A stretch of DNA of 64,000 nucleotides, taken from contig JAFDXR010000010.1 of the NCBI GenBank assembly GCA_018267825.1, positions 62,001-126,000 on the forward strand, written 5' to 3'. This document shows, piece by piece, positions 1-64,000 of the stretch; the first letter of the stretch is position 1; every line of letters begins with the position of its first letter. The position numbers and the translations under genes are program-made. The stretch is from Bacteroidota bacterium. GTDB taxonomy: Bacteria > Bacteroidota > Bacteroidia > B-17B0 > Aurantibacillaceae. Below the pieces are notes generated by a model. That model worked only from the letters and a program-made list of their open reading frames with translations. It was not told where the DNA came from and made no database searches.

Positions 1-678
1 TAGTTTCAGGTGCTGCAGTTCTTCTTCAAACTTCACAACCTGCTGCTCATCTTTTTTCAGGGTGCCTCTTAAAAAATCAGACAGTTGCTGAATCATTTTC
101 CGGGCTTCATTTGGTTTTGAACCGGCCAGGGCGCTGATGGAGTTCAGGCTATTGAATAAGAAATGCGGTTGGAGTTGTTGCCGCAGTTTGCTAAGCTCTG
201 CTTCACGGGCCAGCCTCTCCGAATCGTTGTTACGTTTTTCGTATTCCTTTTGTTCCTTAAGTGTATTCCACAACCAGTTCAGTACCGAAATAAATGAAAT
301 GATCATGAAAGAAAACACAAAACGTACGGGCATAGAGCGTTCGAGGAAAAGCAGGTAATCCGGATCATCGGAAAACACATGGCGCAGCACAAAATTCATG
401 GCGGCGCCGAAGAAAAGCGTAATAACAATGCTATATATGAAACGGTAAATGCGGTTTCCACGGCCGGGCTGGTAATAGCTGTACAGCATGGTGGTGGCAA
501 ATCCGGCCAGGGCCATCAGGGTGTTTGATACCACAGCATCTACCACGGAAAGATTCCAGCCAAGGTTCATGTGGTGGAGCAGGATGCTCTGTACAAATAC
601 CCAAAAACTCCACCAGGCTATATAGGCCAGGAGGAGTTTTCGTACAGGATATGGTGTGCTGTGTGCCAGAATATTGAT
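1..678 (-). CDS. LytS/YehU-type sensor histidine kinase, 3' part beyond the window
   Basis: This is a membrane sensor kinase of the LytS/YehU (His_kinase) family, which phosphorylates LytTR regulators. The minus-strand frame reads four hydrophobic segments, a short coiled linker, and then the phospho-acceptor motif QPHFLFNSLNS with its histidine codon at 165-163. The ATPase domain lies beyond position 1, so the gene is incomplete here. Its upstream limit is the in-frame stop at 681-679, which is also the stop codon of the DUF4288 gene. No in-frame ATG precedes the first membrane segment; the first ATG is at 570, inside the membrane region. A rare start (ATC at 678 or ATT at 672) or strong translational coupling is therefore likely. 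It lies downstream of a LiaF-like gene, which suggests envelope-stress sensing. The family call is firm and the start is not. Confidence 0.85.
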   Translation of the reverse strand, partial: MNILAHSTPYPVRKLLLAYIAWWSFWVFVQSILLHHMNLGWNLSVVDAVVSNTLMALAGFATTMLYSYYQPGRGNRIYRFIYSIVITLFFGAAMNFVLRHVFSDDPDYLLFLERSMPVRFVFSFMIISFISVLNWLWNTLKEQKEYEKRNNDSERLAREAELSKLRQQLQPHFLFNSLNSISALAGSKPNEARKMIQQLSDFLRGTLKKDEQQVVKFEEELQHLKL

Positions 679-1026
679 TTATGCAAAGGTTAGACTTTTT
701 GCCTGAATCACCATCGATTTCTGACGGATAAAGCGGATAAATGAATTGGCATCTTCGCGCTCGTAAGTGGTCGAGTAAATCTGTTCGCCGTCTTTTAATT
801 GTTCGAGGGCATACAGATCCGTCACGTCAATGAATTTCCAGTCTACCAGTTTATTGTCATGGTTCACAAAGGTTTCTTCTTCCTGCTTACCAATGGCGCG
901 TGCTTTATGAAACGCATCTTCTATGTTGCGTGCTTCCAGCAACCGGGTTTGCTCATCGAACTGGGTATTGTGTGTCCCGTTGTCGATATTGATGTTAAAC
1001 ATCAGTTTGGCTAAGTATCTGTGCAT
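679..1026 (-). CDS. DUF4288 domain protein
   Basis: A 115-residue soluble protein with no signal peptide or membrane segment. The pattern of an N-terminal AKLMFNI strand, the TQFDEQ motif, the EEETF motif and the central WKFIDVTDLY segment matches the DUF4288 family as I know it, and the length is normal for that family. No biochemical function is established. Its stop codon abuts the open frame of the LytS-type kinase and it follows the LiaF-like gene by 18 bp, so the three are probably cotranscribed. DUF4288 proteins are not standard members of LiaF/LytS loci, so a role in this signalling group is only inferred from position. Confidence 0.8.
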   Translation of the reverse strand: MHRYLAKLMFNINIDNGTHNTQFDEQTRLLEARNIEDAFHKARAIGKQEEETFVNHDNKLVDWKFIDVTDLYALEQLKDGEQIYSTTYEREDANSFIRFIRQKSMVIQAKSLTFA

Positions 1027-1044
1027 AGTATAATGGATTAGGGA

Positions 1045-1869
1045 TTAATAACTTTTTATATCAACACCACCGAAAAAGCAGACGCCACGCAGGATCAGGA
1101 TTTTGGAACTCGCATCTACTGCGGTATCAGGCTGAATAGGCCTTTTATCTTCGATGCTGCCAAAGATGGATACAAGATCCGATTGAATTTTCCAGTGTGA
1201 AGGAATAACCAGTTTAGTGCCACCAAAAACATTTGTGATATCAAGTGTTGCGGATCCCTCGAAATCGGCCTGGCTCAGATTAACCTCTGCACCACCGAAG
1301 ACGTTCGTGATATCTCCGCCCTTAAAATTTCTGGATGTCACATTTTTCTTTACACCACCCATGAACGTTGTGGAATCAATGTATTCATCGTTGGTTGCTG
1401 TTTCAGTTCCGCAGTTGTAGCCGTAGCCATAGTGGCTGTGGTGGTGTTTTTTATGCCAGTGCTGATGCTTATCATGCCAGTCTTTCCATTGGTGCCAAGG
1501 CTTGTGACGACGACGAGGCTTGAAAATGATGAAGAGGCCAAAAATGATCAGTACCACGGGCCAGATAATATGTTTAAGGGCCAGCGCGGGATACAGATCA
1601 CCGATCAGAAAGGCACCACCAACCATCACGAGGGCAATCCAGGCGGGATGCAAAAATTTATGTTTCACGGCCGTTAATAAACCGATGGCTATTAAAAGCA
1701 TTTTCCAGGTAAATACCCATTCCGGGATTTGCGCGCCGAGTTCTTTTGCAAGAAATAAAGAGCCTGCCGTAACGATCAGGATGCCTCCGAAGATTTTTCC
1801 GCGACGGTGGCTTTTTTCCCAGTTCCTCCAGAGCTCTTCCTGCTGATTATGTTCTGTTTGATTTTCCAT
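1045..1869 (-). CDS. LiaF-like membrane protein with a histidine-rich linker
   Basis: A 274-residue membrane protein. Residues about 24-118 hold four hydrophobic segments of the DUF5668/LiaF transmembrane type. Residues 122-146 are an unusual cytosolic-looking linker with ten histidines plus several tryptophans and lysines. Residues about 165-274 form the repetitive LiaF C-terminal domain, with three copies of a (T/S)xxFGG-like strand motif. LiaF proteins act as partners that restrain LiaS-type kinases in envelope-stress systems, and the downstream LytS-type kinase fits that arrangement. I chose the ATG at 1869 rather than 1914 because the extra 15 residues carry no domain and the upstream leader there is typical AT-rich sequence. 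Metal binding by the histidine linker is an inference. Confidence 0.8.
   Translation of the reverse strand: MENQTEHNQQEELWRNWEKSHRRGKIFGGILIVTAGSLFLAKELGAQIPEWVFTWKMLLIAIGLLTAVKHKFLHPAWIALVMVGGAFLIGDLYPALALKHIIWPVVLIIFGLFIIFKPRRRHKPWHQWKDWHDKHQHWHKKHHHSHYGYGYNCGTETATNDEYIDSTTFMGGVKKNVTSRNFKGGDITNVFGGAEVNLSQADFEGSATLDITNVFGGTKLVIPSHWKIQSDLVSIFGSIEDKRPIQPDTAVDASSKILILRGVCFFGGVDIKSY
1432..1506 (-). other. Histidine-rich segment of the LiaF-like protein
   Basis: The segment encodes residues 122-146 with ten histidines in 25 positions, mixed with Trp and Lys, directly after the last hydrophobic helix. It is followed by a Tyr/Gly-rich stretch ending in a single cysteine. Such density is typical of metal-binding or pH-responsive segments, but no function can be read from sequence alone. 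Confidence 0.7.
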
Positions 1870-2053
1870 TGTTGTTGTATTTATTTGATGGGTCAAAATT
1901 ACAGCAGCTTTCAACGTTGTACAACAGCATATAGGCTACAGGCAGAGCCGGGTCGGTGAATGGTACCACATGGTCGGTTAACGACCCCCTATGAGGGTTC
2001 CTGATTTACCCGGAACACGATCTTTGCAGGTTATTTCGTACCTTTACGGACTC

Positions 2054-3070
2054 ATGTCTTTAGCAGAAAACTGGCGGATTATACGTAAACTGAATTTTCA
2101 GAAAATCAGCAATGCCATTGCCGTAACGCAAAGTTATTATGCTTCGAAGCGCCGCAAAGTGCCACACATGAAAGGCTTTCCGGTGAGTATTTCGGTAGAG
2201 CCGACAACGAGCTGTAACCTGCGATGCCCGGAGTGCCCCAGCGGACTCCGCCAGTTTACACGTCCTACGGGGATGCTGTCTGTTCCCTTTTTTCAGAAAA
2301 TGATCGACGAGCTGCATGAAAAGCTCATCTACCTGACTTTTTATTTCCAGGGAGAGCCTTATCTCAATCCCGGATTCCTGGAGATGGTGTCTTATGCTTC
2401 AAACAAAGGTGTTTATACGTCTACTTCCACCAATGCACATTATCTGAACGATGATAATGCCCGGAAAACGGTGGAGAGTAAGCTCGACCGTATCATCATT
2501 TCCATTGATGGTACCACTCAGGAAACCTATGAACAATACAGGGTAGGAGGCGATCTGCAGAAAGTGATAGAAGGCACCGGAAACATACTGAAGTGGAAAA
2601 AACAATTGCGCTGCAAAACACCTTATGTCGTGTTTCAGTTCCTCGTGGTGCGCCCCAATGAACATCAGATCAATGATATAAAGCGTCTTGGCAAAGAACT
2701 TGGCGTGGATGAAGTAAAACTGAAAACAGCGCAGGTTTATGAATATGAACAGGGCAACGACCTTATACCCATAAACGAAACATATAGCCGTTATAAGAAA
2801 GAAGCCGACGGGCGCTACTCCATTAAGAATGCGCTTCTCAATCAGTGCTGGCGGATGTGGAGCAGCTGTGTTATTACCTGGGATGGCCTTGTGGTTCCGT
2901 GTTGCTTCGATAAAGATGCTACGCACCGGCTCGGCGATCTGAAACAGAAGTCGTTTGCCGAGATCTGGCATGATAGCACGTATAACACCTTTAGGCAGGC
3001 GGTTTTAAAATCGAGGCAGGAAATCGATATTTGCCGCAATTGCAGCGAAGGCACAGAGGTCTGGAAATAA
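2054..3070 (+). CDS. Radical SAM/SPASM domain protein
   Basis: A 338-residue radical SAM enzyme from the ATG at 2054; an upstream ATG at 1991 would add 21 residues. The 4Fe-4S/SAM motif CNLRCPEC gives Cys54, Cys58 and Cys61, followed by a TIM-barrel region with the YFQGEPYLNP (GGE-like) and IISIDG segments. The C-terminal 90 residues contain a SPASM-type cluster of cysteines (QCWRMWSSC, VPCCFD, ICRNCSEG) that would bind auxiliary Fe-S clusters. SPASM enzymes modify peptides or small molecules. No precursor peptide or partner gene lies beside it, so the substrate is unknown. It is divergent from the LiaF-like gene and alone on its strand. The family is certain, the reaction is not. Confidence 0.9.
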   Translation: MSLAENWRIIRKLNFQKISNAIAVTQSYYASKRRKVPHMKGFPVSISVEPTTSCNLRCPECPSGLRQFTRPTGMLSVPFFQKMIDELHEKLIYLTFYFQGEPYLNPGFLEMVSYASNKGVYTSTSTNAHYLNDDNARKTVESKLDRIIISIDGTTQETYEQYRVGGDLQKVIEGTGNILKWKKQLRCKTPYVVFQFLVVRPNEHQINDIKRLGKELGVDEVKLKTAQVYEYEQGNDLIPINETYSRYKKEADGRYSIKNALLNQCWRMWSSCVITWDGLVVPCCFDKDATHRLGDLKQKSFAEIWHDSTYNTFRQAVLKSRQEIDICRNCSEGTEVWK

Positions 3071-3202
3071 GAGCGCCAAAAAGTGTCTGCCAATTGTTTT
3101 TTACAGGAGATAATTAACAGTTTAAATCTCAAAAGAAAAATGAAGTTCAACTTCAGAGTCTGAAACTAATAATTATATTGTGCCCGTTTTACCACGTGAT
3201 TT

Positions 3203-3646
3203 ATGGCACAAGTACTTGAATCTTATTCCCACCGCATTGCCCGTGTTTACTTTCTGGATAATGGTATAGTAAATATCCATCTCGACAACGATGCAGAGGT
3301 TCAGGTCTCAGATTCTCAATGGCAGTATGACCTTCTGAAATCGAAATTCAACGGAACGGATAAATTCAGAATATTGGTAGAGCCCGGAACCGATACATCC
3401 ATTACGAAAGAAGCCCGCGAATACTCTACTTTACCGGGCAGCAATGCCATGACTCGTGCTATCGCCGTTGTTATTTCTTCACTGGCTCACAGGCTCATCA
3501 TTAATTTTATTATCAACCTGATTCATGGGCAGGAAGTGAAAATGCGAATGTTCGACAGTAAAGAAAAAGCCATGGAGTGGTTATTGAACTTTGACCCTGC
3601 CGGAAAAGAGATTAAAAAGGAAGCACAGTCTGCGACTACTATTTAA
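3203..3646 (+). CDS. Small conserved protein, SpoIIAA/STAS-like (DUF7793-like)
   Basis: A 147-residue soluble protein. The first 100 residues show alternating strands and helices, and the end carries a MRMFDSKEKAMEWL helix that closely resembles the final helix of SpoIIAA/STAS-like DUF7793 proteins of Bacteroidota. No function is established for this group. The gene ends 8 bp inside the convergent thioesterase gene, with both stop codons in the overlap, so the two genes share a termination zone. The start at 3203 follows an AT-rich leader. The fold call is inference from pattern, and a plain hypothetical protein is the fallback. Confidence 0.6.
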   Translation: MAQVLESYSHRIARVYFLDNGIVNIHLDNDAEVQVSDSQWQYDLLKSKFNGTDKFRILVEPGTDTSITKEAREYSTLPGSNAMTRAIAVVISSLAHRLIINFIINLIHGQEVKMRMFDSKEKAMEWLLNFDPAGKEIKKEAQSATTI

Positions 3647-4091
3647 CTGTAGCCTGAAAACGATTCTTCGGCACAATGGTACAGGTAAACCTCGATACGC
3701 AGGTAAGTTCGCCATCCTCATTGTAAAGACGGATATCCCACACGTGATTTTTACCTTCAATATTCAGCGGTTTGCAAACACCCTTTACAGTTCCCGATAG
3801 CACAGCCTTAATATGATTGGCATTGATCTCAACACCAACACCGAAAAAAAGTTCCTGGTTTACAACCCACAGTGACGCTACACTTCCGAGTGTTTCGGCC
3901 AATGCTACACTGGCACCGCCATGCAGAAGGCCGAAGGGTTGTTTGGTGCGTGAATCAACCGGCATGGTTGCCGTGATGGAATCAGGCCCCACTTCCGTAA
4001 ACCGGATGCCAAGGCTCTCGCCCAGCGTATTTATGCCCATGGCATTAATTTCAGAAAGGTCAGGGGTTTTATACCAAATAGCAGGAGTCAT
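3639..4091 (-). CDS. Hotdog-fold acyl-CoA thioesterase (PaaI/MenI type)
   Basis: A 150-residue cytosolic thioesterase of the PaaI/YdiI family, which hydrolyses acyl- or aryl-CoA esters; 1,4-dihydroxy-2-naphthoyl-CoA is the substrate of the MenI members. The signature GLLHGGASVALAETLGS, at residues about 52-68, carries the catalytic glutamate on the central helix, and the later VEINANHIKAV strand is typical. I start at the ATG at 4091 (MTPAIWYKTP) rather than 4136 because family members begin there. It is convergent with the DUF7793-like gene. No menaquinone gene is nearby, so the exact substrate is open. Confidence 0.85.
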   Translation of the reverse strand: MTPAIWYKTPDLSEINAMGINTLGESLGIRFTEVGPDSITATMPVDSRTKQPFGLLHGGASVALAETLGSVASLWVVNQELFFGVGVEINANHIKAVLSGTVKGVCKPLNIEGKNHVWDIRLYNEDGELTCVSRFTCTIVPKNRFQATVK

Positions 4092-4129
4092 AATAAAATT
4101 AGTAAAGCTTAAAGATAACACAAAGCGGG

Positions 4130-4160
4130 TTGACATTGCAAGATTTAATCCCTAGATTTA
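4130..4160 (+). promoter_or_regulatory. Bacteroidota-type promoter of the first M4 protease gene
   Basis: TTG at 4130-4132 and TAGATTTA at 4153-4160 are separated by exactly 20 bp, matching the Bacteroidota -33/-7 consensus (TTG, then TAnnTTTG). Transcription would begin near 4167, about 16 bp before the ATG. The element begins TTGACATT, as does the promoter of the M43 gene at 9850. Confidence 0.6.
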
Positions 4161-4182
4161 AATACACCAAAAAAACAGAGAC

Positions 4183-6729
4183 ATGCGTTACCGCCTTATT
4201 GCGCTTGCTTTTGCAGGCCTTCATGTATTACTCCCTGCACAACAACAAACACAAGCCGTTTCATCGCTTACAGGGCTTCCGCTTCTGGTCAGAACAGATG
4301 AAAACCTGAAGCTGCACGCTCAGGAATTTCCGGCCTGGATGCAGAACACTTATCTGAAAAATAAAGACCTGGTTGTAACGCCCATAGCTGCAGAGCGCGA
4401 TCAGTTCGGTATGCTGCATACAAAATACAGGGAGTACTATAAAGGAAATCCGATCGAAGGAAGTATGGTGATAACCCATGAAGCTTCGGGTCTTATACAA
4501 TCCTTTAATGGCGACTGGTTCAGAGATATCAAACCATTGAACCAGGTTTCACTGAGCGGAGATCAGGCACTTCAGAAAGCGTTACAGAAAGTAAATGCCC
4601 GGACCTATATGTGGGAAAATAAAGCAGCTGAACAGCGCATGCAGCAGTTGTTGAACGATCCTGCGTTTACCTATAAACCCTTACCGCAACTGGTACTATG
4701 GCCGGTGATCGATAAAGCGAAAAAACACGTCACATTTCAGTATGCGTATAAAATGAATGTTTATGCGTCTGCACCGCTCTACAGGGCCAATGTATTTGTA
4801 GATGCTGAGACGGGCGCAATTCTTCACGAACAAAAACTCATTTGTACAACGGATGTACCGGCTACAGCCAATACCAAATACAGCGGTACGCAAAATATTG
4901 TTACCGACAATTTCACTGCAGGAACATACAGGCTGCGGGAAGCAGGTCGTGGTAACGGCATTATCACGTATAATCTGAACAATGCCTCCAATCAGACGAA
5001 CCCTGTTGATTTTACAAATAACACCACTTCCTGGGCATCAACCGGAATAGATCAGTGTGCTACCGATGCACATTGGGGTGCGGAGAAAACATACGACTAT
5101 TATAGCCAGACCTACGGACGTAACAGTATTGATGGTAATGGTCTTGCATTGATAAGTTACGTGCATTATGACAATAATTTCGTGAACGCTTTCTGGGATG
5201 GAAACAGCATGACATATGGTGATGGCGACATGAGCATGGGTTACAATATTTTTACGGCACTTGATGTATGCGGGCATGAGATCACCCATGGCCTTGTACA
5301 ATATACCGCCCAGCTTTCCGGTGGTGAAGCGGATGCGCTGAACGAAGGTTTTGCCGATATTTTCGGAACCACGATCGAAGCATTTGCCAGGCCATCCAAC
5401 CACGATTGGATCATGGGTAAAGATGTGACGGTAAGTGGTGCAGGTTTCAGAGATATGTCGAATCCCGCAGCCATGCAACAACCCGATACTTATATGGGTG
5501 CGAATTGGGATCCCAGTGGAGAGCCGCACAACAATAACGGGCCCTGCATTTACTGGTATTATCTCCTGTGTAATGGCGGGAGTGGTGTCAATGACAATAG
5601 CCAGAGTTACAATGTTACATCCGTGAGCATGCTTAAAGCTTCGGCCATTGCTTACAGGGCTCTGAGCGTATATATGACTCCGCTGACCGATTACAACAAT
5701 GTAAGGCAATATACGATCCAGGCAGCCAAAGACCTCTACGGCCCCTGTTCTACAGAAATGATCCAAACCACCAATGCATGGTATGCCGTGGGTGTTGGTC
5801 CGGCCTACATCAATGGAGTGATAGCACCGGGGTTTTCTGCAGCTACACCCACACTCTGTACGGCGCCTGCCACTGTCACATTTAATAATACAACCAATAG
5901 CGGAGCTACTTACACCTGGTATTTTGGCGATGGATCAACCAGTACAGCTTATAATCCTGTACATACCTATACAGCGAACGGAAACTATACCGTGAAACTC
6001 GTTGTGAACGGATGTACCATGGGCACCAAAGACAGTCTGACACAGATTAACTACGTCAGCATCAATCCGTCTAATCCGTGTATTTATAATATGCCGCCAA
6101 CCTCTCAGAGTCCTGTAACATATTCGGCCTGTGCAGGCACCTTATATGATGACGGCGGACCAACGATGAACTATTCAGGCAACTCAAACAGCCAGGTAAC
6201 CATTGCGTCACCCCCCGGAACACAGCTTGCACTCACGTTTACTTCCTTTGCCATGGAAAACAACTTTGATTATTTATACCTTTATGATGGTGTCGGAACC
6301 GGGGGCACATTGCTTGGAAGTTATACAGGAGCCTTGTTGCCAAATAACGGATTGCCAATTTCTGCAGCTAGCGGAACGGTTACCGTTGTTCAGCTATCCG
6401 ATGTTTTCCTGGAAGACACCGGTTTTGAAATTCACTGGAGTTGCAGTGCACCTCAGGGTATTTCGGAAAATACCTATAGCTCTTCAGGCGTTACTTTGTT
6501 TCCGAATCCAGCCGGATCAAGTCTCACCATTGAGTTAAGTGATGCCTCGAAACCCAATACCCAGGCCCGATACGAGCTTGTTGATGCACTCGGTAAAATT
6601 GTATTAAGCGGCTCGTGTGCGCAGGGTTTCAATAAAATAGACCTGAGCGGGCTACATGCCGGAATCTACTCATGTCGCATTGTACATTCATCTTCAGAAT
6701 CTGTAGTAAAGCGTTTTGTGAAAGAATAA
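4183..6729 (+). CDS. Secreted M4 (thermolysin-like) metalloprotease, T9SS cargo, copy 1
   Basis: An 848-residue secreted zinc protease. It begins with a signal peptide, followed by an FTP propeptide region (about 40-220) and a thermolysin-type catalytic domain (about 235-545). Zinc ligands His365 and His369 lie in HEITH with catalytic Glu366, and Glu388 lies in the ALNEGFADIFG helix. A PKD domain follows (about 550-640, WYFGDGST), then a CUB-like domain (about 645-765), and last a T9SS type A sorting domain (about 775-848) beginning VTLFPNPAGSS and ending in KRFVKE. It should cross the outer membrane through T9SS and digest extracellular protein. It is a tandem paralogue of the next gene, which differs after the PKD domain. 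Confidence 0.95.
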   Translation: MRYRLIALAFAGLHVLLPAQQQTQAVSSLTGLPLLVRTDENLKLHAQEFPAWMQNTYLKNKDLVVTPIAAERDQFGMLHTKYREYYKGNPIEGSMVITHEASGLIQSFNGDWFRDIKPLNQVSLSGDQALQKALQKVNARTYMWENKAAEQRMQQLLNDPAFTYKPLPQLVLWPVIDKAKKHVTFQYAYKMNVYASAPLYRANVFVDAETGAILHEQKLICTTDVPATANTKYSGTQNIVTDNFTAGTYRLREAGRGNGIITYNLNNASNQTNPVDFTNNTTSWASTGIDQCATDAHWGAEKTYDYYSQTYGRNSIDGNGLALISYVHYDNNFVNAFWDGNSMTYGDGDMSMGYNIFTALDVCGHEITHGLVQYTAQLSGGEADALNEGFADIFGTTIEAFARPSNHDWIMGKDVTVSGAGFRDMSNPAAMQQPDTYMGANWDPSGEPHNNNGPCIYWYYLLCNGGSGVNDNSQSYNVTSVSMLKASAIAYRALSVYMTPLTDYNNVRQYTIQAAKDLYGPCSTEMIQTTNAWYAVGVGPAYINGVIAPGFSAATPTLCTAPATVTFNNTTNSGATYTWYFGDGSTSTAYNPVHTYTANGNYTVKLVVNGCTMGTKDSLTQINYVSINPSNPCIYNMPPTSQSPVTYSACAGTLYDDGGPTMNYSGNSNSQVTIASPPGTQLALTFTSFAMENNFDYLYLYDGVGTGGTLLGSYTGALLPNNGLPISAASGTVTVVQLSDVFLEDTGFEIHWSCSAPQGISENTYSSSGVTLFPNPAGSSLTIELSDASKPNTQARYELVDALGKIVLSGSCAQGFNKIDLSGLHAGIYSCRIVHSSSESVVKRFVKE

Positions 6730-6793
6730 GTACTGCTAAACTCGTTTAGTGCGTTAAGAATTTGATAATTCGTCGAATTTAATTTGAGCCCTC

Positions 6794-6824
6794 TTGACTT
6801 TTCCTGTTTTATGTTTTAGGTTTA
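6794..6824 (+). promoter_or_regulatory. Promoter of the second M4 protease gene
   Basis: TTG at 6794-6796 and TAGGTTTA at 6817-6824 are 20 bp apart, the same geometry as at the first M4 gene. The ATG follows 25 bp downstream through a leader rich in ACA. This suggests that the second copy has its own promoter rather than relying on readthrough. Confidence 0.55.
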
Positions 6825-6849
6825 TCACAACACTAACACACAAACACAC

Positions 6850-9675
6850 ATGCAGAAAATTTATTCCACCCTCGTAGCATCATGTTTATGCACCATGATG
6901 CTTGGCCAGGAGAATACAGAAGGCGTTCGTACCGACTTTAATTCTTCCGTAACAGGCCTTCCGCTCCACGTGAGCTTTGTAAACAAACACCTTGCAGAGT
7001 CCGATTTTCCGGCCTGGATGCAGTCGCAGTATATCAAAAATGATAATGTGACGTTCTATCCATTCAAAACGGAATACGATCAGGTTGGTATGAAACATAC
7101 CAAGTACATGGAGTATTTTAAAGGATACAAAATCGAAGATGCTGTTATCATTTCACACGCAAGAAACCAGGAAATGACAGCATTCAACGGTGAATGGTTT
7201 AAAACTATTTCGCCGCTTAACAGCATCTCCCTCACCGAACAGCAGGCATTGGCATTCGCCCTGAAAAAGGTAAATGCCCAGCATTATAAATGGCAGAATG
7301 AAGCCGAGATTGCCCACAAAAGGGAAGTATTCAATAACCCGAATTTTTCATACGACCCGAAAGGCGAAATTGTTTTACTGCCGGAGATGAATGAAAAAAC
7401 AAAAGAGGTAATATTCCGCTATGCATTTAAATTTAATATTTATGCCGACAAGCCGTTATACCGTGCAGACGTTTATGTGGATGCATCTACAGGAACTGTT
7501 ATAAAAGAGGTAAACCGCATTTGTACAGCTGATGCGGTAGGTACGGCTAATACCAAATACAGCGGCACACAGTCTATTACTACCGATAGTTACACGAGTG
7601 GTTACCGCTTGCGGGAAGCTGGTCGCGGGCAAGGGATTGAGACCTATAACCTGAACAACGGTACGAATTACGTAAATACCGATTTCACAAATACAACCAA
7701 TACATGGACCATTACAACATCGAACCAGGCTGCCACGGATGCACACTGGGGTGCTGAAAAAACATACGATTATTATATGACTACTTATAACCGCAACAGT
7801 ATCGACAATGCCGGTTATAAGTTATTAAGCTATGTGCACTACGATGTGAATTATGTAAACGCATTCTGGGATGGCCAGGAGATGACCTATGGAGACGGTG
7901 ATGTATCACAGGGCTTCACCATTATGACGGCACTTGATGTTTGCGGTCACGAAATCACCCATGGTCTTGTATCTAATACGGCAAATCTGGGAAGTGGTGA
8001 AGCCGGAGCACTCAACGAAGCCTTTGCCGATATTTTTGGTACATGCATCGAATGGTTTGCACGCCCAAGCCAGCACGACTGGATTATGGGAAAAGATATT
8101 ATGCCGAGTGGTACCGGTATCCGTAACATGTCGAATCCGAATGCATTGCAGCAACCCGACACATACCAGGGTACATACTGGGATGCTTCAGGCGAAGTAC
8201 ATACCAACGATGGGCCTTGTATTTATTGGTTCTACTTGCTCTCAGTAGGTGGCAGCGGAACAAACGACAATAGCCAGGCTTACAACGTATCAGGTATAAC
8301 CATGGCTAAGGCATCGGCGATTGCTTACCGTGCTCTTACAACCTACATGACACCAACAACAACCTATGCCAATGTGCGCAACTACACCATTCAGGCTGCG
8401 AAAGATTTATATGGCTCATGTTCCAATGAAGTGGTTCAGACTACTAATGCATGGTATGCAGTGGGTGTAGGAACTCAGTATGTTGCCGGAACCATCAGCC
8501 CGAATTTTGCAGCCGATCAGACATCAACCTGTATTCTGCCTGCAACGGTTAACTTCAGCAATACAACAGCCAATGGCTCTACATTTAAATGGGTGTTTGG
8601 TGATGGTGCAGTAAGCACTGCCACAAACCCTGCCCATACCTACACAGCCAATGGAACATATTCTGTGAAACTGGTTGCTACGGGTTGTGGCACAGTCACC
8701 ACCAAAGACTCTGTATTGAAAACAAGCTATATCACCATCAATGCACCGACATCGGCTACAGGTACAGGAACCTCTATCTGTAACAGTGGAGCCGGTGTAT
8801 TGACAGCAAGCGGAAGCGGCGTAGTGAACTGGTACAATGCAGCTACCGGAGGCACATTGCTGGCAACGGGAAATACCTATACAACGCCAACAATCAATAC
8901 CACCACAACCTATTATGCAGTGAACACAGTAACTCAGACACCTATTTTTGGTGGGCCTGCCACGTATACCACATTTGGCAGCGGTTCCAACTTCAATGGT
9001 TCCACCGGCCGTTATCTGATTTTTGATGTATTGCAACCGTGTACATTAAAAACCGTTGTGGTTGTTGCAAACAGTGCTGGTAACAGGGTTATAGAGCTTC
9101 GTAATTCGAGCGGCACGGTTGTACAATCGGCTACCGTTAATATTGCAACCGGTACCCAAACGGTTACGCTCAATTTCCCAATGACACCGGGCACCAGCTA
9201 TCAGCTTGGAACGGGTTCTACAAGCCTGGTTGATCTCTGGCGTAATAATGCCGGATCCGGTTACCCATACAATATCGGTGGAGCTGTAAACATTACAGGT
9301 GCTGATGCGGGAAGTACATATTATTATTACTTCTACAACTGGCAGGTACAGAAAGCACCATGCCAGGCAAACCCAACAGCGATTACGGCAGTGGTAACTG
9401 TATGTACAGGTATTGATGAGGCCAAGGCATCCGGAAATATCCAGGTATTCCCGAATCCTGCCAGCGATCTACTCACACTTTATGTACCCGAGGATATGCT
9501 GCCGCAAACCAAAGCGATTGAAATGTATGATGCCATGGGTAAACTTGTTTTATCGCAAACCATCCATATGGAACAAACAACTATTCATGTTTCTGATCTT
9601 GCCAGAGGCGTGTACACTTGCCGTATTATTTCATCTGCCAATCAGCAGATTGTAAAACGATTTGTAAAAGAATAA
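6850..9675 (+). CDS. Secreted M4 (thermolysin-like) metalloprotease, T9SS cargo, copy 2
   Basis: A 941-residue paralogue of the preceding gene. Signal peptide, FTP propeptide and M4 domain align along their whole length, with His367-Glu368-xx-His371 in HEITH and Glu390 in ALNEAFADIFG. A PKD domain (about 555-640) follows. Instead of the CUB-like region it has an Ig-like segment with NWYNAATGGTLL (about 645-695) and a beta-rich module (about 700-835) with an ELRNSSGTVV strand and many Tyr residues near its end. A T9SS sorting domain (IQVFPNPASD to KRFVKE) closes it. The shared core with exchanged C-terminal modules points to tandem duplication and domain swapping. A strong terminator follows the stop by about 20 bp. 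Confidence 0.95.
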   Translation: MQKIYSTLVASCLCTMMLGQENTEGVRTDFNSSVTGLPLHVSFVNKHLAESDFPAWMQSQYIKNDNVTFYPFKTEYDQVGMKHTKYMEYFKGYKIEDAVIISHARNQEMTAFNGEWFKTISPLNSISLTEQQALAFALKKVNAQHYKWQNEAEIAHKREVFNNPNFSYDPKGEIVLLPEMNEKTKEVIFRYAFKFNIYADKPLYRADVYVDASTGTVIKEVNRICTADAVGTANTKYSGTQSITTDSYTSGYRLREAGRGQGIETYNLNNGTNYVNTDFTNTTNTWTITTSNQAATDAHWGAEKTYDYYMTTYNRNSIDNAGYKLLSYVHYDVNYVNAFWDGQEMTYGDGDVSQGFTIMTALDVCGHEITHGLVSNTANLGSGEAGALNEAFADIFGTCIEWFARPSQHDWIMGKDIMPSGTGIRNMSNPNALQQPDTYQGTYWDASGEVHTNDGPCIYWFYLLSVGGSGTNDNSQAYNVSGITMAKASAIAYRALTTYMTPTTTYANVRNYTIQAAKDLYGSCSNEVVQTTNAWYAVGVGTQYVAGTISPNFAADQTSTCILPATVNFSNTTANGSTFKWVFGDGAVSTATNPAHTYTANGTYSVKLVATGCGTVTTKDSVLKTSYITINAPTSATGTGTSICNSGAGVLTASGSGVVNWYNAATGGTLLATGNTYTTPTINTTTTYYAVNTVTQTPIFGGPATYTTFGSGSNFNGSTGRYLIFDVLQPCTLKTVVVVANSAGNRVIELRNSSGTVVQSATVNIATGTQTVTLNFPMTPGTSYQLGTGSTSLVDLWRNNAGSGYPYNIGGAVNITGADAGSTYYYYFYNWQVQKAPCQANPTAITAVVTVCTGIDEAKASGNIQVFPNPASDLLTLYVPEDMLPQTKAIEMYDAMGKLVLSQTIHMEQTTIHVSDLARGVYTCRIISSANQQIVKRFVKE

Positions 9676-9694
9676 ACGGTCTTCTGACGTTTTG

Positions 9695-9725
9695 AAGCAC
9701 CACGGCTAACCGTGGTGCTTTTTTT
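9695..9725 (+). terminator. Rho-independent terminator after the M4 pair
   Basis: An 11-bp perfect stem, AAGCACCACGG/CCGTGGTGCTT, with a CTAA loop is followed by a T tract. It lies 20 bp after the stop codon of the second M4 gene. Confidence 0.9.
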
Positions 9726-9849
9726 ATGTTTTAATTTCACCGATATAAGTAAGTAATTCACCGAAACAACTTCAGTTTTTCCCCGTGTTTCTTCAGTATT
9801 GGCGGGTCTAGGAGTCCTATTCTTTTAGTAAAATTCGCCCGGGCTTAAC

Positions 9850-9880
9850 TTGACATTAGGGTATAAATGTTCTATGTTAG
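9850..9880 (+). promoter_or_regulatory. Promoter of the M43 protease gene
   Basis: TTG at 9850-9852 and TATGTTAG at 9873-9880 are 20 bp apart. The -33 side begins TTGACATT, identical to the first M4 promoter, and the leader ends in ACACACATG as at the second M4 gene. The -7 element departs from TAnnTTTG at one of the fixed positions. Confidence 0.5.
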
Positions 9881-9926
9881 TAATGAACAAAAACGTCCTC
9901 ACTCCAAAACGATTAACTAAACACAC

Positions 9927-12900
9927 ATGAAGAAGTCAATAGCTACGTTTGCCTTAGCAGTATCCGGTATGGCCATGATGGGCCAGACACAAACACAGCA
10001 ACCAACAACCCCGCACAGGGTATGCGGTACCATGGATCACCATGCTTATCTGATGCAGAACCGAAAGAACTACGCGGCAGATTATGCACAGTACAACCAG
10101 ATGATCGAGCAGTACATGCAGAGCAATACCTTTCAGGCGTTGCGTACTGCATCTACCACCATTACCATTCCGGTGGTTATTCACGTGGTATACAATACTG
10201 CAGCGCAGAATATTACGGATGCGCAGGCCATTTCCCAATTTTCCGTACTTAATAACGACTTTAATCGTTTAAACGCAGATACAGTAAATACACCCACCGT
10301 GTTTCGCTCGGTAGCAGGCGGTGTAGGGATTAATTTCTGCCTCGCACAGCGCGACCCAAGTGGAAACCCGACTACAGGCGTTATTCACAAGTCGACCACA
10401 GTCACATCGTTCACTACAGATGATAAGGTAAAATATAGTGCACAGGGGGGGGATGATGCCTGGGATGTAACCCGTTACATGAATATCTGGGTGTGCCCGC
10501 TCGCGTCACCGCTCTTAGGTTATGGTGAATTCCCGACAAGCTCCCTGAGTAATACATACGGTCTGGTGCTTAACTACACAGCTACCGGAACCATGGGAAC
10601 CGCACAGGCGCCTTTTAATAAAGGACGTACCGGAACGCATGAATTCGGTCACTGCTTTAACCTGATTCACATTTGGGGAGATGCCGGACAATGCGGCGCC
10701 AGCGACCAATGCCCGGATACTCCTCCGCAAAAAGGTGGTACAACTTCGCCGGCTGGTTGTAATTATGGTACACCGACATTTCCGTGGCAACCAAATACCT
10801 GTACACGCCCGGATGGTGTAGGTGGTGCTAACGTGACCAACACCAATGGTGATATGTTCATGAACTACATGGATTATACGGATGATGCCGTGATGAACAT
10901 CTTTACTAAAAACCAGTGCAGCCGCATGCTGGCTGTTGTTACAACAGCACCATGGAACGTATTGGCAAGCTCTAATGGATGTACACCGGTAAACTCCTAT
11001 GCACTGGATGCTGCCGTAAATCTTATTATTGCCCCATTAAACGGATCATCGACCTGTAACAATAGTGTCACACCAAAAATTGTGTTAGCCAATACCGGTA
11101 CAGTAACAATGACATCCGCAACCATTACCTATAAAATGGATGCGACAGCCAACCAGGTATACAACTGGACAGGTTCCCTGGCACCGAACGGCACAACAAC
11201 ATTAACACTCAATGCTTACACGGGTTTAACCAGTGCTTCGCATACGTTCTCTGTAGTGGTTTCTTCACCAAATGGCGGAACCGATCAGTATACTCCAAAC
11301 AATACACTCACTTCAACGTTCACAATTACAGCAGCTCCTACGGGTTCTGCACTTCCGTTCAGCGAAGGTTTCGAAGGAACCACGTTCGTACCTGCAGGCT
11401 GGACGAAAATTGCAACGAATACACTGAATGCAGCCAATACCTGGACCCGCGTGGCGAATACAACAGGAATACCGGTTACACCGGCTTCAACGGCCTGTGC
11501 ACGGATGGATAATTTCTCCGGAAATACAGATATAACGGGCCAGCGCGATGCCCTCAGGACTCCACCGCTTAATTTCACCGGAGCCAATAGCTCATTGCGC
11601 GTACGCTTCGATGTTTCGCATAGAGTATATAATACATCAACCAACGACTCATTAAATGTGTGGATTTCTACAGATTGCGGCGGAACCTGGTCACGTATCT
11701 ATAATAAAGGAGGCGCCAGTCTGGCTACAGTTACAGGTGCTCAAACAACATCATTTACTCCAACGGCCAATACACAGTGGCGTCGCGATAGTGTGAACCT
11801 TGCTGCATACGCTGGTCAGCCTGTTGTTTATCTGAAGTTTGAATCGGTGAGCGCTTATGGAAATAACGTTTATCTCGATAATATTAATGTAAACTATGTG
11901 CCAACAAACGCTGCACCGGTGGCAAGTTTCTCAACAGCATCGAGCAGCGCTTGTAGCGGTACTGCTGTGCAGTTAACCGACTTGTCTACCAACACACCTA
12001 CAACGTGGGCATGGTCGACCACACCTGCCGGTGGAACTTTTGCTGCCAGCGCCACGGCTCAGAATCCAACTGTAACATTTGCAGCAGCTGGTACATATAC
12101 AGTGAAACTGGTAGCAGCCAATGCCACCGGTTCCAATACGGCCACACAGGTTATTACCGTGAATGCGACTCCAACAGTGAGTGCCACATCGGCCACTGTA
12201 TGTTCCGGGCAAACAGCAACAGTGACAGCATCGGGCGCAACAACCTATGCCTGGAATACCGGCGCTACCACAGCAGCACTTTCTGTAAGCCCATCGGCCA
12301 CTACCGTATATACTGTAACAGGTACAAGTGCAGGTTGTGCTAAAACAGCTACAACTTCTATTACAGTTAAAACAACGCCAACAGTAGCGGTAACATCAGC
12401 TTCTGTGTGTCAGGGGTCGTCTGCAACAATCACAGCATCAGGCGCAACAACTTACAGCTGGAGCACAAGTGCCACAACTGCCAGTATCAGTGTAACACCA
12501 ACAGCTTCGACAGTGTATACAGTGACAGGTACAACCAACGGCTGTACAAATACAAGTACATCGTCGGTAACTGTAACACCTCTTCCATCTGTAAGCGCAA
12601 GCAGTTCTACAATCTGTTCCGGTCAGACAGCCACGGTAACAGCTACAGGCGCCTCAACATACGCCTGGAATACAGGTGCTACAACAGCGGCCTTATCGGT
12701 GAGCCCGGCTACAACAACAAACTACACTGTAACCGGAAGTGCAGCAGGATGTTCTAAAACAGCTACAACAACCATTACGGTTAAAACAACACCAACGGTA
12801 TCTGTTAACAGTGCAACTGTTTGTCAGGGTTCGGCTGCTGCATTAACAGCCAGCGGAGCTTCAACATACAACTGGAATACAGGCGCCACAACAGCGAGTG

Positions 12901-13907
12901 TATCGGTGTCGCCAACAACAACAACATCGTATACAGTTACAGGTACAACCAATGGCTGTACCAATACCAAAGTAACAACTGTAAATGTAAATGCATTACC
13001 AACACTTTCTGTAAACTCTGCAACCATTTGTGCAGGTGGTACAGCCATGTTAAATGCATCGGGCGCGGCAACATATACATGGAGCACAGGATCTAATGCA
13101 AGCAGCATCAGCGTTTCTCCATCATCTACAACCACGTATACCCTCAATGGCCAGTCATCCGCCGGTTGTGCAGGCAGCGCAGTTACATGTATGGTAACAG
13201 TGACAAGTGCACCAAGTATTTCGGTGAACTCATCAACGGTATGTTCTGGTTCTACAGCTACATTGACAGCTGCAGGTGTTACAAGCTACACCTGGAACAC
13301 AGGTTCAACCAGCGCAAGCATTTCTGTTAATCCTTCTGCAACAACGGTTTATACTGTAAGCGGAAATTTATCAGGATGTGCAACAACCGATGTGAAAACA
13401 GCAACAGTAACCGTTAACACTCTTCCGGCTGTTACCCTGTCTCCGATTGCCGGTCCGCTTTGTATCAACAGCCCGGCAACAGCCTTAAACGGTTCTCCTG
13501 CAGGTGGTACATATTCAGGTACGGGTGTAAGCGGAAGCAACTTTGATCCATCTGTGTCAGGTTCAGGAACATTCACTGTAACGTATTTGTACACTGATGT
13601 CAACAACTGTTCGAATTCAGATGCAAAAACAGTTATGGTAAGTAATTGTACAGGCATTCAGGAGCAACAGCTTCCTGCAATCTCTGTGTATCCGAATCCT
13701 GCCCATGATGCATTGAATATCAAAATGACAAACATCAGCGGTAAAGTGGATGTTGAGATTTATGATGCCACAGGTCGTCTCGTATACAATGCTGAGGTAT
13801 CTCAGGATATGATCAGTGTAAATACAGAAGCCTACGCAAAAGGATTATACACCGTGCGTATTAAAGCGCAGGGTAAACAAACCATTACCCGCTTTATAAA
13901 AGACTAG
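9927..13907 (+). CDS. Secreted M43 (cytophagalysin/pappalysin-like) metalloprotease with Ig-like repeats, T9SS cargo
   Basis: A 1326-residue secreted protease. After the signal peptide comes a propeptide and an M43 catalytic domain (about 65-350) with HEFGHCFNLIH, in which His238, His242 and His248 bind zinc and Glu239 is catalytic. The Met-turn MNYMDY lies at 312-317. A CARDB-like region (about 355-475) and an adhesin-like module (about 480-665, TFVPAGW) follow, then a PKD-like domain (about 670-748), six Ig-like repeats of about 70 residues (749-1166), a glycine-rich variant repeat and a T9SS sorting domain (SVYPNPAHDALN onwards). A run of eight G at 10445-10452 lies in frame inside the catalytic region. 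The family is clear; substrates are unknown. Confidence 0.93.
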   Translation: MKKSIATFALAVSGMAMMGQTQTQQPTTPHRVCGTMDHHAYLMQNRKNYAADYAQYNQMIEQYMQSNTFQALRTASTTITIPVVIHVVYNTAAQNITDAQAISQFSVLNNDFNRLNADTVNTPTVFRSVAGGVGINFCLAQRDPSGNPTTGVIHKSTTVTSFTTDDKVKYSAQGGDDAWDVTRYMNIWVCPLASPLLGYGEFPTSSLSNTYGLVLNYTATGTMGTAQAPFNKGRTGTHEFGHCFNLIHIWGDAGQCGASDQCPDTPPQKGGTTSPAGCNYGTPTFPWQPNTCTRPDGVGGANVTNTNGDMFMNYMDYTDDAVMNIFTKNQCSRMLAVVTTAPWNVLASSNGCTPVNSYALDAAVNLIIAPLNGSSTCNNSVTPKIVLANTGTVTMTSATITYKMDATANQVYNWTGSLAPNGTTTLTLNAYTGLTSASHTFSVVVSSPNGGTDQYTPNNTLTSTFTITAAPTGSALPFSEGFEGTTFVPAGWTKIATNTLNAANTWTRVANTTGIPVTPASTACARMDNFSGNTDITGQRDALRTPPLNFTGANSSLRVRFDVSHRVYNTSTNDSLNVWISTDCGGTWSRIYNKGGASLATVTGAQTTSFTPTANTQWRRDSVNLAAYAGQPVVYLKFESVSAYGNNVYLDNINVNYVPTNAAPVASFSTASSSACSGTAVQLTDLSTNTPTTWAWSTTPAGGTFAASATAQNPTVTFAAAGTYTVKLVAANATGSNTATQVITVNATPTVSATSATVCSGQTATVTASGATTYAWNTGATTAALSVSPSATTVYTVTGTSAGCAKTATTSITVKTTPTVAVTSASVCQGSSATITASGATTYSWSTSATTASISVTPTASTVYTVTGTTNGCTNTSTSSVTVTPLPSVSASSSTICSGQTATVTATGASTYAWNTGATTAALSVSPATTTNYTVTGSAAGCSKTATTTITVKTTPTVSVNSATVCQGSAAALTASGASTYNWNTGATTASVSVSPTTTTSYTVTGTTNGCTNTKVTTVNVNALPTLSVNSATICAGGTAMLNASGAATYTWSTGSNASSISVSPSSTTTYTLNGQSSAGCAGSAVTCMVTVTSAPSISVNSSTVCSGSTATLTAAGVTSYTWNTGSTSASISVNPSATTVYTVSGNLSGCATTDVKTATVTVNTLPAVTLSPIAGPLCINSPATALNGSPAGGTYSGTGVSGSNFDPSVSGSGTFTVTYLYTDVNNCSNSDAKTVMVSNCTGIQEQQLPAISVYPNPAHDALNIKMTNISGKVDVEIYDATGRLVYNAEVSQDMISVNTEAYAKGLYTVRIKAQGKQTITRFIKD
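12171..13424 (+). repeat. Six tandem Ig-like coding repeats in the M43 protein
   Basis: Six units of about 209 bp encode residues 749-1166, each with the pattern P(T/S)xxVxxxxVCxG, then a YxWNTG core and a YTVTG strand. Units 1 and 3 share VCSGQTATV/ICSGQTATV and the ending TITVKTT, while units 2 and 4 share VCQGS and TGTTNGCTN. The array therefore probably grew by duplication of a two-unit block of about 415 bp. Units 5 and 6 are more diverged. Confidence 0.85.
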
Positions 13908-13971
13908 CATATCACCATCATGACTGTTCACACACACACTACCAACAGTCAATTAAAACAACACACAGAAT

Positions 13972-14010
13972 AAAGAAGCCCCCTGATTTTTCAGGGGGCT
14001 TCTTTATTTT
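13972..14010 (+). terminator. Strong rho-independent terminator after the M43 gene
   Basis: A perfect 15-bp stem, AAAGAAGCCCCCTGA/TCAGGGGGCTTCTTT, with a TTTT loop is followed by ATTTTTA. The A-rich left side also gives U residues on the other strand, so it may be bidirectional. It ends only about 15 bp before the ATG of folA. Confidence 0.92.
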
Positions 14011-14025
14011 TAGTATTTTCGGGAC

Positions 14026-14523
14026 ATGATTATTGCATTGATTGTTGCGACCGCCAAAAATCATGTTATTGGCCATGATAACCGGCTGATCTGGCATTTG
14101 CCGGCTGACTTGAAATTTTTTAAGTCGACCACGATGGGCTGCCCCGTTATTATGGGACGTAAGACATTTCAATCGATTGGTCGTGTTTTACCAGGGCGTA
14201 AAAATGTGATCATAACACGCGATAGTTCTTTTAATGCAGATAAAGCCTTTGATATAACGGTGGTTAATAGTGTCGGGGCTGCATTGGCAGAAACATCGGG
14301 TTCAGAAAAAGTTTTTATTATCGGGGGCAGTGATATTTACAGGCAAACACTACATCAGGCGCATGAAGTATACAGAACGCTGGTACATCATACCTTTGAT
14401 GGCGATGCTGTTTTTCCGGAACTGGATCCGGGGGAGTTCAGGCTGACATGGGAAGAGGCACATCCTGCCGATGAAAAAAATCAATACGCATATACCTTTC
14501 AGAAATACGAGCGTATCGTATAA
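14026..14523 (+). CDS. folA: Dihydrofolate reductase
   Basis: A 165-residue cytosolic enzyme that reduces dihydrofolate to tetrahydrofolate with NADPH. The N-terminal IIALIVATAKNHVIG strand, the WHLPADLKFFK helix with the active-site Asp28, the MGRKTFQSIG NADPH loop, LPGRKNVIITR and the FIIGGSDIY motif are all present, and the length is normal. The ATG lies about 15 bp after the terminator hairpin of the M43 gene, leaving almost no leader. The nearest -7-like element is TATTTTCG at 14014-14021, which would give a leaderless or nearly leaderless mRNA. It is convergent with the DUF218 gene, 5 bp away. Confidence 0.96.
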   Translation: MIIALIVATAKNHVIGHDNRLIWHLPADLKFFKSTTMGCPVIMGRKTFQSIGRVLPGRKNVIITRDSSFNADKAFDITVVNSVGAALAETSGSEKVFIIGGSDIYRQTLHQAHEVYRTLVHHTFDGDAVFPELDPGEFRLTWEEAHPADEKNQYAYTFQKYERIV

Positions 14524-14528
14524 TGGGT

Positions 14529-15218
14529 TTATTCCTTAAAATCAATGTGTTTACCCCAGGTACCTCTCAGACGCTCCCATTTACTCTGGCGCTCAGGTAA
14601 TGGCACAAAATTCGAAACGCGCAGTTTTTCATAATCAATACTTGGTGTATCGTGCGGTAATGTACGGAGGGTATCAAACAACACCGGAAGGTACTTGATG
14701 TCTTTAACACGGCGCTTCCCAAACCTGAGCAATAACCTGGTCTGGAAGGGATCAGAGGCTAATGCTACTGCATGAAAGTTGTGTGCTTTTGCTATTTTAT
14801 ACCCGTACCATACATTTTCAGTACTGTGCTCGGCCTTTTCTTCGGTAAATACATTTTGCTCAGGCACACCGAGCTTTACAGCATAGGCTTTCATGATCTG
14901 AGCTTCCACAAAAGGCGAATACACGGAGGCTCCGCTCATGATGATGTTTTTTGTATATCCTTTTTTGAAAAGGTGTACTGCCCACAATACACGCATCTGC
15001 ATCACCCGGTCCCAGTATGGTTCAACAAAAGGAACACCGGGAACAATAACTGCGTCGTATTTTTCATGGGCTTTGAGGGCCCGCTTTGTCAGTTTTTCCG
15101 GCGAAGGTTTAAACAGGGCGCAGGAGACCATCAATAAAATAACCCCAATTGCAGGGATGTATAAGGTTGGTTTTACGATGAGCAGGCGGGGAGGGCTGAA
15201 AGTGTTCTTGCGGATCAT
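14529..15218 (-). CDS. DUF218 (YdcF/SanA-like) envelope protein
   Basis: A 229-residue protein with one N-terminal hydrophobic segment (about 18-34) that contains a cysteine in VSCALF, so it is either a membrane anchor or a weak lipoprotein signal. The rest is a DUF218 domain: YDAVIVPGVP, the RVLWAVHLFKKGYTKNIIMSG region, the EEKAEHSTENV motif and a late ALASDPFQTRL strand. DUF218 proteins such as SanA and YdcF are linked to envelope integrity, but no reaction is proven. It starts 3 bp after the upstream HTH gene and is likely cotranscribed with it. Confidence 0.85.
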   Translation of the reverse strand: MIRKNTFSPPRLLIVKPTLYIPAIGVILLMVSCALFKPSPEKLTKRALKAHEKYDAVIVPGVPFVEPYWDRVMQMRVLWAVHLFKKGYTKNIIMSGASVYSPFVEAQIMKAYAVKLGVPEQNVFTEEKAEHSTENVWYGYKIAKAHNFHAVALASDPFQTRLLLRFGKRRVKDIKYLPVLFDTLRTLPHDTPSIDYEKLRVSNFVPLPERQSKWERLRGTWGKHIDFKE

Positions 15219-15221
15219 GGT

Positions 15222-16223
15222 TTAGTGATTTTTTATTCGTTCAATAGCACTGTCAATATGTTTTTCGGTCCGGTTAAAAAACTGGAAACGTTGTTTTTCA
15301 GCCACACCACTGATCAGTGTGCTTTTCCGTTCCAGGTTTTTTACCCAGTGTTCGGTTTCTTCGCAAAACTCGCGATTATTGGTTGTGAGCGAGTTCAGGG
15401 TATTGAATGAAACATACGCATAATTGGACTCGCCGGTTTGCACATAAATACAATTTGTTCCAAGTACCACATCGCTGTTGTAAAGCAGGTATGTATCCTC
15501 GGGCTGACTTTTATCTTTGCGGGTGGTTTCGGCACAGTCGCGTATATATTCAATCATCTGCCGGAATTCTTCCAGAAGTTCAATAGGTACATCTTTGTTT
15601 TTGAAGACTCCGCTATCAAAATAGTATTCCACCTGTTTGGTAGCGGTGAGTATAGTCTCATTGGTCCATATTTCAACGCTGGGAATAGTTTTGTATTCTT
15701 CCAGGATTTTCTGGGCAATTTTCACCTGCTCTTTCGGGATCACACCGTATTCGAACTTTTTACCTTGGTAATCGGGAACATTCAATACACTGCGCTGCCA
15801 GTAAAAAAGCTTAAACTCGATCAGTTTTTTGCTATAAAACGAGAAAAACAGCGGCACTTCTTCTGCCACGTAAAAAATGCGCTTGTCGTGAAACGAATTA
15901 ATGGTTTTGAGATGTGAAAGGATGCGCGAAAGGTAGTGCTCGAAGTTTCCGGCATTATCGGTAAGCTTGGTATAGGTAAAGGTAACCGTATCGCCCAGGT
16001 TCGAAAACACACTATCAATGGATATGGCATATTTTTTTGTCAGCTGAAACACTTCATCAATACTGAGGTCTGTTTCACCACGGATCCGGCGATAGGCACT
16101 ATCGAGGCTTATATCCAGTACGTCGGCCAGTTCTTCGGCCAGTCCAACATTTGGAGGTAGTATTTCTTTCAGTTTTTGAATGAAAACAGATTGTATGGGT
16201 AGGGTTTTAAGCGTTTTAGCCAT
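15222..16223 (-). CDS. HTH (XRE/BetR-like) regulator with a large C-terminal domain
   Basis: A 333-residue cytosolic regulator. Residues about 20-75 form an XRE-like helix-turn-helix (GLAEELADVLDISLDSAYRR, then SIDEVFQLTKKY). The remaining 250 residues are helical, with no cysteine motif or enzyme signature that I recognise. The same architecture recurs in Bacteroidota as poorly characterised transcription factors. The upstream region holds three TGCAAAAA elements and a T6-GC-A6 palindrome that could be its own operator. It is divergent from the 16.4-19.9 kb operon, so it is a candidate regulator of that operon. The effector is unknown. Confidence 0.75.
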   Translation of the reverse strand: MAKTLKTLPIQSVFIQKLKEILPPNVGLAEELADVLDISLDSAYRRIRGETDLSIDEVFQLTKKYAISIDSVFSNLGDTVTFTYTKLTDNAGNFEHYLSRILSHLKTINSFHDKRIFYVAEEVPLFFSFYSKKLIEFKLFYWQRSVLNVPDYQGKKFEYGVIPKEQVKIAQKILEEYKTIPSVEIWTNETILTATKQVEYYFDSGVFKNKDVPIELLEEFRQMIEYIRDCAETTRKDKSQPEDTYLLYNSDVVLGTNCIYVQTGESNYAYVSFNTLNSLTTNNREFCEETEHWVKNLERKSTLISGVAEKQRFQFFNRTEKHIDSAIERIKNH

Positions 16224-16257
16224 TATTTTTTGTAATCGTCAGTAATTAAAGATACGA

Positions 16258-16310
16258 TTTTTTGCAAAAAAGTCGAAGATAGGCGCTTTCATTTGCAAAA
16301 AATGCAAAAA
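16258..16310. promoter_or_regulatory. Palindrome and TGCAAAAA repeats between the HTH gene and the Acg operon
   Basis: A perfect 14-bp palindrome (six T, GC, six A) lies at 16258-16271. TGCAAAAA occurs at 16263, 16294 and 16303, all on the same strand. The cluster sits 35-87 bp upstream of the HTH start and about 130-180 bp upstream of the divergent small peptide gene. It is a plausible operator; binding is inferred only from repetition and position. Confidence 0.4.
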
Positions 16311-16385
16311 CAAACGCATTTACAAAACCTGCATGTCCGTTTCTGCAATGTTCCTTAGAGTTTGAAAATGCAGCGCGCTTATCCG

Positions 16386-16417
16386 TTTTATGCCCTTGTT
16401 CAGGAGCCTTAGTTTTG
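16386..16417 (+). promoter_or_regulatory. Promoter of the small peptide/Acg operon
   Basis: TAGTTTTG at 16410-16417 is a full match to TAnnTTTG. A TTTTA element at 16386-16390 lies at the right distance for the -33 box but lacks the G. The ATG of the small peptide follows at 16438. Confidence 0.5.
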
Positions 16418-16437
16418 TGTCAATAAAAACGTAAACC

Positions 16438-16599
16438 ATGAAAACCATTTTAAAACTTATTGTGATCACAGGATTCATCGTTGCAGGATTTAGATCTGCT
16501 GTTGCGGTTAAACACATGTATTCGGATCTGAACCATCGCTATGCATCCGAAGCCAAAGGGCAGGCGATGGAGTTTATCCTGAGTAGTATAAATTATTAG
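16438..16599 (+). CDS. 53-residue peptide with a hydrophobic N-terminus
   Basis: A short ORF that begins MKTILKLIVITGFIVAGF, a classic positively charged then hydrophobic signal or anchor, and continues into a polar tail of about 33 residues. It lies 20 bp after a good -7 box and its stop is 7 bp before the Acg-like gene, so it is the first cistron of the operon. I recognise no family. It could be a secreted or membrane peptide, or a leader peptide that regulates the operon. Confidence 0.5.
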   Translation: MKTILKLIVITGFIVAGFRSAVAVKHMYSDLNHRYASEAKGQAMEFILSSINY

Positions 16600-16606
16600 A
16601 AGTTAT

Positions 16607-17692
16607 ATGGACAGGCGACGATTTCTGACAACTGCTGCCATGGGATTTTTTCCAGCGGCGTGTTTCCCGCAGCTTTTCACCAGGATTGAAAATAATCCAC
16701 AGGGGACTGGACTCTGGCGTGAAATACTTAAGCATGCGATGATGTGTCCTTCGGTTCATAATATTCAACCCTGGCGTGTGAAAATAGAAAGTGATACCCG
16801 GGCAGTTGTATATTACAACTCATCATTAGCCCTTGCGTATGCAGACAGATCATCGGCATTTATGACGATAACCATGGCCATGTTTGTTGAGATGATATCG
16901 CTCGTTGCATCTCTGGAAGGGTATGAAGTTCATGTTACATTTGAGCCGCATGAGGCGCTGAAGGCCAATGCCGGTCTGACACTTTTTGCAGGCCTCGAAC
17001 TGAAACAGACTGGTGTTGCACCGCGGACCTCGTTGCAGGAAGTATATGGACGCAGGACTGCGCGTTTTGGTTACACATCTGAGCCTGTTGCCGACTCTAT
17101 ATTAGTATCGTTGGGAGCTGAAGCCGCTGCCTTCGGTATTAAATGCGGCTTTGTAACCGAGCCCAAAACGGTTTCGGACATCAGGTGCTTATGCGTAGAG
17201 ACACTGTTTGAGGATCTGTATAACAATGAGTATCGTGGTGAATTAGGCACATGGATACGCACTTCGGGTTCAGATAAAATCACAGGAGACGGTTTGTCAG
17301 CGGTATGTATGGGACAGCCGGATGGAATTACACACCGGTTTTTCACATACCCGCAGCGGTTTCAATCGGGATTCAAAAAACACCTGCTGAAACATCATTT
17401 TAAGCAGTCGTTGCATAATACCCATACGATGTTATGGTTAAACCATTCCTTCGGTGCGTACACAGATTGGATAGACTGCGGCAAAGGCTTACTGCATCTA
17501 TGGTTGGCACTTACCAAGGCAGGCATATATATGCAACCTTTCGGCAACCTCGTAACGAACATGGATGCACACAAAAAACTGGAAACAGATATTCTGAAAC
17601 AAACTGGTAACGTCTGGTTTATAGCCAGGATCGGACATTGCAAAATGCCCCCGGCCAGCGTCAGAAAACCATTACAAACAATTTTAATTTAG
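16607..17692 (+). CDS. Acg-like FMN nitroreductase-family protein with an N-terminal export-like signal
   Basis: A 361-residue protein. The N-terminus MDRRRFLTTAAMGFFPAACF is a Tat-like or membrane signal. The body is a duplicated nitroreductase fold of the Acg type: SVHNIQPWRV near residue 50, RRTARFGY near 155, and the late segment with MQPFGNLV. Acg-type proteins are divergent flavoproteins without proven substrates; some seem to sequester FMN. Six bases separate it from the next gene. Coupling to an adenylating enzyme and a phosphatidyltransferase is unusual and suggests a redox step in making a small molecule or lipid. The family is fairly sure, the role is unknown. Confidence 0.75.
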   Translation: MDRRRFLTTAAMGFFPAACFPQLFTRIENNPQGTGLWREILKHAMMCPSVHNIQPWRVKIESDTRAVVYYNSSLALAYADRSSAFMTITMAMFVEMISLVASLEGYEVHVTFEPHEALKANAGLTLFAGLELKQTGVAPRTSLQEVYGRRTARFGYTSEPVADSILVSLGAEAAAFGIKCGFVTEPKTVSDIRCLCVETLFEDLYNNEYRGELGTWIRTSGSDKITGDGLSAVCMGQPDGITHRFFTYPQRFQSGFKKHLLKHHFKQSLHNTHTMLWLNHSFGAYTDWIDCGKGLLHLWLALTKAGIYMQPFGNLVTNMDAHKKLETDILKQTGNVWFIARIGHCKMPPASVRKPLQTILI

Positions 17693-17698
17693 GAAAAT

Positions 17699-19264
17699 AT
17701 GGAAACGATTTATGTGCAAAGACGCACCATGAAGGCCGTATGGGAGATGCCCCTCGTGCAGAAATTTATTCGTTGTGTTTTATATAGCCGTGCAGCTGTT
17801 ATTTCGGTGCTGCATGCTTTGTTTTGCCGTATGTGCGCGATCAGGGAACCAGGGCTTGCCATGACATTTGTTCCATACAGTGAAAAGGGACGCGCCTATA
17901 TTGGAAAACAAAGGATGTTGCATGAGTTCTTCAAGGCAAGACAACGTGTACCTGCTTACGTGAAATTGCCTATGCCCATGTTTAAGTCGCTTAGCACAAC
18001 TGTGGCGATTAAGCTGCTCCCTGTTCTGGATAAAAATCACTTCGCGAAATCGAATACCATAGAGAGCTGTTGTATTCATGGGTTCATACCAAAGGGAAGT
18101 GTTATTGATGAATCGTCGGGTAGTAGCGGGGCGCCCATGCAATGGGTCAGGGGAAAGCGTGAACGTGAATATAATCAGAGACTCATTCGCTTTTCCCTGA
18201 AACGCCTTATTCCCGGCAACCGCCAGATTATCATCAACGCATTTGCGCTGGGTCCCTGGGCAACCGGCATGAATATTTCTTCGGCTTTTGAAAAGCATGC
18301 AGTTCTCAAATCTCTGGGTCCCGACGCTTCCAAAATAATACAGGCTATAAAGCACTTCGGAACGGCTTATTCATATATTATTATGGGCTATCCACCATTT
18401 TTAAAAAATCTCACCGACCGATCTGATATTCGTTGGAGCGAGTATAACGTCAGTTTTATTTACGGGGGCGAATCTATGTCGGAGTACCTGAGAGAGTACA
18501 TGCAAAGGAAATGTATACGAAAAGTTTATGGGTCTTATGGAGCTTCTGATCTGGAACTTAATATAGCAGCGGAAAACGATTTCACCATTGAAATCAGGAA
18601 ACTGCTAATGACCAACAAACTTCTGGCAAATAAACTGTTAATGGATACAAACATTCTGCCCATGGTATTCCAATACAATCCGGCTGATTTTTATATTGAG
18701 CAGAATTCGAATAACGAATTGCTTTTCACGCTCTGCCGCCCGGGTTATGTTGTGCCCAAAATCCGGTATAATATTTACGATAAGGGCCACACACTGCGCT
18801 TAAAAGACCTGAAGAGAATTATGAGGAGCTGCGGTATTGATACATCTGAATTTCAGTGGCCCAAAATAGACCTGCCATTGTTGTTTCTTTACGGGCGCAG
18901 CGATGCATCGGTTTCATACTATGGCTGTAAAATCTGCCCGCAGCATGTTCAGGATTGTATTATGATGAGCAAGACCCTACGCGATCAGATTAATAATTTC
19001 TGTATGCATACCCGTGAAAATAACGTTGGAGATAAGCAACTCGAATTTTACATGGAACTTAAATCGCATGGAATGCCTGACATATTAAAAACACAGGATC
19101 TGGCGGCTTTATTTTTACTGAATCTGGAACAAATCAATCAGGACTTCCGCGAGTCTATGGCAATTGCCGGCCGGGATAATATACCACTTGTTCATTTTTT
19201 TCCGGCGGGGCATCATCAGTTCAGGAGCCTTGATTTCAAGGTAAAGTATCAATATATTATTTAA
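17699..19264 (+). CDS. PaaK/coenzyme F390 synthetase-like adenylate-forming enzyme
   Basis: A 521-residue member of the ANL adenylating superfamily closest to phenylacetate-CoA ligase and F390 synthetase. The ATP-loop motif SSGSSGAPMQW lies near residue 140, the A5-like YGSYGASDLE near 280, and the A8-like LYGRSDASVSYYGCKI near 400. These enzymes activate a carboxylate as an acyl-AMP and pass it to CoA or another acceptor. The first 80 residues are extra and partly hydrophobic, which suggests membrane association. It sits between the Acg-like and CDP-alcohol genes with gaps of 6 and 13 bp. The substrate cannot be read from the sequence. Confidence 0.75.
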   Translation: METIYVQRRTMKAVWEMPLVQKFIRCVLYSRAAVISVLHALFCRMCAIREPGLAMTFVPYSEKGRAYIGKQRMLHEFFKARQRVPAYVKLPMPMFKSLSTTVAIKLLPVLDKNHFAKSNTIESCCIHGFIPKGSVIDESSGSSGAPMQWVRGKREREYNQRLIRFSLKRLIPGNRQIIINAFALGPWATGMNISSAFEKHAVLKSLGPDASKIIQAIKHFGTAYSYIIMGYPPFLKNLTDRSDIRWSEYNVSFIYGGESMSEYLREYMQRKCIRKVYGSYGASDLELNIAAENDFTIEIRKLLMTNKLLANKLLMDTNILPMVFQYNPADFYIEQNSNNELLFTLCRPGYVVPKIRYNIYDKGHTLRLKDLKRIMRSCGIDTSEFQWPKIDLPLLFLYGRSDASVSYYGCKICPQHVQDCIMMSKTLRDQINNFCMHTRENNVGDKQLEFYMELKSHGMPDILKTQDLAALFLLNLEQINQDFRESMAIAGRDNIPLVHFFPAGHHQFRSLDFKVKYQYII

Positions 19265-19277
19265 CGAACAGAAGCAA

Positions 19278-19886
19278 ATGAAAAATCTATTAAAACATAT
19301 TCCGAAATTTCTCATCCTGTCGAGGATAGGCTGTGCAGTATTTATTTTTGTGTCGTGCATCTCGGGTTTGCACAGAACATACATTATTCCGGTGAGCATA
19401 TATGCCATTCTGAGCGATGTGTTTGATGGCATCATTGCCCGCCGCATTGGTGTATCCGGTAAGGAACTCCGGGTGATGGATACAAAGGCCGATACGGTTT
19501 TCTGGTTCAGCTGCCTCTTTGCACTTTGTACCACGCAAAGGGTTTTTCTGATGCAGCATATTTGGCAGATTGCCATCCTGTTTTTTTCGGAGCTGTTTAT
19601 CATCGCTCTCGGGAATATCAGGTTCAGAGAACGTATTTCGTTTCATACCATCCTGTCTAAATTCTGGGCTGTATTGTTGCTGTGGTTTTTTGTCGATGTT
19701 ATGTTGGATTCTTCCGCAGCCATGAGTTTCGGCATTGCGTTCTGGGTTGGTATTCTGGCACAGGCAGAAATCATACTGATAGCATGTCTTCTCAGGCATC
19801 CGGTTACCGATGTGCCGTCTCTTCGCCATGTCGGGAAACTGAACCGGGGCGAGGCCATTCCTCGGAGCAAATGGTTTAATGGGTAA
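19278..19886 (+). CDS. CDP-alcohol phosphatidyltransferase family membrane enzyme
   Basis: A 202-residue integral membrane protein with about five or six hydrophobic helices. The CDP-alcohol motif is clear, with DVFDGIIAR and then DTKAD, giving the four metal-binding aspartates. The glycine that normally precedes the third aspartate by four residues is replaced by leucine (LRVMD). Family enzymes move a phospho-alcohol from a CDP carrier to another alcohol to form phospholipid-type headgroups. It is the last gene of the small operon, 13 bp after the adenylating enzyme. The specific lipid is unknown; phosphatidylglycerophosphate or phosphatidylserine synthase is possible but not supported by context. 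Confidence 0.8.
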   Translation: MKNLLKHIPKFLILSRIGCAVFIFVSCISGLHRTYIIPVSIYAILSDVFDGIIARRIGVSGKELRVMDTKADTVFWFSCLFALCTTQRVFLMQHIWQIAILFFSELFIIALGNIRFRERISFHTILSKFWAVLLLWFFVDVMLDSSAAMSFGIAFWVGILAQAEIILIACLLRHPVTDVPSLRHVGKLNRGEAIPRSKWFNG

Positions 19887-19936
19887 TAAAACCGGTTTGA
19901 CAGAATAGTCGTAACTTTATGGGAGTTTCATGTCAA

Positions 19937-20299
19937 ATGAAATACATTATGCTGAAGCGACTCTATATACCCATCTTGTTGCTTATGGGCTGGTCCTGTA
20001 CGCATGACAAAGGCCTGAACCCGGCTCTGCTTGCCAAAAGCGGCAGCTGCGATTCGATCAGCTATGCAAAGCATATCGCTCCTCTGATCAATGCACAATG
20101 TGCTACCGTTGGTTGCCATAGCAGTGGTTCCGGCAATGGCGATTTTACAGCGTATGTTGGCGTGAAAGCAAAAGTAGATAACAACACCTTTAACAACAGG
20201 GTGGTTGTGTTGGGCGACATGCCACCCGGTGGAGCACTTCAGCCGGACGAGCTCGAAAAAGTAAAATGCTGGCTCGGAAAAGGTGCTCCCAATAATTAG
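19937..20299 (+). CDS. Putative lipoprotein with a cytochrome c-like CX4CH motif
   Basis: A 120-residue protein (ATG at 19937; 19919 and 19949 are alternatives) with a signal of the lipoprotein type ending in LLLMGWSC. The mature part has HIAPLINAQCATVGCH, a c-type-cytochrome-like site with four rather than two residues between the cysteines, then a late GDMPPGG segment supplying a possible Met ligand and a KCWLGKGAPNN end. This pattern is common in small Bacteroidota lipoproteins annotated as cytochrome c-like. Heme attachment to CX4CH is uncertain. It may also bind heme weakly or not at all. It is convergent with lgt, 6 bp away. Confidence 0.7.
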   Translation: MKYIMLKRLYIPILLLMGWSCTHDKGLNPALLAKSGSCDSISYAKHIAPLINAQCATVGCHSSGSGNGDFTAYVGVKAKVDNNTFNNRVVVLGDMPPGGALQPDELEKVKCWLGKGAPNN

Positions 20300-20305
20300 A
20301 TAAAG

Positions 20306-21187
20306 TCAGGATTCAGGGGCCTCCTCTGCTTTTTTTACAGCGGAAGGTGCCGGTGCATGCTGTAGTTTTTTGGAGCGAAACATCATCCAGATACCAATCA
20401 GGATAAACGGAATACTCAGGATTTGTCCCATATTGATTGGTAAAGCATTCTCAAAGGATTCCTGGTTTTCTTTCAGAAATTCGTCGGCAAAACGCTCGAT
20501 AAAAAGCAGCACACAAAATAAACCGAACATAAAGCCCGGCCCAAATGCCTGCCGTTTGTGTTTCCAGAGCCAGTAAAATAAAATAAAGAGGATGACGCAG
20601 TAAATAGCTTCATAGAGTTGGGCCGGATGGCGCGGCTGATTATCGACACTGCTGAAAACGAAAGCCCAGGGAACATCGGTTGGTTTGCCGATAATTTCGG
20701 AGTTCATGAGATTGCCAAGGCGGATACAGGCACCGGCAAAGGGAACAACTACAATCAGCTTATCAAACAACCACAGCCAGCTTTCTTTTGTTTTGCGGCA
20801 ATAGAGCCACATACCGATAATAATGCCGATGGCCCCACCATGACTGGCAAGCCCTCCTTCATATACCTTAAGCATGTTGAGCGGGTGGCTCAGGTAACCT
20901 TCCTGTACGATGCGATTCGTTACGGGGTCTATTTCATCGAACAGGGGGCCATAGAAAAGACAGTGACCAAGACGGGCTCCAATGATGGTAGCAAGTACGA
21001 TATATAGTGTGAGTATATCCAGTTCTTTTTCGGTGCGGCCTTCGGTTCTGTAAATACGATTCATAACGAAATGGGAACCTATAAAAGCCAGTGCCCAGCT
21101 TAAACCATACCATCTTACGGGCCAGTCAATACCCGGAATAGTAAAAATTTCGGGGCTCGGATTCCAGTGAATAATCAGATCGAACAT
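20306..21187 (-). CDS. lgt: Prolipoprotein diacylglyceryl transferase
   Basis: A 293-residue inner-membrane enzyme that transfers diacylglycerol from phosphatidylglycerol to the lipobox cysteine of prolipoproteins. About seven membrane segments are visible. Family motifs include WYGLSWALAF near the N-terminus, the catalytic-region HGGAIGIIIG and the Lgt signature CIRLGNLMNSEIIG, followed by QPRHPAQLYEA. I start at the ATG at 21187 (MFDLIIHWNPSPEIF) because homologues begin near that residue; an ATG at 21205 adds six residues. The charged tail rich in Ala, Pro and Lys is a common Bacteroidota extension. Confidence 0.95.
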   Translation of the reverse strand: MFDLIIHWNPSPEIFTIPGIDWPVRWYGLSWALAFIGSHFVMNRIYRTEGRTEKELDILTLYIVLATIIGARLGHCLFYGPLFDEIDPVTNRIVQEGYLSHPLNMLKVYEGGLASHGGAIGIIIGMWLYCRKTKESWLWLFDKLIVVVPFAGACIRLGNLMNSEIIGKPTDVPWAFVFSSVDNQPRHPAQLYEAIYCVILFILFYWLWKHKRQAFGPGFMFGLFCVLLFIERFADEFLKENQESFENALPINMGQILSIPFILIGIWMMFRSKKLQHAPAPSAVKKAEEAPES

Positions 21188-21500
21188 AAACACAAAGCTA
21201 ATCATTTATTTTTCAGGGCCCTGTTTGCCGTGATAGAAAACCTTTAAAAATGGTTAACAAGCATCAGGATGAAGAGATGCTGTTATGATGATCAGGATTG
21301 TGGAAACCGGATGGTAATACCCGAAAACAGTGGGGACTACGGATAGCCGTGATAAACCGGAAGCCATGTTTGTTTTCTCATAATTTTCATGGTATTTACT
21401 CAGGTGTAAAAAAATCCTCTTACATTTGAGCGTTCAACACATTTTTACGGGCCACGACGTAGTCTTTATTTATTAATAAAGTATACACTTATTTTACCTT
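21188..21500. other. Intergenic region between divergent lgt and the LytTR regulator
   Basis: About 310 bp with no convincing ORF, tRNA or hairpin terminator. It should hold the promoters of both genes. The only recognisable element is TACATTTG at 21421-21428, a full match to the Bacteroidota -7 box facing the regulator, 72 bp before its ATG. No matching TTG is seen 19-21 bp upstream of it. Confidence 0.5.
21421..21428 (+). promoter_or_regulatory. Possible -7 element for the LytTR regulator
   Basis: TACATTTG matches TAnnTTTG and would give a leader of about 65 bases. The -33 region is weak, so regulated activation is possible. Confidence 0.35.
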
Positions 21501-22250
21501 ATGAAAGCCCTGACGACCCTCGTAGTTGACGATGAACTAAAAATAATTGATAGTATCTGCGCTCTTCTTAGAGATTATTGCCCCGAAATCGAAGTTGCAG
21601 GAACGGCAACTTCTGCATTCGAAGCAAAGTCCAAAATAGAGACTCTGAATCCCCAACTCGTGTTTCTTGACATCAATATGCCGAAGGTCAATGGTTTTGA
21701 GTTTCTCGAATCTATTGTAAACCGGCAATTTCAGGTTGTTTTTATTACAGCCTACGATCAGTATGCCATTGATGCTCTTAAAATAGGAGCCCTCGATTAT
21801 ATTCTGAAACCTATTATTCTGGACGAACTGAAACAGGCCATCTCAAAGGTACAGGAGTACTATGCGGGTAAACAGCTGCATGGTGACTCACGGCTTATTC
21901 AGAATAAAAAATACGAAGATAAAATTCTGCTGCGCCGTAAAGGAGGGTTTTATATATTACCGGTTTCTGATATAGTAAGGCTTGAGGCGGATGGGAATTA
22001 TACAAAGCTTAGCATGGCCGATGGAAAAAGTTACACATCTGCCAAAACACTTAAAACATTTATTGGTGTTTTAAACCCTGAGATTTTTTTCAGGATTCAT
22101 CGTACACACCTTATCAATATAAATTACGTTAAGAATTATATTATGGGAGCTGAAGGGAAATTTGTAGAAATGCGTGATGGTACGAACCTTAAAATTGCAC
22201 AGCATCAGGAAGGAGCTTTTCGCAAATTTTTCGGTAGTTTTTCAGCCTGA
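21501..22250 (+). CDS. LytTR-family response regulator
   Basis: A 249-residue cytosolic two-component regulator. The receiver domain (about 1-120) has the acidic pair in VVDDE, the phospho-acceptor Asp in LVFLDINMP near residue 56, the switch Thr in FITAYD and the Lys in LDYILKP. The LytTR DNA-binding domain (about 140-245) has VRLEADGNYTKL and the FFRIHRTHLIN motif. It stands alone, with no kinase gene beside it; the LytS-type kinase at the left end of the window is about 21 kb away and probably has its own partner. Its targets are unknown. Confidence 0.92.
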   Translation: MKALTTLVVDDELKIIDSICALLRDYCPEIEVAGTATSAFEAKSKIETLNPQLVFLDINMPKVNGFEFLESIVNRQFQVVFITAYDQYAIDALKIGALDYILKPIILDELKQAISKVQEYYAGKQLHGDSRLIQNKKYEDKILLRRKGGFYILPVSDIVRLEADGNYTKLSMADGKSYTSAKTLKTFIGVLNPEIFFRIHRTHLININYVKNYIMGAEGKFVEMRDGTNLKIAQHQEGAFRKFFGSFSA

Positions 22251-22257
22251 TTTCCTT

Positions 22258-22328
22258 GAAATTCCGGGGTTTCCACCTTTACTGATGGAGTTTTATCGCC
22301 GGACTGCCGCCTTCCTGCCCGGAATTTC
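22258..22328. repeat. Long inverted repeat after the LytTR gene
   Basis: GAAATTCCGGG at 22258-22268 and its exact complement CCCGGAATTTC at 22318-22328 enclose a 49-base loop that is itself GC-rich. No U tract follows, so this is not a standard terminator. It begins 8 bp after the LytTR stop codon in a convergent gap. Confidence 0.5.
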
Positions 22329-22392
22329 CATTATAAGCGCTATGTAACCGAAACGATTGCGGCTTCTGAATACCTGGCAAAATCCTTAAGAC

Positions 22393-22439
22393 TTATCCGG
22401 ATTTGCGTGCTCCGGGCTTATACCAGCCAAACCGGATAA
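22393..22439. repeat. Second inverted repeat in the same convergent gap
   Basis: TTATCCGG at 22393-22400 and CCGGATAA at 22432-22439 form an 8-bp stem around a 31-base loop that contains TCCGGGC. Together with the neighbouring repeat it makes the 200-bp gap unusually foldable. Confidence 0.4.
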
Positions 22440-22451
22440 ACAACAAAGGGA

Positions 22452-23900
22452 TCAGTGGTATAGTTTCGACAGCTCGAAACCACCCTTCCTGTAAACAGAT
22501 TTGTAATGCAGTGTGTCTGCCTGTATTTCTGAGATTCGCGAAGCACTACTCAGATTTTCCTTTGTAAGGATGTACGAACAATGAAACGCATGCAGCTGAT
22601 CAAGCAGCCGCTCCCCAACCAGGGTATTATCGGGGCACATCCCCGACCGCCCGGTGTAAAGCGACAAAGCCCTTGGTTTGTCAAAAGCAATAACAGAAGA
22701 GGGTGGAACCTGCGACTGTATGAATTTAAACAACGCTGTGGCCTCCGGTGTACATGGACCATCGGCGATTGCGTGCCTTTGTGCATGCATATTTGCGAGT
22801 GGCTCATAATAGGAGAACAAAATAAAAAACCCAAACAGAAATGAGAGCCCGGATGGTTTAAGAATCCAGCCCGAAAAAGCCATCTTTAATCCCAGAATCG
22901 CATAAAAGAAAATAAGGAACAACAACGGAAACACAAAGCGAAGACCTGTATCACCAAATTTGTAGCTCACAATAATAATCAGGTAGCCCAGCACGTAAAG
23001 GTTAAATAAAGAGGCTTTATGAACGGCCAGGCTTCTGCAAAAACCGAGCAGGCCAAAAGCAGTGAGGCAGGAAGCAGCTATACAATTGATAAAGAAATAA
23101 TCCTTCACATCATAATCCCTGAAAAATTTGTGTAACGATTCGTTATGCGAGGAGAGATGAATAACCGCCGTTTGATAAGGCGTGTTGGTATCAAAAAACT
23201 GCGGATAAGCGCTGTTTGCAGGCCAGATCCATTGAATGCCAAAATAACACAGCAGAAAGGAAACGAGTAAAATAGCCGGCAGCCGCAGTGATTGAAACGA
23301 CAGACGGTCTTCCCGTTTAAGCGTTAGTATCTGTTGCAGCAATACCGCCAACATCAAAACAACAGCAATGGAACGGATCTGTGAAGCGAAACCAAGAATA
23401 AGACCTGTACCGGCAGCATAAAGCCAGTGTGGTTTTTTCATCGCCAGCCACAGTGCCAGCATCGAAAAAAACATGAACGGGATGTCGGAAAGAATTTCTG
23501 TTTTGAAACTGATCGTGACCGGGTTGTAGGCAATAATGAGTGTTGTAATAAAAGCTGTGCTGAAACTGTAAAAGTGTCTGAGTATGAGAAAGCCGGTGAA
23601 ACAGGCCAGCATCAGGAATGCACTCAGGTATACTTCCATGGCTGCGTAATCAACCCCCCAGGCCGAAACAACGGGAGCAAGCAGCAAAGGGAATCCCGGC
23701 GGATAGGCTTGTGGCCCAAGGAACGCTCCCGGATTAAATACATAACCGGTTTCGTTTTGCGAAACGCCTTTTGAAATGTTTTGTGCCTGGTGAATGTACT
23801 GGGCAAAATCATCACCCCAGTCGTGAGAGTTACGGGTGTTTAAAAACAATAAGGGAATCAGCAGCGCAAGAACCAGGATGTACTCACCATATCTGCGCAT
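22452..23900 (-). CDS. GT-C type membrane glycosyltransferase (GT39/ArnT-like)
   Basis: A 482-residue polytopic protein with about ten hydrophobic helices. An acidic pair in DWGDDFAQYI within the first periplasmic loop matches the catalytic acid motif of GT-C enzymes such as PMT/ArnT, and the following AYPPGFPLLLAP segment is a typical loop. The C-terminal 90 residues form a soluble tail with no recognised domain. Such enzymes move a sugar from a polyprenyl phosphate to a protein or glycolipid in the periplasm. It lies 5 bp downstream of the lipocalin-like gene. Donor and acceptor are unknown. Confidence 0.75.
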   Translation of the reverse strand: MRRYGEYILVLALLIPLLFLNTRNSHDWGDDFAQYIHQAQNISKGVSQNETGYVFNPGAFLGPQAYPPGFPLLLAPVVSAWGVDYAAMEVYLSAFLMLACFTGFLILRHFYSFSTAFITTLIIAYNPVTISFKTEILSDIPFMFFSMLALWLAMKKPHWLYAAGTGLILGFASQIRSIAVVLMLAVLLQQILTLKREDRLSFQSLRLPAILLVSFLLCYFGIQWIWPANSAYPQFFDTNTPYQTAVIHLSSHNESLHKFFRDYDVKDYFFINCIAASCLTAFGLLGFCRSLAVHKASLFNLYVLGYLIIIVSYKFGDTGLRFVFPLLFLIFFYAILGLKMAFSGWILKPSGLSFLFGFFILFSYYEPLANMHAQRHAIADGPCTPEATALFKFIQSQVPPSSVIAFDKPRALSLYTGRSGMCPDNTLVGERLLDQLHAFHCSYILTKENLSSASRISEIQADTLHYKSVYRKGGFELSKLYH

Positions 23901-23905
23901 AGGCT

Positions 23906-24331
23906 TTATTTTTCGTAGTAGTACACGGATCCGCCATTGCCCATGGTGCCAATTTCCAATACACCATCTTTTTTAATCACAAACAGATCATTATATACAG
24001 GGCTTTTCAGGAAAAAATTACCATCGTCGGTTAATGAAATTTCATACGGACCTGAATTGATGAGGACATCATTCTCGTAATAATCCATATTGCCGTTTTT
24101 ATTGAATACTATTTTCTTGGAGCATTGACACACTTCTGCATTCTTGACAGCAACTGTGCCTCTGTCCAGGGTTTTTGTTTCGGCCCAATCCCATTCGCCC
24201 AGCATTTTTTTGGTAACAACGCTTAAGGTATCATTCTGCGCCGGTGCCTGCGCCCTGGAATGCATAGCAAAAAACAGAATACCCAGAATAAAAAGGAGTC
24301 GGCTGTGTTTGAATATAAGCATGTGTTTCAT
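23906..24331 (-). CDS. Secreted lipocalin-like small protein
   Basis: A 141-residue protein with a signal peptide of about 27 residues (LLFILGILFFAMHSRAQA). The mature 110 residues are mostly short strands: LGEWDWAETKT, a CQCSKKIVFNKNG segment and a NGNMDYYENDVL turn resemble the lipocalin-like family of Bacteroidota. Two cysteines in CQC may pair or bind metal. It starts 3 bp after the E1 fusion gene stop and ends 5 bp before the glycosyltransferase gene, so the three may form one transcript. The function is not known. Confidence 0.6.
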   Translation of the reverse strand: MKHMLIFKHSRLLFILGILFFAMHSRAQAPAQNDTLSVVTKKMLGEWDWAETKTLDRGTVAVKNAEVCQCSKKIVFNKNGNMDYYENDVLINSGPYEISLTDDGNFFLKSPVYNDLFVIKKDGVLEIGTMGNGGSVYYYEK

Positions 24332-24334
24332 GAA

Positions 24335-26428
24335 TTAATAAGCCAGTAGTTTTTGGATAGCATCCTGAACTTTATCGGCATTTGGCAGCATCGTACGTTC
24401 CAGTGTTGAGTTAAGCGGAATAGCCGGCAGATTCTCTGCACCGATAACCTGTACAGGCGCATCCAGTTGTTCAAAACAATTCTGGGTGATACGTGAAGCG
24501 ATGCTTTGCGCAAAGCCGTTGAATACAGGCTCTTCGGTAAGCACAATACATTTGCCGTGTTTTTTTACACTCGCAAATACCATCTCTTCATCCATCGGGA
24601 AAATGGTTCTAAGGTCAATGATTTCGATCTGTCCATCAAACTGTTTAGCAGCACTTTTTGCCCAATATACGCCCATGCCATATGTAATAACGGTCAGCGA
24701 CTTGCCGCTCTGAACCTGCTCCGCTCGGGCTTCTGTTACCAGGCGTGCTTTCCCAAAAGGTACAACATAATCTTCATCGGGTTCAATGGTTTTGGCTTCT
24801 TCGGTTCCTTTTATTTTACTCCAGTATAAACCCTTATGTTCCAGCATTACCACCGGATTCGGATCATAATAGGCAGCCTTCATCAGGCCTTTTAAATCGG
24901 CGCCGGTACTTGGGTAAGCGATCTTAATGCCGCGGATATTGGCCAGTACACTCTCCACAGAACTGGAGTGGTATGGTCCGCCGCTGCCATAGGCCCCAAT
25001 AGGTACACGAATGATGCAGCTTACAGGCCACTTGCCATTACTTAAATAGCATGAGCGGCTTACTTCGGTAAAGAGCTGATTGAGGCCCGGCCAGATATAA
25101 TCGGCAAACTGAACTTCTACAATGGGTTTGAGGCCAACGGCACTCATACCAACGGTCGATCCGATGATGAATGCTTCCTGGATCGGGGTATTGAAAACAC
25201 GGTTATCGCTGAACTGTTGTGCCAGTGTGGCGGCTTCGCGGAATACACCACCCAACCGGCGTCCCACGTCCTGCCCGTAAAGCAGGCACTCCGGATGTTT
25301 TTCCATGAGTTCACGGATGGCAAAAAGGGCACTGTCGACCATAACGGTTGCCTGCTTGCCGCTCGGTGCACGGTTCCCTTTTTCTTCGGTTATAGGTGTT
25401 GGTGCAAATTCATGCAATAATAAATCTTCGGGTCTTGGATCTTCTGCTGCCAGGGCTTTTTGGTAATCGGCTTCCACCAGATTTTTGGCATTTTCTTCAA
25501 TTTGTTTTAATTCGGCGGCATCCACACCCGCAATAATGAGCTGGTTGCGCAGGCGTGGGAGCGGGTCCTTTTTTGCAGCCTCTTCCAGGTCGTCGCGGTA
25601 CCACTCCTTGCGAACACCCGATGTGTGGTGATTGAGCAGGGGTACTTTGGCATGGATGAGCATAGGCCGGCGCTCGCGGCGTATAATATCGAGAACTTCC
25701 TTAACGGTATTATAAGATTGAATAAAGTCGGTGCCATTGATGGTGCGGGTTTCGAGCCCGTTAAACCCTTTTGCATATTCGGTAATATCCTGTGCACGGA
25801 TTTCGCGGGCATGTGCCGAAATATCCCATTCATTATCCTGGACCAGGTAAAGAATCGGTAACTTTTTAAGCACGGCCATCTGGAAGGCTTCTGCAACTTC
25901 ACCTTCCGTGCAGCTGGCATCTCCCAGGGAGCATACAGCAAGTGGATTGAGTCCTTTGAAATCGGCAGCAAGACCGTTCAGTTCAAGGTATTGTAAGCCC
26001 ATGGCAATACCGGTGGTGGGGATAGCCTGCATGCCTGTAGCGCTTGATTGATGGGGAATTTTAGGCATGTTGTCGCGACGCAGGCTTGGATGCGAATAAT
26101 AGGTACGCCCACCTGAAAACGGATCGTCGCGTTTGGCCAGCAACTGAAGCATCAGCTCATAAGGCTCCATACCGATCGAAAGCAGAATGCTGTCGTCGCG
26201 GTAATAGGCACTCAGGTAATCCTGTGGCAATAACTGAAGTCCCAGGGCAATCTGGATGGCTTCATGACCGCGGGATGTAGCATGTACGTACTTCGCGGTG
26301 ACTTCCTTATTGGCTTCATACAGGTCTGCCAAACTTTTGGCAGTACACATGAGCGAATAAGCTTGTTTTAAAACCTCTAAGGGAATTTTTGTTTTCACAG
26401 ACTGATCTTCTAAAATAGTGGTGGCCAT
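24335..26428 (-). CDS. 2-oxoacid (branched-chain type) dehydrogenase E1, alpha-beta fusion
   Basis: A 697-residue fused thiamine-diphosphate enzyme for the E1 step of a 2-oxoacid dehydrogenase complex, most like the branched-chain type. The alpha half (about 1-330) has the ThDP motif GDASCTEGEVAEAFQ and the following LYLVQDNEWD; the beta half (about 365-697) has YGQDVGRRLGGVF, EVQFADYIWPG and LEHKGLYW. Separate alpha and beta subunits are usual in many bacteria; the fused form is common in Bacteroidota. It would act with an E2 and lipoamide dehydrogenase that are not in the window. The lipB gene lies about 2.3 kb upstream, which fits a lipoylated complex. A perfect inverted repeat lies 60 bp before the start. 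Confidence 0.9.
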   Translation of the reverse strand: MATTILEDQSVKTKIPLEVLKQAYSLMCTAKSLADLYEANKEVTAKYVHATSRGHEAIQIALGLQLLPQDYLSAYYRDDSILLSIGMEPYELMLQLLAKRDDPFSGGRTYYSHPSLRRDNMPKIPHQSSATGMQAIPTTGIAMGLQYLELNGLAADFKGLNPLAVCSLGDASCTEGEVAEAFQMAVLKKLPILYLVQDNEWDISAHAREIRAQDITEYAKGFNGLETRTINGTDFIQSYNTVKEVLDIIRRERRPMLIHAKVPLLNHHTSGVRKEWYRDDLEEAAKKDPLPRLRNQLIIAGVDAAELKQIEENAKNLVEADYQKALAAEDPRPEDLLLHEFAPTPITEEKGNRAPSGKQATVMVDSALFAIRELMEKHPECLLYGQDVGRRLGGVFREAATLAQQFSDNRVFNTPIQEAFIIGSTVGMSAVGLKPIVEVQFADYIWPGLNQLFTEVSRSCYLSNGKWPVSCIIRVPIGAYGSGGPYHSSSVESVLANIRGIKIAYPSTGADLKGLMKAAYYDPNPVVMLEHKGLYWSKIKGTEEAKTIEPDEDYVVPFGKARLVTEARAEQVQSGKSLTVITYGMGVYWAKSAAKQFDGQIEIIDLRTIFPMDEEMVFASVKKHGKCIVLTEEPVFNGFAQSIASRITQNCFEQLDAPVQVIGAENLPAIPLNSTLERTMLPNADKVQDAIQKLLAY

Positions 26429-26487
26429 GTTGTGTGCTTGAAAGAACTAAAAATAGCACATTTTTAACAATTTCAAAAGATTCCTGT

Positions 26488-26502
26488 CCTGTAATTTACA
26501 GG
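26488..26502. promoter_or_regulatory. Perfect inverted repeat upstream of the E1 fusion gene
   Basis: CCTGTAA and TTACAGG are exact inverted arms around a single T. The site lies 60-74 bp before the E1 start codon, a usual place for an operator. No regulator is identified. Confidence 0.4.
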
Positions 26503-26608
26503 CTTTGTCTAAAATGGTTGTTTGAAGCATTTTGACTTTCACCAGTGGCATAGATTACATCAGAAAAGGGGAAATTTTCTCAGAAAAAGAGATTATTTTT
26601 TGTTCGCC

Positions 26609-26902
26609 TCAGCAACTTGCGGCAATCGATAATAATGCAAAAAACGGCAGGAGGAGCCCGTTCAGAATGCCGCACCAGAGAAGGATCCAGCCTTTGTAAG
26701 CCCGCTTGTTTTTGTAAACAGTAAAGATCCCCCAGATGAGGGTGATGCTACTGATAAATACTATGCTGTAAAAAAGCAGGTCGGATGAATTTACCTGTCG
26801 GCATAATTCAAGGGCAAGTAAATCAAACAGGACAACAATGATCAGGGAAACGAAAAAACTTTCGAAGGCAATCTTAAACGGAGATGAAGACAATGTTTTC
26901 AT
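26609..26902 (-). CDS. Small membrane protein, three predicted TM helices
   Basis: A 97-residue hydrophobic protein with three clear membrane segments at about 12-34, 42-62 and 69-94, linked by a short basic stretch (YKNKRAYKGW). I recognise no family. It starts 10 bp after the stop of the 55-residue protein gene and is likely the last gene of the minus-strand group that starts near lipB. The coding call rests on length, the membrane pattern and tight spacing. Confidence 0.55.
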   Translation of the reverse strand: MKTLSSSPFKIAFESFFVSLIIVVLFDLLALELCRQVNSSDLLFYSIVFISSITLIWGIFTVYKNKRAYKGWILLWCGILNGLLLPFFALLSIAASC

Positions 26903-26912
26903 GCACTCACTT

Positions 26913-27080
26913 TCATTTGGTAAGACCTTTTTGTTTCATCTGCTCCAGAAGCTTTTCAGGTATGGGCCGGCACTGGCAGTGTTTTTGATGTTCCAGGTGC
27001 CAGGCCACGCGCTGTTCAAATGAAGCATTTTCAGGCATCCGGTGTTTTTCATGCCATTCGCGGTTAATCTTTGCAGCCAT
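26913..27080 (-). CDS. Conserved 55-residue protein with a HCQCRPIP motif
   Basis: A small soluble protein of 55 residues. It begins MAAKINREWHEKHRMPENA, then FEQRVAWHLEHQKHCQCRPIP and a short helical tail. The spacing of WHEKHRMP and WHLEHQKHCxCRPIP recalls small conserved proteins I know from several bacterial phyla, and the histidine/cysteine density suggests metal binding. The start lies 11 bp after the stop of the upstream gene. It is easily missed because of its size. The function is unknown. Confidence 0.7.
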   Translation of the reverse strand: MAAKINREWHEKHRMPENASFEQRVAWHLEHQKHCQCRPIPEKLLEQMKQKGLTK

Positions 27081-27091
27081 TTTCAGTTAAA

Positions 27092-27490
27092 TTAACGAAT
27101 CAGGACGCCTTTTTTATGAATCAGCGGAACCTGCGTGAAATTTGATTCAATAATGGTTTCCGGTAAAAATATAAACTGTTTATCGAACATTTGTCCGTTG
27201 AGTGTAAAACTGACCCAGTACTCATTGCTTAATCCGAATACTTCTTTCTGAATGGGTTCAATTTTTACAAACGAATGTTGTTTGACCTCTTCTACAAAAT
27301 GCCTGAGGGTGCTTGTTTTCAGGTGTCTGTTATCAATGTCGCCATAGCCGTTCGAAACCACCAGTACATTTTTGATGTCGGCAAATTTCATGTTGATCAG
27401 GTACACATCGTACTCATCCAGGCCTTCATGCTGCTGCACCACAGCTACGGCTACATCTTCAACTTCAGGAAATACTATATCTTTTATCAT
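27092..27490 (-). CDS. Conserved hypothetical protein of Bacteroidota, 132 residues
   Basis: A soluble protein of mixed strands and helices, starting MIKDIVFPEVEDVAVAVVQ. I recognise the pattern from Bacteroidota proteins that are sometimes mislabelled as phenylalanyl-tRNA synthetase alpha subunit; it has none of the class II synthetase motifs. Distinct features are the LVVSNGYGDID turn in the middle and a late FIFLPETIIE strand. It follows the serine hydrolase gene by 31 bp and precedes the 55-residue gene by 11 bp, so it lies within one operon. No function can be assigned. Confidence 0.6.
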   Translation of the reverse strand: MIKDIVFPEVEDVAVAVVQQHEGLDEYDVYLINMKFADIKNVLVVSNGYGDIDNRHLKTSTLRHFVEEVKQHSFVKIEPIQKEVFGLSNEYWVSFTLNGQMFDKQFIFLPETIIESNFTQVPLIHKKGVLIR

Positions 27491-27521
27491 AAATCAGGTA
27501 CGGCGAATTTACATTCGCGGG

Positions 27522-28697
27522 TTATTTTTCATATTGTAACGCAGCCTGTACACAATAGGTTACATCTACGGGGCAGTAATCATTTGATTTCGGGCGCCGT
27601 TCGCGACCCAGGCGGCAGATAATCATGTTTTTTTCCGGGATACAGATAATATACTGCATCAGGATTCCCCGGGCATAAAATATTTTCAGCCCATTGTATT
27701 CAGTAACCCACCACGAATAGCCATATTTTTTATTGGGCTCACCGGTATCCGCATCGATGCAGGGAAATGGTTTCACAGCTTCGTCTATATAGGCCGTGTC
27801 TACCAGCTGCTGACCGTTCCAGTTGCCATGGTGCAGCGCCAGTTTTCCGAGTCTTGCAAAATCGCGGGCATTGCTGTTGATACAGCAATAGGCTTTTTCT
27901 ACGCCGTCTTTCTTATCCAGGCTCCAGTAGGCAGGATGTTCGCAGCCCATAGGTTTCCAGAGTTTTTCGCTGAGGTATTGGGCTAACGGTTTATGCGTTG
28001 CCGCACTGATGCAGTAACCAAGCAGGGTTGTATTTCCGCTGAGGTATTTGAATGCTTTACCGGGCTCACTGCCGGCATCATATTTCAGAGTCGCCTTCAT
28101 CAGGTCAGTGCTGTAATAAGCTTCGGCAGGATATGCGAAAGGGTTTGCGTAGCTTTCGTTGAAGTCGATACCAGAAGTCATCGTCACGAGATGGCGCAGG
28201 GTAATTTTCGCTTTAGCCCCTTCTTTAAACGCAGGAATATAGGTCGATACAGGTTCATCCAGCGATTTGATACTGCCGTCTTTTAAAGCGCAGCCCAGCA
28301 ATACACCTACATAGGTTTTGGCCATGCTGAAGGAGTTGGTATGTGATGTATCGCTGAAACCATCCCAGTATTGCTCATGCAGAATGCTGTCGTTACGGAT
28401 AATAACCAACGCATGCGATTTGATCTGTTTGAATTTTTCTTCGAGGTCAGGACTGAGCGTGCGTGTATTGTAAGCCCCTGAGATCGGCCAGGCCTGCGAT
28501 GTGCCTGCATCAATACGGCGGTTTTCGAAAATCGTATATTCCGTGGCACTGGGGCCGGAACGCCCTACCAGGTATGTGTTTGCGATACCCTTCCAGAGGT
28601 ACCAGCGGCCTGAAAATAGAATAATCAGATTAAGAACCAGAATAAGCACCAGAATGGTTTTCAGGAGAAACTTAAAGATGCGGCCGATGGTTTTCAT
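27522..28697 (-). CDS. Serine hydrolase of the beta-lactamase/class C family, membrane-anchored
   Basis: A 391-residue protein with an N-terminal membrane anchor (about 9-30). The SxxK motif SMAK gives nucleophile Ser124 and Lys127, followed by a YLSGNTTLLGY segment in the place of the YxN motif, and a late RLGRERRPKS segment. Such proteins include esterases, DD-peptidases and peptidases related to penicillin-binding proteins; true beta-lactamase activity is unlikely. Its start overlaps the stop of lipB by 4 bp, so the two are translationally coupled. The substrate is unknown. Confidence 0.85.
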   Translation of the reverse strand: MKTIGRIFKFLLKTILVLILVLNLIILFSGRWYLWKGIANTYLVGRSGPSATEYTIFENRRIDAGTSQAWPISGAYNTRTLSPDLEEKFKQIKSHALVIIRNDSILHEQYWDGFSDTSHTNSFSMAKTYVGVLLGCALKDGSIKSLDEPVSTYIPAFKEGAKAKITLRHLVTMTSGIDFNESYANPFAYPAEAYYSTDLMKATLKYDAGSEPGKAFKYLSGNTTLLGYCISAATHKPLAQYLSEKLWKPMGCEHPAYWSLDKKDGVEKAYCCINSNARDFARLGKLALHHGNWNGQQLVDTAYIDEAVKPFPCIDADTGEPNKKYGYSWWVTEYNGLKIFYARGILMQYIICIPEKNMIICRLGRERRPKSNDYCPVDVTYCVQAALQYEK

Positions 28698-29422
28698 GAT
28701 GATTTGTTTTTAAACTCGCATTCGAACAGGGTACTGAAATGTTTTTTTAACTGTTGTTTAATTACGTTCATGTCTGCTTCCTGGCCAAGCTCTTTGTTCA
28801 GGCTTGTTACAGCTTTATCCTGTATGCCGCAGGCGACAATGTTTCCAAAATAGTTGAGGTCGGCATTTACATTGAATCCCCAGCCGTGCATGGTTACCCA
28901 GCGGCTACAGCGAATTCCCATCGCGCAGATTTTCCGTGCTTTAAACACATTGTCTGCATCCAGCCACACGCCTGTTTCCCCTTTACTCCGGCCACCTTTA
29001 ATGCCATATTCATCGAGCGTGAGAATAATAACTTCTTCGAGGTACCGTAAGTATTTATGAATATCGGTAAAAAAATTGTCTAAATCAAGTATCGGGTAGC
29101 CAACTAATTGTCCGGGGCCGTGATAGGTAATATCCCCCCCACGGTTTATTTTATAATAACCGGCATGTTTTTCTTCCAGTTGGCTTTCATTGATGAGCAG
29201 GTGAGAGGCATCGCCGCTCTTTCCGAGTGTATATACATGCGGGTGTTCTACAAACAGGAGATGATTGGGAGTCGGTATCCCGGTCTGCTGGTCGCGGTTT
29301 TGCATTTTGATGGCAATGGTTTCCTGGAAAAGATTTTCCTGGTAGTCCCAGCATTGCTTATAATCCATGAGGCCGAGATCCTCAAATTGTACAAGGGTAT
29401 TTTTCACAGAAACGGTATTCAC
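28694..29422 (-). CDS. lipB: Octanoyl-ACP:protein N-octanoyltransferase
   Basis: A 242-residue cytosolic enzyme that transfers octanoyl groups from ACP to lipoyl domains, the first step of lipoate synthesis. The RGGDITYHGPGQLVGYPI motif, the later KICAMGIR with the catalytic lysine and the IVACGIQDKAVTS motif with the catalytic cysteine are all present, and the length is normal. It is coupled to the serine hydrolase gene. The E1 gene for a lipoyl-dependent complex lies in the same orientation about 2.3 kb downstream. Confidence 0.95.
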   Translation of the reverse strand: MNTVSVKNTLVQFEDLGLMDYKQCWDYQENLFQETIAIKMQNRDQQTGIPTPNHLLFVEHPHVYTLGKSGDASHLLINESQLEEKHAGYYKINRGGDITYHGPGQLVGYPILDLDNFFTDIHKYLRYLEEVIILTLDEYGIKGGRSKGETGVWLDADNVFKARKICAMGIRCSRWVTMHGWGFNVNADLNYFGNIVACGIQDKAVTSLNKELGQEADMNVIKQQLKKHFSTLFECEFKNKSS

Positions 29423-29475
29423 AGGACTCTACTAAATAAAAAGAACAGGTATACCGCAACACCCGGGGGCGGCGG

Positions 29476-30456
29476 TTAAAAATTTGCGAGCTCGTTTTTG
29501 AGCCGGGTAATCACATCTACTTCTGTGGCATCTACACCTTTCAGATCTGCCATATAACAGGATGCCCAGTCGCCCAGGTGAATGTGGTAAAGGAACTGCT
29601 CCAGCCGGGAAGAACCTTTTGCCATAATATCTGTAACAGTGGCGGCCTGTTTTTCGAAAATAGGTTTGCAGACGTCGTAACGCTTCACAGTACGCTTGTA
29701 ATCATAAGTTGTACGGAATGTGACAACGGCCATGTTTTCATGTGGTTCAGCCCAACCTACAAGTTCGTTGTGATTCATCTCAGGGAAGGTATGATGCCAG
29801 CAAAGCATTTTACTATTCTCGTTGACTTGCTGTCTGAAACGAACGGCTACGCCTTCACAACTGCCCAGGGAGTATATTACAGGTATTTTCCGGTGCAGGG
29901 TTTTGGCCAGTATCAAAGCATCTGCCTGGATGGCTTTTTCTTCGCGGTTGAGCAGGGCAATAGCAGCCGACGCATCAGCCAGCAGGTCGCTTTTTACAAA
30001 ACCGTTGAACTGAAATATTTTGATGAGCTGTATAAGGGAGTAACCGATACAGGAACGGGGTGGATTTCCACCGGGAATGATAATGTGATCAAAGCCGTGC
30101 TGCTTAGCCAGGTCAAGGATTCTGCCACCGCTGGTCACACAAATGATCTGCGCTTTTTTGTCGATAGCCTGTTGCATGGCCGAAATGGTTTCTTCGGTAT
30201 TGCCCGAGTATGAAGAAACGATCACCAGGCTGTGCGGACCAATAAATTCAGGGAGAAAATAATCCTTATTGATGATCACAGGGTATGGGCACTCATGCGC
30301 CGCGAGTTCGGTCATAATAGTGCCGCCGATCCCCGAGCCACCAAGGCCGGTAATAACAATGTGCTGAATGTTTGCCTTTTTATTCAGGCTTGCTTTGCCG
30401 GCAATATCCAGTGCTTCCTGTAATTGTAATGTAAAATTTTCTACCAGTTGCTTCAT
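29476..30456 (-). CDS. Bifunctional phosphoglucose/phosphomannose isomerase, SIS domain
   Basis: A 326-residue cytosolic isomerase interconverting fructose 6-phosphate with glucose 6-phosphate or mannose 6-phosphate. Two SIS-type halves are seen. The first has GLGGSGIGGTIM and the phosphate-binding VSSYSGNTEETI; the second has WHHTFPEMNHNELVGW, the motif with the catalytic Glu and His typical of the bifunctional family. The length agrees with family members. It lies 53 bp upstream of lipB on the same strand and 91 bp after the NUDIX gene. It can feed both glycolysis and the mannose supply for surface sugars. Confidence 0.88.
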   Translation of the reverse strand: MKQLVENFTLQLQEALDIAGKASLNKKANIQHIVITGLGGSGIGGTIMTELAAHECPYPVIINKDYFLPEFIGPHSLVIVSSYSGNTEETISAMQQAIDKKAQIICVTSGGRILDLAKQHGFDHIIIPGGNPPRSCIGYSLIQLIKIFQFNGFVKSDLLADASAAIALLNREEKAIQADALILAKTLHRKIPVIYSLGSCEGVAVRFRQQVNENSKMLCWHHTFPEMNHNELVGWAEPHENMAVVTFRTTYDYKRTVKRYDVCKPIFEKQAATVTDIMAKGSSRLEQFLYHIHLGDWASCYMADLKGVDATEVDVITRLKNELANF

Positions 30457-30547
30457 AAATGCATTATCTCTATGTCGACATTTCCCTGGGCCGGGAAAAC
30501 AAATATACGTTGAATTTTAATAAGTTTTTGTGCCAGTTTACGAATGA

Positions 30548-31111
30548 TTACAGGAGTCCGTTTTTCTGCATATAATCTACTTTCAGAATGGTTGCAACGC
30601 TGATGGCATCTGTAATTTCCCCACGAAGTACCATGTTGAGCGCTTCCGAAAAGTGCACTTTTTTTACCTGAAGATCTTCTGTTTCTTCGGGTTCCGACTC
30701 TCCGAAATGAAGTCCTGTAGCGAGATACACGATGGCGAGTTCATCGGTGGCCGAATTGCTCAGGTGCATCCGCATGATTTCCTGTAATGTTGTTGCCTCA
30801 ATACCTGTTTCTTCCTTGAGTTCGCGCCGGGCCGCATCTTCCGGTTTTTCAGGCTTTGGCCCGCCGCCTTCCGGTATCTCCCAGCTATAGGCATTCAGGG
30901 GATACCGCCACTGACCCACCAGCCAGGTAAAACCCTCATCGCTTAAAGGGAAAACACCTATAGCGAGGTTTTTGAATCCAACAACGCTGTAAACAGCAGG
31001 ATTCCCGGCAGGATTAATGGTTTCATGTTTATGTACTTCGATCCATGCCGATTCATAAACTTTTTCGGTGGTAAGGGTTTGCCACGGATTTACGTGATTC
31101 TGAGCGCTCAT
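30548..31111 (-). CDS. NUDIX hydrolase, ADP-ribose pyrophosphatase-like
   Basis: A 187-residue cytosolic NUDIX enzyme. The full NUDIX box runs GGGPKPE, seven residues, then REL and KEETGI, giving the metal-binding glutamates. The preceding QWRYPLNAYSWEIPEGG segment is characteristic of the ADP-ribose/sugar nucleotide pyrophosphatase subfamily. It likely hydrolyses ADP-ribose or a similar sugar nucleotide. It is divergent from the SprB-repeat gene and first on its minus-strand group. The precise substrate is not decidable. Confidence 0.88.
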   Translation of the reverse strand: MSAQNHVNPWQTLTTEKVYESAWIEVHKHETINPAGNPAVYSVVGFKNLAIGVFPLSDEGFTWLVGQWRYPLNAYSWEIPEGGGPKPEKPEDAARRELKEETGIEATTLQEIMRMHLSNSATDELAIVYLATGLHFGESEPEETEDLQVKKVHFSEALNMVLRGEITDAISVATILKVDYMQKNGLL

Positions 31112-31161
31112 TCAGGCAAAAATACATTTAATCGCTGAAATTTAAGTTTCACACAATCAAA

Positions 31162-31193
31162 TTGTTAATTACCTGATTAATTGGCTATATTTA
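31162..31193 (+). promoter_or_regulatory. Promoter of the SprB-repeat gene
   Basis: TTG at 31162-31164 and TATATTTA at 31186-31193 are 21 bp apart, a good Bacteroidota promoter. Transcription would start near 31200, about 50 bp before the chosen ATG. Confidence 0.5.
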
Positions 31194-31248
31194 GAAACCT
31201 AAACTCCTTTAAATTCGTAAACGTTAAAATATGTTACAGAAATGTGGT

Positions 31249-34200
31249 ATGGTTAAAAGAATTTTACTTCCCCTTCTTTTATTTTTTTCCTGTTTTTTAT
31301 CAGCCCAGAATCTCTACTGGATAGGTGGTGCAGGTTACTGGAATGATGTAAATCACTGGTCTTATACAAGTGGCGGGGTTCCGGCAGGTATTGCACCAAA
31401 TGCATCAACGCATGTTATTTTCGATAATAATTCCTCTTCAACCGACGCCATTGTCCACATCCTGCAGAATACTCAGGCAAACACGATCCAGGCTTCTCTG
31501 ACCAATGGCGCAAAAGTACGCCTGGTAAGCTCTTCCAATGTTAATCTTACGGTTTATGAAGGTGTTGACGTAAATGAATTCTTCTTTTTTCAGTTGAATG
31601 GTAAGCTTTTGCTGTCGCCGCAACATGCCGTAAAATATAATTTCTCTCACAATAATTTCAGCAATGATGTTGTACTGAATGCCAATAATACTGTGGAACT
31701 CGGGAGTTTTAATTCTACCGGGAATTTTACGCTTATGGGGCATTTCACACTTAAAAACTCCATCATTCTCGGAAACACGCTGCACGTCGATAATGCAAAC
31801 CTCTATCTGGATAATGTGACCATGCTGGCTAAAAACGGCTGGACATCCCAATCGGTCGTATTGGCAACAAGTCCGGGCTCCAAAAACCGTCTGATCCTGG
31901 ATAAGTCGCAACTCAGTCAGCAGCAGAACAATTATTTTGCCGGTGTCGGCGGACTTCAGTTTGCGGCCCTGGCCCCTGCATCCTGTACAGCTTCTGTAAC
32001 AGCCAGCACAGCACCTACCTGCTTTCAGCTTTGTAACGGTACTGCCACGATCAGCTTATCTGGCTGTACAAACCCGCCATACGACCTGCAATGGCTCAAT
32101 GCCGAAGTAGCCACTCCATTATGTCAGAATTTACCGCCCGTGGAAATCGGGTATGCCAGCACAACCTATACCGTGAATGGCATGTGTCCCTGCAGTACAC
32201 CATATCAGCTCCTGGTAACCAATGCGCTGGGGGAGCAAACGGCTGTTTCTGTGCTGATGCCAAACCCACCGGCTACCCTGTTATCTTTCTCGTCGACACA
32301 ACCTACCTGTAATGGCTTGTGTAACGGCCAAATCCGTGTAAATGTGGTTTCAGCCCTTACGCCAATTGTGCTGACCTATAGCCCTTCGGCTACAACGCAT
32401 AGCAGTATAGTAACAAAAGATACGCTGAAACTGGCCTGTGCCGGTGTTTATACGATTACTGCCACCAATGCCAATGGTTGCGTAAATACATTTACAACCA
32501 ATCTCGCGCAACCGGCAGTGCTACTGCCGAACGGGGCCCAGACCAACATTATATGCGGTGGTACCTGTACCGGTGCAGCCACAGTATCACCTTCCGGCGG
32601 TACAGCAGCCTACAGCACGGTATGGAGTAATGCCACTGTAGGGCCAACAACCGGAAGCCTGTGTGCAGGGGTTATTACAGCAACGGTGACCGACAGTAAA
32701 AACTGTAAGGCAACCTATTCAACCACCATCACACAACCACCGCCAATTACCCTGACAGTAACGAAAAGTAATTTATCGTGTTCCTCCTCCTGTAACGGCA
32801 CCGCAACCATAACAGCTACCGGTGGTGTAGCACCGTTTACCTACAACTGGAGTCCGAGTGTTTCGAGCAGTTCTGTAGCAACGAGTCTCTGTGTGGGTTC
32901 TTATACGGTTAATGTAACCGATAACCTGGGTTGTACTAAAACAGTGACTTTGTCAATTACATCGCCACCGCCTCTTACTACTACACCCACAGGAACCAAT
33001 GTGCTTTGTCATGGTTTATGTACCGGAGCAATCAATTCAGTGCCCGGAGGCGGTACGCCTCCTTATAGCTATGCCTGGACACCATCTGTATCGAGTGGCT
33101 CTGTAGCCACAAATCTTTGTGCAGGAGTGTATACCTATACGATAACAGATGCACTTGCCTGTACTATTGCCCAGAGCTATACAATAACAGAGCCCCCACT
33201 GATTTCCCTGGCTATATCGCATACAGATGTAACCTGTAACGGACTTTGTAACGGCACGGCTTCTGTTACGGCTTCAGGTGGTGTTTCACCATTTACGTAT
33301 ACATGGAGTCCTGGGAACCCTACAGGGCAGGGAACCAGCCAGATTACAAACCTTTGCCCGGCAACCTATACTGTTAATACCAAAGATGCCAATGGTTGCG
33401 CCAATACCGGAACCGTTACCATTACCCAACCGTCTACCATCACGCCGAATGTTTCGAGTGTGATCCCGACCTGTAACGGTCAGTGCAACGGATCGATCAG
33501 CGCTGCACCAAGTGGCGGAACACCGGGTTATACATATACCCTTCAGCCAACAGCTGGAGCGCCTGTTACAGGAACACCTCCTTTTACCGGACTTTGTGCC
33601 GGAAACTATACCCTCACCATCAAAGATGCCAATGGTTGTGTACTTACACGCACCATGAGCCTTAATCAGCCTAATCCGATTACACTGGCATTATCGGCCA
33701 CACCGATCAGCTGTGCCAACCAGTGCAACTCCACCATATCATCGGTAGTAGCAGGTGGTACACCGGCCTACACCTATACCTGGAGCACCGGGTCAAACGC
33801 CACAACACTGGTTAATCAATGTACGGGTGTTTATTCTGCCACTGTAACCGACATCGGAGGCTGTACAGCCACAGCTTCTGTGAATGTGACCTCCCCAACA
33901 GCCATGACGGTGGCTATTACACCAACCAATGTGAATTGCAACGGCCAGTGTAATGGTGCGGCTACAGCCAGTGTTACCGGCGGAACGCCGAACTACACCT
34001 ACTCGTGGACCCCAACCGGAACAACAGCTCCAACGGCATCTGCACTCTGTGCAGGAAATTATACAGTAACAGTTACCGATTTTAAAGGCTGTATTACCAC
34101 GCAAACAACATCTATTATTGCACCGCCGGCTATAACACTTACGCCTGCGGGTGGCACAGTGACCTGTGCCGGTGCCTGTAACGGAACTGTCGGCGTAACG

Positions 34201-37200
34201 GCCTCCGGCGGAACTCCGAACTATTCCTATAGCTGGAACTCTGTTCCTGCACAAACAACGTCTGTAACCGCAGCCAATCTTTGTCCGGGTAACTATGCTG
34301 TTACTGTAACCGATGCCCACGGTTGTATTTCTTCCATAGGTGCTACGATCACCCAGCCCACAGTACTTACAGCAACTATCAGTAATATACAGCCAAGTTG
34401 TAATGTGTGTATCGGTGCGGCAACAGCCAATCCGAGTGGCGGCACACCACCATACACCTATAATTGGGTAAACTCAACAGGTACGAGTGTAAGCACCAAC
34501 CAAACGGCTACCAATCTTTGTGTAGGAAATTATACTGTGACTATAACAGACAGCCATGGCTGTACAACGACCAAGGTTGTCAATATTCCGCAGATTGTAT
34601 CCATCGTAGTAACTACAAATGGTACGGTATTACAATGTAACGGCGGATGTTCGGGTGTTGCAACGGCCAATGTGAGTGGTGGTGTTTCGCCGTATGCCTA
34701 TACATGGAACACAACAGTGCCGACACAAACAACACAATCGGCTACAAATTTATGTGCGGGTGTATATACAGTTACAGTTACCGACAACCTGGGCTGTTCA
34801 AATACCGGTACGGTAAGTTTTACCAACCCTCCGGCTATAACGCTTACGGTTAATAAAACGGATGTAAAATGTAACGGAGTTTGTAACGGAAGTATCACAG
34901 CTTCAGCTTCCGGTGGAACTGGTCCCCTGACTTACCAATGGCTTCCGACAGGGCAAACAACACCTACAGTTACAGGCTTGTGTGCCGGTACATATACTTT
35001 GAATGTTTCGGATGGCAATGGCTGTACAAAAACTCAGACCGTTGCTATTACAGAGCCAAGTACACTGACCGCCACATTCAACTCGGTGAACCCAACCACC
35101 TGTATTTCCAGCGACGGATCAATTTCAGTAACCCCGGCAGGCGGTACTGCACCTTACACATTTACCTGGTCGCCGGGAGGCAGTACTTCCAACCCATTAA
35201 CTAACCTGCCCGACGGAACGTATTCAGTTACCATTAAGGATGCCAATCTTTGTACACAAACGATTATTACAACATTAAGCGACCCGGCCGGACCAACACT
35301 GACCGTAACAACAACTTCGGTAGCCTGTTTCGGGCAATGTACGGGCGCGTCAACAGTAAGCGCGTCAGGAAGTTCACCATTTACATATTCATGGACTGCA
35401 GGTGCGGCGCCAAGCAATTCCGTTAACACGGGTTTCTGTGCGGGTAATTATGCCGTGCAGGTAACCGACGTTAACAGTTGTGTAACATCGCAGACCATCA
35501 ATGTGGCACAACCGCTGAAAGTTACTCTCAATGGAGTTATTACCAATGCAACCTGTAATGGTGCCTGTACCGGCTCGGTAAACCTGACACCGGCAGGGGG
35601 AACGGGAACCTACAACTATACATGGACACCTTCCGGTGGAAACGTTCAGGACCCGACTGCCTTATGTGCCAATAACTATACGGTGAATGTCACCGATGGC
35701 AATGGATGCCCGGCTACAGCCACCTTTGCGGTCACGCAGCCTTCTTCGCTCACACTGACTTATCATAAAAAAGATGTATTATGTAACGGTAATTGCAACG
35801 GAGCGGTGAGAGCTATTGCATCCGGTGGATCAAGTCCTTACACTTATAACTGGGCTCCATTGGCCCCATTTGCAGGATCGACGCTGGATACTATTGTAAA
35901 TCTTTGTCCGGGTGTGTATACAGTTACGGCCACTGATGCCCTGGGCTGTAGCATAACCGGCACCGTAAGCATAGGTCAACCGCCATTACTTACATCTACC
36001 ATTACAGCGCATAGTGTTAAATGTAACGGACAATGTACCGGAAGTTCCACACTTACCGCTTCGGGAGGTACGCTGCCATATACGTACCTGTATAATTCGC
36101 CGCCACCAAATACAACGGCTGTTGTAAATAATTTATGTGCGGGTAATTACCAGGGTACTGTGACAGATGCCAATGGTTGTACAAGTACAAATACCTTTGT
36201 GATTATTCAGCCGCCGCTGCTTACAGTTACAACAGCACCTACCAACCCGAAATGTAATGCGGTTTGTAACGGTAGCATTGCAGCTACGGTGAATGGTGGA
36301 AGTCCGAATTACACCTACCAGTGGATTCCTGCAGGCGGAACCGTTCAGAATCCAACCGGCTTATGTGCAGGCATGTATACAGTAACTGTAACCGACGATA
36401 GTTTATGTACAGCACAAAGTATTGTGACGCTTACAGATCCTCCGGCACTTTTAGCCAATGCGTCTTTTACAAACCCGACCTGTTCCGGTGGATGCGATGG
36501 TAAAGCCACATCAAACCCGGTAGGCGGAACGCTTCCTTATACATACAGCTGGCAGGCCCCTCCGCAAAGCAGCCAGACCATCACAAACCTCTGCGCAGGT
36601 GGTTATACCGTGATGGTGTCCGATGCTAACGGATGTTCCGATACGCAGACAATAACCCTGGTATCGCCGACCGGCATTACGCTGAATCCTGCTGTGTCGC
36701 CTGCAGCCTGCGGTGTGAATAACGGATCCATTACCGTAACACCGGTTACTGGAAACACACCATTTACCTATAACTGGCTTCCGCCCATTGTTTCAACGAG
36801 TTCAGTTGTTACAAACCTGGGAGCAGGTGTTTATACGGTTGTTGTAACCGATGCAGCATCCTGTACAGCTACAATCTCTATACCGCTCAGTAACTCCAAT
36901 GGTCCAACCGGGGCCACACTTACTTCTACAAACGTGATCTGTAACAGCCAGTGCAACGGTCAGGCCTCTATTTCCAATCCGGTGGGCGGCACGCCATCGT
37001 ATACACTGGCCTGGGTAAATCCTGTATCGACCAATACGCTCATTACCAATTTATGCCCGGGTTCATATACGGCGCAGATCACCGATGCCAATAACTGTTT
37101 ATTGTTTATGCCTGTAACCATTACGGAACCACAGGTGATCGATGATAATGAACTCCTGAGCAGTTCAACCTGCTTCGGCAACTGCAATGGTAGCATTGCA

Positions 37201-39705
37201 CTCAGTCCTACAGGTGGTAACGGGGGCTATGTTTATTCATGGAGTGATGGTACAACAGGCTCTTCGATCAGTAATCTGTGTCCGGGATCCTACTCGGTAA
37301 CTATTACCGATGCCCTCAACTGTACGTTCACAGCTAATTATAATTTACCAAGCCTCATCACTATCACCAGCAATACATTTGCCACCAACAATGCCTGCTT
37401 TGGCAATTGTAGCGGAAGCTTGCTGGCTACAAACGTGGCCGGCGGATTACCTCCATACACATATCAATGGACTGATCCGCTCGGACAGACAACCGTGCAG
37501 GCCAATAACCTGTGTAATGGGACTTATTCAGTTACTATCACAGACGCCAATGGTTGCTTCAATACCACACCGGGCGATATTACTTCGCCTTCACAGATTG
37601 CGCCAAACCCAAGCGTAACGAATCCATCCTGCGGGCTGTGTAACGGTTCGGCAACACTGACTCCGAGCGGTGGAAATGGCGGAGCTTATACGGTGGTTTG
37701 GAGTAACACACAAACCGGTAATACTGTTTCGGGGCTCTGTGCCGGTGTGTATGCTGTTCAGCTTACCGATAATATAGGTTGTGTAACAGATACAGATGTG
37801 GTAATCAATAGCTCCAGCACGGTTACGGCCAGTATTACCAAAGCAGACGAATCATGTGCTGCAACCTGTGATGGTTCTGTTACAGTAACAGCATCGGGCG
37901 GTACAGCACCTTATACATACCATTGGGTACATAATAATTCAGCCGCCTCTTCACTCACAGGTATGTGCGCAGGTACTTACTTCTGTAATATTGCCGATTC
38001 TGTTGGTTGTTCATTCACGGCCAGTGTTACGATTGGTGCAGCATCTGATCTTACAGTAACGCCGCTGGTAACGCAAACCTCCTGTAACTCAAGCACCGGT
38101 TCTATTGCGGTAACGGTGAGCGGTGGAACAGGTCCGTATACTTACAGTTGGTTACCGGCCGGAAATACAGCCACACTCTCCGGTTTACCGGCAGGTACAT
38201 ATACACTCACGGTAAGCGATGCAAATGCCTGCTCCAAAACCCAGGTGTTTGCCATGAACTCTATAAACGGGCCGTTACCTGCACTCACAACCACCAACGT
38301 AAATTGTTCGGCAGCATGTAATGGCTCCGCTACAGTGACTATCACCGGCGGTACAAGTCCTTACACCATACAGTGGTCTACAGGTGCTTCGACACCTACG
38401 GTAGGTAGCTTATGCGCAGGTACATACTCCTTGCTGGTAACGGATAATACCGGTTGCAGTGGTGCACAAACATTCTCTATTTCCAATTCAAACCCGATTG
38501 TATTCAGTACGCCGGATGTAAACAACCCATTGTGTCACAATGATTGTAATGGCTCCATCAATGCCATTCCGATTGGTGGTACCTTACCGTTTACATACGC
38601 CTGGAATCCTGGTCCCGGATCTACACCGGCTCTCGCCAACCTTTGCGCCAACAATTATTCTGTATCTGTAACAGATGCGCTTGGTTGTACGGCAACACAA
38701 ACGTTTGTGCTGAACAATCCGCCTTCTCTCGGACTTGTAGCGGCTGTATCTAATCCGTCGTGTAGTGCAACACCAAACGGTACGATTGATATTACGGTGA
38801 GCGGTGGTACACCGTCATATACGTATACATGGTCGGGTGCGACTTCATCCAATAACCAGGACCTGAATAATATATTTGTAGGGACCTATTCATTGCATGT
38901 GTCCGATGCATCGGGTTGCTCGAAAGACACCAGTATTGTGCTGACATCTACACTCATTGTGAATGCCGTTGCAGGCAACGATACATCGTTCTGCCAGGGC
39001 GGTCCGTTTACGCTTAATGGCAATGCTTCTGTTGGCGGTACAACCTATCAGTGGCTTGAACTCCCTGCCAATACGGTTGTAGCGAATACAACAACTGTTG
39101 TTGTAAACCCTGCCACAGGAACGTCAACCTTTGTGCTCGTGGCCAATGGCGGAACCTGTACCGACAGCGATACAATTATGGTAACATCGAATGTACCGCC
39201 GGTTGTAGATGCCGGACCGTTTGTAAGTATCCCTATCATGACATCCACGCAAATTGGCGGAAACCCGACCTGCCCGACGGCCGTGAGTTATACATGGACA
39301 CCGGCATTTGGCCTGGATAACGGAAGTATTGCCAATCCAACAGCATCGAATACCATTACCACCCAATATACGGTAACAGTAACTGATGCCAATGGATGTA
39401 CAGGCATGGATACCATTACGGTCGATATCTTCCCGCAGATTAAAATACCAAATGGCTTCTCTCCGAATTCTGATGGAAAGAATGATACGTGGATTATTGA
39501 TAATATTCAGCAATTCCCGGATTGTACAGTTGAGGTATATAACCGCTGGGGAGAAAGGCTATTCTATTCTACAGGCTACGGTGTGCCATGGGATGGCAGA
39601 TTTAAAGGCAAGGATCTTCCTGTAGGTACATATTATTATGTCATCAACCTGAATCACCCGTCTTATCCGGATGCATACACAGGTCCGTTAACCATATTCA
39701 GATAA
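31249..39705 (+). CDS. Giant SprB-repeat surface adhesin with CHU_C gliding-type C-terminus
   Basis: A protein of about 2818 residues, starting at 31249 (MVKRILLPLLLFFSC, a signal peptide); an ATG at 31231 adds six residues. A beta-helix-like N-terminal region (about 20-240) begins NLYWIGGAGYWND. About 30 tandem SprB-type repeats of roughly 75-80 residues follow (about 245-2570), each CNGxCNG-like, then GGTxPYTYxW, NLCAGxYTVTVTD and GC. An Ig-like module precedes the C-terminal CHU_C domain (FSPNSDGKNDTW to the end). By analogy to SprB of Flavobacterium it is exported by T9SS and moves on or covers the cell surface, but gliding itself is not shown. The PorP/SprF gene lies 6 bp downstream. Confidence 0.93.
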   Translation: MVKRILLPLLLFFSCFLSAQNLYWIGGAGYWNDVNHWSYTSGGVPAGIAPNASTHVIFDNNSSSTDAIVHILQNTQANTIQASLTNGAKVRLVSSSNVNLTVYEGVDVNEFFFFQLNGKLLLSPQHAVKYNFSHNNFSNDVVLNANNTVELGSFNSTGNFTLMGHFTLKNSIILGNTLHVDNANLYLDNVTMLAKNGWTSQSVVLATSPGSKNRLILDKSQLSQQQNNYFAGVGGLQFAALAPASCTASVTASTAPTCFQLCNGTATISLSGCTNPPYDLQWLNAEVATPLCQNLPPVEIGYASTTYTVNGMCPCSTPYQLLVTNALGEQTAVSVLMPNPPATLLSFSSTQPTCNGLCNGQIRVNVVSALTPIVLTYSPSATTHSSIVTKDTLKLACAGVYTITATNANGCVNTFTTNLAQPAVLLPNGAQTNIICGGTCTGAATVSPSGGTAAYSTVWSNATVGPTTGSLCAGVITATVTDSKNCKATYSTTITQPPPITLTVTKSNLSCSSSCNGTATITATGGVAPFTYNWSPSVSSSSVATSLCVGSYTVNVTDNLGCTKTVTLSITSPPPLTTTPTGTNVLCHGLCTGAINSVPGGGTPPYSYAWTPSVSSGSVATNLCAGVYTYTITDALACTIAQSYTITEPPLISLAISHTDVTCNGLCNGTASVTASGGVSPFTYTWSPGNPTGQGTSQITNLCPATYTVNTKDANGCANTGTVTITQPSTITPNVSSVIPTCNGQCNGSISAAPSGGTPGYTYTLQPTAGAPVTGTPPFTGLCAGNYTLTIKDANGCVLTRTMSLNQPNPITLALSATPISCANQCNSTISSVVAGGTPAYTYTWSTGSNATTLVNQCTGVYSATVTDIGGCTATASVNVTSPTAMTVAITPTNVNCNGQCNGAATASVTGGTPNYTYSWTPTGTTAPTASALCAGNYTVTVTDFKGCITTQTTSIIAPPAITLTPAGGTVTCAGACNGTVGVTASGGTPNYSYSWNSVPAQTTSVTAANLCPGNYAVTVTDAHGCISSIGATITQPTVLTATISNIQPSCNVCIGAATANPSGGTPPYTYNWVNSTGTSVSTNQTATNLCVGNYTVTITDSHGCTTTKVVNIPQIVSIVVTTNGTVLQCNGGCSGVATANVSGGVSPYAYTWNTTVPTQTTQSATNLCAGVYTVTVTDNLGCSNTGTVSFTNPPAITLTVNKTDVKCNGVCNGSITASASGGTGPLTYQWLPTGQTTPTVTGLCAGTYTLNVSDGNGCTKTQTVAITEPSTLTATFNSVNPTTCISSDGSISVTPAGGTAPYTFTWSPGGSTSNPLTNLPDGTYSVTIKDANLCTQTIITTLSDPAGPTLTVTTTSVACFGQCTGASTVSASGSSPFTYSWTAGAAPSNSVNTGFCAGNYAVQVTDVNSCVTSQTINVAQPLKVTLNGVITNATCNGACTGSVNLTPAGGTGTYNYTWTPSGGNVQDPTALCANNYTVNVTDGNGCPATATFAVTQPSSLTLTYHKKDVLCNGNCNGAVRAIASGGSSPYTYNWAPLAPFAGSTLDTIVNLCPGVYTVTATDALGCSITGTVSIGQPPLLTSTITAHSVKCNGQCTGSSTLTASGGTLPYTYLYNSPPPNTTAVVNNLCAGNYQGTVTDANGCTSTNTFVIIQPPLLTVTTAPTNPKCNAVCNGSIAATVNGGSPNYTYQWIPAGGTVQNPTGLCAGMYTVTVTDDSLCTAQSIVTLTDPPALLANASFTNPTCSGGCDGKATSNPVGGTLPYTYSWQAPPQSSQTITNLCAGGYTVMVSDANGCSDTQTITLVSPTGITLNPAVSPAACGVNNGSITVTPVTGNTPFTYNWLPPIVSTSSVVTNLGAGVYTVVVTDAASCTATISIPLSNSNGPTGATLTSTNVICNSQCNGQASISNPVGGTPSYTLAWVNPVSTNTLITNLCPGSYTAQITDANNCLLFMPVTITEPQVIDDNELLSSSTCFGNCNGSIALSPTGGNGGYVYSWSDGTTGSSISNLCPGSYSVTITDALNCTFTANYNLPSLITITSNTFATNNACFGNCSGSLLATNVAGGLPPYTYQWTDPLGQTTVQANNLCNGTYSVTITDANGCFNTTPGDITSPSQIAPNPSVTNPSCGLCNGSATLTPSGGNGGAYTVVWSNTQTGNTVSGLCAGVYAVQLTDNIGCVTDTDVVINSSSTVTASITKADESCAATCDGSVTVTASGGTAPYTYHWVHNNSAASSLTGMCAGTYFCNIADSVGCSFTASVTIGAASDLTVTPLVTQTSCNSSTGSIAVTVSGGTGPYTYSWLPAGNTATLSGLPAGTYTLTVSDANACSKTQVFAMNSINGPLPALTTTNVNCSAACNGSATVTITGGTSPYTIQWSTGASTPTVGSLCAGTYSLLVTDNTGCSGAQTFSISNSNPIVFSTPDVNNPLCHNDCNGSINAIPIGGTLPFTYAWNPGPGSTPALANLCANNYSVSVTDALGCTATQTFVLNNPPSLGLVAAVSNPSCSATPNGTIDITVSGGTPSYTYTWSGATSSNNQDLNNIFVGTYSLHVSDASGCSKDTSIVLTSTLIVNAVAGNDTSFCQGGPFTLNGNASVGGTTYQWLELPANTVVANTTTVVVNPATGTSTFVLVANGGTCTDSDTIMVTSNVPPVVDAGPFVSIPIMTSTQIGGNPTCPTAVSYTWTPAFGLDNGSIANPTASNTITTQYTVTVTDANGCTGMDTITVDIFPQIKIPNGFSPNSDGKNDTWIIDNIQQFPDCTVEVYNRWGERLFYSTGYGVPWDGRFKGKDLPVGTYYYVINLNHPSYPDAYTGPLTIFR
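31981..38950 (+). repeat. About 30 tandem SprB-type coding repeats
   Basis: Units of about 225-240 bp each encode one repeat. Most start with a CNGxCNG-like pair of cysteines and contain a conserved GG(T/V)xPYTYxW core and an LCAGxYTVTVTD segment. Units with a lost second cysteine (for example TTCISSDGS, AACGVNNGS, TSCNSSTGS, PSCSATPNG) recur towards the end. The DNA copies are diverged, so this is an ancient protein repeat rather than a recent tandem DNA repeat. Confidence 0.9.
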
Positions 39706-39711
39706 AAGATC

Positions 39712-40632
39712 ATGAGAAGACTATTATATCTTATTTGTATGATGATTGGCCTGGGTGCCTTACGTGCCCAGCAATTGCCGCAGTATACACAATATATGCT
39801 CAACGACCTGGCTATTAACCCGGCTGTTGCTGGTAAAAACGAATATGTGGATGCACGCTCCAATAACCGCTATCAGTGGCAGGGGCTAACCGATGCTCCT
39901 AGAACCTATATGCTGACTGTACATGGCCCGGTGAAAAAGAAGAACATGGGTATTGGTACGCACATCTATACGGATATTGTGGGACCAACACGTCGTATCG
40001 GGATTAATCTGTCGTATGCGTATCATATCCGCCTGAAAGGGAAAACAAAACTGGGCCTGGGTATTTCAGCGGGTATACAGCAATGGGGTATCGATGGGCA
40101 TAAACTGACACTGCATGACCCGGGCGATGAAAACCTCCTGATTAAATACCAGACTGTGGTGGTTCCGGAGCTGGGAGCGGGCTTACAGGTATACAATGAT
40201 AAATTCTATATCGGTTTTTCAGCACCGCAATTATACCAGAGTCCGCTGAACCTCTATAAGGATGGCGACAAAAAAAGTACACTGGCTACACATTACATTA
40301 TCAATGGTGCTTATAAATTTGATGTCGGCGAGGATTTTCAGATCGAGCCTTCTTTCCTGACAAAATACGCGAATCCGGCCCCTGTAGAAATCGACCTGGG
40401 CGTTCGTGCTATATATAAGCAACAGGTATGGCTGGGAGCTGGTTATCGCTATCACGATGCCTTTACAGCCCTGGTGGGCTTTATGTATAAGAACTACCTG
40501 ATGATTGGTTATTCATACGATTTTACCACATCCAACCTGCGTAAATATTCTACCGGAACCAACGAAATCATGTTGGGAATCCGCTTTTCGCGCCAGCAGG
40601 CCAAGCACTGGGGCGACGATAATACCCAGTAA
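39712..40632 (+). CDS. PorP/SprF-family T9SS outer-membrane protein
   Basis: A 306-residue protein with a signal peptide ending in LRAQ. The N-terminal mature motif QQLPQYTQYMLNDLAINPA is the PorP/SprF hallmark, followed by a beta-barrel pattern with alternating aromatic residues and an ending on IRFSRQQAK. SprF of Flavobacterium is needed to place SprB on the surface. Location 6 bp after the SprB-repeat gene makes this the matching partner. Two further paralogues are at 53426 and 58116. Confidence 0.9.
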   Translation: MRRLLYLICMMIGLGALRAQQLPQYTQYMLNDLAINPAVAGKNEYVDARSNNRYQWQGLTDAPRTYMLTVHGPVKKKNMGIGTHIYTDIVGPTRRIGINLSYAYHIRLKGKTKLGLGISAGIQQWGIDGHKLTLHDPGDENLLIKYQTVVVPELGAGLQVYNDKFYIGFSAPQLYQSPLNLYKDGDKKSTLATHYIINGAYKFDVGEDFQIEPSFLTKYANPAPVEIDLGVRAIYKQQVWLGAGYRYHDAFTALVGFMYKNYLMIGYSYDFTTSNLRKYSTGTNEIMLGIRFSRQQAKHWGDDNTQ

Positions 40633-40673
40633 TAGTGTAATTCGATCGGCTTCTTGACGATATTTAACTTAAT

Positions 40674-40689
40674 TGTTGTATATACAACA
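40674..40689. promoter_or_regulatory. Perfect 16-bp palindrome upstream of the DODA gene
   Basis: TGTTGTAT is followed directly by its exact inverted copy ATACAACA. The site overlaps the TTG at 40676-40678 of a plausible promoter whose -7 box is TATCTTTA at 40701-40708, a spacing of 22 bp. This geometry fits repression by a small dimeric regulator such as a MarR-type protein; the regulator is not in the window. Confidence 0.55.
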
Positions 40690-40727
40690 GTTGTTTTTTA
40701 TATCTTTACAGTACCAATTCATTTATC

Positions 40728-41600
40728 ATGAACAGGCGTGATTTTTTGAAATTAACAGCATCTATTCCTTTAAGTTTATCAGCTATGAATTTAAAAGCAT
40801 TTGAAAATATATCATCGGGCTTTGAGGCCAGCGATAAAATGCCGGTTCTGTTTGTAGGGCATGGAAACCCTATGAATGCTATTACCGATAATGCCTACCA
40901 CAAAAGCTGGCAGGAGCTGGGTAAAAAGCTGACACCACCAAAAGCGATCTTATGTGTATCGGCACACTGGCTTACACGTGGCACATTTGTGACTATGTCT
41001 GAACATCCTGAAACCATTCATGATTTTGGAGGATTCCCGGATGAGCTGTTCCGGCAACAATATCCGGTGCCCGGTGCTGTGGATTTTGCAAAAATGACAA
41101 TCGACCAGGTGAAGTACACAACGGTTCATGAAGACTTTCAATGGGGTCTTGATCACGGTACCTGGTCGGTAGTAAAGCCTATGTTTCCGGAGACGAAGAT
41201 TCCTGTATTTCAGTTGAGTATTGATTTTACCAAACCCATGCAGTATCACTATGACCTGGCAAAGGAGCTGGCTTTTTTGCGGAGCAAAGGTGTTTTGATA
41301 ATTGGCAGCGGTAATATTGTGCACAATCTCGGCATGATCAAGTGGGATGGAGGTACGCCGTTTGACTGGGCAGTGGAGTTCGACACGTTTTCGAAAAATA
41401 TGATCGAGACCAATAATGCGCAGGCGCTTATCGATTATGAGAAACAGGGTAAAGCAGCACTCATGGCTGTACCTACAACAGATCATTACATTCCGTTGAT
41501 ATACGCGATGGGTTTACGCGATAAGAGCGATTCCCTGAAGTTCTTCAACGACACACTCGATATGGGCTCCCTGTCGATGCGAAGCGTTATATTCAGTTAA
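40728..41600 (+). CDS. DODA/YgiD-type extradiol dioxygenase family protein
   Basis: A 290-residue member of the class III extradiol (LigB) family like E. coli YgiD, which opens the ring of DOPA. Metal-ligand motifs are GHGNPMNA, SAHW and TTDHYIPL, and HDFGGFP and HGTWSV fit the active site. The N-terminus (NRRDFLKLTASIPLSLSA) is a Tat-like or membrane signal, not usual for YgiD, which is cytosolic. It may act outside the cytoplasm. It is preceded by a strong palindrome and convergent with the 512-residue protein gene, 6 bp away. The substrate is probably an aromatic catechol but unproved. Confidence 0.85.
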   Translation: MNRRDFLKLTASIPLSLSAMNLKAFENISSGFEASDKMPVLFVGHGNPMNAITDNAYHKSWQELGKKLTPPKAILCVSAHWLTRGTFVTMSEHPETIHDFGGFPDELFRQQYPVPGAVDFAKMTIDQVKYTTVHEDFQWGLDHGTWSVVKPMFPETKIPVFQLSIDFTKPMQYHYDLAKELAFLRSKGVLIIGSGNIVHNLGMIKWDGGTPFDWAVEFDTFSKNMIETNNAQALIDYEKQGKAALMAVPTTDHYIPLIYAMGLRDKSDSLKFFNDTLDMGSLSMRSVIFS

Positions 41601-41606
41601 TCTGAA

Positions 41607-43145
41607 TTATTGATCGTTTGTATGGACGATCAGTTTGTCGTCTTCATAGTGCCCCGACTCAATAAATTCAGGATTGAGATCGAGTGTGGGCAATGGTTTT
41701 TTCTTTTTCGTTTTTTTTGACTTGCCTGTGGTTTTGAAATCAATAACAAAGTCTTTCTCAAAAAGAGAGTAGGCTTTTTTATCGCAATGCCTGAAGTACA
41801 CCTCAAACAGGTTTTTAAGCGGCAGATCGTTGACGATGTTTGAGGTTTTTTCGAACTGAGCCAGGGTATCCCCGAAGTAGAAACTGATTTTATCGGAAGA
41901 TGTAAAGCTCAGCGTGTCGGGGCGCCCTTTAAAGAAATAATAGGCTTTGGCGCTATTGTAATCAAACGTTGTTATTATAAGATCGTGTCCGGTATTGTTT
42001 CTGACAATAACGCGTTTCAGACTTGTGTCCTGATAGTCGTAACGGGATGAGTTACGCAGTATATAGCGGAAAGGGGTGTCGCCACTCAGGCTGCTATCTA
42101 TGGCTAAAGGGGTATTGAGTTCGGGTAACGACGTATGCAATTCCTGATTCTGCAGGCGATATTTTCTATAATCCTCGAAATCCTTGTATTCACTTTGCGC
42201 TTTGGGTTGTGTGAATGTAATCCGGGGAGCATTTGAAAAGTCATAAGTGCTGGAGTTTCTGCTGCATGTTGCCATCCGGGCGATAAATATAATGGCCATC
42301 AGAATAAGATAGAAAATCCTGCTTGTTGAAAGTCCGTCGCCTGAACTGCCTGAGCCTGCGTCGTAGTTATTCTGAAAGATTTTGTGGTTGGATTTTACCA
42401 GGCTCTTTAACGTTTCATCACATTCTATTTTACAGAGTATGTTGCTGATATAAAACAGCAGGGCTCTGTCGTGGTTCTTGATGCGCTGGTAAGCAACCAT
42501 CGTGTTGATGATGGTAGAGACCAGTGAGTTGACGGAATCCATAAATTCAGGCGGCAACTTGCCCAGGAAATCAGCAAAGGAAACTCTTTTAAGAAATGCA
42601 AATTCAGAAGTAATGTTCTGGAATTGATTCCGGCTAACCGACTGGATGTGTTCATCCAGATTGCTGAGATTTTTACTGATCTGATCATAAAACTCCATGC
42701 GGTCACTTTCGGTAAGGAGATCTGCACATGAAACAGATTCGCCGGCTATATCAAAATTCCTGGTGTGAAACGATTTTTTAAGATTGTATGATAATCTTTC
42801 AAGAAGCAGAGGGCTCAACTCGTGCTTCAGCGCTTCGGGGACATCCAGTTTTTTTAACTCGGCAGCAGAGACCCTTGACAGATCATGTTCCAGGAAATCG
42901 AGCAGGTTTTTATGCGAAAAAATGAATTGATGAAGCGGCATTTGCGGATTTCCCATCAGCACATCGATGGTTTTAATGATCTCATCTTTGGTATAGGGTT
43001 TACCATGGATATCGATTGTCACTGAATTGCCCAGCTCGAATTCGGCCAGCCATTTTTTTCGCAAACGAAGGAGCGAAGCGGAATCCGAAAGGTTAATTTC
43101 TTCTTCGCCGAGCTCTGATAAAATATGAAGAGGGGATTTATACAA
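41607..43145 (-). CDS. Uncharacterised one-TM protein next to the Hsp70 gene
   Basis: A 512-residue protein without recognised domains. The first 260 residues are helical and charged; a short Gly/Ser-rich linker (AGSGSSGDG) precedes a single membrane helix at about 277-296 (SRIFYLILMAIIFIARMA). The rest (about 300-512) is predominantly strands and ends in a Lys-rich tail (TGKSKKTKKKKPLPTL). The topology suggests a cytosolic N-terminal half and an extracytoplasmic C-terminal half, or the reverse. It starts 44 bp after the Hsp70 stop, so it is the third gene of the chaperone-like group. It may be the client or membrane partner of that Hsp70. The function is unknown. Confidence 0.65.
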   Translation of the reverse strand: MYKSPLHILSELGEEEINLSDSASLLRLRKKWLAEFELGNSVTIDIHGKPYTKDEIIKTIDVLMGNPQMPLHQFIFSHKNLLDFLEHDLSRVSAAELKKLDVPEALKHELSPLLLERLSYNLKKSFHTRNFDIAGESVSCADLLTESDRMEFYDQISKNLSNLDEHIQSVSRNQFQNITSEFAFLKRVSFADFLGKLPPEFMDSVNSLVSTIINTMVAYQRIKNHDRALLFYISNILCKIECDETLKSLVKSNHKIFQNNYDAGSGSSGDGLSTSRIFYLILMAIIFIARMATCSRNSSTYDFSNAPRITFTQPKAQSEYKDFEDYRKYRLQNQELHTSLPELNTPLAIDSSLSGDTPFRYILRNSSRYDYQDTSLKRVIVRNNTGHDLIITTFDYNSAKAYYFFKGRPDTLSFTSSDKISFYFGDTLAQFEKTSNIVNDLPLKNLFEVYFRHCDKKAYSLFEKDFVIDFKTTGKSKKTKKKKPLPTLDLNPEFIESGHYEDDKLIVHTNDQ

Positions 43146-43189
43146 TCGAAAATGACTTTAATGTTGTGATTACAAATTCCATGTTTTGA

Positions 43190-45700
43190 TCATCCTAAGC
43201 CGGTACCCGCAATTTTTTCCATTTGTACCGAATCTTTTGTCAGGCTCAGTAAATGCGTAAAATGACTGCGTAGTTCTTCGTAGTTTTTTCTTTCGAGTGC
43301 CTTTTCAGCGGCTGAAATAGTAGCCCTTGCAGCTTTCAGATCCTTGTATTCGCTTTCATCCAGGTTGGCATAATGCATGTAAAAAACAACAAGCAGAGAG
43401 GGTGTGTATAATACCATTTTATTGATCAGTCTCATTTGCGCCTTTTGAAGACTGTCGAGTTGAAAAAAGCTGTTGCTGGCAAAAGCTCCCGGTTCACGCT
43501 GTTTCAGTGCTTCATGCTCTTCTTTGTAGGCCTGGGGCATATCGGCGTATGTTTCGCACCAGTATTGAATAGTAGAGCGCCATCCGAAATAGTTTGCCTT
43601 AGCCTGTACCAGTCTTGGATTGTTTTCAGAGCCATAAATCTGTTGCGCCAGTTTGCGTTTTTGTTCTTCGATCTGGTATTTCAGATCAGACAGATCATCT
43701 TCTTTGAGAGCCATTGCATCTTCATAGAGTTTCTGGAGTTTTTCGGCCAGGACTTGTATATCCGCGGCTTTTTCAAAATCCTCGTTATTGGCTGCTTTTT
43801 CAATTTCAGCGTGGAGCATGTTCCGGATTTCTTTTATTTCCTCCCGAAGTTTCTGTATACTAATGTATTTTTCAGTCGGACTGAATACATTGCTGAATTG
43901 CTGATTGAATAGCAGGAGGGTTACCTGCACACTGACATCGCGACTTTCAGTGATTTCAAGTCGTATTTCCACATCGCTGCCTTTGATGAGGTCGCCCTGG
44001 AGCTGTGTGGCTTTGATCTCAATAATGCCGATGGCCTGATTTGTATTCGGGTGTGCTTTGCTATTGCCTTCGAGCACATGAATAATGAGTTTGTCGTCGG
44101 ATCCTTTTTTGATGGTCCGGCTTACTTCGCGGTAAATCGTTTTTGTGAGCGGGAGGATGCTATTGCGTTCAAAAACAACCTGGCATTTGGTTGTGTTGTT
44201 TTCAACGTCATCTACCTCAATGGATATATCCTCTGGTAATGGCTGTCCGAATAAGCTGAAAAGACCATGTGTAATTCCAATGGTATCTGCCTGGCAGGGG
44301 ACTTCGTTCATGTGCGCATCAAAAACTTTCAGGCGGAATTCATTTAATCCGTTGGAACGTAATGTCACAAATTCTCCCAGTTTTGGTTTCAATGGTTTTA
44401 TTCCGGTGTCAAATCCACCGTCGGAGCGTGTGAGGCGGAACTGAAGCCCTTCTCTGTAATTTTGAACGAGGCCTGTGATATATTCTTCGGTGTCTTTGGT
44501 TGTTTTATTATAGGAGAGTTCAAAACGAAGTATTTCTGTATCCGTCTGACCCACGGTGTTTACCGAAGGTTCTTTTTTTTCTTCTTCCAGTTTGCTGGAT
44601 TTACTGCCGGCATAGTATGCTGCGCCAACAGCCACGGCAGTTGTAGGATCTGCGGAGCAATTTACTTTAATGCCTGTACTGCTATGCACAACCTCCCGCA
44701 CATAGGGAATATATGTACTGCCACCGATCATAATAACTTCACTGATATCAGCAGGAGATACGGCATTTCTTTCAAGTACTTTCCGGATCATGTCGAGTGT
44801 ACTTTCAATACGGGGTTTTATACAGGCGTTCAGTTCCTCGCGTGTAAATTCCAGAAAAAAATCTTCTTCCCCGTTTCCGGTGATATCGTATGAAAATTCG
44901 ATTTCAGTTTGCGTAACCTGGCTGAGTTCTTTTTTTGCCTCTTCTGCTTTCAACAGAAGAATGTAGTATAGCTTTTCGTACCTGCCCTGGCGTTTATTAA
45001 GTTCGGTCGACAGTTCCGGAATGGATGTCTGTTTTATGAGTTTTGGCACAAGCACGTCCATCACAATGCTGTGATCAAAATCCAGTCCTCCCAGGTAATT
45101 ATCACCCACGTGGTCGATCACGCGCATTTCAGTTTCGGTAATTCCTATGAGTGCTACGTCGAATGTGCCTCCGCCAAGATCATACACCAGCCACTTGCCC
45201 TTACTTAGCTCGTTGTCGGCTATTTTGTTAAAAAAAGCCAGTGATGCAGCGATTGGCTCCTGCAATAAAACCACCTCGCGGAAACCCGCGTCATAACCTG
45301 CTTTCTTGGTGGCATTACTTTGTACGGTGTCGAAACTTGCAGGTATGGTAATCACGGCACAGTCGGGTTTTTCCTGGGTGTGCACAAATCCTTTCAGTTC
45401 AGCTAATACCATAGAGGATAGCTGCATGGGTGAAAAAAATTCATTTTTGGTGGGACAGAAATAGTTGTCAGAAGTTCCCATCTTGCGTTTGAATCCCGCA
45501 AACACATTAAGCGGGTCTTTCAAAAGCCACTCACGGGCTTTGTCTCCTATAAGTGTTCTTTCACCTCTGAATGCGATACAACTGGGAAGTGTTTCCTTGA
45601 AACCGACCGGGTTCTTAAAAACTTCAACAGTACCCGAATCAAACTTCGCGATCAGAGAATTGGTTGTCCCGAGGTCAATGCCATAATTGATTGTCTTCAT
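43190..45700 (-). CDS. Long Hsp70-family protein with an extended C-terminal half
   Basis: An 836-residue Hsp70-type ATPase. The N-terminal nucleotide-binding domain (about 1-375) has all core motifs: GIDLGTTNS, WLVYDLGGGTFDVALIG and MIGGSTYIPYVREVV. The following strand-rich region resembles a substrate-binding domain only loosely. The C-terminal 230 residues (about 600-836) are a long charged helical and coiled stretch. Standard DnaK is about 640 residues, so this is a divergent, elongated paralogue rather than dnaK itself. It lies 33 bp downstream of a GrpE-like gene and 45 bp upstream of the TM protein gene. A dedicated rather than general chaperone role is inferred from that arrangement. 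Confidence 0.85.
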   Translation of the reverse strand: MKTINYGIDLGTTNSLIAKFDSGTVEVFKNPVGFKETLPSCIAFRGERTLIGDKAREWLLKDPLNVFAGFKRKMGTSDNYFCPTKNEFFSPMQLSSMVLAELKGFVHTQEKPDCAVITIPASFDTVQSNATKKAGYDAGFREVVLLQEPIAASLAFFNKIADNELSKGKWLVYDLGGGTFDVALIGITETEMRVIDHVGDNYLGGLDFDHSIVMDVLVPKLIKQTSIPELSTELNKRQGRYEKLYYILLLKAEEAKKELSQVTQTEIEFSYDITGNGEEDFFLEFTREELNACIKPRIESTLDMIRKVLERNAVSPADISEVIMIGGSTYIPYVREVVHSSTGIKVNCSADPTTAVAVGAAYYAGSKSSKLEEEKKEPSVNTVGQTDTEILRFELSYNKTTKDTEEYITGLVQNYREGLQFRLTRSDGGFDTGIKPLKPKLGEFVTLRSNGLNEFRLKVFDAHMNEVPCQADTIGITHGLFSLFGQPLPEDISIEVDDVENNTTKCQVVFERNSILPLTKTIYREVSRTIKKGSDDKLIIHVLEGNSKAHPNTNQAIGIIEIKATQLQGDLIKGSDVEIRLEITESRDVSVQVTLLLFNQQFSNVFSPTEKYISIQKLREEIKEIRNMLHAEIEKAANNEDFEKAADIQVLAEKLQKLYEDAMALKEDDLSDLKYQIEEQKRKLAQQIYGSENNPRLVQAKANYFGWRSTIQYWCETYADMPQAYKEEHEALKQREPGAFASNSFFQLDSLQKAQMRLINKMVLYTPSLLVVFYMHYANLDESEYKDLKAARATISAAEKALERKNYEELRSHFTHLLSLTKDSVQMEKIAGTGLG

Positions 45701-45732
45701 GCAAGGTTTTTTGAATGGATACCAGATTGAGT

Positions 45733-46023
45733 TTATTTCCCTTCTACAATAACAATTCCTCTCTGGGCCAGAACACCATTGTGAACAATCACAGGCTTGA
45801 TGACCTGGGTAATAATCATATTGGCGGTTTCGGCCCCGGCAATATTTGCCTCTACATCGGTACGGGTTTCATTATATTTCTCGTTTATGGGAGAGTAGTA
45901 TGTAATCCCCATATCTTCAAAGGATTGTTTGCACCTTGCAAAATAACGTGCATATTCTTCACTTCTGTTCAGCTTTGTTTCGAGCGCAGAGAGTTGGTTG
46001 ATCACTTCATAAAGTGGTTTCAT
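45733..46023 (-). CDS. Mini GrpE-like nucleotide exchange factor candidate
   Basis: A 96-residue protein. The first 45 residues form a charged helix (SALETKLNRSEEYARYFARC) and residues about 50-96 resemble the small GrpE beta domain: FEDMGITYYSPINEKYN, then helices, and a final ITQVIKPVIVHNG followed by QRGIVIVEGK, like the GrpE ending of (K)PGY...RPAxVxV. It is about half the length of a normal GrpE and lacks the long dimerisation helix. Its place directly before the Hsp70 gene strengthens the call. The match is by eye, so an unrelated small protein is possible. Confidence 0.55.
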   Translation of the reverse strand: MKPLYEVINQLSALETKLNRSEEYARYFARCKQSFEDMGITYYSPINEKYNETRTDVEANIAGAETANMIITQVIKPVIVHNGVLAQRGIVIVEGK

Positions 46024-46135
46024 GCCATGTAATATTAAACAAATGAATTAACGATATTTCAATAGCCCGGGCGAATGCTGCTCTGGAATAGTTATGCAGT
46101 TATAACGGGGATTGTATCCTTTCGATTGCGTTTTT

Positions 46136-47194
46136 TTATTTTTTCGGCACATGCCTGTCGGTAAAACTGGCAGCTGCCTTATTCCAATTATCCAGCAATT
46201 GTGAACGTTTTTGGTTACATTCATTAATGACCCCATTAAACTGATTGGAGGCCTGGTTGTATTCGTTCACGGCTTTGTTGTATTGATCAACATCGGCTTT
46301 GGTTCTTGATGCTGGTGCTTTGGCATCGAAAGCCGTTTTGATTTTTTCAAAATTTTCTTTTTTCACATAAAATGCAGAGGCATCTTTCAATTTTTTCTCT
46401 GCTTCTTCCTTGTAAAAATTGAGTAACTGGTCGCAGGCCAGTTTTACGCTGGCATCGCCCTGGTATGGCTTTACTTCTTTTACTTTGGCACTGCCTTCTG
46501 TGGATGTTTTTACCAGGGCATTTCGGTTTTGCTCCATGCCATTCACATCTCCTTTTTGCATTGCATCCAGCAAATAAGCCTCCTGTTTGTAGCTTTTAAA
46601 GAAAATGAGGTAAACCTCGTTGTAGTGTTTGTACACTTTATTTGCTACATCCAGGTTTTTGGCAACCTTATCTTTCGACTCGATCAGTTTGATGTTGTTT
46701 GCTTCGGCAAATTTTTTATACTCACTGCTAATCATTTCGCCGGCATTCCGGAGTTTTTCGTTAGCCTTCTCCTGGGCCAGCATGTAAGCTTCCATAAGGT
46801 CGTATGACTGTTCGGCTACTTCTTCCATGTCAATAATTTTGGCATAGTCGTAGTTCAATACAGCGTAGTTGGTGTTCAGAAATGAAATGGCCGAATCGCG
46901 AAAGGCGCTGCTGCCATTGAATGCGGAAAGTTTTTTTATTTTCTTAATAGCATCCTGGTTGGCGCTGATCACCTCTTTGCGGCGTTTTTCCACCTTCCGT
47001 GCACTCTTACCATGAGCTACAGAACTGGTATAATCCCAGGTGTTTTCTTCAATGTCATTAAATTCTTTACCAACATAATCGAGGTAACCCCCGGCTGTAC
47101 CAAGGTCCTGGGCTTTAATAATATTTGATTGAATACATAAAAAAGCAACGGAGGCCAATAGCGTTTTTTTACTGAAAACAGTTTTGAGATTCAT
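46136..47194 (-). CDS. LIC11966-family secreted/surface protein
   Basis: A 352-residue protein with a signal peptide ending in IIKAQ. The mature part is strongly helical and charged: DYAKIIDMEEVAEQSYDLMEAY and the MISSEYKKFAEANNIKLI region, with several Lys-rich heptad-like stretches, and a C-terminal part rich in Asn and Gln. The pattern fits the LIC11966 family of surface proteins found in Leptospira and Bacteroidota, whose function is not known. It lies 4 bp after the S41 peptidase gene, which suggests a functional pair, perhaps substrate and protease. Confidence 0.65.
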   Translation of the reverse strand: MNLKTVFSKKTLLASVAFLCIQSNIIKAQDLGTAGGYLDYVGKEFNDIEENTWDYTSSVAHGKSARKVEKRRKEVISANQDAIKKIKKLSAFNGSSAFRDSAISFLNTNYAVLNYDYAKIIDMEEVAEQSYDLMEAYMLAQEKANEKLRNAGEMISSEYKKFAEANNIKLIESKDKVAKNLDVANKVYKHYNEVYLIFFKSYKQEAYLLDAMQKGDVNGMEQNRNALVKTSTEGSAKVKEVKPYQGDASVKLACDQLLNFYKEEAEKKLKDASAFYVKKENFEKIKTAFDAKAPASRTKADVDQYNKAVNEYNQASNQFNGVINECNQKRSQLLDNWNKAAASFTDRHVPKK

Positions 47195-47198
47195 AAGT

Positions 47199-49292
47199 TT
47201 ATTTTTTAGTTAAAGTAATAAGATCTTTTAAGATTAAAAAGGTTTCGTTTAGTATAATATCCTTTTCCAGGTTCTCTCGGATTCCTGCATTGAGTTTCTG
47301 TTGAAATTCATCTATTTTGATAAGTTCCCGGGTATATTCATTGTTGCTGATATTGTAGGCCGGGCTTGTATAAGCAAGGGCGGCCGTTATACGGTCACCA
47401 ATTGCTTCCTGCTTTTTATAATATTGTTTGTAATCAGAAAATGTCAGAGCCATTTTGTAGTCTTTTTCACGCGAATGTGCAATGCTGTCGCCAAGGTTTA
47501 TAATAGCCCCGAAACTTTTGCTGTTGGTTACACGTGTTCCACTGAGGGCGTTCAGTTTTTCAACCGGAAAGGCGTCGAGAGGTGTATATACTACTTTTTT
47601 ATTAACGGAATCACCCGGCAGGAAGTACTTTTCGTCAGATTCACGACCGGCAATTCGTTCAGTCATATCAGGAATATGCACGTCAGGCACAATACCTTTG
47701 CCTTGGTGGCTTACAGCTTTGATGCGGTAAAATTTCCCGGTGGTGATTTTAACAAAGCCAATACTGCTGCTGAGTTTACCTTTTTTGTCACGACTCATGA
47801 GCGTATCCGCAGGGTAAATGTTTTGTGCTGTGCCTTTTCCATAAGTTGTGGAACCGACAATAAGAGCGCGGTTATAGTCCTGCAGGGTTGCTGTTAAAAA
47901 TTCGGAAGCCGACGCACTGTTGGTGTTCACCATTATAATAAGCGGACCATCATAAATGGAACCACGGTTAAGATCCTTAAGAACACTGGCTTTGGGAGCC
48001 TTTGATTTGAAAATTGCAACAGGCCCCTCATCAATGAAGATGCCCGCAAGCCCCATCGCTTCGTACATTGAGCCGCCGCCATTGTAGCGCAGATCCAGAA
48101 TGAGCCCGGAAATGTTCTCAGTTTTGAGTTTAATGATTTCTTTAGCTACATCATTGGCGCACCCCAGCCGGCCATCATTTTCATCGTCTGTATAAAAACT
48201 CGGGATTGGTATATAGCCAAATCGTGACGTACTGTCGTATAAAACAAAACTATTTAATGTGTTTTCTACGGATTGAATTTTTGTTTTTTGTAGCTGAACC
48301 TTTATAACCTGGTTGTCTTTTCTGCGTATGGTGAGTTCTACGGCAACAGCATGGGAGGCAGAGAAGAGTTCGTAAAACTCATCGATGTCGACATATTGAA
48401 GGTCTGTTTTTTTTTCGTTTTGAAACTGGAAACCAAGTATTACATCGCCTTCATGCAGTTTATTGCTTTTCCATGCGGCACCGCCCGGCAACAGGCCCGA
48501 TATAATGATGTCGCCATCTTCGTTGTCGGATGCATAAAATCCAAACGACATTTCTTCAGTGGAGAGTCCGGAGTCGAAATTTTCTTTTTCGAAGGGGTCA
48601 AAGTAATTGCTGTGCGGGTCGCAGCGCATGGCTATGGCATTGCTGAGTATATCGGCCAGGTGATGTGAGAGGTGGTTTTCATGGTTGAATTCGCTGAGGT
48701 AACGTCTGTATTTAATAATCGCTATTTTTTTAGCCTCGGCGAGTTTTGTTTCCAGGTCTTTCGCTGTGAGCTTTTCGGGATCCTCACCTTCTCTTGCCTT
48801 GATACAATAGTTAAGACAGTCGTATTTAATTCTACGCTCAATTCGATTTCGCAGGTGGCGTAAGTCTTTTGCATAGACTTTTCCGGTTTTCTGACCAACA
48901 AAGGTGATGCTGTCTTTGGAAGAAAACGTGAAGGGTGTTTTTTCGAGTACGGTCACAATCGAATCAACCTGGTTGCGCCTTTGTTTGAAGAGAGCAATAC
49001 TCTGGTGAAGAAGGCGGCAATACACATCGGCGACAGGTTCGGTTTGCACGGTGGTAAGCATGGTGGCTTTATCTGCCTCCAGAATAAACAATCCGCGTGG
49101 ATCAGCCTGTTCCATGAATAAACCAAGCACCTGTACATTTACAGGTGTATTGAATTCAGGTGGGGAAATGTGGTGTTTAAGAAGGCTCGCCATCACCAGT
49201 GTTTGCTGGTAACAGAGCGTATCGGTCGACTGAGCGGCTATTTTTGCCAGGCAGACCAGTGAGAGTGCTGCCAGTTTTATCCGCTTCATCAT
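47199..49292 (-). CDS. Carboxy-terminal processing peptidase (S41, Prc-like) with PDZ
   Basis: A 697-residue periplasmic protease. A signal peptide (LAALSLVCLAKIAAQ) precedes a tail-specific-protease N-terminal region (about 30-230), a PDZ domain (about 235-325, ISGLLPGGAAWKSNKLHEGDVI) and an S41 domain (about 340-560) with the Ser in NTNSASASEF and the Lys in YGKGTAQNIYP. The last 130 residues are helical, like the Prc C-terminal extension. It would degrade or trim envelope proteins. The coding strand has a run of nine A at the EKK codons near 48411. It begins 5 bp after kdsA and is followed by the LIC11966 gene. Confidence 0.88.
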   Translation of the reverse strand: MMKRIKLAALSLVCLAKIAAQSTDTLCYQQTLVMASLLKHHISPPEFNTPVNVQVLGLFMEQADPRGLFILEADKATMLTTVQTEPVADVYCRLLHQSIALFKQRRNQVDSIVTVLEKTPFTFSSKDSITFVGQKTGKVYAKDLRHLRNRIERRIKYDCLNYCIKAREGEDPEKLTAKDLETKLAEAKKIAIIKYRRYLSEFNHENHLSHHLADILSNAIAMRCDPHSNYFDPFEKENFDSGLSTEEMSFGFYASDNEDGDIIISGLLPGGAAWKSNKLHEGDVILGFQFQNEKKTDLQYVDIDEFYELFSASHAVAVELTIRRKDNQVIKVQLQKTKIQSVENTLNSFVLYDSTSRFGYIPIPSFYTDDENDGRLGCANDVAKEIIKLKTENISGLILDLRYNGGGSMYEAMGLAGIFIDEGPVAIFKSKAPKASVLKDLNRGSIYDGPLIIMVNTNSASASEFLTATLQDYNRALIVGSTTYGKGTAQNIYPADTLMSRDKKGKLSSSIGFVKITTGKFYRIKAVSHQGKGIVPDVHIPDMTERIAGRESDEKYFLPGDSVNKKVVYTPLDAFPVEKLNALSGTRVTNSKSFGAIINLGDSIAHSREKDYKMALTFSDYKQYYKKQEAIGDRITAALAYTSPAYNISNNEYTRELIKIDEFQQKLNAGIRENLEKDIILNETFLILKDLITLTKK

Positions 49293-49297
49293 AACAT

Positions 49298-50131
49298 TTA
49301 TTTACGGTACCTGACTTCGAGCTTATGCATGTCGATCAGTGGTTTCAGAAACTCTTCCAGATCGTATACACACAACTGTGATGCGGCATCGCAAAGAGCT
49401 TTTTCGGGTTCCGGATGTGTTTCAATAAATACACCGTCTACACCACTTGCTACACCAGCTCTCGAAAGCACAGGTAAAAATTCACGGGCACCGCCTTTGG
49501 CATCAGAACTTGGAATGCCGTATTTTCTAACGCAGTGTGTGATATCGAATACAACCGGGTAACCGAGATTGTTCATGTGATAGAACGCACGCGGATCAAC
49601 AATAAGATCGTTGTAACCGAATGTATAGCCACGTTCTGTCAGGATCACCTGGTCGTTACCCGACTCAATGCATTTCTGCAGCGGGTGTTTCATATTATCC
49701 GGAGCAAGAAACTGGCCGTGTTTAATGTTCACGACTTTTCCGGTTTTTGCAGCGGCAACCAGTAAGGTCGACTGCATGCAAAGGTAAGCCGGGATTTGTA
49801 GTACATCACACACTTCGCCGGCAGCTGCTGCCTGGTCGGGGTAGTGAATGTCGGTAAGCACCGGGAATCCGAATTGCTCTTTTACTTTCGCCAGCATTTT
49901 CACACCGGCCGACAGGCCCGGGCCATCGTAGTATTTCAGGCTGCTACGGTTGTCTTTCTGGAAAGATGATTTATAAATAACCTTGATATTTAAACGCTCG
50001 GAAACTTCTTTCAGCTTCTCAGCGGTTTTCATCATGATACTTTCTTCTTCAATAACGCATGGACCCGAAATCAGAAACAAATCATCGGAGCCGCATGGAA
50101 TTGAACCTACTTTAACTATTTTTTTGCTCAT
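49298..50131 (-). CDS. kdsA: 3-deoxy-8-phosphooctulonate synthase (Kdo-8-P synthase)
   Basis: A 277-residue cytosolic TIM-barrel enzyme that condenses phosphoenolpyruvate with arabinose 5-phosphate, making the Kdo 8-phosphate of LPS inner core. The motifs ISGPCVIEEES, YKSSFQKDNRSS, DIHYPDQ, FDITHCVRKYG and the late VFIETHPEPEKALCD are all family typical, and the length is normal. It lies 42 bp downstream of the KdnB-like gene, whose product oxidises free Kdo, so the two form a Kdo modification pair. No kdsB or waaA is in the window. Confidence 0.94.
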   Translation of the reverse strand: MSKKIVKVGSIPCGSDDLFLISGPCVIEEESIMMKTAEKLKEVSERLNIKVIYKSSFQKDNRSSLKYYDGPGLSAGVKMLAKVKEQFGFPVLTDIHYPDQAAAAGEVCDVLQIPAYLCMQSTLLVAAAKTGKVVNIKHGQFLAPDNMKHPLQKCIESGNDQVILTERGYTFGYNDLIVDPRAFYHMNNLGYPVVFDITHCVRKYGIPSSDAKGGAREFLPVLSRAGVASGVDGVFIETHPEPEKALCDAASQLCVYDLEEFLKPLIDMHKLEVRYRK

Positions 50132-50173
50132 GGTACAAAGATAAGAATTTGTGTATTAAAGGTGCTGACTGGT

Positions 50174-51256
50174 TTAGAGGCGTTTAAATAAGCCTTTGAT
50201 GTAATCGATGTCGACGGTTCTCTGCCAGTCGTCGCCAAATGCGTGGTGCCACATAAACGGCAGGTTAATAGATACAGTAGCCATGGCGGTAAGTGTTGCA
50301 TCATCCCAGTCCTTGCTCAGGTTCTGCGGAAGCTCAATGTTATGGGTTTTTATCATCTGCATGAATTCTCCGTGACCTACCGGGTAAATGTCGTGGAGGT
50401 GCTGGAATATGACGCAGTTGGCATAACAGTGACGGGTTCCGTGTATTTTGGATAGACCGTAACTCAGTGCGTGGCACACACCTACTTCGCTGTATGTAAG
50501 GCTTAATCCACCCATCAGGGAAGCCACCATCAGTTTATCATCATTTTCAGGTGTCTGTCCTGATTTATCGCCCAGGTATACTTCGCGGCAGAGTTTGAGG
50601 GCCTGCTCGCCATAAGCCAGGCTAAAAGCATTATTGCGGATGCCATTCTCAGATTCTATACAGTGAATGTATGTGTCCATACCGGTATAGAACCACCAGT
50701 CGCGGGGCACCGAACCGATCAGTTCCGGATCCAGGATAACCTGGTTGAACACAGTCCAGTCACATTTAAGACCCAGTTTTTTCTCAGGGCCGGTTAATAC
50801 AGCTGTCATCGAAACTTCAGCGCCGGTACCCGAAATAGTCGGTACACCGAGGTGATAGATGCCGGGTTTCTTAATCAGGTTAAGTCCCTGGTAAAGCGTT
50901 GAAGAGCCTTCGTTTGTAACCATCAGCGACAATGCTTTTGCAATATCCATGATGCTGCCGCCGCCAATTCCGATAATTCCACTCGGCACGCCTTTACTAC
51001 CGATAATTTCATCGCGCAGCGTATCGATCTGTTCGGTGGTTGGTTCATGCGGATCCACATCAATGAAATAAACGAGGTCCTCCGGTTTATTCTGGAGTTT
51101 TCCGGCGAGTTCTTTGCCTTTGAAATAATGATCGACCACATATACAAAGTAGTGGTTGTTTTCCTTACGTATAGGTTCTACCGTTTCAGCCAGCTGTGCA
51201 AATGCACCGCGGCCATAGGTCACTTTATCAATGTTTTTGAAGTTCTTGTGTTGCAT
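50174..51256 (-). CDS. kdnB: 3-deoxy-D-manno-octulosonate 8-oxidase (KdnB type), iron alcohol dehydrogenase family
   Basis: A 360-residue iron-containing alcohol dehydrogenase-like enzyme. KdnB oxidises the C8 hydroxyl of Kdo, which KdnA then transaminates to 8-amino-3,8-dideoxy-Kdo (Kdo8N). The NAD-binding GIIGIGGGSIMDIAKA and SGTGAEVSMTAV motifs, and metal ligands in MDTYIHCIES, VGVCHALSYG and GTRHCYANC, are present. Position next to kdsA supports KdnB over other family members. The partner KdnA aminotransferase is not in the window. I use the ATG at 51256 (MQHKNFKNID); an ATG at 51280 adds eight residues. Confidence 0.85.
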   Translation of the reverse strand: MQHKNFKNIDKVTYGRGAFAQLAETVEPIRKENNHYFVYVVDHYFKGKELAGKLQNKPEDLVYFIDVDPHEPTTEQIDTLRDEIIGSKGVPSGIIGIGGGSIMDIAKALSLMVTNEGSSTLYQGLNLIKKPGIYHLGVPTISGTGAEVSMTAVLTGPEKKLGLKCDWTVFNQVILDPELIGSVPRDWWFYTGMDTYIHCIESENGIRNNAFSLAYGEQALKLCREVYLGDKSGQTPENDDKLMVASLMGGLSLTYSEVGVCHALSYGLSKIHGTRHCYANCVIFQHLHDIYPVGHGEFMQMIKTHNIELPQNLSKDWDDATLTAMATVSINLPFMWHHAFGDDWQRTVDIDYIKGLFKRL

Positions 51257-51356
51257 AATCAGGTAATAAATAACCGTCAAAAAAGACTACACGAAGGTAC
51301 TGTAAATATTTGAAATGGAATAAGGGGAGTTTCGGGCTCCAAAAAGCAGCGCGGAA

Positions 51357-53420
51357 TTATTTGCCACCCAGTTTTCCTTCGCTGATAACGCGGAAGGCGG
51401 TGCGACGGTTTTTCTGATGGGCCGCCTCGAAAGCATCGCTTTTAGGCTCCAGTTTGGCAATTTCCTCATCGCTCACAAGGGGCTGTGTTTCGCCGTATCC
51501 TTTAGGGATGAGCCTCTCTTTTTTGATGCCTTTCGAAATGAGATAATCTACACAGGATTGTGCCCTGGCCTGTGACAGTTTCATGTTGTAACGATCGCTG
51601 CCCCTGGTATCGGTGTGCGAGTTGATCTCAATACTGATGTTGTCGTTGAGCTGAAGCAGGTCAAAGATTTTGTCCAGAATCTCCATGGATTTCGGGCGCA
51701 GAGTGGCCTTATTCAGGTCATACTCAATTCCTTCAATCACGATGTCGGTTTTAGGAATCTGGTTCAGGAAAAAATCCTTATCGAAGTGCGTGGTTTCGGT
51801 AAGTCCCTTGGTTGTAATATTTCCGGCATCGGCGAAGTATCCTTTTTTCTGGGCTTTGAGAAAGTATTCCATATTACCGAGCAGGGGCGAGCTATAGAAG
51901 CCTTTATCGTCGGTGATCAGATAAATAGGTTCCTGGTCTTCATGCACATCCTTGATGGTAACGAGTGCACTTGGAATGGGGTCGTTGGTAGTAGCATCGA
52001 ATACATAACCGCTGACGTCAAACGCAATAGGCTCGTTCTCGAATTCATAAAGCATGTAGCAGTTTCCGCCGGGACAGTCTTTGCGATCGCTGGCGAGGTA
52101 TCCTTTGGTCTGAAGACGATCGAGAATAAAATACGCATCGTCTTTACTGCTGTTGATCGGGCGGCCCAGATTTTTGGGCATGGTGTATACCGAATCGTCG
52201 GTGTTCAGGGAGCTCTTGAAAATGTCGAGCCCGCCAATACCCGTATGGCCGTTGGAACTGAAGAATAAGGTGTTTGAAATGGTATGGTAGAACGGTGTGA
52301 CCTCGTCGCCGGCTGTATTGATCATAGGGCCCAGGTTTACCGCCTCACCGGTTAGTCCGTTCTCATCGATGTTGCACACATAAAGATCAAATCCACCCTT
52401 GCCGCCGGGTTTATTGGAAGCAAAAAACAGTTTGGAGCCATCGAAAGACACAAAGGGCTGCATGGCTTTGTAGCCGGCTTTATTCACGGTTTCACTTAAT
52501 TTATACGCTTCATAAAAGAGGCCGTCTTTCATTTTGGCCATGTATATGAAGGCTTCATCCTTATTGGCATCCGACCAGCGGGTGAAGAATAAAATATCGT
52601 CTGACGAGAAAATGCCGGCGCCATCGTGAAGCCCCGTGTTTACAGGCCGGCCGAAGTTAACGGGTTTTGACCATCCGGTATCTTTCAGTTCGCTGTAATA
52701 CAGGTCGCATAGATAGCGCGACTCCTGTTTCTCCGGATCGAGCAATACACCGCCTGGTCTTGCGCTTGTGAAAATGAGCTTACCTGGTCCGCCCCAGTAT
52801 CGTGGAGCAAAGTTGGAGGTGCCGTGATTAAATACAATGGTGTCAAGCATTTTCACGTGGATCATCTGCTTGTAGCTGGCCGTGTCCTGCGCGAAATAGC
52901 AGGAAGCAATTTGTTTCTGGATGGCTTTTTTGAGTGAATCGTTGGCAGAAGCAGAGTTTACATATTTCTCGAATACACCCATGGCGCCATTGTAATCCTT
53001 AATCTGCATGAGCGCCAGTCCATAGTAATAGGCATCGTGAGGGTATGAAGCATTGTCGACTACCAGTTTAAAATAATTGACAGCATTGGTATAATCATAA
53101 TTCAGACGGTAAGAATGAGCCAGCTGGTGATTGATGTAATCACTTTTTGTAATCTCTTTTTGTGTTTTGGCAGGGGCTTTTTTTACCGAGTCGGTTTTGA
53201 GGTGGCTTATCTTGAGGTTTACAAGTTGTGCTTCGTAGGGCAATACCAGTTCATTCAGAACAGTTGTATCGTCCATCACCTTTGTGTAATAGTTAATGGC
53301 CGTCGGGTAATCTTTTTTTACAAAAGACTCATCTGCATATTTCAGCCATAGTTTTTTCGACTGGCCATGAATCTGCAGACAGGCAATACATAATATAATA
53401 AATGCAAAAATTCTTTTCAT
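51357..53420 (-). CDS. OmpA-family PD40/TPR protein (PorE-like T9SS component)
   Basis: A 687-residue periplasmic or outer-membrane-linked protein. After a signal peptide (MKRIFAFIILCIACLQIHGQ) come TPR-like repeats (about 20-170), a WD40/PD40 beta-propeller region (about 195-455, LIFTSARPGG, LFFASNKPGGKGGFDLYV, LFFSSNGHTGIGGLDIF), a carboxypeptidase-regulatory-like Ig fold (about 465-545), and a C-terminal OmpA peptidoglycan-binding domain (about 560-680, SHTDTRGSDRYNMKLSQARA). This order matches PorE, a T9SS scaffolding protein, and similar proteins. It is the last gene of the five-gene operon, 5 bp after a PorP/SprF gene. It could also be a paralogue dedicated to those surface proteins. 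Confidence 0.8.
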   Translation of the reverse strand: MKRIFAFIILCIACLQIHGQSKKLWLKYADESFVKKDYPTAINYYTKVMDDTTVLNELVLPYEAQLVNLKISHLKTDSVKKAPAKTQKEITKSDYINHQLAHSYRLNYDYTNAVNYFKLVVDNASYPHDAYYYGLALMQIKDYNGAMGVFEKYVNSASANDSLKKAIQKQIASCYFAQDTASYKQMIHVKMLDTIVFNHGTSNFAPRYWGGPGKLIFTSARPGGVLLDPEKQESRYLCDLYYSELKDTGWSKPVNFGRPVNTGLHDGAGIFSSDDILFFTRWSDANKDEAFIYMAKMKDGLFYEAYKLSETVNKAGYKAMQPFVSFDGSKLFFASNKPGGKGGFDLYVCNIDENGLTGEAVNLGPMINTAGDEVTPFYHTISNTLFFSSNGHTGIGGLDIFKSSLNTDDSVYTMPKNLGRPINSSKDDAYFILDRLQTKGYLASDRKDCPGGNCYMLYEFENEPIAFDVSGYVFDATTNDPIPSALVTIKDVHEDQEPIYLITDDKGFYSSPLLGNMEYFLKAQKKGYFADAGNITTKGLTETTHFDKDFFLNQIPKTDIVIEGIEYDLNKATLRPKSMEILDKIFDLLQLNDNISIEINSHTDTRGSDRYNMKLSQARAQSCVDYLISKGIKKERLIPKGYGETQPLVSDEEIAKLEPKSDAFEAAHQKNRRTAFRVISEGKLGGK

Positions 53421-53425
53421 ACAGA

Positions 53426-54421
53426 TTATAACCTTGGGCAATGACGCACTTCTTTGGATTTGGATTTTTTGCCCATATAGGTAAATGATATTTCAAAGGC
53501 GCCGCGGTATTTGGATACATCGTGCAATCCCGATACGTTGGCATCGTAGCCGAATTTGGCGATATAACTGTTTTTGCGAAAACCGACATACACAATGCTG
53601 GCATCTTTATAGCGATAGGTTACCCCACCGAGCAAATACATTTCTTCATTTTTGAGGAAATAACCCATGTCGCAGGCATAAGTCTGTTCGGAAGCATTGG
53701 TCTGCAGCATGAACAAAGCCTTTGGTAAAATGTAAAACAACTCGTTGATGTTGATCCTGACACCGCCCTGAATGTAATGCCGGATCGGTAATTTATTGTC
53801 ATAACCGAAAAACGTTTCGCGCGGATTGGTGAGGTTAAACGCCGAGTAACCTACAAACGGGTTGAGACGCGCCTGTTGTTTGGAATAGAAATACATGAAA
53901 CCCGCATTGACCTGTGGAATGATATAAGACTGGGTGTTGAAATTTTCACCTGAAGAAATGCTCTTGTCAAAATAGCCTCCGTTAGCCGAAGTATATTGGT
54001 TATCGAAGGTGTATAGGGCATACTCTACACGTTTTTGTGTAATGCCGGCCTGGATACCAAGTGATATATGATTGTACTGTTCTTTGTCGAGCGGCACGGC
54101 ATAAGCAGCCGATAAAAGCCCCTGTAATACATTGTAATTTCCCACACCGGCACGCATTTCAATGATCTGCCCGCCGAAGCCCCATTTCCCTTTCGGAATA
54201 TCGAGACTTATAAGTGCGGTGTTATAGGGCTTAAAAGCCACAGCCCGCCACTGATTGCGGTATTGGGCATGTACACGCCACGAAGCATCTACCACACCGG
54301 TTAATGCAGGATTCAGAAAAAGCGGTGCAGCATCGTACATCGACAGGTGAAAATCCTGCGACCTCACCGGGTTCAATACGGTGGCTGCCATGATGATGAA
54401 TATGTATATGATTTTTTTCAT
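53426..54421 (-). CDS. PorP/SprF-family outer-membrane protein, second paralogue
   Basis: A 331-residue protein. The signal peptide ends near VRSQ and is followed by DFHLSMYDAAPLFLNPALTG, a diverged form of the PorP/SprF N-terminal motif. The remainder shows a beta-barrel pattern, with YRNQWRAVAF and the C-terminal KFGYDANVSGL segment common to PorP proteins. It is 3 bp after the large IgGFc-domain gene and 5 bp before the PorE-like gene, so it is cotranscribed with both. It likely serves as partner of that adhesin. Confidence 0.88.
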   Translation of the reverse strand: MKKIIYIFIIMAATVLNPVRSQDFHLSMYDAAPLFLNPALTGVVDASWRVHAQYRNQWRAVAFKPYNTALISLDIPKGKWGFGGQIIEMRAGVGNYNVLQGLLSAAYAVPLDKEQYNHISLGIQAGITQKRVEYALYTFDNQYTSANGGYFDKSISSGENFNTQSYIIPQVNAGFMYFYSKQQARLNPFVGYSAFNLTNPRETFFGYDNKLPIRHYIQGGVRININELFYILPKALFMLQTNASEQTYACDMGYFLKNEEMYLLGGVTYRYKDASIVYVGFRKNSYIAKFGYDANVSGLHDVSKYRGAFEISFTYMGKKSKSKEVRHCPRL

Positions 54422-54424
54422 GAT

Positions 54425-57400
54425 CTACCTGAGCAGCGTCACATCGCCCGTTCGCTTGATTTGTTTTCCGCCAAACATTTCTACTTCTACTACCCATACA
54501 TATACACCAATCGGCTGCGCGGTTCCGTTGAATGTACCGTCCCATCCAAGGGCCTGGTCACTGCTTTCGTAAATGAGCTGCCCCCAGTTATTATAAATGC
54601 GCATGTGGATGGTTTTAAACGGACCGCCGCGCACAAGGAACATATCATTCTGCCCGTCGGCATTTGGTGAGAACGCTGTAGGCACTTCAGGAAGTAACAC
54701 CACGCTGATGTCCTTCCGCACCGTGTCCACACAACCATTAATATCTTTAACAATGAGGGTTACCGTATAGTCGCCATGATCTGCATAGGCATGCTGAGGG
54801 TTTTGCACATTCTGTACAGACAAATCGCCCAGATTCCAATACCACGACACCAGAGAAGCAGGCCCGGTCGAGAGATCCGTATAATTTACGGTTGCAAGGG
54901 CCTCTACAGGATTCGGATTCATATCAAAATCGGCTTTTGGTCCCGGAATAACCGTTACGGCTTTATTAATAGTGTCTTTACAGCCAAACGAAGAAGTTAC
55001 GGTCAGGTTTACGGTATAGGTTCCTGTAGCTCCATACGCATGCTTCGGATTTTGCACACCGGTGGTTACACCGTCTCCGAAATTCCAGTTCCACGCAATG
55101 ATACTTCCCGATACGGATTTAGAAGAATCTATAAACTGCGTATTGTTGCCCTTACACACCGTATTGGTGAAATACAAAGCCTGTGGCAGAAAATAAACCT
55201 CAATGGGTTTTTTGACAGTATCTGTACAACCATTGCTCGAGGTGGCTACGTGCGATATCGTATAAGTACCCGGTGTATTATAGATGTGCTGGGCATTCTG
55301 GGCGATCGATGTAGCAGAGCCGTCACCAAAATCCCAGTACCACGCTGTCACCGTTCCGGTTGGTGTTGTTGAATTATCCGTGTAAGAACCATTGTCTTTC
55401 ACGCATTGATTCTGCATCACAAAGTTTGCATCCGGAGCTCCTTTGAATGTGAGTTTCACAGTGTCTTTCACTGCCACACAACCGGCATTGAATGTTGATG
55501 TGAGAATGAGTTTCACATAACCCTGTGCAATATCAAGTGCAGAAGGTTGGTAGTACGTTGTGAGCAACGAGTCACTGGGCGTAAATACACCTGTACCTGC
55601 TGTGCTCCATACGCCGGTGTTGGTAAAGCCGGTGACATTACCGCTTGTTATCAGCAACTGGTTGTCACATACAAGGCGGTCAGGTCCTGCATTTACAAGC
55701 GGAGCTTTGGCAATGGTAAGGGTCATTGAATCTTTTTCGGCCAGGCAGTTGCTGCCGGTAGATGTCAGGAAGAGTTTCACATAGCCATTCAGTGTATCAA
55801 TTTGTCCGAGGGTATAACTGGTTACAAGGTTGTTGGCGTTGCCGAATGTACCATTTCCGGAGCTGGTCCAGAAACCTGCTGAAGCACCTCCTGTAACGGA
55901 TCCGGCAAGATTATATAAGGTATTACTCGAACAGATGGTATCGCTCAGGCCTGCATCCACATTGGGTTTTGGTGTTACGGTTACAATAATTGTATCGTAT
56001 ACGGCCTTGCAGCGTCCGTTATTGGTTGAGGTCAGACGAATGACCAGGTTGCCTTGCGAAATGTCGGCTGGACTTAACTGGTATACAGCGTTTAAAGATG
56101 TGGTAGATGGAGAAAACAGCCCGGAGCCTGTTCCCGACCATATACCCGTTGTTGCACCAGCCGATACGGTTCCTGAAATAGCAACCGTGGGGTTATTGGC
56201 ACACACCGATACATCGCCCCCCGCACCTACAAAAGGAGCCGGGGTGAAATGAATCATAAGGCTGTCGGATGTATTCGGACAACCATTGAAACTTCCGGTA
56301 GATGTGAGTTTCAGTTTCACACTGCCTGCTGTGAGGTCTGCCGGTGATGGCAGATAGGTTGTATTCAGTGACCCTGTATTTCCGAATGAGCCGCCGCTAC
56401 CACCCGACCACGAAGCACCTGCAGCATATTGCAGGGAGCCTGTGATGTTGACAGGGCTGATGTTGTTTTTACAAAGCGTATCGTTATTTCCGGCATCCAC
56501 AATCGGCGAGCGGAATAAATTCAACACAATTGTATCTCTTACCGGGTTACAGTTTCCGGTAGAGGTAAGTACAAATTTAATCTGTGATTTGGTGAGGTCA
56601 TTGGTACTTAAGGTATATACCGTATTCAGATTATTGGCATTTGTAAAAGTTCCTGTACCATTGGTGCTTGCCCAGAAACCTGTACTGGCACCGCCAGAAA
56701 TGGTACCGTTGAGCGCCACGGTAGTAGTAGCCGTACACATGTTCTTGTCGTTTCCGGCATTGATAAATACTTTACGCAGAAACGAAGACAGGTAATGGTA
56801 GAGACAACCAGTAGACGCACCGCCATTGATAACGCCCATGGAAAATAATGAATCAGGGCTTGAATTATTCGAAATGAGACTGGCTGCACTGACAGGAATG
56901 TCGGTGGTGTTGAAACTGATTTGTGCACCACTCCAAACGCCGGCAGTGCCTGGCACCACCGTAAATGCAGAAGCAGGCACCAGTGTTGTACTGCCGTTCA
57001 GTGTAAACGAACCAACAGCACTTGTTTTGCAAAGCAGGTTCAACAGGAAGGACTGGGAGTTGGTACGTGTAAAGCTAACCTGATTGGAACCCGAACAGTT
57101 CAGTGGCGGTATAATGGCTTCACCAAGCTCGCAGCCATAACCCGACATGTGGATCACATACACCGGCTTATTGGCCTGAATATGCGTTAATCCCTGTGTG
57201 ATGCTGTATTGCTTGGTATCACCCTGGTTCAGTAACACGGTTGTTACAGTACCATCGTTGATGGTTACAGAGGTAAAGTTGTCTTTGGCAACCACAAACA
57301 TACTCTCGTCGGATCCGGTGTTGAGGAATCCTTTATTGACAATGTATTCCGTACCGATAACATCCACCGGAACAATCTGATCGCCCATAAGATCGTAGCA

Positions 57401-58135
57401 ACCGCCTCCACCCGATGGGTTAACAGAGTCATCACTCACGGTTACAGTCACCGGCTTGTCGGATGTTACAATAGAGCCGCTGAGATTGCTGCCGATTACA
57501 TTCTCAATCTGTGTAATGTTCTGCGCCGTATACACCTGGCCCGCATTCAGTGTAATGGAAAAGGTTTGTCCCGCGGGATGCCCGCCAACAATGGGACATC
57601 GGGGCGTGATCCATACCGTTGTATTATTTTGCGTGGCACAGACCGAGAAAATGGAATAAGGTTGAATTTTACCGGCGCCGAGGTTTTTATTGTTCCAAAG
57701 TGTCTGAAAGGGTGTCACAAATTCGGTACCCATTCCGTTTTGTCCTTTCAGAGAGTATGTTTCGGGGTTGTTGCCCGACGAAATGAATTCATATACTACT
57801 GTGATCGGATAATCGGATGTGATACGGACCCCGGTGCGAAGCCTGGTATCAGCTGGTTTGCTTTCGAGTGAATCGACAATATGTGAAAGAAATTTAGAGT
57901 AGATCGTATTTGGCGCAATCGTAAAAGTAGTGTCGTAGGCCGAAGCCGGTTGTTTCACACGAACGGTTGTGGCATTGCCAAAGGTAGAAATACGAAGGGC
58001 CATAGGAATTCGTCCGGCGTGATCCGGCGTTACCCAGGGTGCTGCAAACCAGAATACCGTATCGATCTGCGATAATACCGGTTTACTGAACGCAAGCAGG
58101 ACGAACAGTAATAGACTATTTAGCGCCTTCTTCAT
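54425..58135 (-). CDS. IgGFc-binding-domain surface protein with PKD repeats and CHU_C end, copy B
   Basis: A 1236-residue secreted protein with a signal peptide. The N-terminal half (about 25-455) is an IgGFc-binding-protein-like domain, with VFWFAAPW, a GGGCYDLMGDQIVPVDVIGTEYIV segment and the HMSGYGCELGEAIIPPL pattern. Five Ig-like repeats of about 88 residues follow (about 455-900, DAGxxDxxC, then SG..GxWSxxGxGxF and LTSTG), three PKD domains (about 900-1155) and a CHU_C domain (FSPNADGQND onwards). It should be a T9SS-secreted surface adhesin. Its start overlaps the stop of the PorP gene upstream by 20 bp. It is a diverged paralogue of the gene at 59099. Confidence 0.88.
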   Translation of the reverse strand: MKKALNSLLLFVLLAFSKPVLSQIDTVFWFAAPWVTPDHAGRIPMALRISTFGNATTVRVKQPASAYDTTFTIAPNTIYSKFLSHIVDSLESKPADTRLRTGVRITSDYPITVVYEFISSGNNPETYSLKGQNGMGTEFVTPFQTLWNNKNLGAGKIQPYSIFSVCATQNNTTVWITPRCPIVGGHPAGQTFSITLNAGQVYTAQNITQIENVIGSNLSGSIVTSDKPVTVTVSDDSVNPSGGGGCYDLMGDQIVPVDVIGTEYIVNKGFLNTGSDESMFVVAKDNFTSVTINDGTVTTVLLNQGDTKQYSITQGLTHIQANKPVYVIHMSGYGCELGEAIIPPLNCSGSNQVSFTRTNSQSFLLNLLCKTSAVGSFTLNGSTTLVPASAFTVVPGTAGVWSGAQISFNTTDIPVSAASLISNNSSPDSLFSMGVINGGASTGCLYHYLSSFLRKVFINAGNDKNMCTATTTVALNGTISGGASTGFWASTNGTGTFTNANNLNTVYTLSTNDLTKSQIKFVLTSTGNCNPVRDTIVLNLFRSPIVDAGNNDTLCKNNISPVNITGSLQYAAGASWSGGSGGSFGNTGSLNTTYLPSPADLTAGSVKLKLTSTGSFNGCPNTSDSLMIHFTPAPFVGAGGDVSVCANNPTVAISGTVSAGATTGIWSGTGSGLFSPSTTSLNAVYQLSPADISQGNLVIRLTSTNNGRCKAVYDTIIVTVTPKPNVDAGLSDTICSSNTLYNLAGSVTGGASAGFWTSSGNGTFGNANNLVTSYTLGQIDTLNGYVKLFLTSTGSNCLAEKDSMTLTIAKAPLVNAGPDRLVCDNQLLITSGNVTGFTNTGVWSTAGTGVFTPSDSLLTTYYQPSALDIAQGYVKLILTSTFNAGCVAVKDTVKLTFKGAPDANFVMQNQCVKDNGSYTDNSTTPTGTVTAWYWDFGDGSATSIAQNAQHIYNTPGTYTISHVATSSNGCTDTVKKPIEVYFLPQALYFTNTVCKGNNTQFIDSSKSVSGSIIAWNWNFGDGVTTGVQNPKHAYGATGTYTVNLTVTSSFGCKDTINKAVTVIPGPKADFDMNPNPVEALATVNYTDLSTGPASLVSWYWNLGDLSVQNVQNPQHAYADHGDYTVTLIVKDINGCVDTVRKDISVVLLPEVPTAFSPNADGQNDMFLVRGGPFKTIHMRIYNNWGQLIYESSDQALGWDGTFNGTAQPIGVYVWVVEVEMFGGKQIKRTGDVTLLR
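55440..56770 (-). repeat. Five Ig-like coding repeats in copy B
   Basis: Five units of about 264 bp each encode a repeat with a DAG-like start, a cysteine, a GxWS core and an LTST-like strand before the next cysteine. Borders are approximate. The same repeat family occurs in copy A. Confidence 0.75.
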
Positions 58136-59096
58136 TTTGCTTTTTTAATTTGTTCTTAATACTGTTGTCAATATCATTAAATTCAATTTCGTCGGAATTC
58201 AGTTTCTTTTTGGGTTTGGTGAAATTATACATCAGCATAATTTCATGAGAACCACTCGTATAGCTGCGGAGCTTTGTTACAGGAAAATCGTATGAATAAC
58301 CTACGCGGAGTTTTTCCCTGAGCGTAAAACCAACCAGGGCACTCACCGCATCTTTGGTTCGGTAGGAGACGCCAACCCAGAGTGCGTTTTTATAATAGGC
58401 CCGCAGGCTGTATTCGGGTTGCACCGGTGTTGGTTGATTATACTTGATCAATACGGAAGGCTGTAAGGAGAAGTTTTTATTGATGTCGAATGTATAGCCG
58501 GCCATGCCATAAAAATGCGGCGACAAGTGACTTTGCGAATTTACCCAGGTGATTTTATTGGCGAGGTATTGTGATCCGGAAATGCCTACAAATAGTTTTT
58601 TGCTGTAGAAGTATAAGCCGGCATTGGAGTCAAATACATTGTTCGACAAAATATTTCCGGATAAAAGATCATCTCCTTTGTCAGCCACTTTCGCATCGTA
58701 TAAACGGATGCGGTACTGGATCATACCGGCAGAAATACCAAAGCCGAGTTTGTAATTTTTGTTCAGGTTAACATGGTAGGCAAACGTTACATAACCCGAT
58801 GTGCGGCTTAGCAAACCTGTATTATCCGAAGCAACCAATCCGCCGAGTGCCACCTTGCGTTGCTTGCCTACGCCACCGTATGCACTGGCCAGATAGGTTT
58901 TCGGTGCATCGTTGAAACCCACCCACTGGTTGCGGTAATTCAGGTTGATGCTTGCGTTTGGCGTGGAACCGGCAACAGCCGAATTATAGGCATAACTGTT
59001 GAGCAGGTAATTGGTAAACACCGGCAATTGCTGTGCCTGGCCTGCAATAGCAATCAAGCATACAAAACTGAGAATATAGAACCTTTTTCTGTTCAT
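58116..59096 (-). CDS. PorP/SprF-family outer-membrane protein, third paralogue
   Basis: A 326-residue protein with a signal peptide ending in GQAQ. The mature start QQLPVFTNYLLNSYAYNSAVAGS is close to that of the PorP gene at 39712, and the YRNQWVGFNDAPKTYLASAYG segment aligns with YQWQGLTDAPRTYMLTVHG there. It ends in a Lys/Asn-rich tail (KNKLKKQNEEGAK), absent from the other copies, which overlaps the start of the next gene. It begins 2 bp after copy A of the adhesin pair. Confidence 0.9.
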   Translation of the reverse strand: MNRKRFYILSFVCLIAIAGQAQQLPVFTNYLLNSYAYNSAVAGSTPNASINLNYRNQWVGFNDAPKTYLASAYGGVGKQRKVALGGLVASDNTGLLSRTSGYVTFAYHVNLNKNYKLGFGISAGMIQYRIRLYDAKVADKGDDLLSGNILSNNVFDSNAGLYFYSKKLFVGISGSQYLANKITWVNSQSHLSPHFYGMAGYTFDINKNFSLQPSVLIKYNQPTPVQPEYSLRAYYKNALWVGVSYRTKDAVSALVGFTLREKLRVGYSYDFPVTKLRSYTSGSHEIMLMYNFTKPKKKLNSDEIEFNDIDNSIKNKLKKQNEEGAK

Positions 59097-59098
59097 GT

Positions 59099-62000
59099 TT
59101 ACCGTATTAGCAACACACCACCCTTAAACGGTTCTGTGTTGGCCGCATCATTTAATTTAATCACGTAATAATAAGTTGCCACCGGGAGCTTTTCACCTTT
59201 GTAAGTCCCATCCCAGGCTTCCTTGTAGCCGGTCGATTGGAACATCTGTTCACCCCAGCGGTTGTATATTTCTATTTCCGCATTCGGATACAACAGCTCA
59301 ATGAAATCGAGTTTCCATACATCGTTTTTGCCATCGCCATTCGGAGAAATAGCATTTGGAATAAGCGTTGAAATTTCGGTGGTAACATTATTTATTTTAA
59401 TAGCCACCTTTGCCGTATCTGTACAGCCGTATGAATCGCTTACCACCTGAACAACGACAAACACACCATTGGCATAGTAAATCGTGTTTGGATTCTCCAG
59501 TGTTGACGCAGGCGAACCGTCACCGAAATTCCACGACCAGCCTGTGCTGTACTTGGAAGTATCTACAAAGTTCACCGTTGTTCCTACATTCACGCCTCCC
59601 GACAGGGAGTAGGCAAACCCGGCAATAGGCCTTGGATTCAGCGTGATCTGTTTTACGAGCGTGTCTTTACAACCATGATTGGAGGTGGTAATTAATGTGA
59701 TATTATATAAGCCCGAACCCGGGAAATACTGGATTGGATTTTGAAGATTGCTTTGCCCTGCACCACCGAAATCCCAGAACCAGGTCTGAATATTTTCAGG
59801 AGCAGCAATCGTGGAGCTGTCGGAAAAACTCAGGTTCAGGAAAGCTCCCGTACAAATGCGATTCACGCCGAATCCATTGTTCGGAAGCGGGTATATCACT
59901 GGCGTTTTGATCGTTGTATCATAACAACCATACGTATTACGTACCACAAGTTTTACAGGGTAGCTGGCTGTGGCAGAGTATGTGTGCGCAGGGTTTTGTT
60001 GAGTGCTTACAGCGCCGTCGCCAAATGTCCACTGCCATTGATCCAGTGTACCGATGGCAGGTAATGAAAAATCAGTGAAAGAAGTTGTGTTATGGAGGCA
60101 GGCATTATTGAAATTGAAATTAGCCAGGGGTTTCGGTACAAAATTGATGCGCACCTGGTCGTTAGTTGCTATACAGTTTGCGTTGTTGGTAGAGGTCAGT
60201 GTCAGATCTGCAAATCCATTACTCAGTTCAGCGGCCGATGGCGTGTAGGTGGCATTGAATACTGTGTTTGACGGGGCAAACGTTCCCGCGCCACCACTCC
60301 AGATTCCCGTCGTTGTAGGTCCGGTCACCAAACCGTTTAATAGCGTGGATGCATTGTTCTTGCAGGAGTATAGGTCAACACCGGCATCTACCTGCGGCGA
60401 TTGTGTAAATACAATGCGTATACTGTCTTTGGCCGGAAAACAGCTTCCGTTATTGGTAGAGGTCAGGTATAGTTTAACCGTTCCTGCAGCGATATCAGAA
60501 TTGCTTGGCAGATAACCTGTAGACAGCTGGATGTTGCTTGGCGAAAACGCACCTGTTCCCGAACTCGACCATTTACCGGTATTGGTAGAACCATAAATAG
60601 TTCCGTTAACAGTAAGTGTAGGATTATTGGCACACACCGAATAGCTCGCAGGACCCGCATCGGCAAATGGCGCTTTATTAATTGTAATGAGCATGGTGTC
60701 GCGCTCTACGGCACAGCTGCCATTATTGGTTGAACTCAGTACGAGTTTCACAAGACCTGCCGCTGTATCCGCAGCACTGGGCGTATAAGTGGCATTGAAT
60801 GTTAGGTTGTCGGGGCTGAAGGCACCGCTGCCGGATGATGTCCAGATGCCTGTTGTGGCACCTCCTGACACATTCCCGTTGAGTTGAACCACACTATTGT
60901 TGGCACAGACAATCTGATCGATAGATGCATTGACAAGCGGCGATGGTCCGACCGTTATATTAATGGTGTCTTTCAGCTGAGGGCATGGTCCGTTTGAGCT
61001 CAGGATGATGCGAACCGGTTTCAGTGTTGTATCAACCTGGTTGGGAACATACGTATTGGTTAATGCAGAAGCCGCTGCCGCAAAGGAACCAAAGCCGTTG
61101 GTCGACCACGTTCCCTGTACATTTCCGCCACCCACCTGGCCGTTTAATAAAACGGTGCCATTTGCACATACCGTATAATCAACACCTGCATTGATGGTTG
61201 GATATGCGGCAAACTCAGAAACATAACCGTAGGCACTGCCGGTTGTGTTTGAGCCATTGTGAATGCCAAGGCCGAAAATATCACCTGTATTTACAAGCAC
61301 ATTATGAGAGCCTACCGGAATAGTTGTGGTATTATAATAAATTCTTGCACTTTTCATGCTGCCCGATGAACCCGGCACGACTGTAAACGCCGAAGCTGGA
61401 ACCAGGCTGCTGCTGCCATTCAGCAGGAAACTGCCTTCGAATCCGGTACGCGTTGAGATGTTCACCGCAAACGAGTCCGATGATGCTCTGGTGAAAGCGG
61501 TTGTGTATGTTCCCGAACAGAAAAACGCGGGAACCTGGGCCCCGCTGAGCCTGCAGCCATAACTGCTTACATGCAGCACATATACCGGTTTGTTGGTTTT
61601 AATATATGTAATAGCCTGGGTAGGCGTATACGTATATGTTTCTCCCCAGTTAATCACCTGGCTCAGGTTACTTACCCCATCGTTCACTGTAATCGATGTG
61701 TTGTTTTGTGTAGAGAGTACAAATATTTTTTCAAGTATCCCTGCACCGCGGTTTATAATATAATCTGTGCCTATATAATCTGTTGTTGTAATCTGGTCTC
61801 CCACTGAACTGAGGCAGCCTCCCTGGCTCAGGCCACTCGAATGCATGGTAACCGCTACCGGTTTGTCTGACGAAATAATGGAGCCGCCGAGGCTGGTCGA
61901 GGCAGTATAGGCGGTATCCTGGCAGGAGTAGGTTTGTCCTCTTTGAAGCGAAACGGAGTAGGTAATACCTGCCGAATGTCCTATAATGTTTGTTTTTGGG

Positions 62001-62521
62001 GTAATGAGCACAGTAGTATTATTCTGGCTGGCTACAATCTCGATCGATGAAAATGACTTTGGGCTGGTTACCGGGCTTTGATCCCAGAAACTTTGCATGG
62101 GAATATAAAAATTGGTACCGATGCCTTTGGTGCCTTTTAAGGTAAAGTACTCACGATTGGCACCGGCTCTTAAAGCATACATGGCCGAAATGTTAGCGGT
62201 CGATGAAATATGGAGTCCGTGCCGCAGTACTTTATTGGAGATGCTATTCTCAATACTATCTATCCAGGGAGTCAGGTTGACTGAATCTATTGCATTGGCA
62301 GGAATTACTTTAGTAATAGTAACAAAGCTGGAATTAGCCGGCTGGTTAATGCTTACGGTTGCACCTTGTGAATAGGTATTAAAATAGAGGTAAATAGGAC
62401 GATCACCTAATCCCTGTGATATGTTAGGCGCTGAAAACCAAAACGTTGTATCGGTTTGCCCGGTCAGTTGCGAAGCACAGACGTAGCATAGAAACAGATA
62501 AAAAAAACGTTTTACAATCAT
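59099..62521 (-). CDS. IgGFc-binding-domain surface protein with PKD repeats and CHU_C end, copy A
   Basis: A 1140-residue secreted protein, first gene of the five-gene operon. The signal peptide is followed by an IgGFc-binding-protein-like domain (about 20-440, FWFSAPN, GGCLSSVGDQITTTDYIGTDYI, HVSSYGCRLSGAQVPAFFC). Four Ig-like repeats of about 88 residues follow (about 440-795), three PKD domains (about 795-1050) and a CHU_C domain (ISPNGDGKNDVWKLD, then YNRWGEQMF to the end). The layout equals copy B with one repeat fewer, so the pair arose by duplication with a change in repeat number. It is divergent from the TetR gene. Confidence 0.88.
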   Translation of the reverse strand: MIVKRFFYLFLCYVCASQLTGQTDTTFWFSAPNISQGLGDRPIYLYFNTYSQGATVSINQPANSSFVTITKVIPANAIDSVNLTPWIDSIENSISNKVLRHGLHISSTANISAMYALRAGANREYFTLKGTKGIGTNFYIPMQSFWDQSPVTSPKSFSSIEIVASQNNTTVLITPKTNIIGHSAGITYSVSLQRGQTYSCQDTAYTASTSLGGSIISSDKPVAVTMHSSGLSQGGCLSSVGDQITTTDYIGTDYIINRGAGILEKIFVLSTQNNTSITVNDGVSNLSQVINWGETYTYTPTQAITYIKTNKPVYVLHVSSYGCRLSGAQVPAFFCSGTYTTAFTRASSDSFAVNISTRTGFEGSFLLNGSSSLVPASAFTVVPGSSGSMKSARIYYNTTTIPVGSHNVLVNTGDIFGLGIHNGSNTTGSAYGYVSEFAAYPTINAGVDYTVCANGTVLLNGQVGGGNVQGTWSTNGFGSFAAAASALTNTYVPNQVDTTLKPVRIILSSNGPCPQLKDTINITVGPSPLVNASIDQIVCANNSVVQLNGNVSGGATTGIWTSSGSGAFSPDNLTFNATYTPSAADTAAGLVKLVLSSTNNGSCAVERDTMLITINKAPFADAGPASYSVCANNPTLTVNGTIYGSTNTGKWSSSGTGAFSPSNIQLSTGYLPSNSDIAAGTVKLYLTSTNNGSCFPAKDSIRIVFTQSPQVDAGVDLYSCKNNASTLLNGLVTGPTTTGIWSGGAGTFAPSNTVFNATYTPSAAELSNGFADLTLTSTNNANCIATNDQVRINFVPKPLANFNFNNACLHNTTSFTDFSLPAIGTLDQWQWTFGDGAVSTQQNPAHTYSATASYPVKLVVRNTYGCYDTTIKTPVIYPLPNNGFGVNRICTGAFLNLSFSDSSTIAAPENIQTWFWDFGGAGQSNLQNPIQYFPGSGLYNITLITTSNHGCKDTLVKQITLNPRPIAGFAYSLSGGVNVGTTVNFVDTSKYSTGWSWNFGDGSPASTLENPNTIYYANGVFVVVQVVSDSYGCTDTAKVAIKINNVTTEISTLIPNAISPNGDGKNDVWKLDFIELLYPNAEIEIYNRWGEQMFQSTGYKEAWDGTYKGEKLPVATYYYVIKLNDAANTEPFKGGVLLIR
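60130..61200 (-). repeat. Four Ig-like coding repeats in copy A
   Basis: Four units of about 264 bp, of the same family as in copy B, each with a DAG or NAS start, a cysteine and a GxW(S/T) core. Borders are approximate. Confidence 0.75.
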
Positions 62522-62641
62522 ACCGGGAATATGAGCGTTACAGCAAATAGTGTACCTAAAGTGTTAAAAAAAGTAAAATTAAGTAAATTAATACTAATGT
62601 GTGCTGCGGAAAACCGTGATTGAAAAAAATATTCAGGAAAC

Positions 62642-62672
62642 TTGCGAGACAAAAAAAGTTTCCATAGTTTTG
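62642..62672 (+). promoter_or_regulatory. Promoter of the TetR gene
   Basis: TTG at 62642-62644 and TAGTTTTG at 62665-62672 are exactly 20 bp apart, a full consensus match. The ATG lies 15 bp beyond the -7 box. The spacing also supports the ATG at 62688 as the start, because upstream ATG codons lie before this promoter. Confidence 0.7.
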
Positions 62673-62687
62673 TGCCCGAATTTCAAC

Positions 62688-63302
62688 ATGAGTACAGAAG
62701 AAAAAATATTAAAGGGGGCAGAGGAACTGTTTTTCAAGTATGGTGTACGCAGTGTGACCATGGATGATATTGCCCGGCACCTGGGCATGTCAAAGAAAAC
62801 CATTTATCAGTATTACAAGGAAAAAGACGAGGTGGTTCATAAACTCATGCAGGCCCATATCAGAGAAGATGAACGGATGTGCATCAATGGTTATGAAAGA
62901 GCCAATAATGTGGTTGAAGAAGTTTTCAATGTGATGCAAAACATCACGGAAATTTTCAGCAAAGTGAATCCGCTTCTGTTTTACGAATTACAGAAGTACT
63001 ATCCGCAATCCTGGAAACTGATCAAGCATTTCAAAGAAGACTTTATCCTTGGAATGGTTGAGAAATCTATTGAAAAAGGAAAACGCGATGGTTATGTTCG
63101 CCCGGATGTGAATACCCGGATTTTATCGCGACTGCGGATGGAAGAAATTGAACTCACCTTTAATGCAGCCGTGTATCCTGCCGACAAATTCAGTATCGTG
63201 GAAGTTCAGCTAACCCTGGCCGAACACTTTTTATACGGGATCTGTACATTCAAAGGACATAAGCTCATTAATAAATACAAACAAGTCGTAGAAGAAGAAT
63301 AA
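62688..63302 (+). CDS. TetR/AcrR-family transcriptional regulator
   Basis: A 204-residue DNA-binding regulator. The N-terminal HTH (about 5-55) contains GVRSVTMDDIARHLGMSKKTIYQYYKEK, a typical TetR recognition helix; the rest is helical and would bind a ligand. I start at 62688 because the promoter ends just before it. The gene lies 27 bp before a TolC-family gene, so it probably controls the efflux operon that begins there, and itself. The ligand is unknown. Confidence 0.9.
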   Translation: MSTEEKILKGAEELFFKYGVRSVTMDDIARHLGMSKKTIYQYYKEKDEVVHKLMQAHIREDERMCINGYERANNVVEEVFNVMQNITEIFSKVNPLLFYELQKYYPQSWKLIKHFKEDFILGMVEKSIEKGKRDGYVRPDVNTRILSRLRMEEIELTFNAAVYPADKFSIVEVQLTLAEHFLYGICTFKGHKLINKYKQVVEEE

Positions 63303-63329
63303 CAACATAGCATCATACATATCAATTTT

Positions 63330-64000
63330 ATGAGACCAAAACATATCTTTTCAATCCTGTTTATCAGCGCCTGTATGACGCAGATGAACGCCCAAACATC
63401 AAACGCCCCGGGCAACTCCAGCTTTACGCTGCAGCAGGCGGTTGACTATGCCATGAAAAACAGCCCGAATTACCTGAACGCCGAGCTGGATGTTGAAAAT
63501 GCGACCTACCGTCGTAAAGAACTCCTGGGCGCGGGTCTCCCTCAGTTAAGTGCCAGCTTAGATGTTAAAGATTACATCGAAATTCCTACATCCTTGATCC
63601 CTGCCCAGTTTTTCGGAGGGCCTCCGGGTCAATTTGCTGCTGTAAAATTCGGTACCAAATACAATGCAACAGGTGGTGGAAGTATTTCACAGCTTATTTT
63701 CAGCAGCGACTATATCGTGGGCCTGAAAGCTGCAAAAGAGTTCATCAACCTGTCGCGTATTAGTGTATATCGTGGTAAATCAGAGTTAACAGCCAGTGTA
63801 GCCAAAGCGTATTATAATGTGCTGGTAAACAAGGAACGCATCAAATTACTCGATGCAAATATTGTACGTCTGAAAAAATTACTGGACGACACCCGTGCCT
63901 TCAATGATCAGGGGTTTGTCGAGAAAATTGACGTGGAACGCCTGGAGGTACAATATAATAACCTGCTCACCGAGAAAGAAAAAACAGACCGCCTCATCGG
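63330..64000 (+). CDS. TolC-family outer-membrane efflux protein, 3' end beyond the window
   Basis: The first 223 codons of an outer-membrane efflux protein. A signal peptide (MRPKHIFSILFISACMTQMNAQ) precedes the TolC start region with FTLQQAVDYAMKNSPNYLNAEL, a GLPQLSASLDVKDY strand and long amphipathic helices ending in VEKIDVERLEVQYNNLLTEK. It follows the TetR gene by 27 bp and should be followed by HlyD-type and RND or ABC genes beyond the window. The gene is cut by the window edge, not broken. Confidence 0.92.
   Translation, partial: MRPKHIFSILFISACMTQMNAQTSNAPGNSSFTLQQAVDYAMKNSPNYLNAELDVENATYRRKELLGAGLPQLSASLDVKDYIEIPTSLIPAQFFGGPPGQFAAVKFGTKYNATGGGSISQLIFSSDYIVGLKAAKEFINLSRISVYRGKSELTASVAKAYYNVLVNKERIKLLDANIVRLKKLLDDTRAFNDQGFVEKIDVERLEVQYNNLLTEKEKTDRLI

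Follow-up and report, generated by a model that had tools for sequence, protein, structure and literature searches.

The window, the stretch of 64,000 nucleotides from a Bacteroidota bacterium that was analysed in full, contains a small GrpE-like gene, a long Hsp70 gene and a gene for a membrane protein in a row. The locus raises the question of whether these genes form a chaperone system of their own and, if so, what such a system would be used for. As described below, they encode a version of the Hsp70 machine that is real, recurrent and mobile, in which GrpE is strikingly small and the third component is a membrane partner, and the most probable use of this machine is weighed against several alternatives.

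Results

Organization of the operon

All three open reading frames were found on the minus strand where an earlier note on this DNA had placed them (Table 1). The operon spans positions 46023 to 41607 of the window and encodes, in order, the 96-aa GrpE-like protein, the 836-aa Hsp70 and the 512-aa protein with a single transmembrane (TM) segment. The spacers of 32 bp (between the 96-aa frame and the Hsp70) and 44 bp (between the Hsp70 and the 512-aa frame) fit a single operon, and the nearest upstream gene on the same strand stops 112 bp before the 96-aa frame. Promoter and terminator scans gave chance-level results, and Rfam had no match within the window. An artefact of frame calling was ruled out because all three frames are conserved in distant relatives, in an equivalent neighbourhood, at 13–78% identity.

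Table 1 Features of the operon, given as positions in the window.
Feature	Position	Strand	Description
Mini-GrpE, 96 aa	45733..46023	-	Two short helices and a beta domain, without the long N-terminal helix
Hsp70, 836 aa	43190..45700	-	Nucleotide-binding domain (NBD) ~4-370, inserted domain ~385-485, substrate-binding domain (SBD) from ~487, enlarged helical lid to 836, C-terminal GTGLG
Extra domain in the Hsp70 frame	44251..44548	-	Residues ~385-483, between NBD and SBD, placed by alignments; the DnaK SBD alignment starts at ~487
Membrane partner, 512 aa, TTG start	41607..43145	-	Helical N-domain of ~270 aa, one TM segment, variable C-terminal beta domain
Predicted TM segment of the membrane partner	42279..42335	-	Residues 271-289; hydropathy mean 1.92

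The upstream neighbour is a gene for a surface protein of the LIC11966 family (NF047958; 46136-47194, same strand, directly adjacent), which has no counterpart beside the operon at loci L037 or L039. The downstream neighbour, a LigB-type protein, is convergent with the operon. Further along, positions 31231-40632 hold a 2824-aa repeat-rich protein of secreted type followed by PorP/SprF (PF11751), a pair of T9SS/gliding type that is also convergent with the operon. The 4.8-Mb host genome carries a separate canonical DnaK, GrpE and three J-domain proteins outside the operon.

The 96-aa protein is a cut-down relative of GrpE

The small protein had been described as resembling the GrpE beta domain, and both its predicted fold and its homology agree. 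The AF2 model (pLDDT 90.3, pTM 0.79), which like the other AF2 models rests on a shallow alignment of 5-6 rows, contains two helices (2-18 and 22-37) and six strands. When this model was compared with the PDB by Foldseek, the best 12 matches were all GrpE chains from several organisms, with E values of 4.2e-3 to 0.36, a best probability of 1.00 and TM scores by query length of at most 0.67. The long paired N-terminal helix of GrpE is missing.

Used alone, the sequence gave chance-level matches in Pfam, NCBIfam and PDB sequence searches, and neither these family collections nor PADLOC hold a name for it. A profile of the close family matched GrpE weakly, in unchanged register (Prob 5.6-7.4). 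The widened family (n=23) aligned with the GrpE profile over 108 columns (Prob 94.0, E 1.4e-7, score 51.7), and its distant subset (n=9) gave Prob 96.2, E 2.5e-9 and a score of 63.0; the best scores of the corresponding column-shuffle controls were 17.9 and 16.3. The 96-aa protein is thus a relative of GrpE cut down to the short helices and the beta domain, GrpE-like and not a canonical GrpE, and it would be expected to promote nucleotide exchange on its partner Hsp70. It shows how far GrpE can shrink and yet be kept with its own Hsp70. A scan of viral contigs found no mini-GrpE, and the wider type was present at two distant viral-contig loci.

Extra domain and enlarged lid of the Hsp70

The match to PF00012 (237.7 bits, residues 7-370) is confined to the NBD of the 836-aa protein, and the residues for ATP binding and hydrolysis, D9, K71, E148, D174, T179 and D181, are invariant across ten orthologues (alignment A3). 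The SBD and lid aligned with the DnaK SBD profile over 206 columns (Prob 96.6), starting at residue ~487. The protein has the length first reported, and its "extended coiled C-terminus" is a DnaK-type SBD followed by a lid enlarged to ~225 residues. The protein is not DnaK proper, scoring 229 bits on the DnaK equivalog TIGR02350 against a cut-off of 822.55.

Between the NBD and SBD lies an extra domain of ~100 residues, probably beta-rich, that is conserved in near and far relatives and that carries the motif DGG-(F/Y)-D-(T/S)-G in window-type members. It makes this protein a natural example of an Hsp70 whose allosteric hinge holds an additional domain. The family alignment shows no counterpart of the hydrophobic DVLLLDV linker through which the NBD and SBD are coupled in DnaK, so allostery may differ in this Hsp70. 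The C-terminal tail of window-type Hsp70s (43190-43210) is usually short and G-rich (GTGLG and variants) and recalls a partner-docking motif.

The third protein is a membrane protein and a candidate J-like adaptor

The third protein was expected to have one TM segment, and hydropathy did predict exactly one, the position of which is similar in nearly all window-type homologues. In close relatives the N-domain is 38-56% identical and the C-terminal part 24-42%. The gene is duplicated at four loci (L037, L039, L050 and L052), and its product has no name in Pfam, NCBIfam or PADLOC. The partner encoded on a Pseudomonas plasmid (L211:10376-12496) has N-terminal TPRs and no TM segment, indicating that anchoring is not universal; its C-terminal region resembles that of a Vibrio J-like protein.

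The relationship of this protein to J proteins was approached through intermediates. Pfam DnaJ matched neither the third protein nor the distant J-like proteins, an HPD motif is absent from all members of the third-protein family and from the NPF-type proteins (described below), and direct comparison of the third protein with the J domain was not significant (Prob 0.1-0.2). Stepwise comparisons scored above their shuffled controls: the third protein matched one NPF-family subgroup (P 8e-5, score 29.4 vs a best shuffle of 12.2), NPF subgroups matched one another (P 3.6e-6, above every shuffle), and NPF-family N-termini matched the DnaJ J domain (P ~1e-4, score 27.7 vs a best shuffle of 14.8). 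The AF2 model of the N-terminal region is of low confidence (pLDDT ~52-76) and has a J-compatible order of helices, and a fold search placed no J domain among the 50 matches listed. On balance, these data lean slightly towards a J-like adaptor whose first ~90 residues are possibly J-like. Accordingly, the earlier note's statement that no DnaJ is present stands in that there is no canonical DnaJ beside the operon, and is qualified by the moderate evidence that the third gene may itself contain a degenerate J-like domain. The operon also provides a chaperone machine with a partner that has no HPD.

A likeness of the C-terminal beta domain to pVHL was rejected as too weak (E ~0.02, TM 0.10/0.34). 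In one relative, a DnaJ/CbpA-like gene and a CbpM-like gene (L047:9321-10514) are divergent from the mini-GrpE gene.

The three genes co-occur and are mobile

Mini-GrpE was found in 7 of 395 genomes of the phylum, and a full-length relative of the window Hsp70 in precisely the same seven. The third family occurred in these seven too, with an orphan copy and a partial C-terminal match besides; the models were built from those seven genomes, and the informative part of this result is the absence from the other genomes of the phylum. Within the order, distribution is patchy, the window-type Hsp70 being present in 5 of 87 genomes.

The proposal that the three genes co-occur in relatives was confirmed at the level of individual loci. 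The mini gene lies immediately before the Hsp70 gene in 14/14 loci examined, and the third gene is adjacent in 12/13 evaluable loci, counting locus L052 and a locus split over two contigs (L129/L130). Locus L038 has no third gene, and L128 stops at a contig edge. When L048, L050, L051, the Pseudomonas plasmid copy and L219 were held out of training, an HMM of the third family still recovered all five, with E values no higher than 1.5e-6. A stricter HMM, from which L047, L049 and L130 were withheld, recovered those three. The third gene of L052 was matched only by an HMM that had it in the training set, and this assignment is provisional.

One copy of the operon lies on the conjugative plasmid pSDM007 of Pseudomonas hygromyciniae. 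A tblastn search with the third gene returned no plasmid match, and its HMM does find the Pseudomonas plasmid copy. The orphan third gene (L219:7318-8652) has Vsr and PDC-M27B-like genes nearby, and its genome has neither mini-GrpE nor a window-type Hsp70.

Distant relatives and neighbouring defence genes

Distant Hsp70s (~30% identical) were found on viral contigs as well as on chromosomes and plasmids. Ahead of them lies either a small GrpE-like protein or a longer one with a GrpE-like end. Most of these loci are near a protein starting NPF-x-(L/I)LG (here "NPFxLLG" J-like). The loci add AAA or kinase-AAA proteins and, in some cases, a TerB-like protein. The longer proteins directly upstream of the Hsp70 (~300-345 aa; L217:8081-8980, L053:4832-5803 and L055:4813-5850) have a hydrophobic or coiled N-terminus and are apparently membrane-tethered GrpE variants. 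A wider unnamed family of Hsp70 loci (L053-L059, L131, L132 and L212-L218) combines the small GrpE-like protein or domain and the NPFxLLG J-like protein with AAA, kinase-AAA or TerB-like partners, and several of its members are on plasmids.

Several distant loci have defence genes as neighbours. By PADLOC, Gabija and a type IIG RM gene lie beside the Hsp70 locus on a Sinorhizobium plasmid, GajA/GajB-like genes were identified on an Aminobacter plasmid and ZorA on a Polaromonas plasmid. BREX genes were identified by annotation near the locus in Haliscomenobacter, and in Shewanella and Aeromonas the locus lies behind Tn7-like genes. Since 2/4 control stretches from the same plasmids also carried defence-type genes, the association with defence is suggestive and not proven. 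None of the three operon proteins was matched by PADLOC 2.0. The window-type loci are surrounded by housekeeping genes, not by defence islands, and have no obvious toxic effector.

Discussion

Proposed mechanism and alternatives

The operon may be read as a dedicated, horizontally spreading Hsp70 machine in which a core of mini-GrpE and Hsp70 works with a J-like membrane adaptor as a stress or conflict switch, a reading to which we give an even chance. Its invariant core would consist of the large Hsp70 and a minimal GrpE as exchange factor. The adaptor, through its probably J-like N-region, would recruit the Hsp70 and present clients to it. It would sit in the membrane with its conserved N-domain in the cytoplasm and draw the Hsp70 there; charge does not settle this putative N-in topology. 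The SBD may bind, in an ATP-dependent manner, either a particular client or part of the adaptor, after which mini-GrpE would reset the Hsp70 through release of ADP. The variable C-terminal part of the adaptor, which is duplicated or absent in some genomes, could be a sensor or a client-specific module. Such a machine would most likely serve as a switch in stress or conflict (anti-phage) and not in bulk folding. If a role in conflict is true, it would add a chaperone-driven switch to bacterial immunity.

The best-surviving alternative, which falls somewhat short of even odds, is a narrower and stronger form of this conflict role, an outright anti-phage system. Here infection would be sensed by the Hsp70 or its membrane adaptor, which would then set off an effector acting at the membrane or as a kinase. 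It would account for the kinase-AAA, AAA or TerB-like genes added by distant relatives, for the position of such relatives beside Gabija, Zorya, BREX and type IIG RM genes or, as cargo, alongside Tn7-like genes, and for the variable C-termini and duplication of the adaptor. Against it stand the window-type loci, which have neither an obvious toxic effector nor defence neighbours, the control stretches, which were not clean, and the lack of a PADLOC model for the core proteins. The suggestion of a defence role in the earlier note draws indirect support from relatives on plasmids, subject to this imperfect control. A broader possibility, advanced tentatively, is that the mobile Hsp70/mini-GrpE/J-like core represents a new class of immune or stress switch common to Bacteroidota and Pseudomonadota. 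In such a class the chaperone cycle would restrain a membrane-anchored sensor-effector, and kinase-AAA, TerB, TPR or PH-like accessories would be swapped between lineages.

Alternatively, the operon could encode a client-specific housekeeping chaperone of the envelope, tethered to the inner membrane, that keeps secreted or T9SS/gliding substrates competent and has no immune role. The partner is indeed a membrane protein, the window operon faces the 2824-aa repeat protein and PorP/SprF, and in one genus the operon follows gldKLMN-like genes (L048 and L050; named by eye from sequence). These T9SS/gliding neighbours in two genera are the extent of the specific support for the surface protein handling once suggested for this locus. 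The patchy presence of the operon in phylum and order contrasts with T9SS, a trait of whole lineages. The module also occurs on the plasmid of Pseudomonas, a lineage that is not known to have T9SS, and other loci have unrelated neighbours. An envelope chaperone is considered unlikely. A spare DnaK system, a duplicated general stress chaperone that has merely drifted, would also pair an Hsp70 with an adjacent exchange factor, and was rejected as highly improbable given the 229 vs 822 bits on the DnaK equivalog, the extra domain, long lid and minimal GrpE conserved in all members and the strict co-occurrence of the private GrpE with its Hsp70.

Comparison with known systems

The operon had been put forward as undescribed, and our literature search likewise found no description of it. 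Like the DnaK-DnaJ-GrpE machine, it combines an Hsp70 with intact active-site residues and an SBD with an exchange factor of GrpE fold. Unlike that machine, its GrpE lacks the long N-terminal helix, its Hsp70 has an extra domain and a doubled lid, and it has a membrane-anchored third partner in place of an HPD J protein. It is also patchy in distribution and partly plasmid-borne.

The nearest described systems both differ in components. GAP1-N2 GTPase-centric conflict systems, known mainly from actinobacteria and firmicutes, combine a GTPase with HSP70, GrpE and DnaJ-fused FNIII proteins (Kaur et al. 2020, PMC7159879). A genomic module of HSP70, GrpE and a DnaJ- or TPR-type protein, to which the window operon with its candidate J-like protein is similar, was proposed there as a conflict switch (PMC7159879). 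In CoCoNuTs, the Hsp70-like protein CnuD is linked to McrBC, carries HEAT repeats and has a degenerate ATPase, and GrpE and DnaJ are not mentioned in the main text of that paper (PMC11090510). CnuD resembles the window Hsp70 in its NBD and SBD, there in a restriction/defence context (PMC11090510), whereas the window Hsp70 keeps intact ATPase motifs and a strictly linked GrpE. Unlike both systems, the operon in the window, which is from Bacteroidota, has no GTPase (GAP1-N2 partner or McrB) in the two flanking genes.

A further likeness is to plasmid loci for an "Hsp70 family protein" in Shewanella, Aeromonas, Polaromonas, Sinorhizobium, Vibrio and Haliscomenobacter, which have no system name of their own. 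The window operon differs from these loci, the Hsp70s of which are ~30% identical, in having neither the AAA or kinase-AAA protein of most of them nor the TerB of one. It resembles them in the Hsp70 of ~830-845 aa, intact in most, and in the small GrpE-like protein or domain encoded directly before it, with an NPFxLLG J-like protein nearby in most of the plasmid loci.
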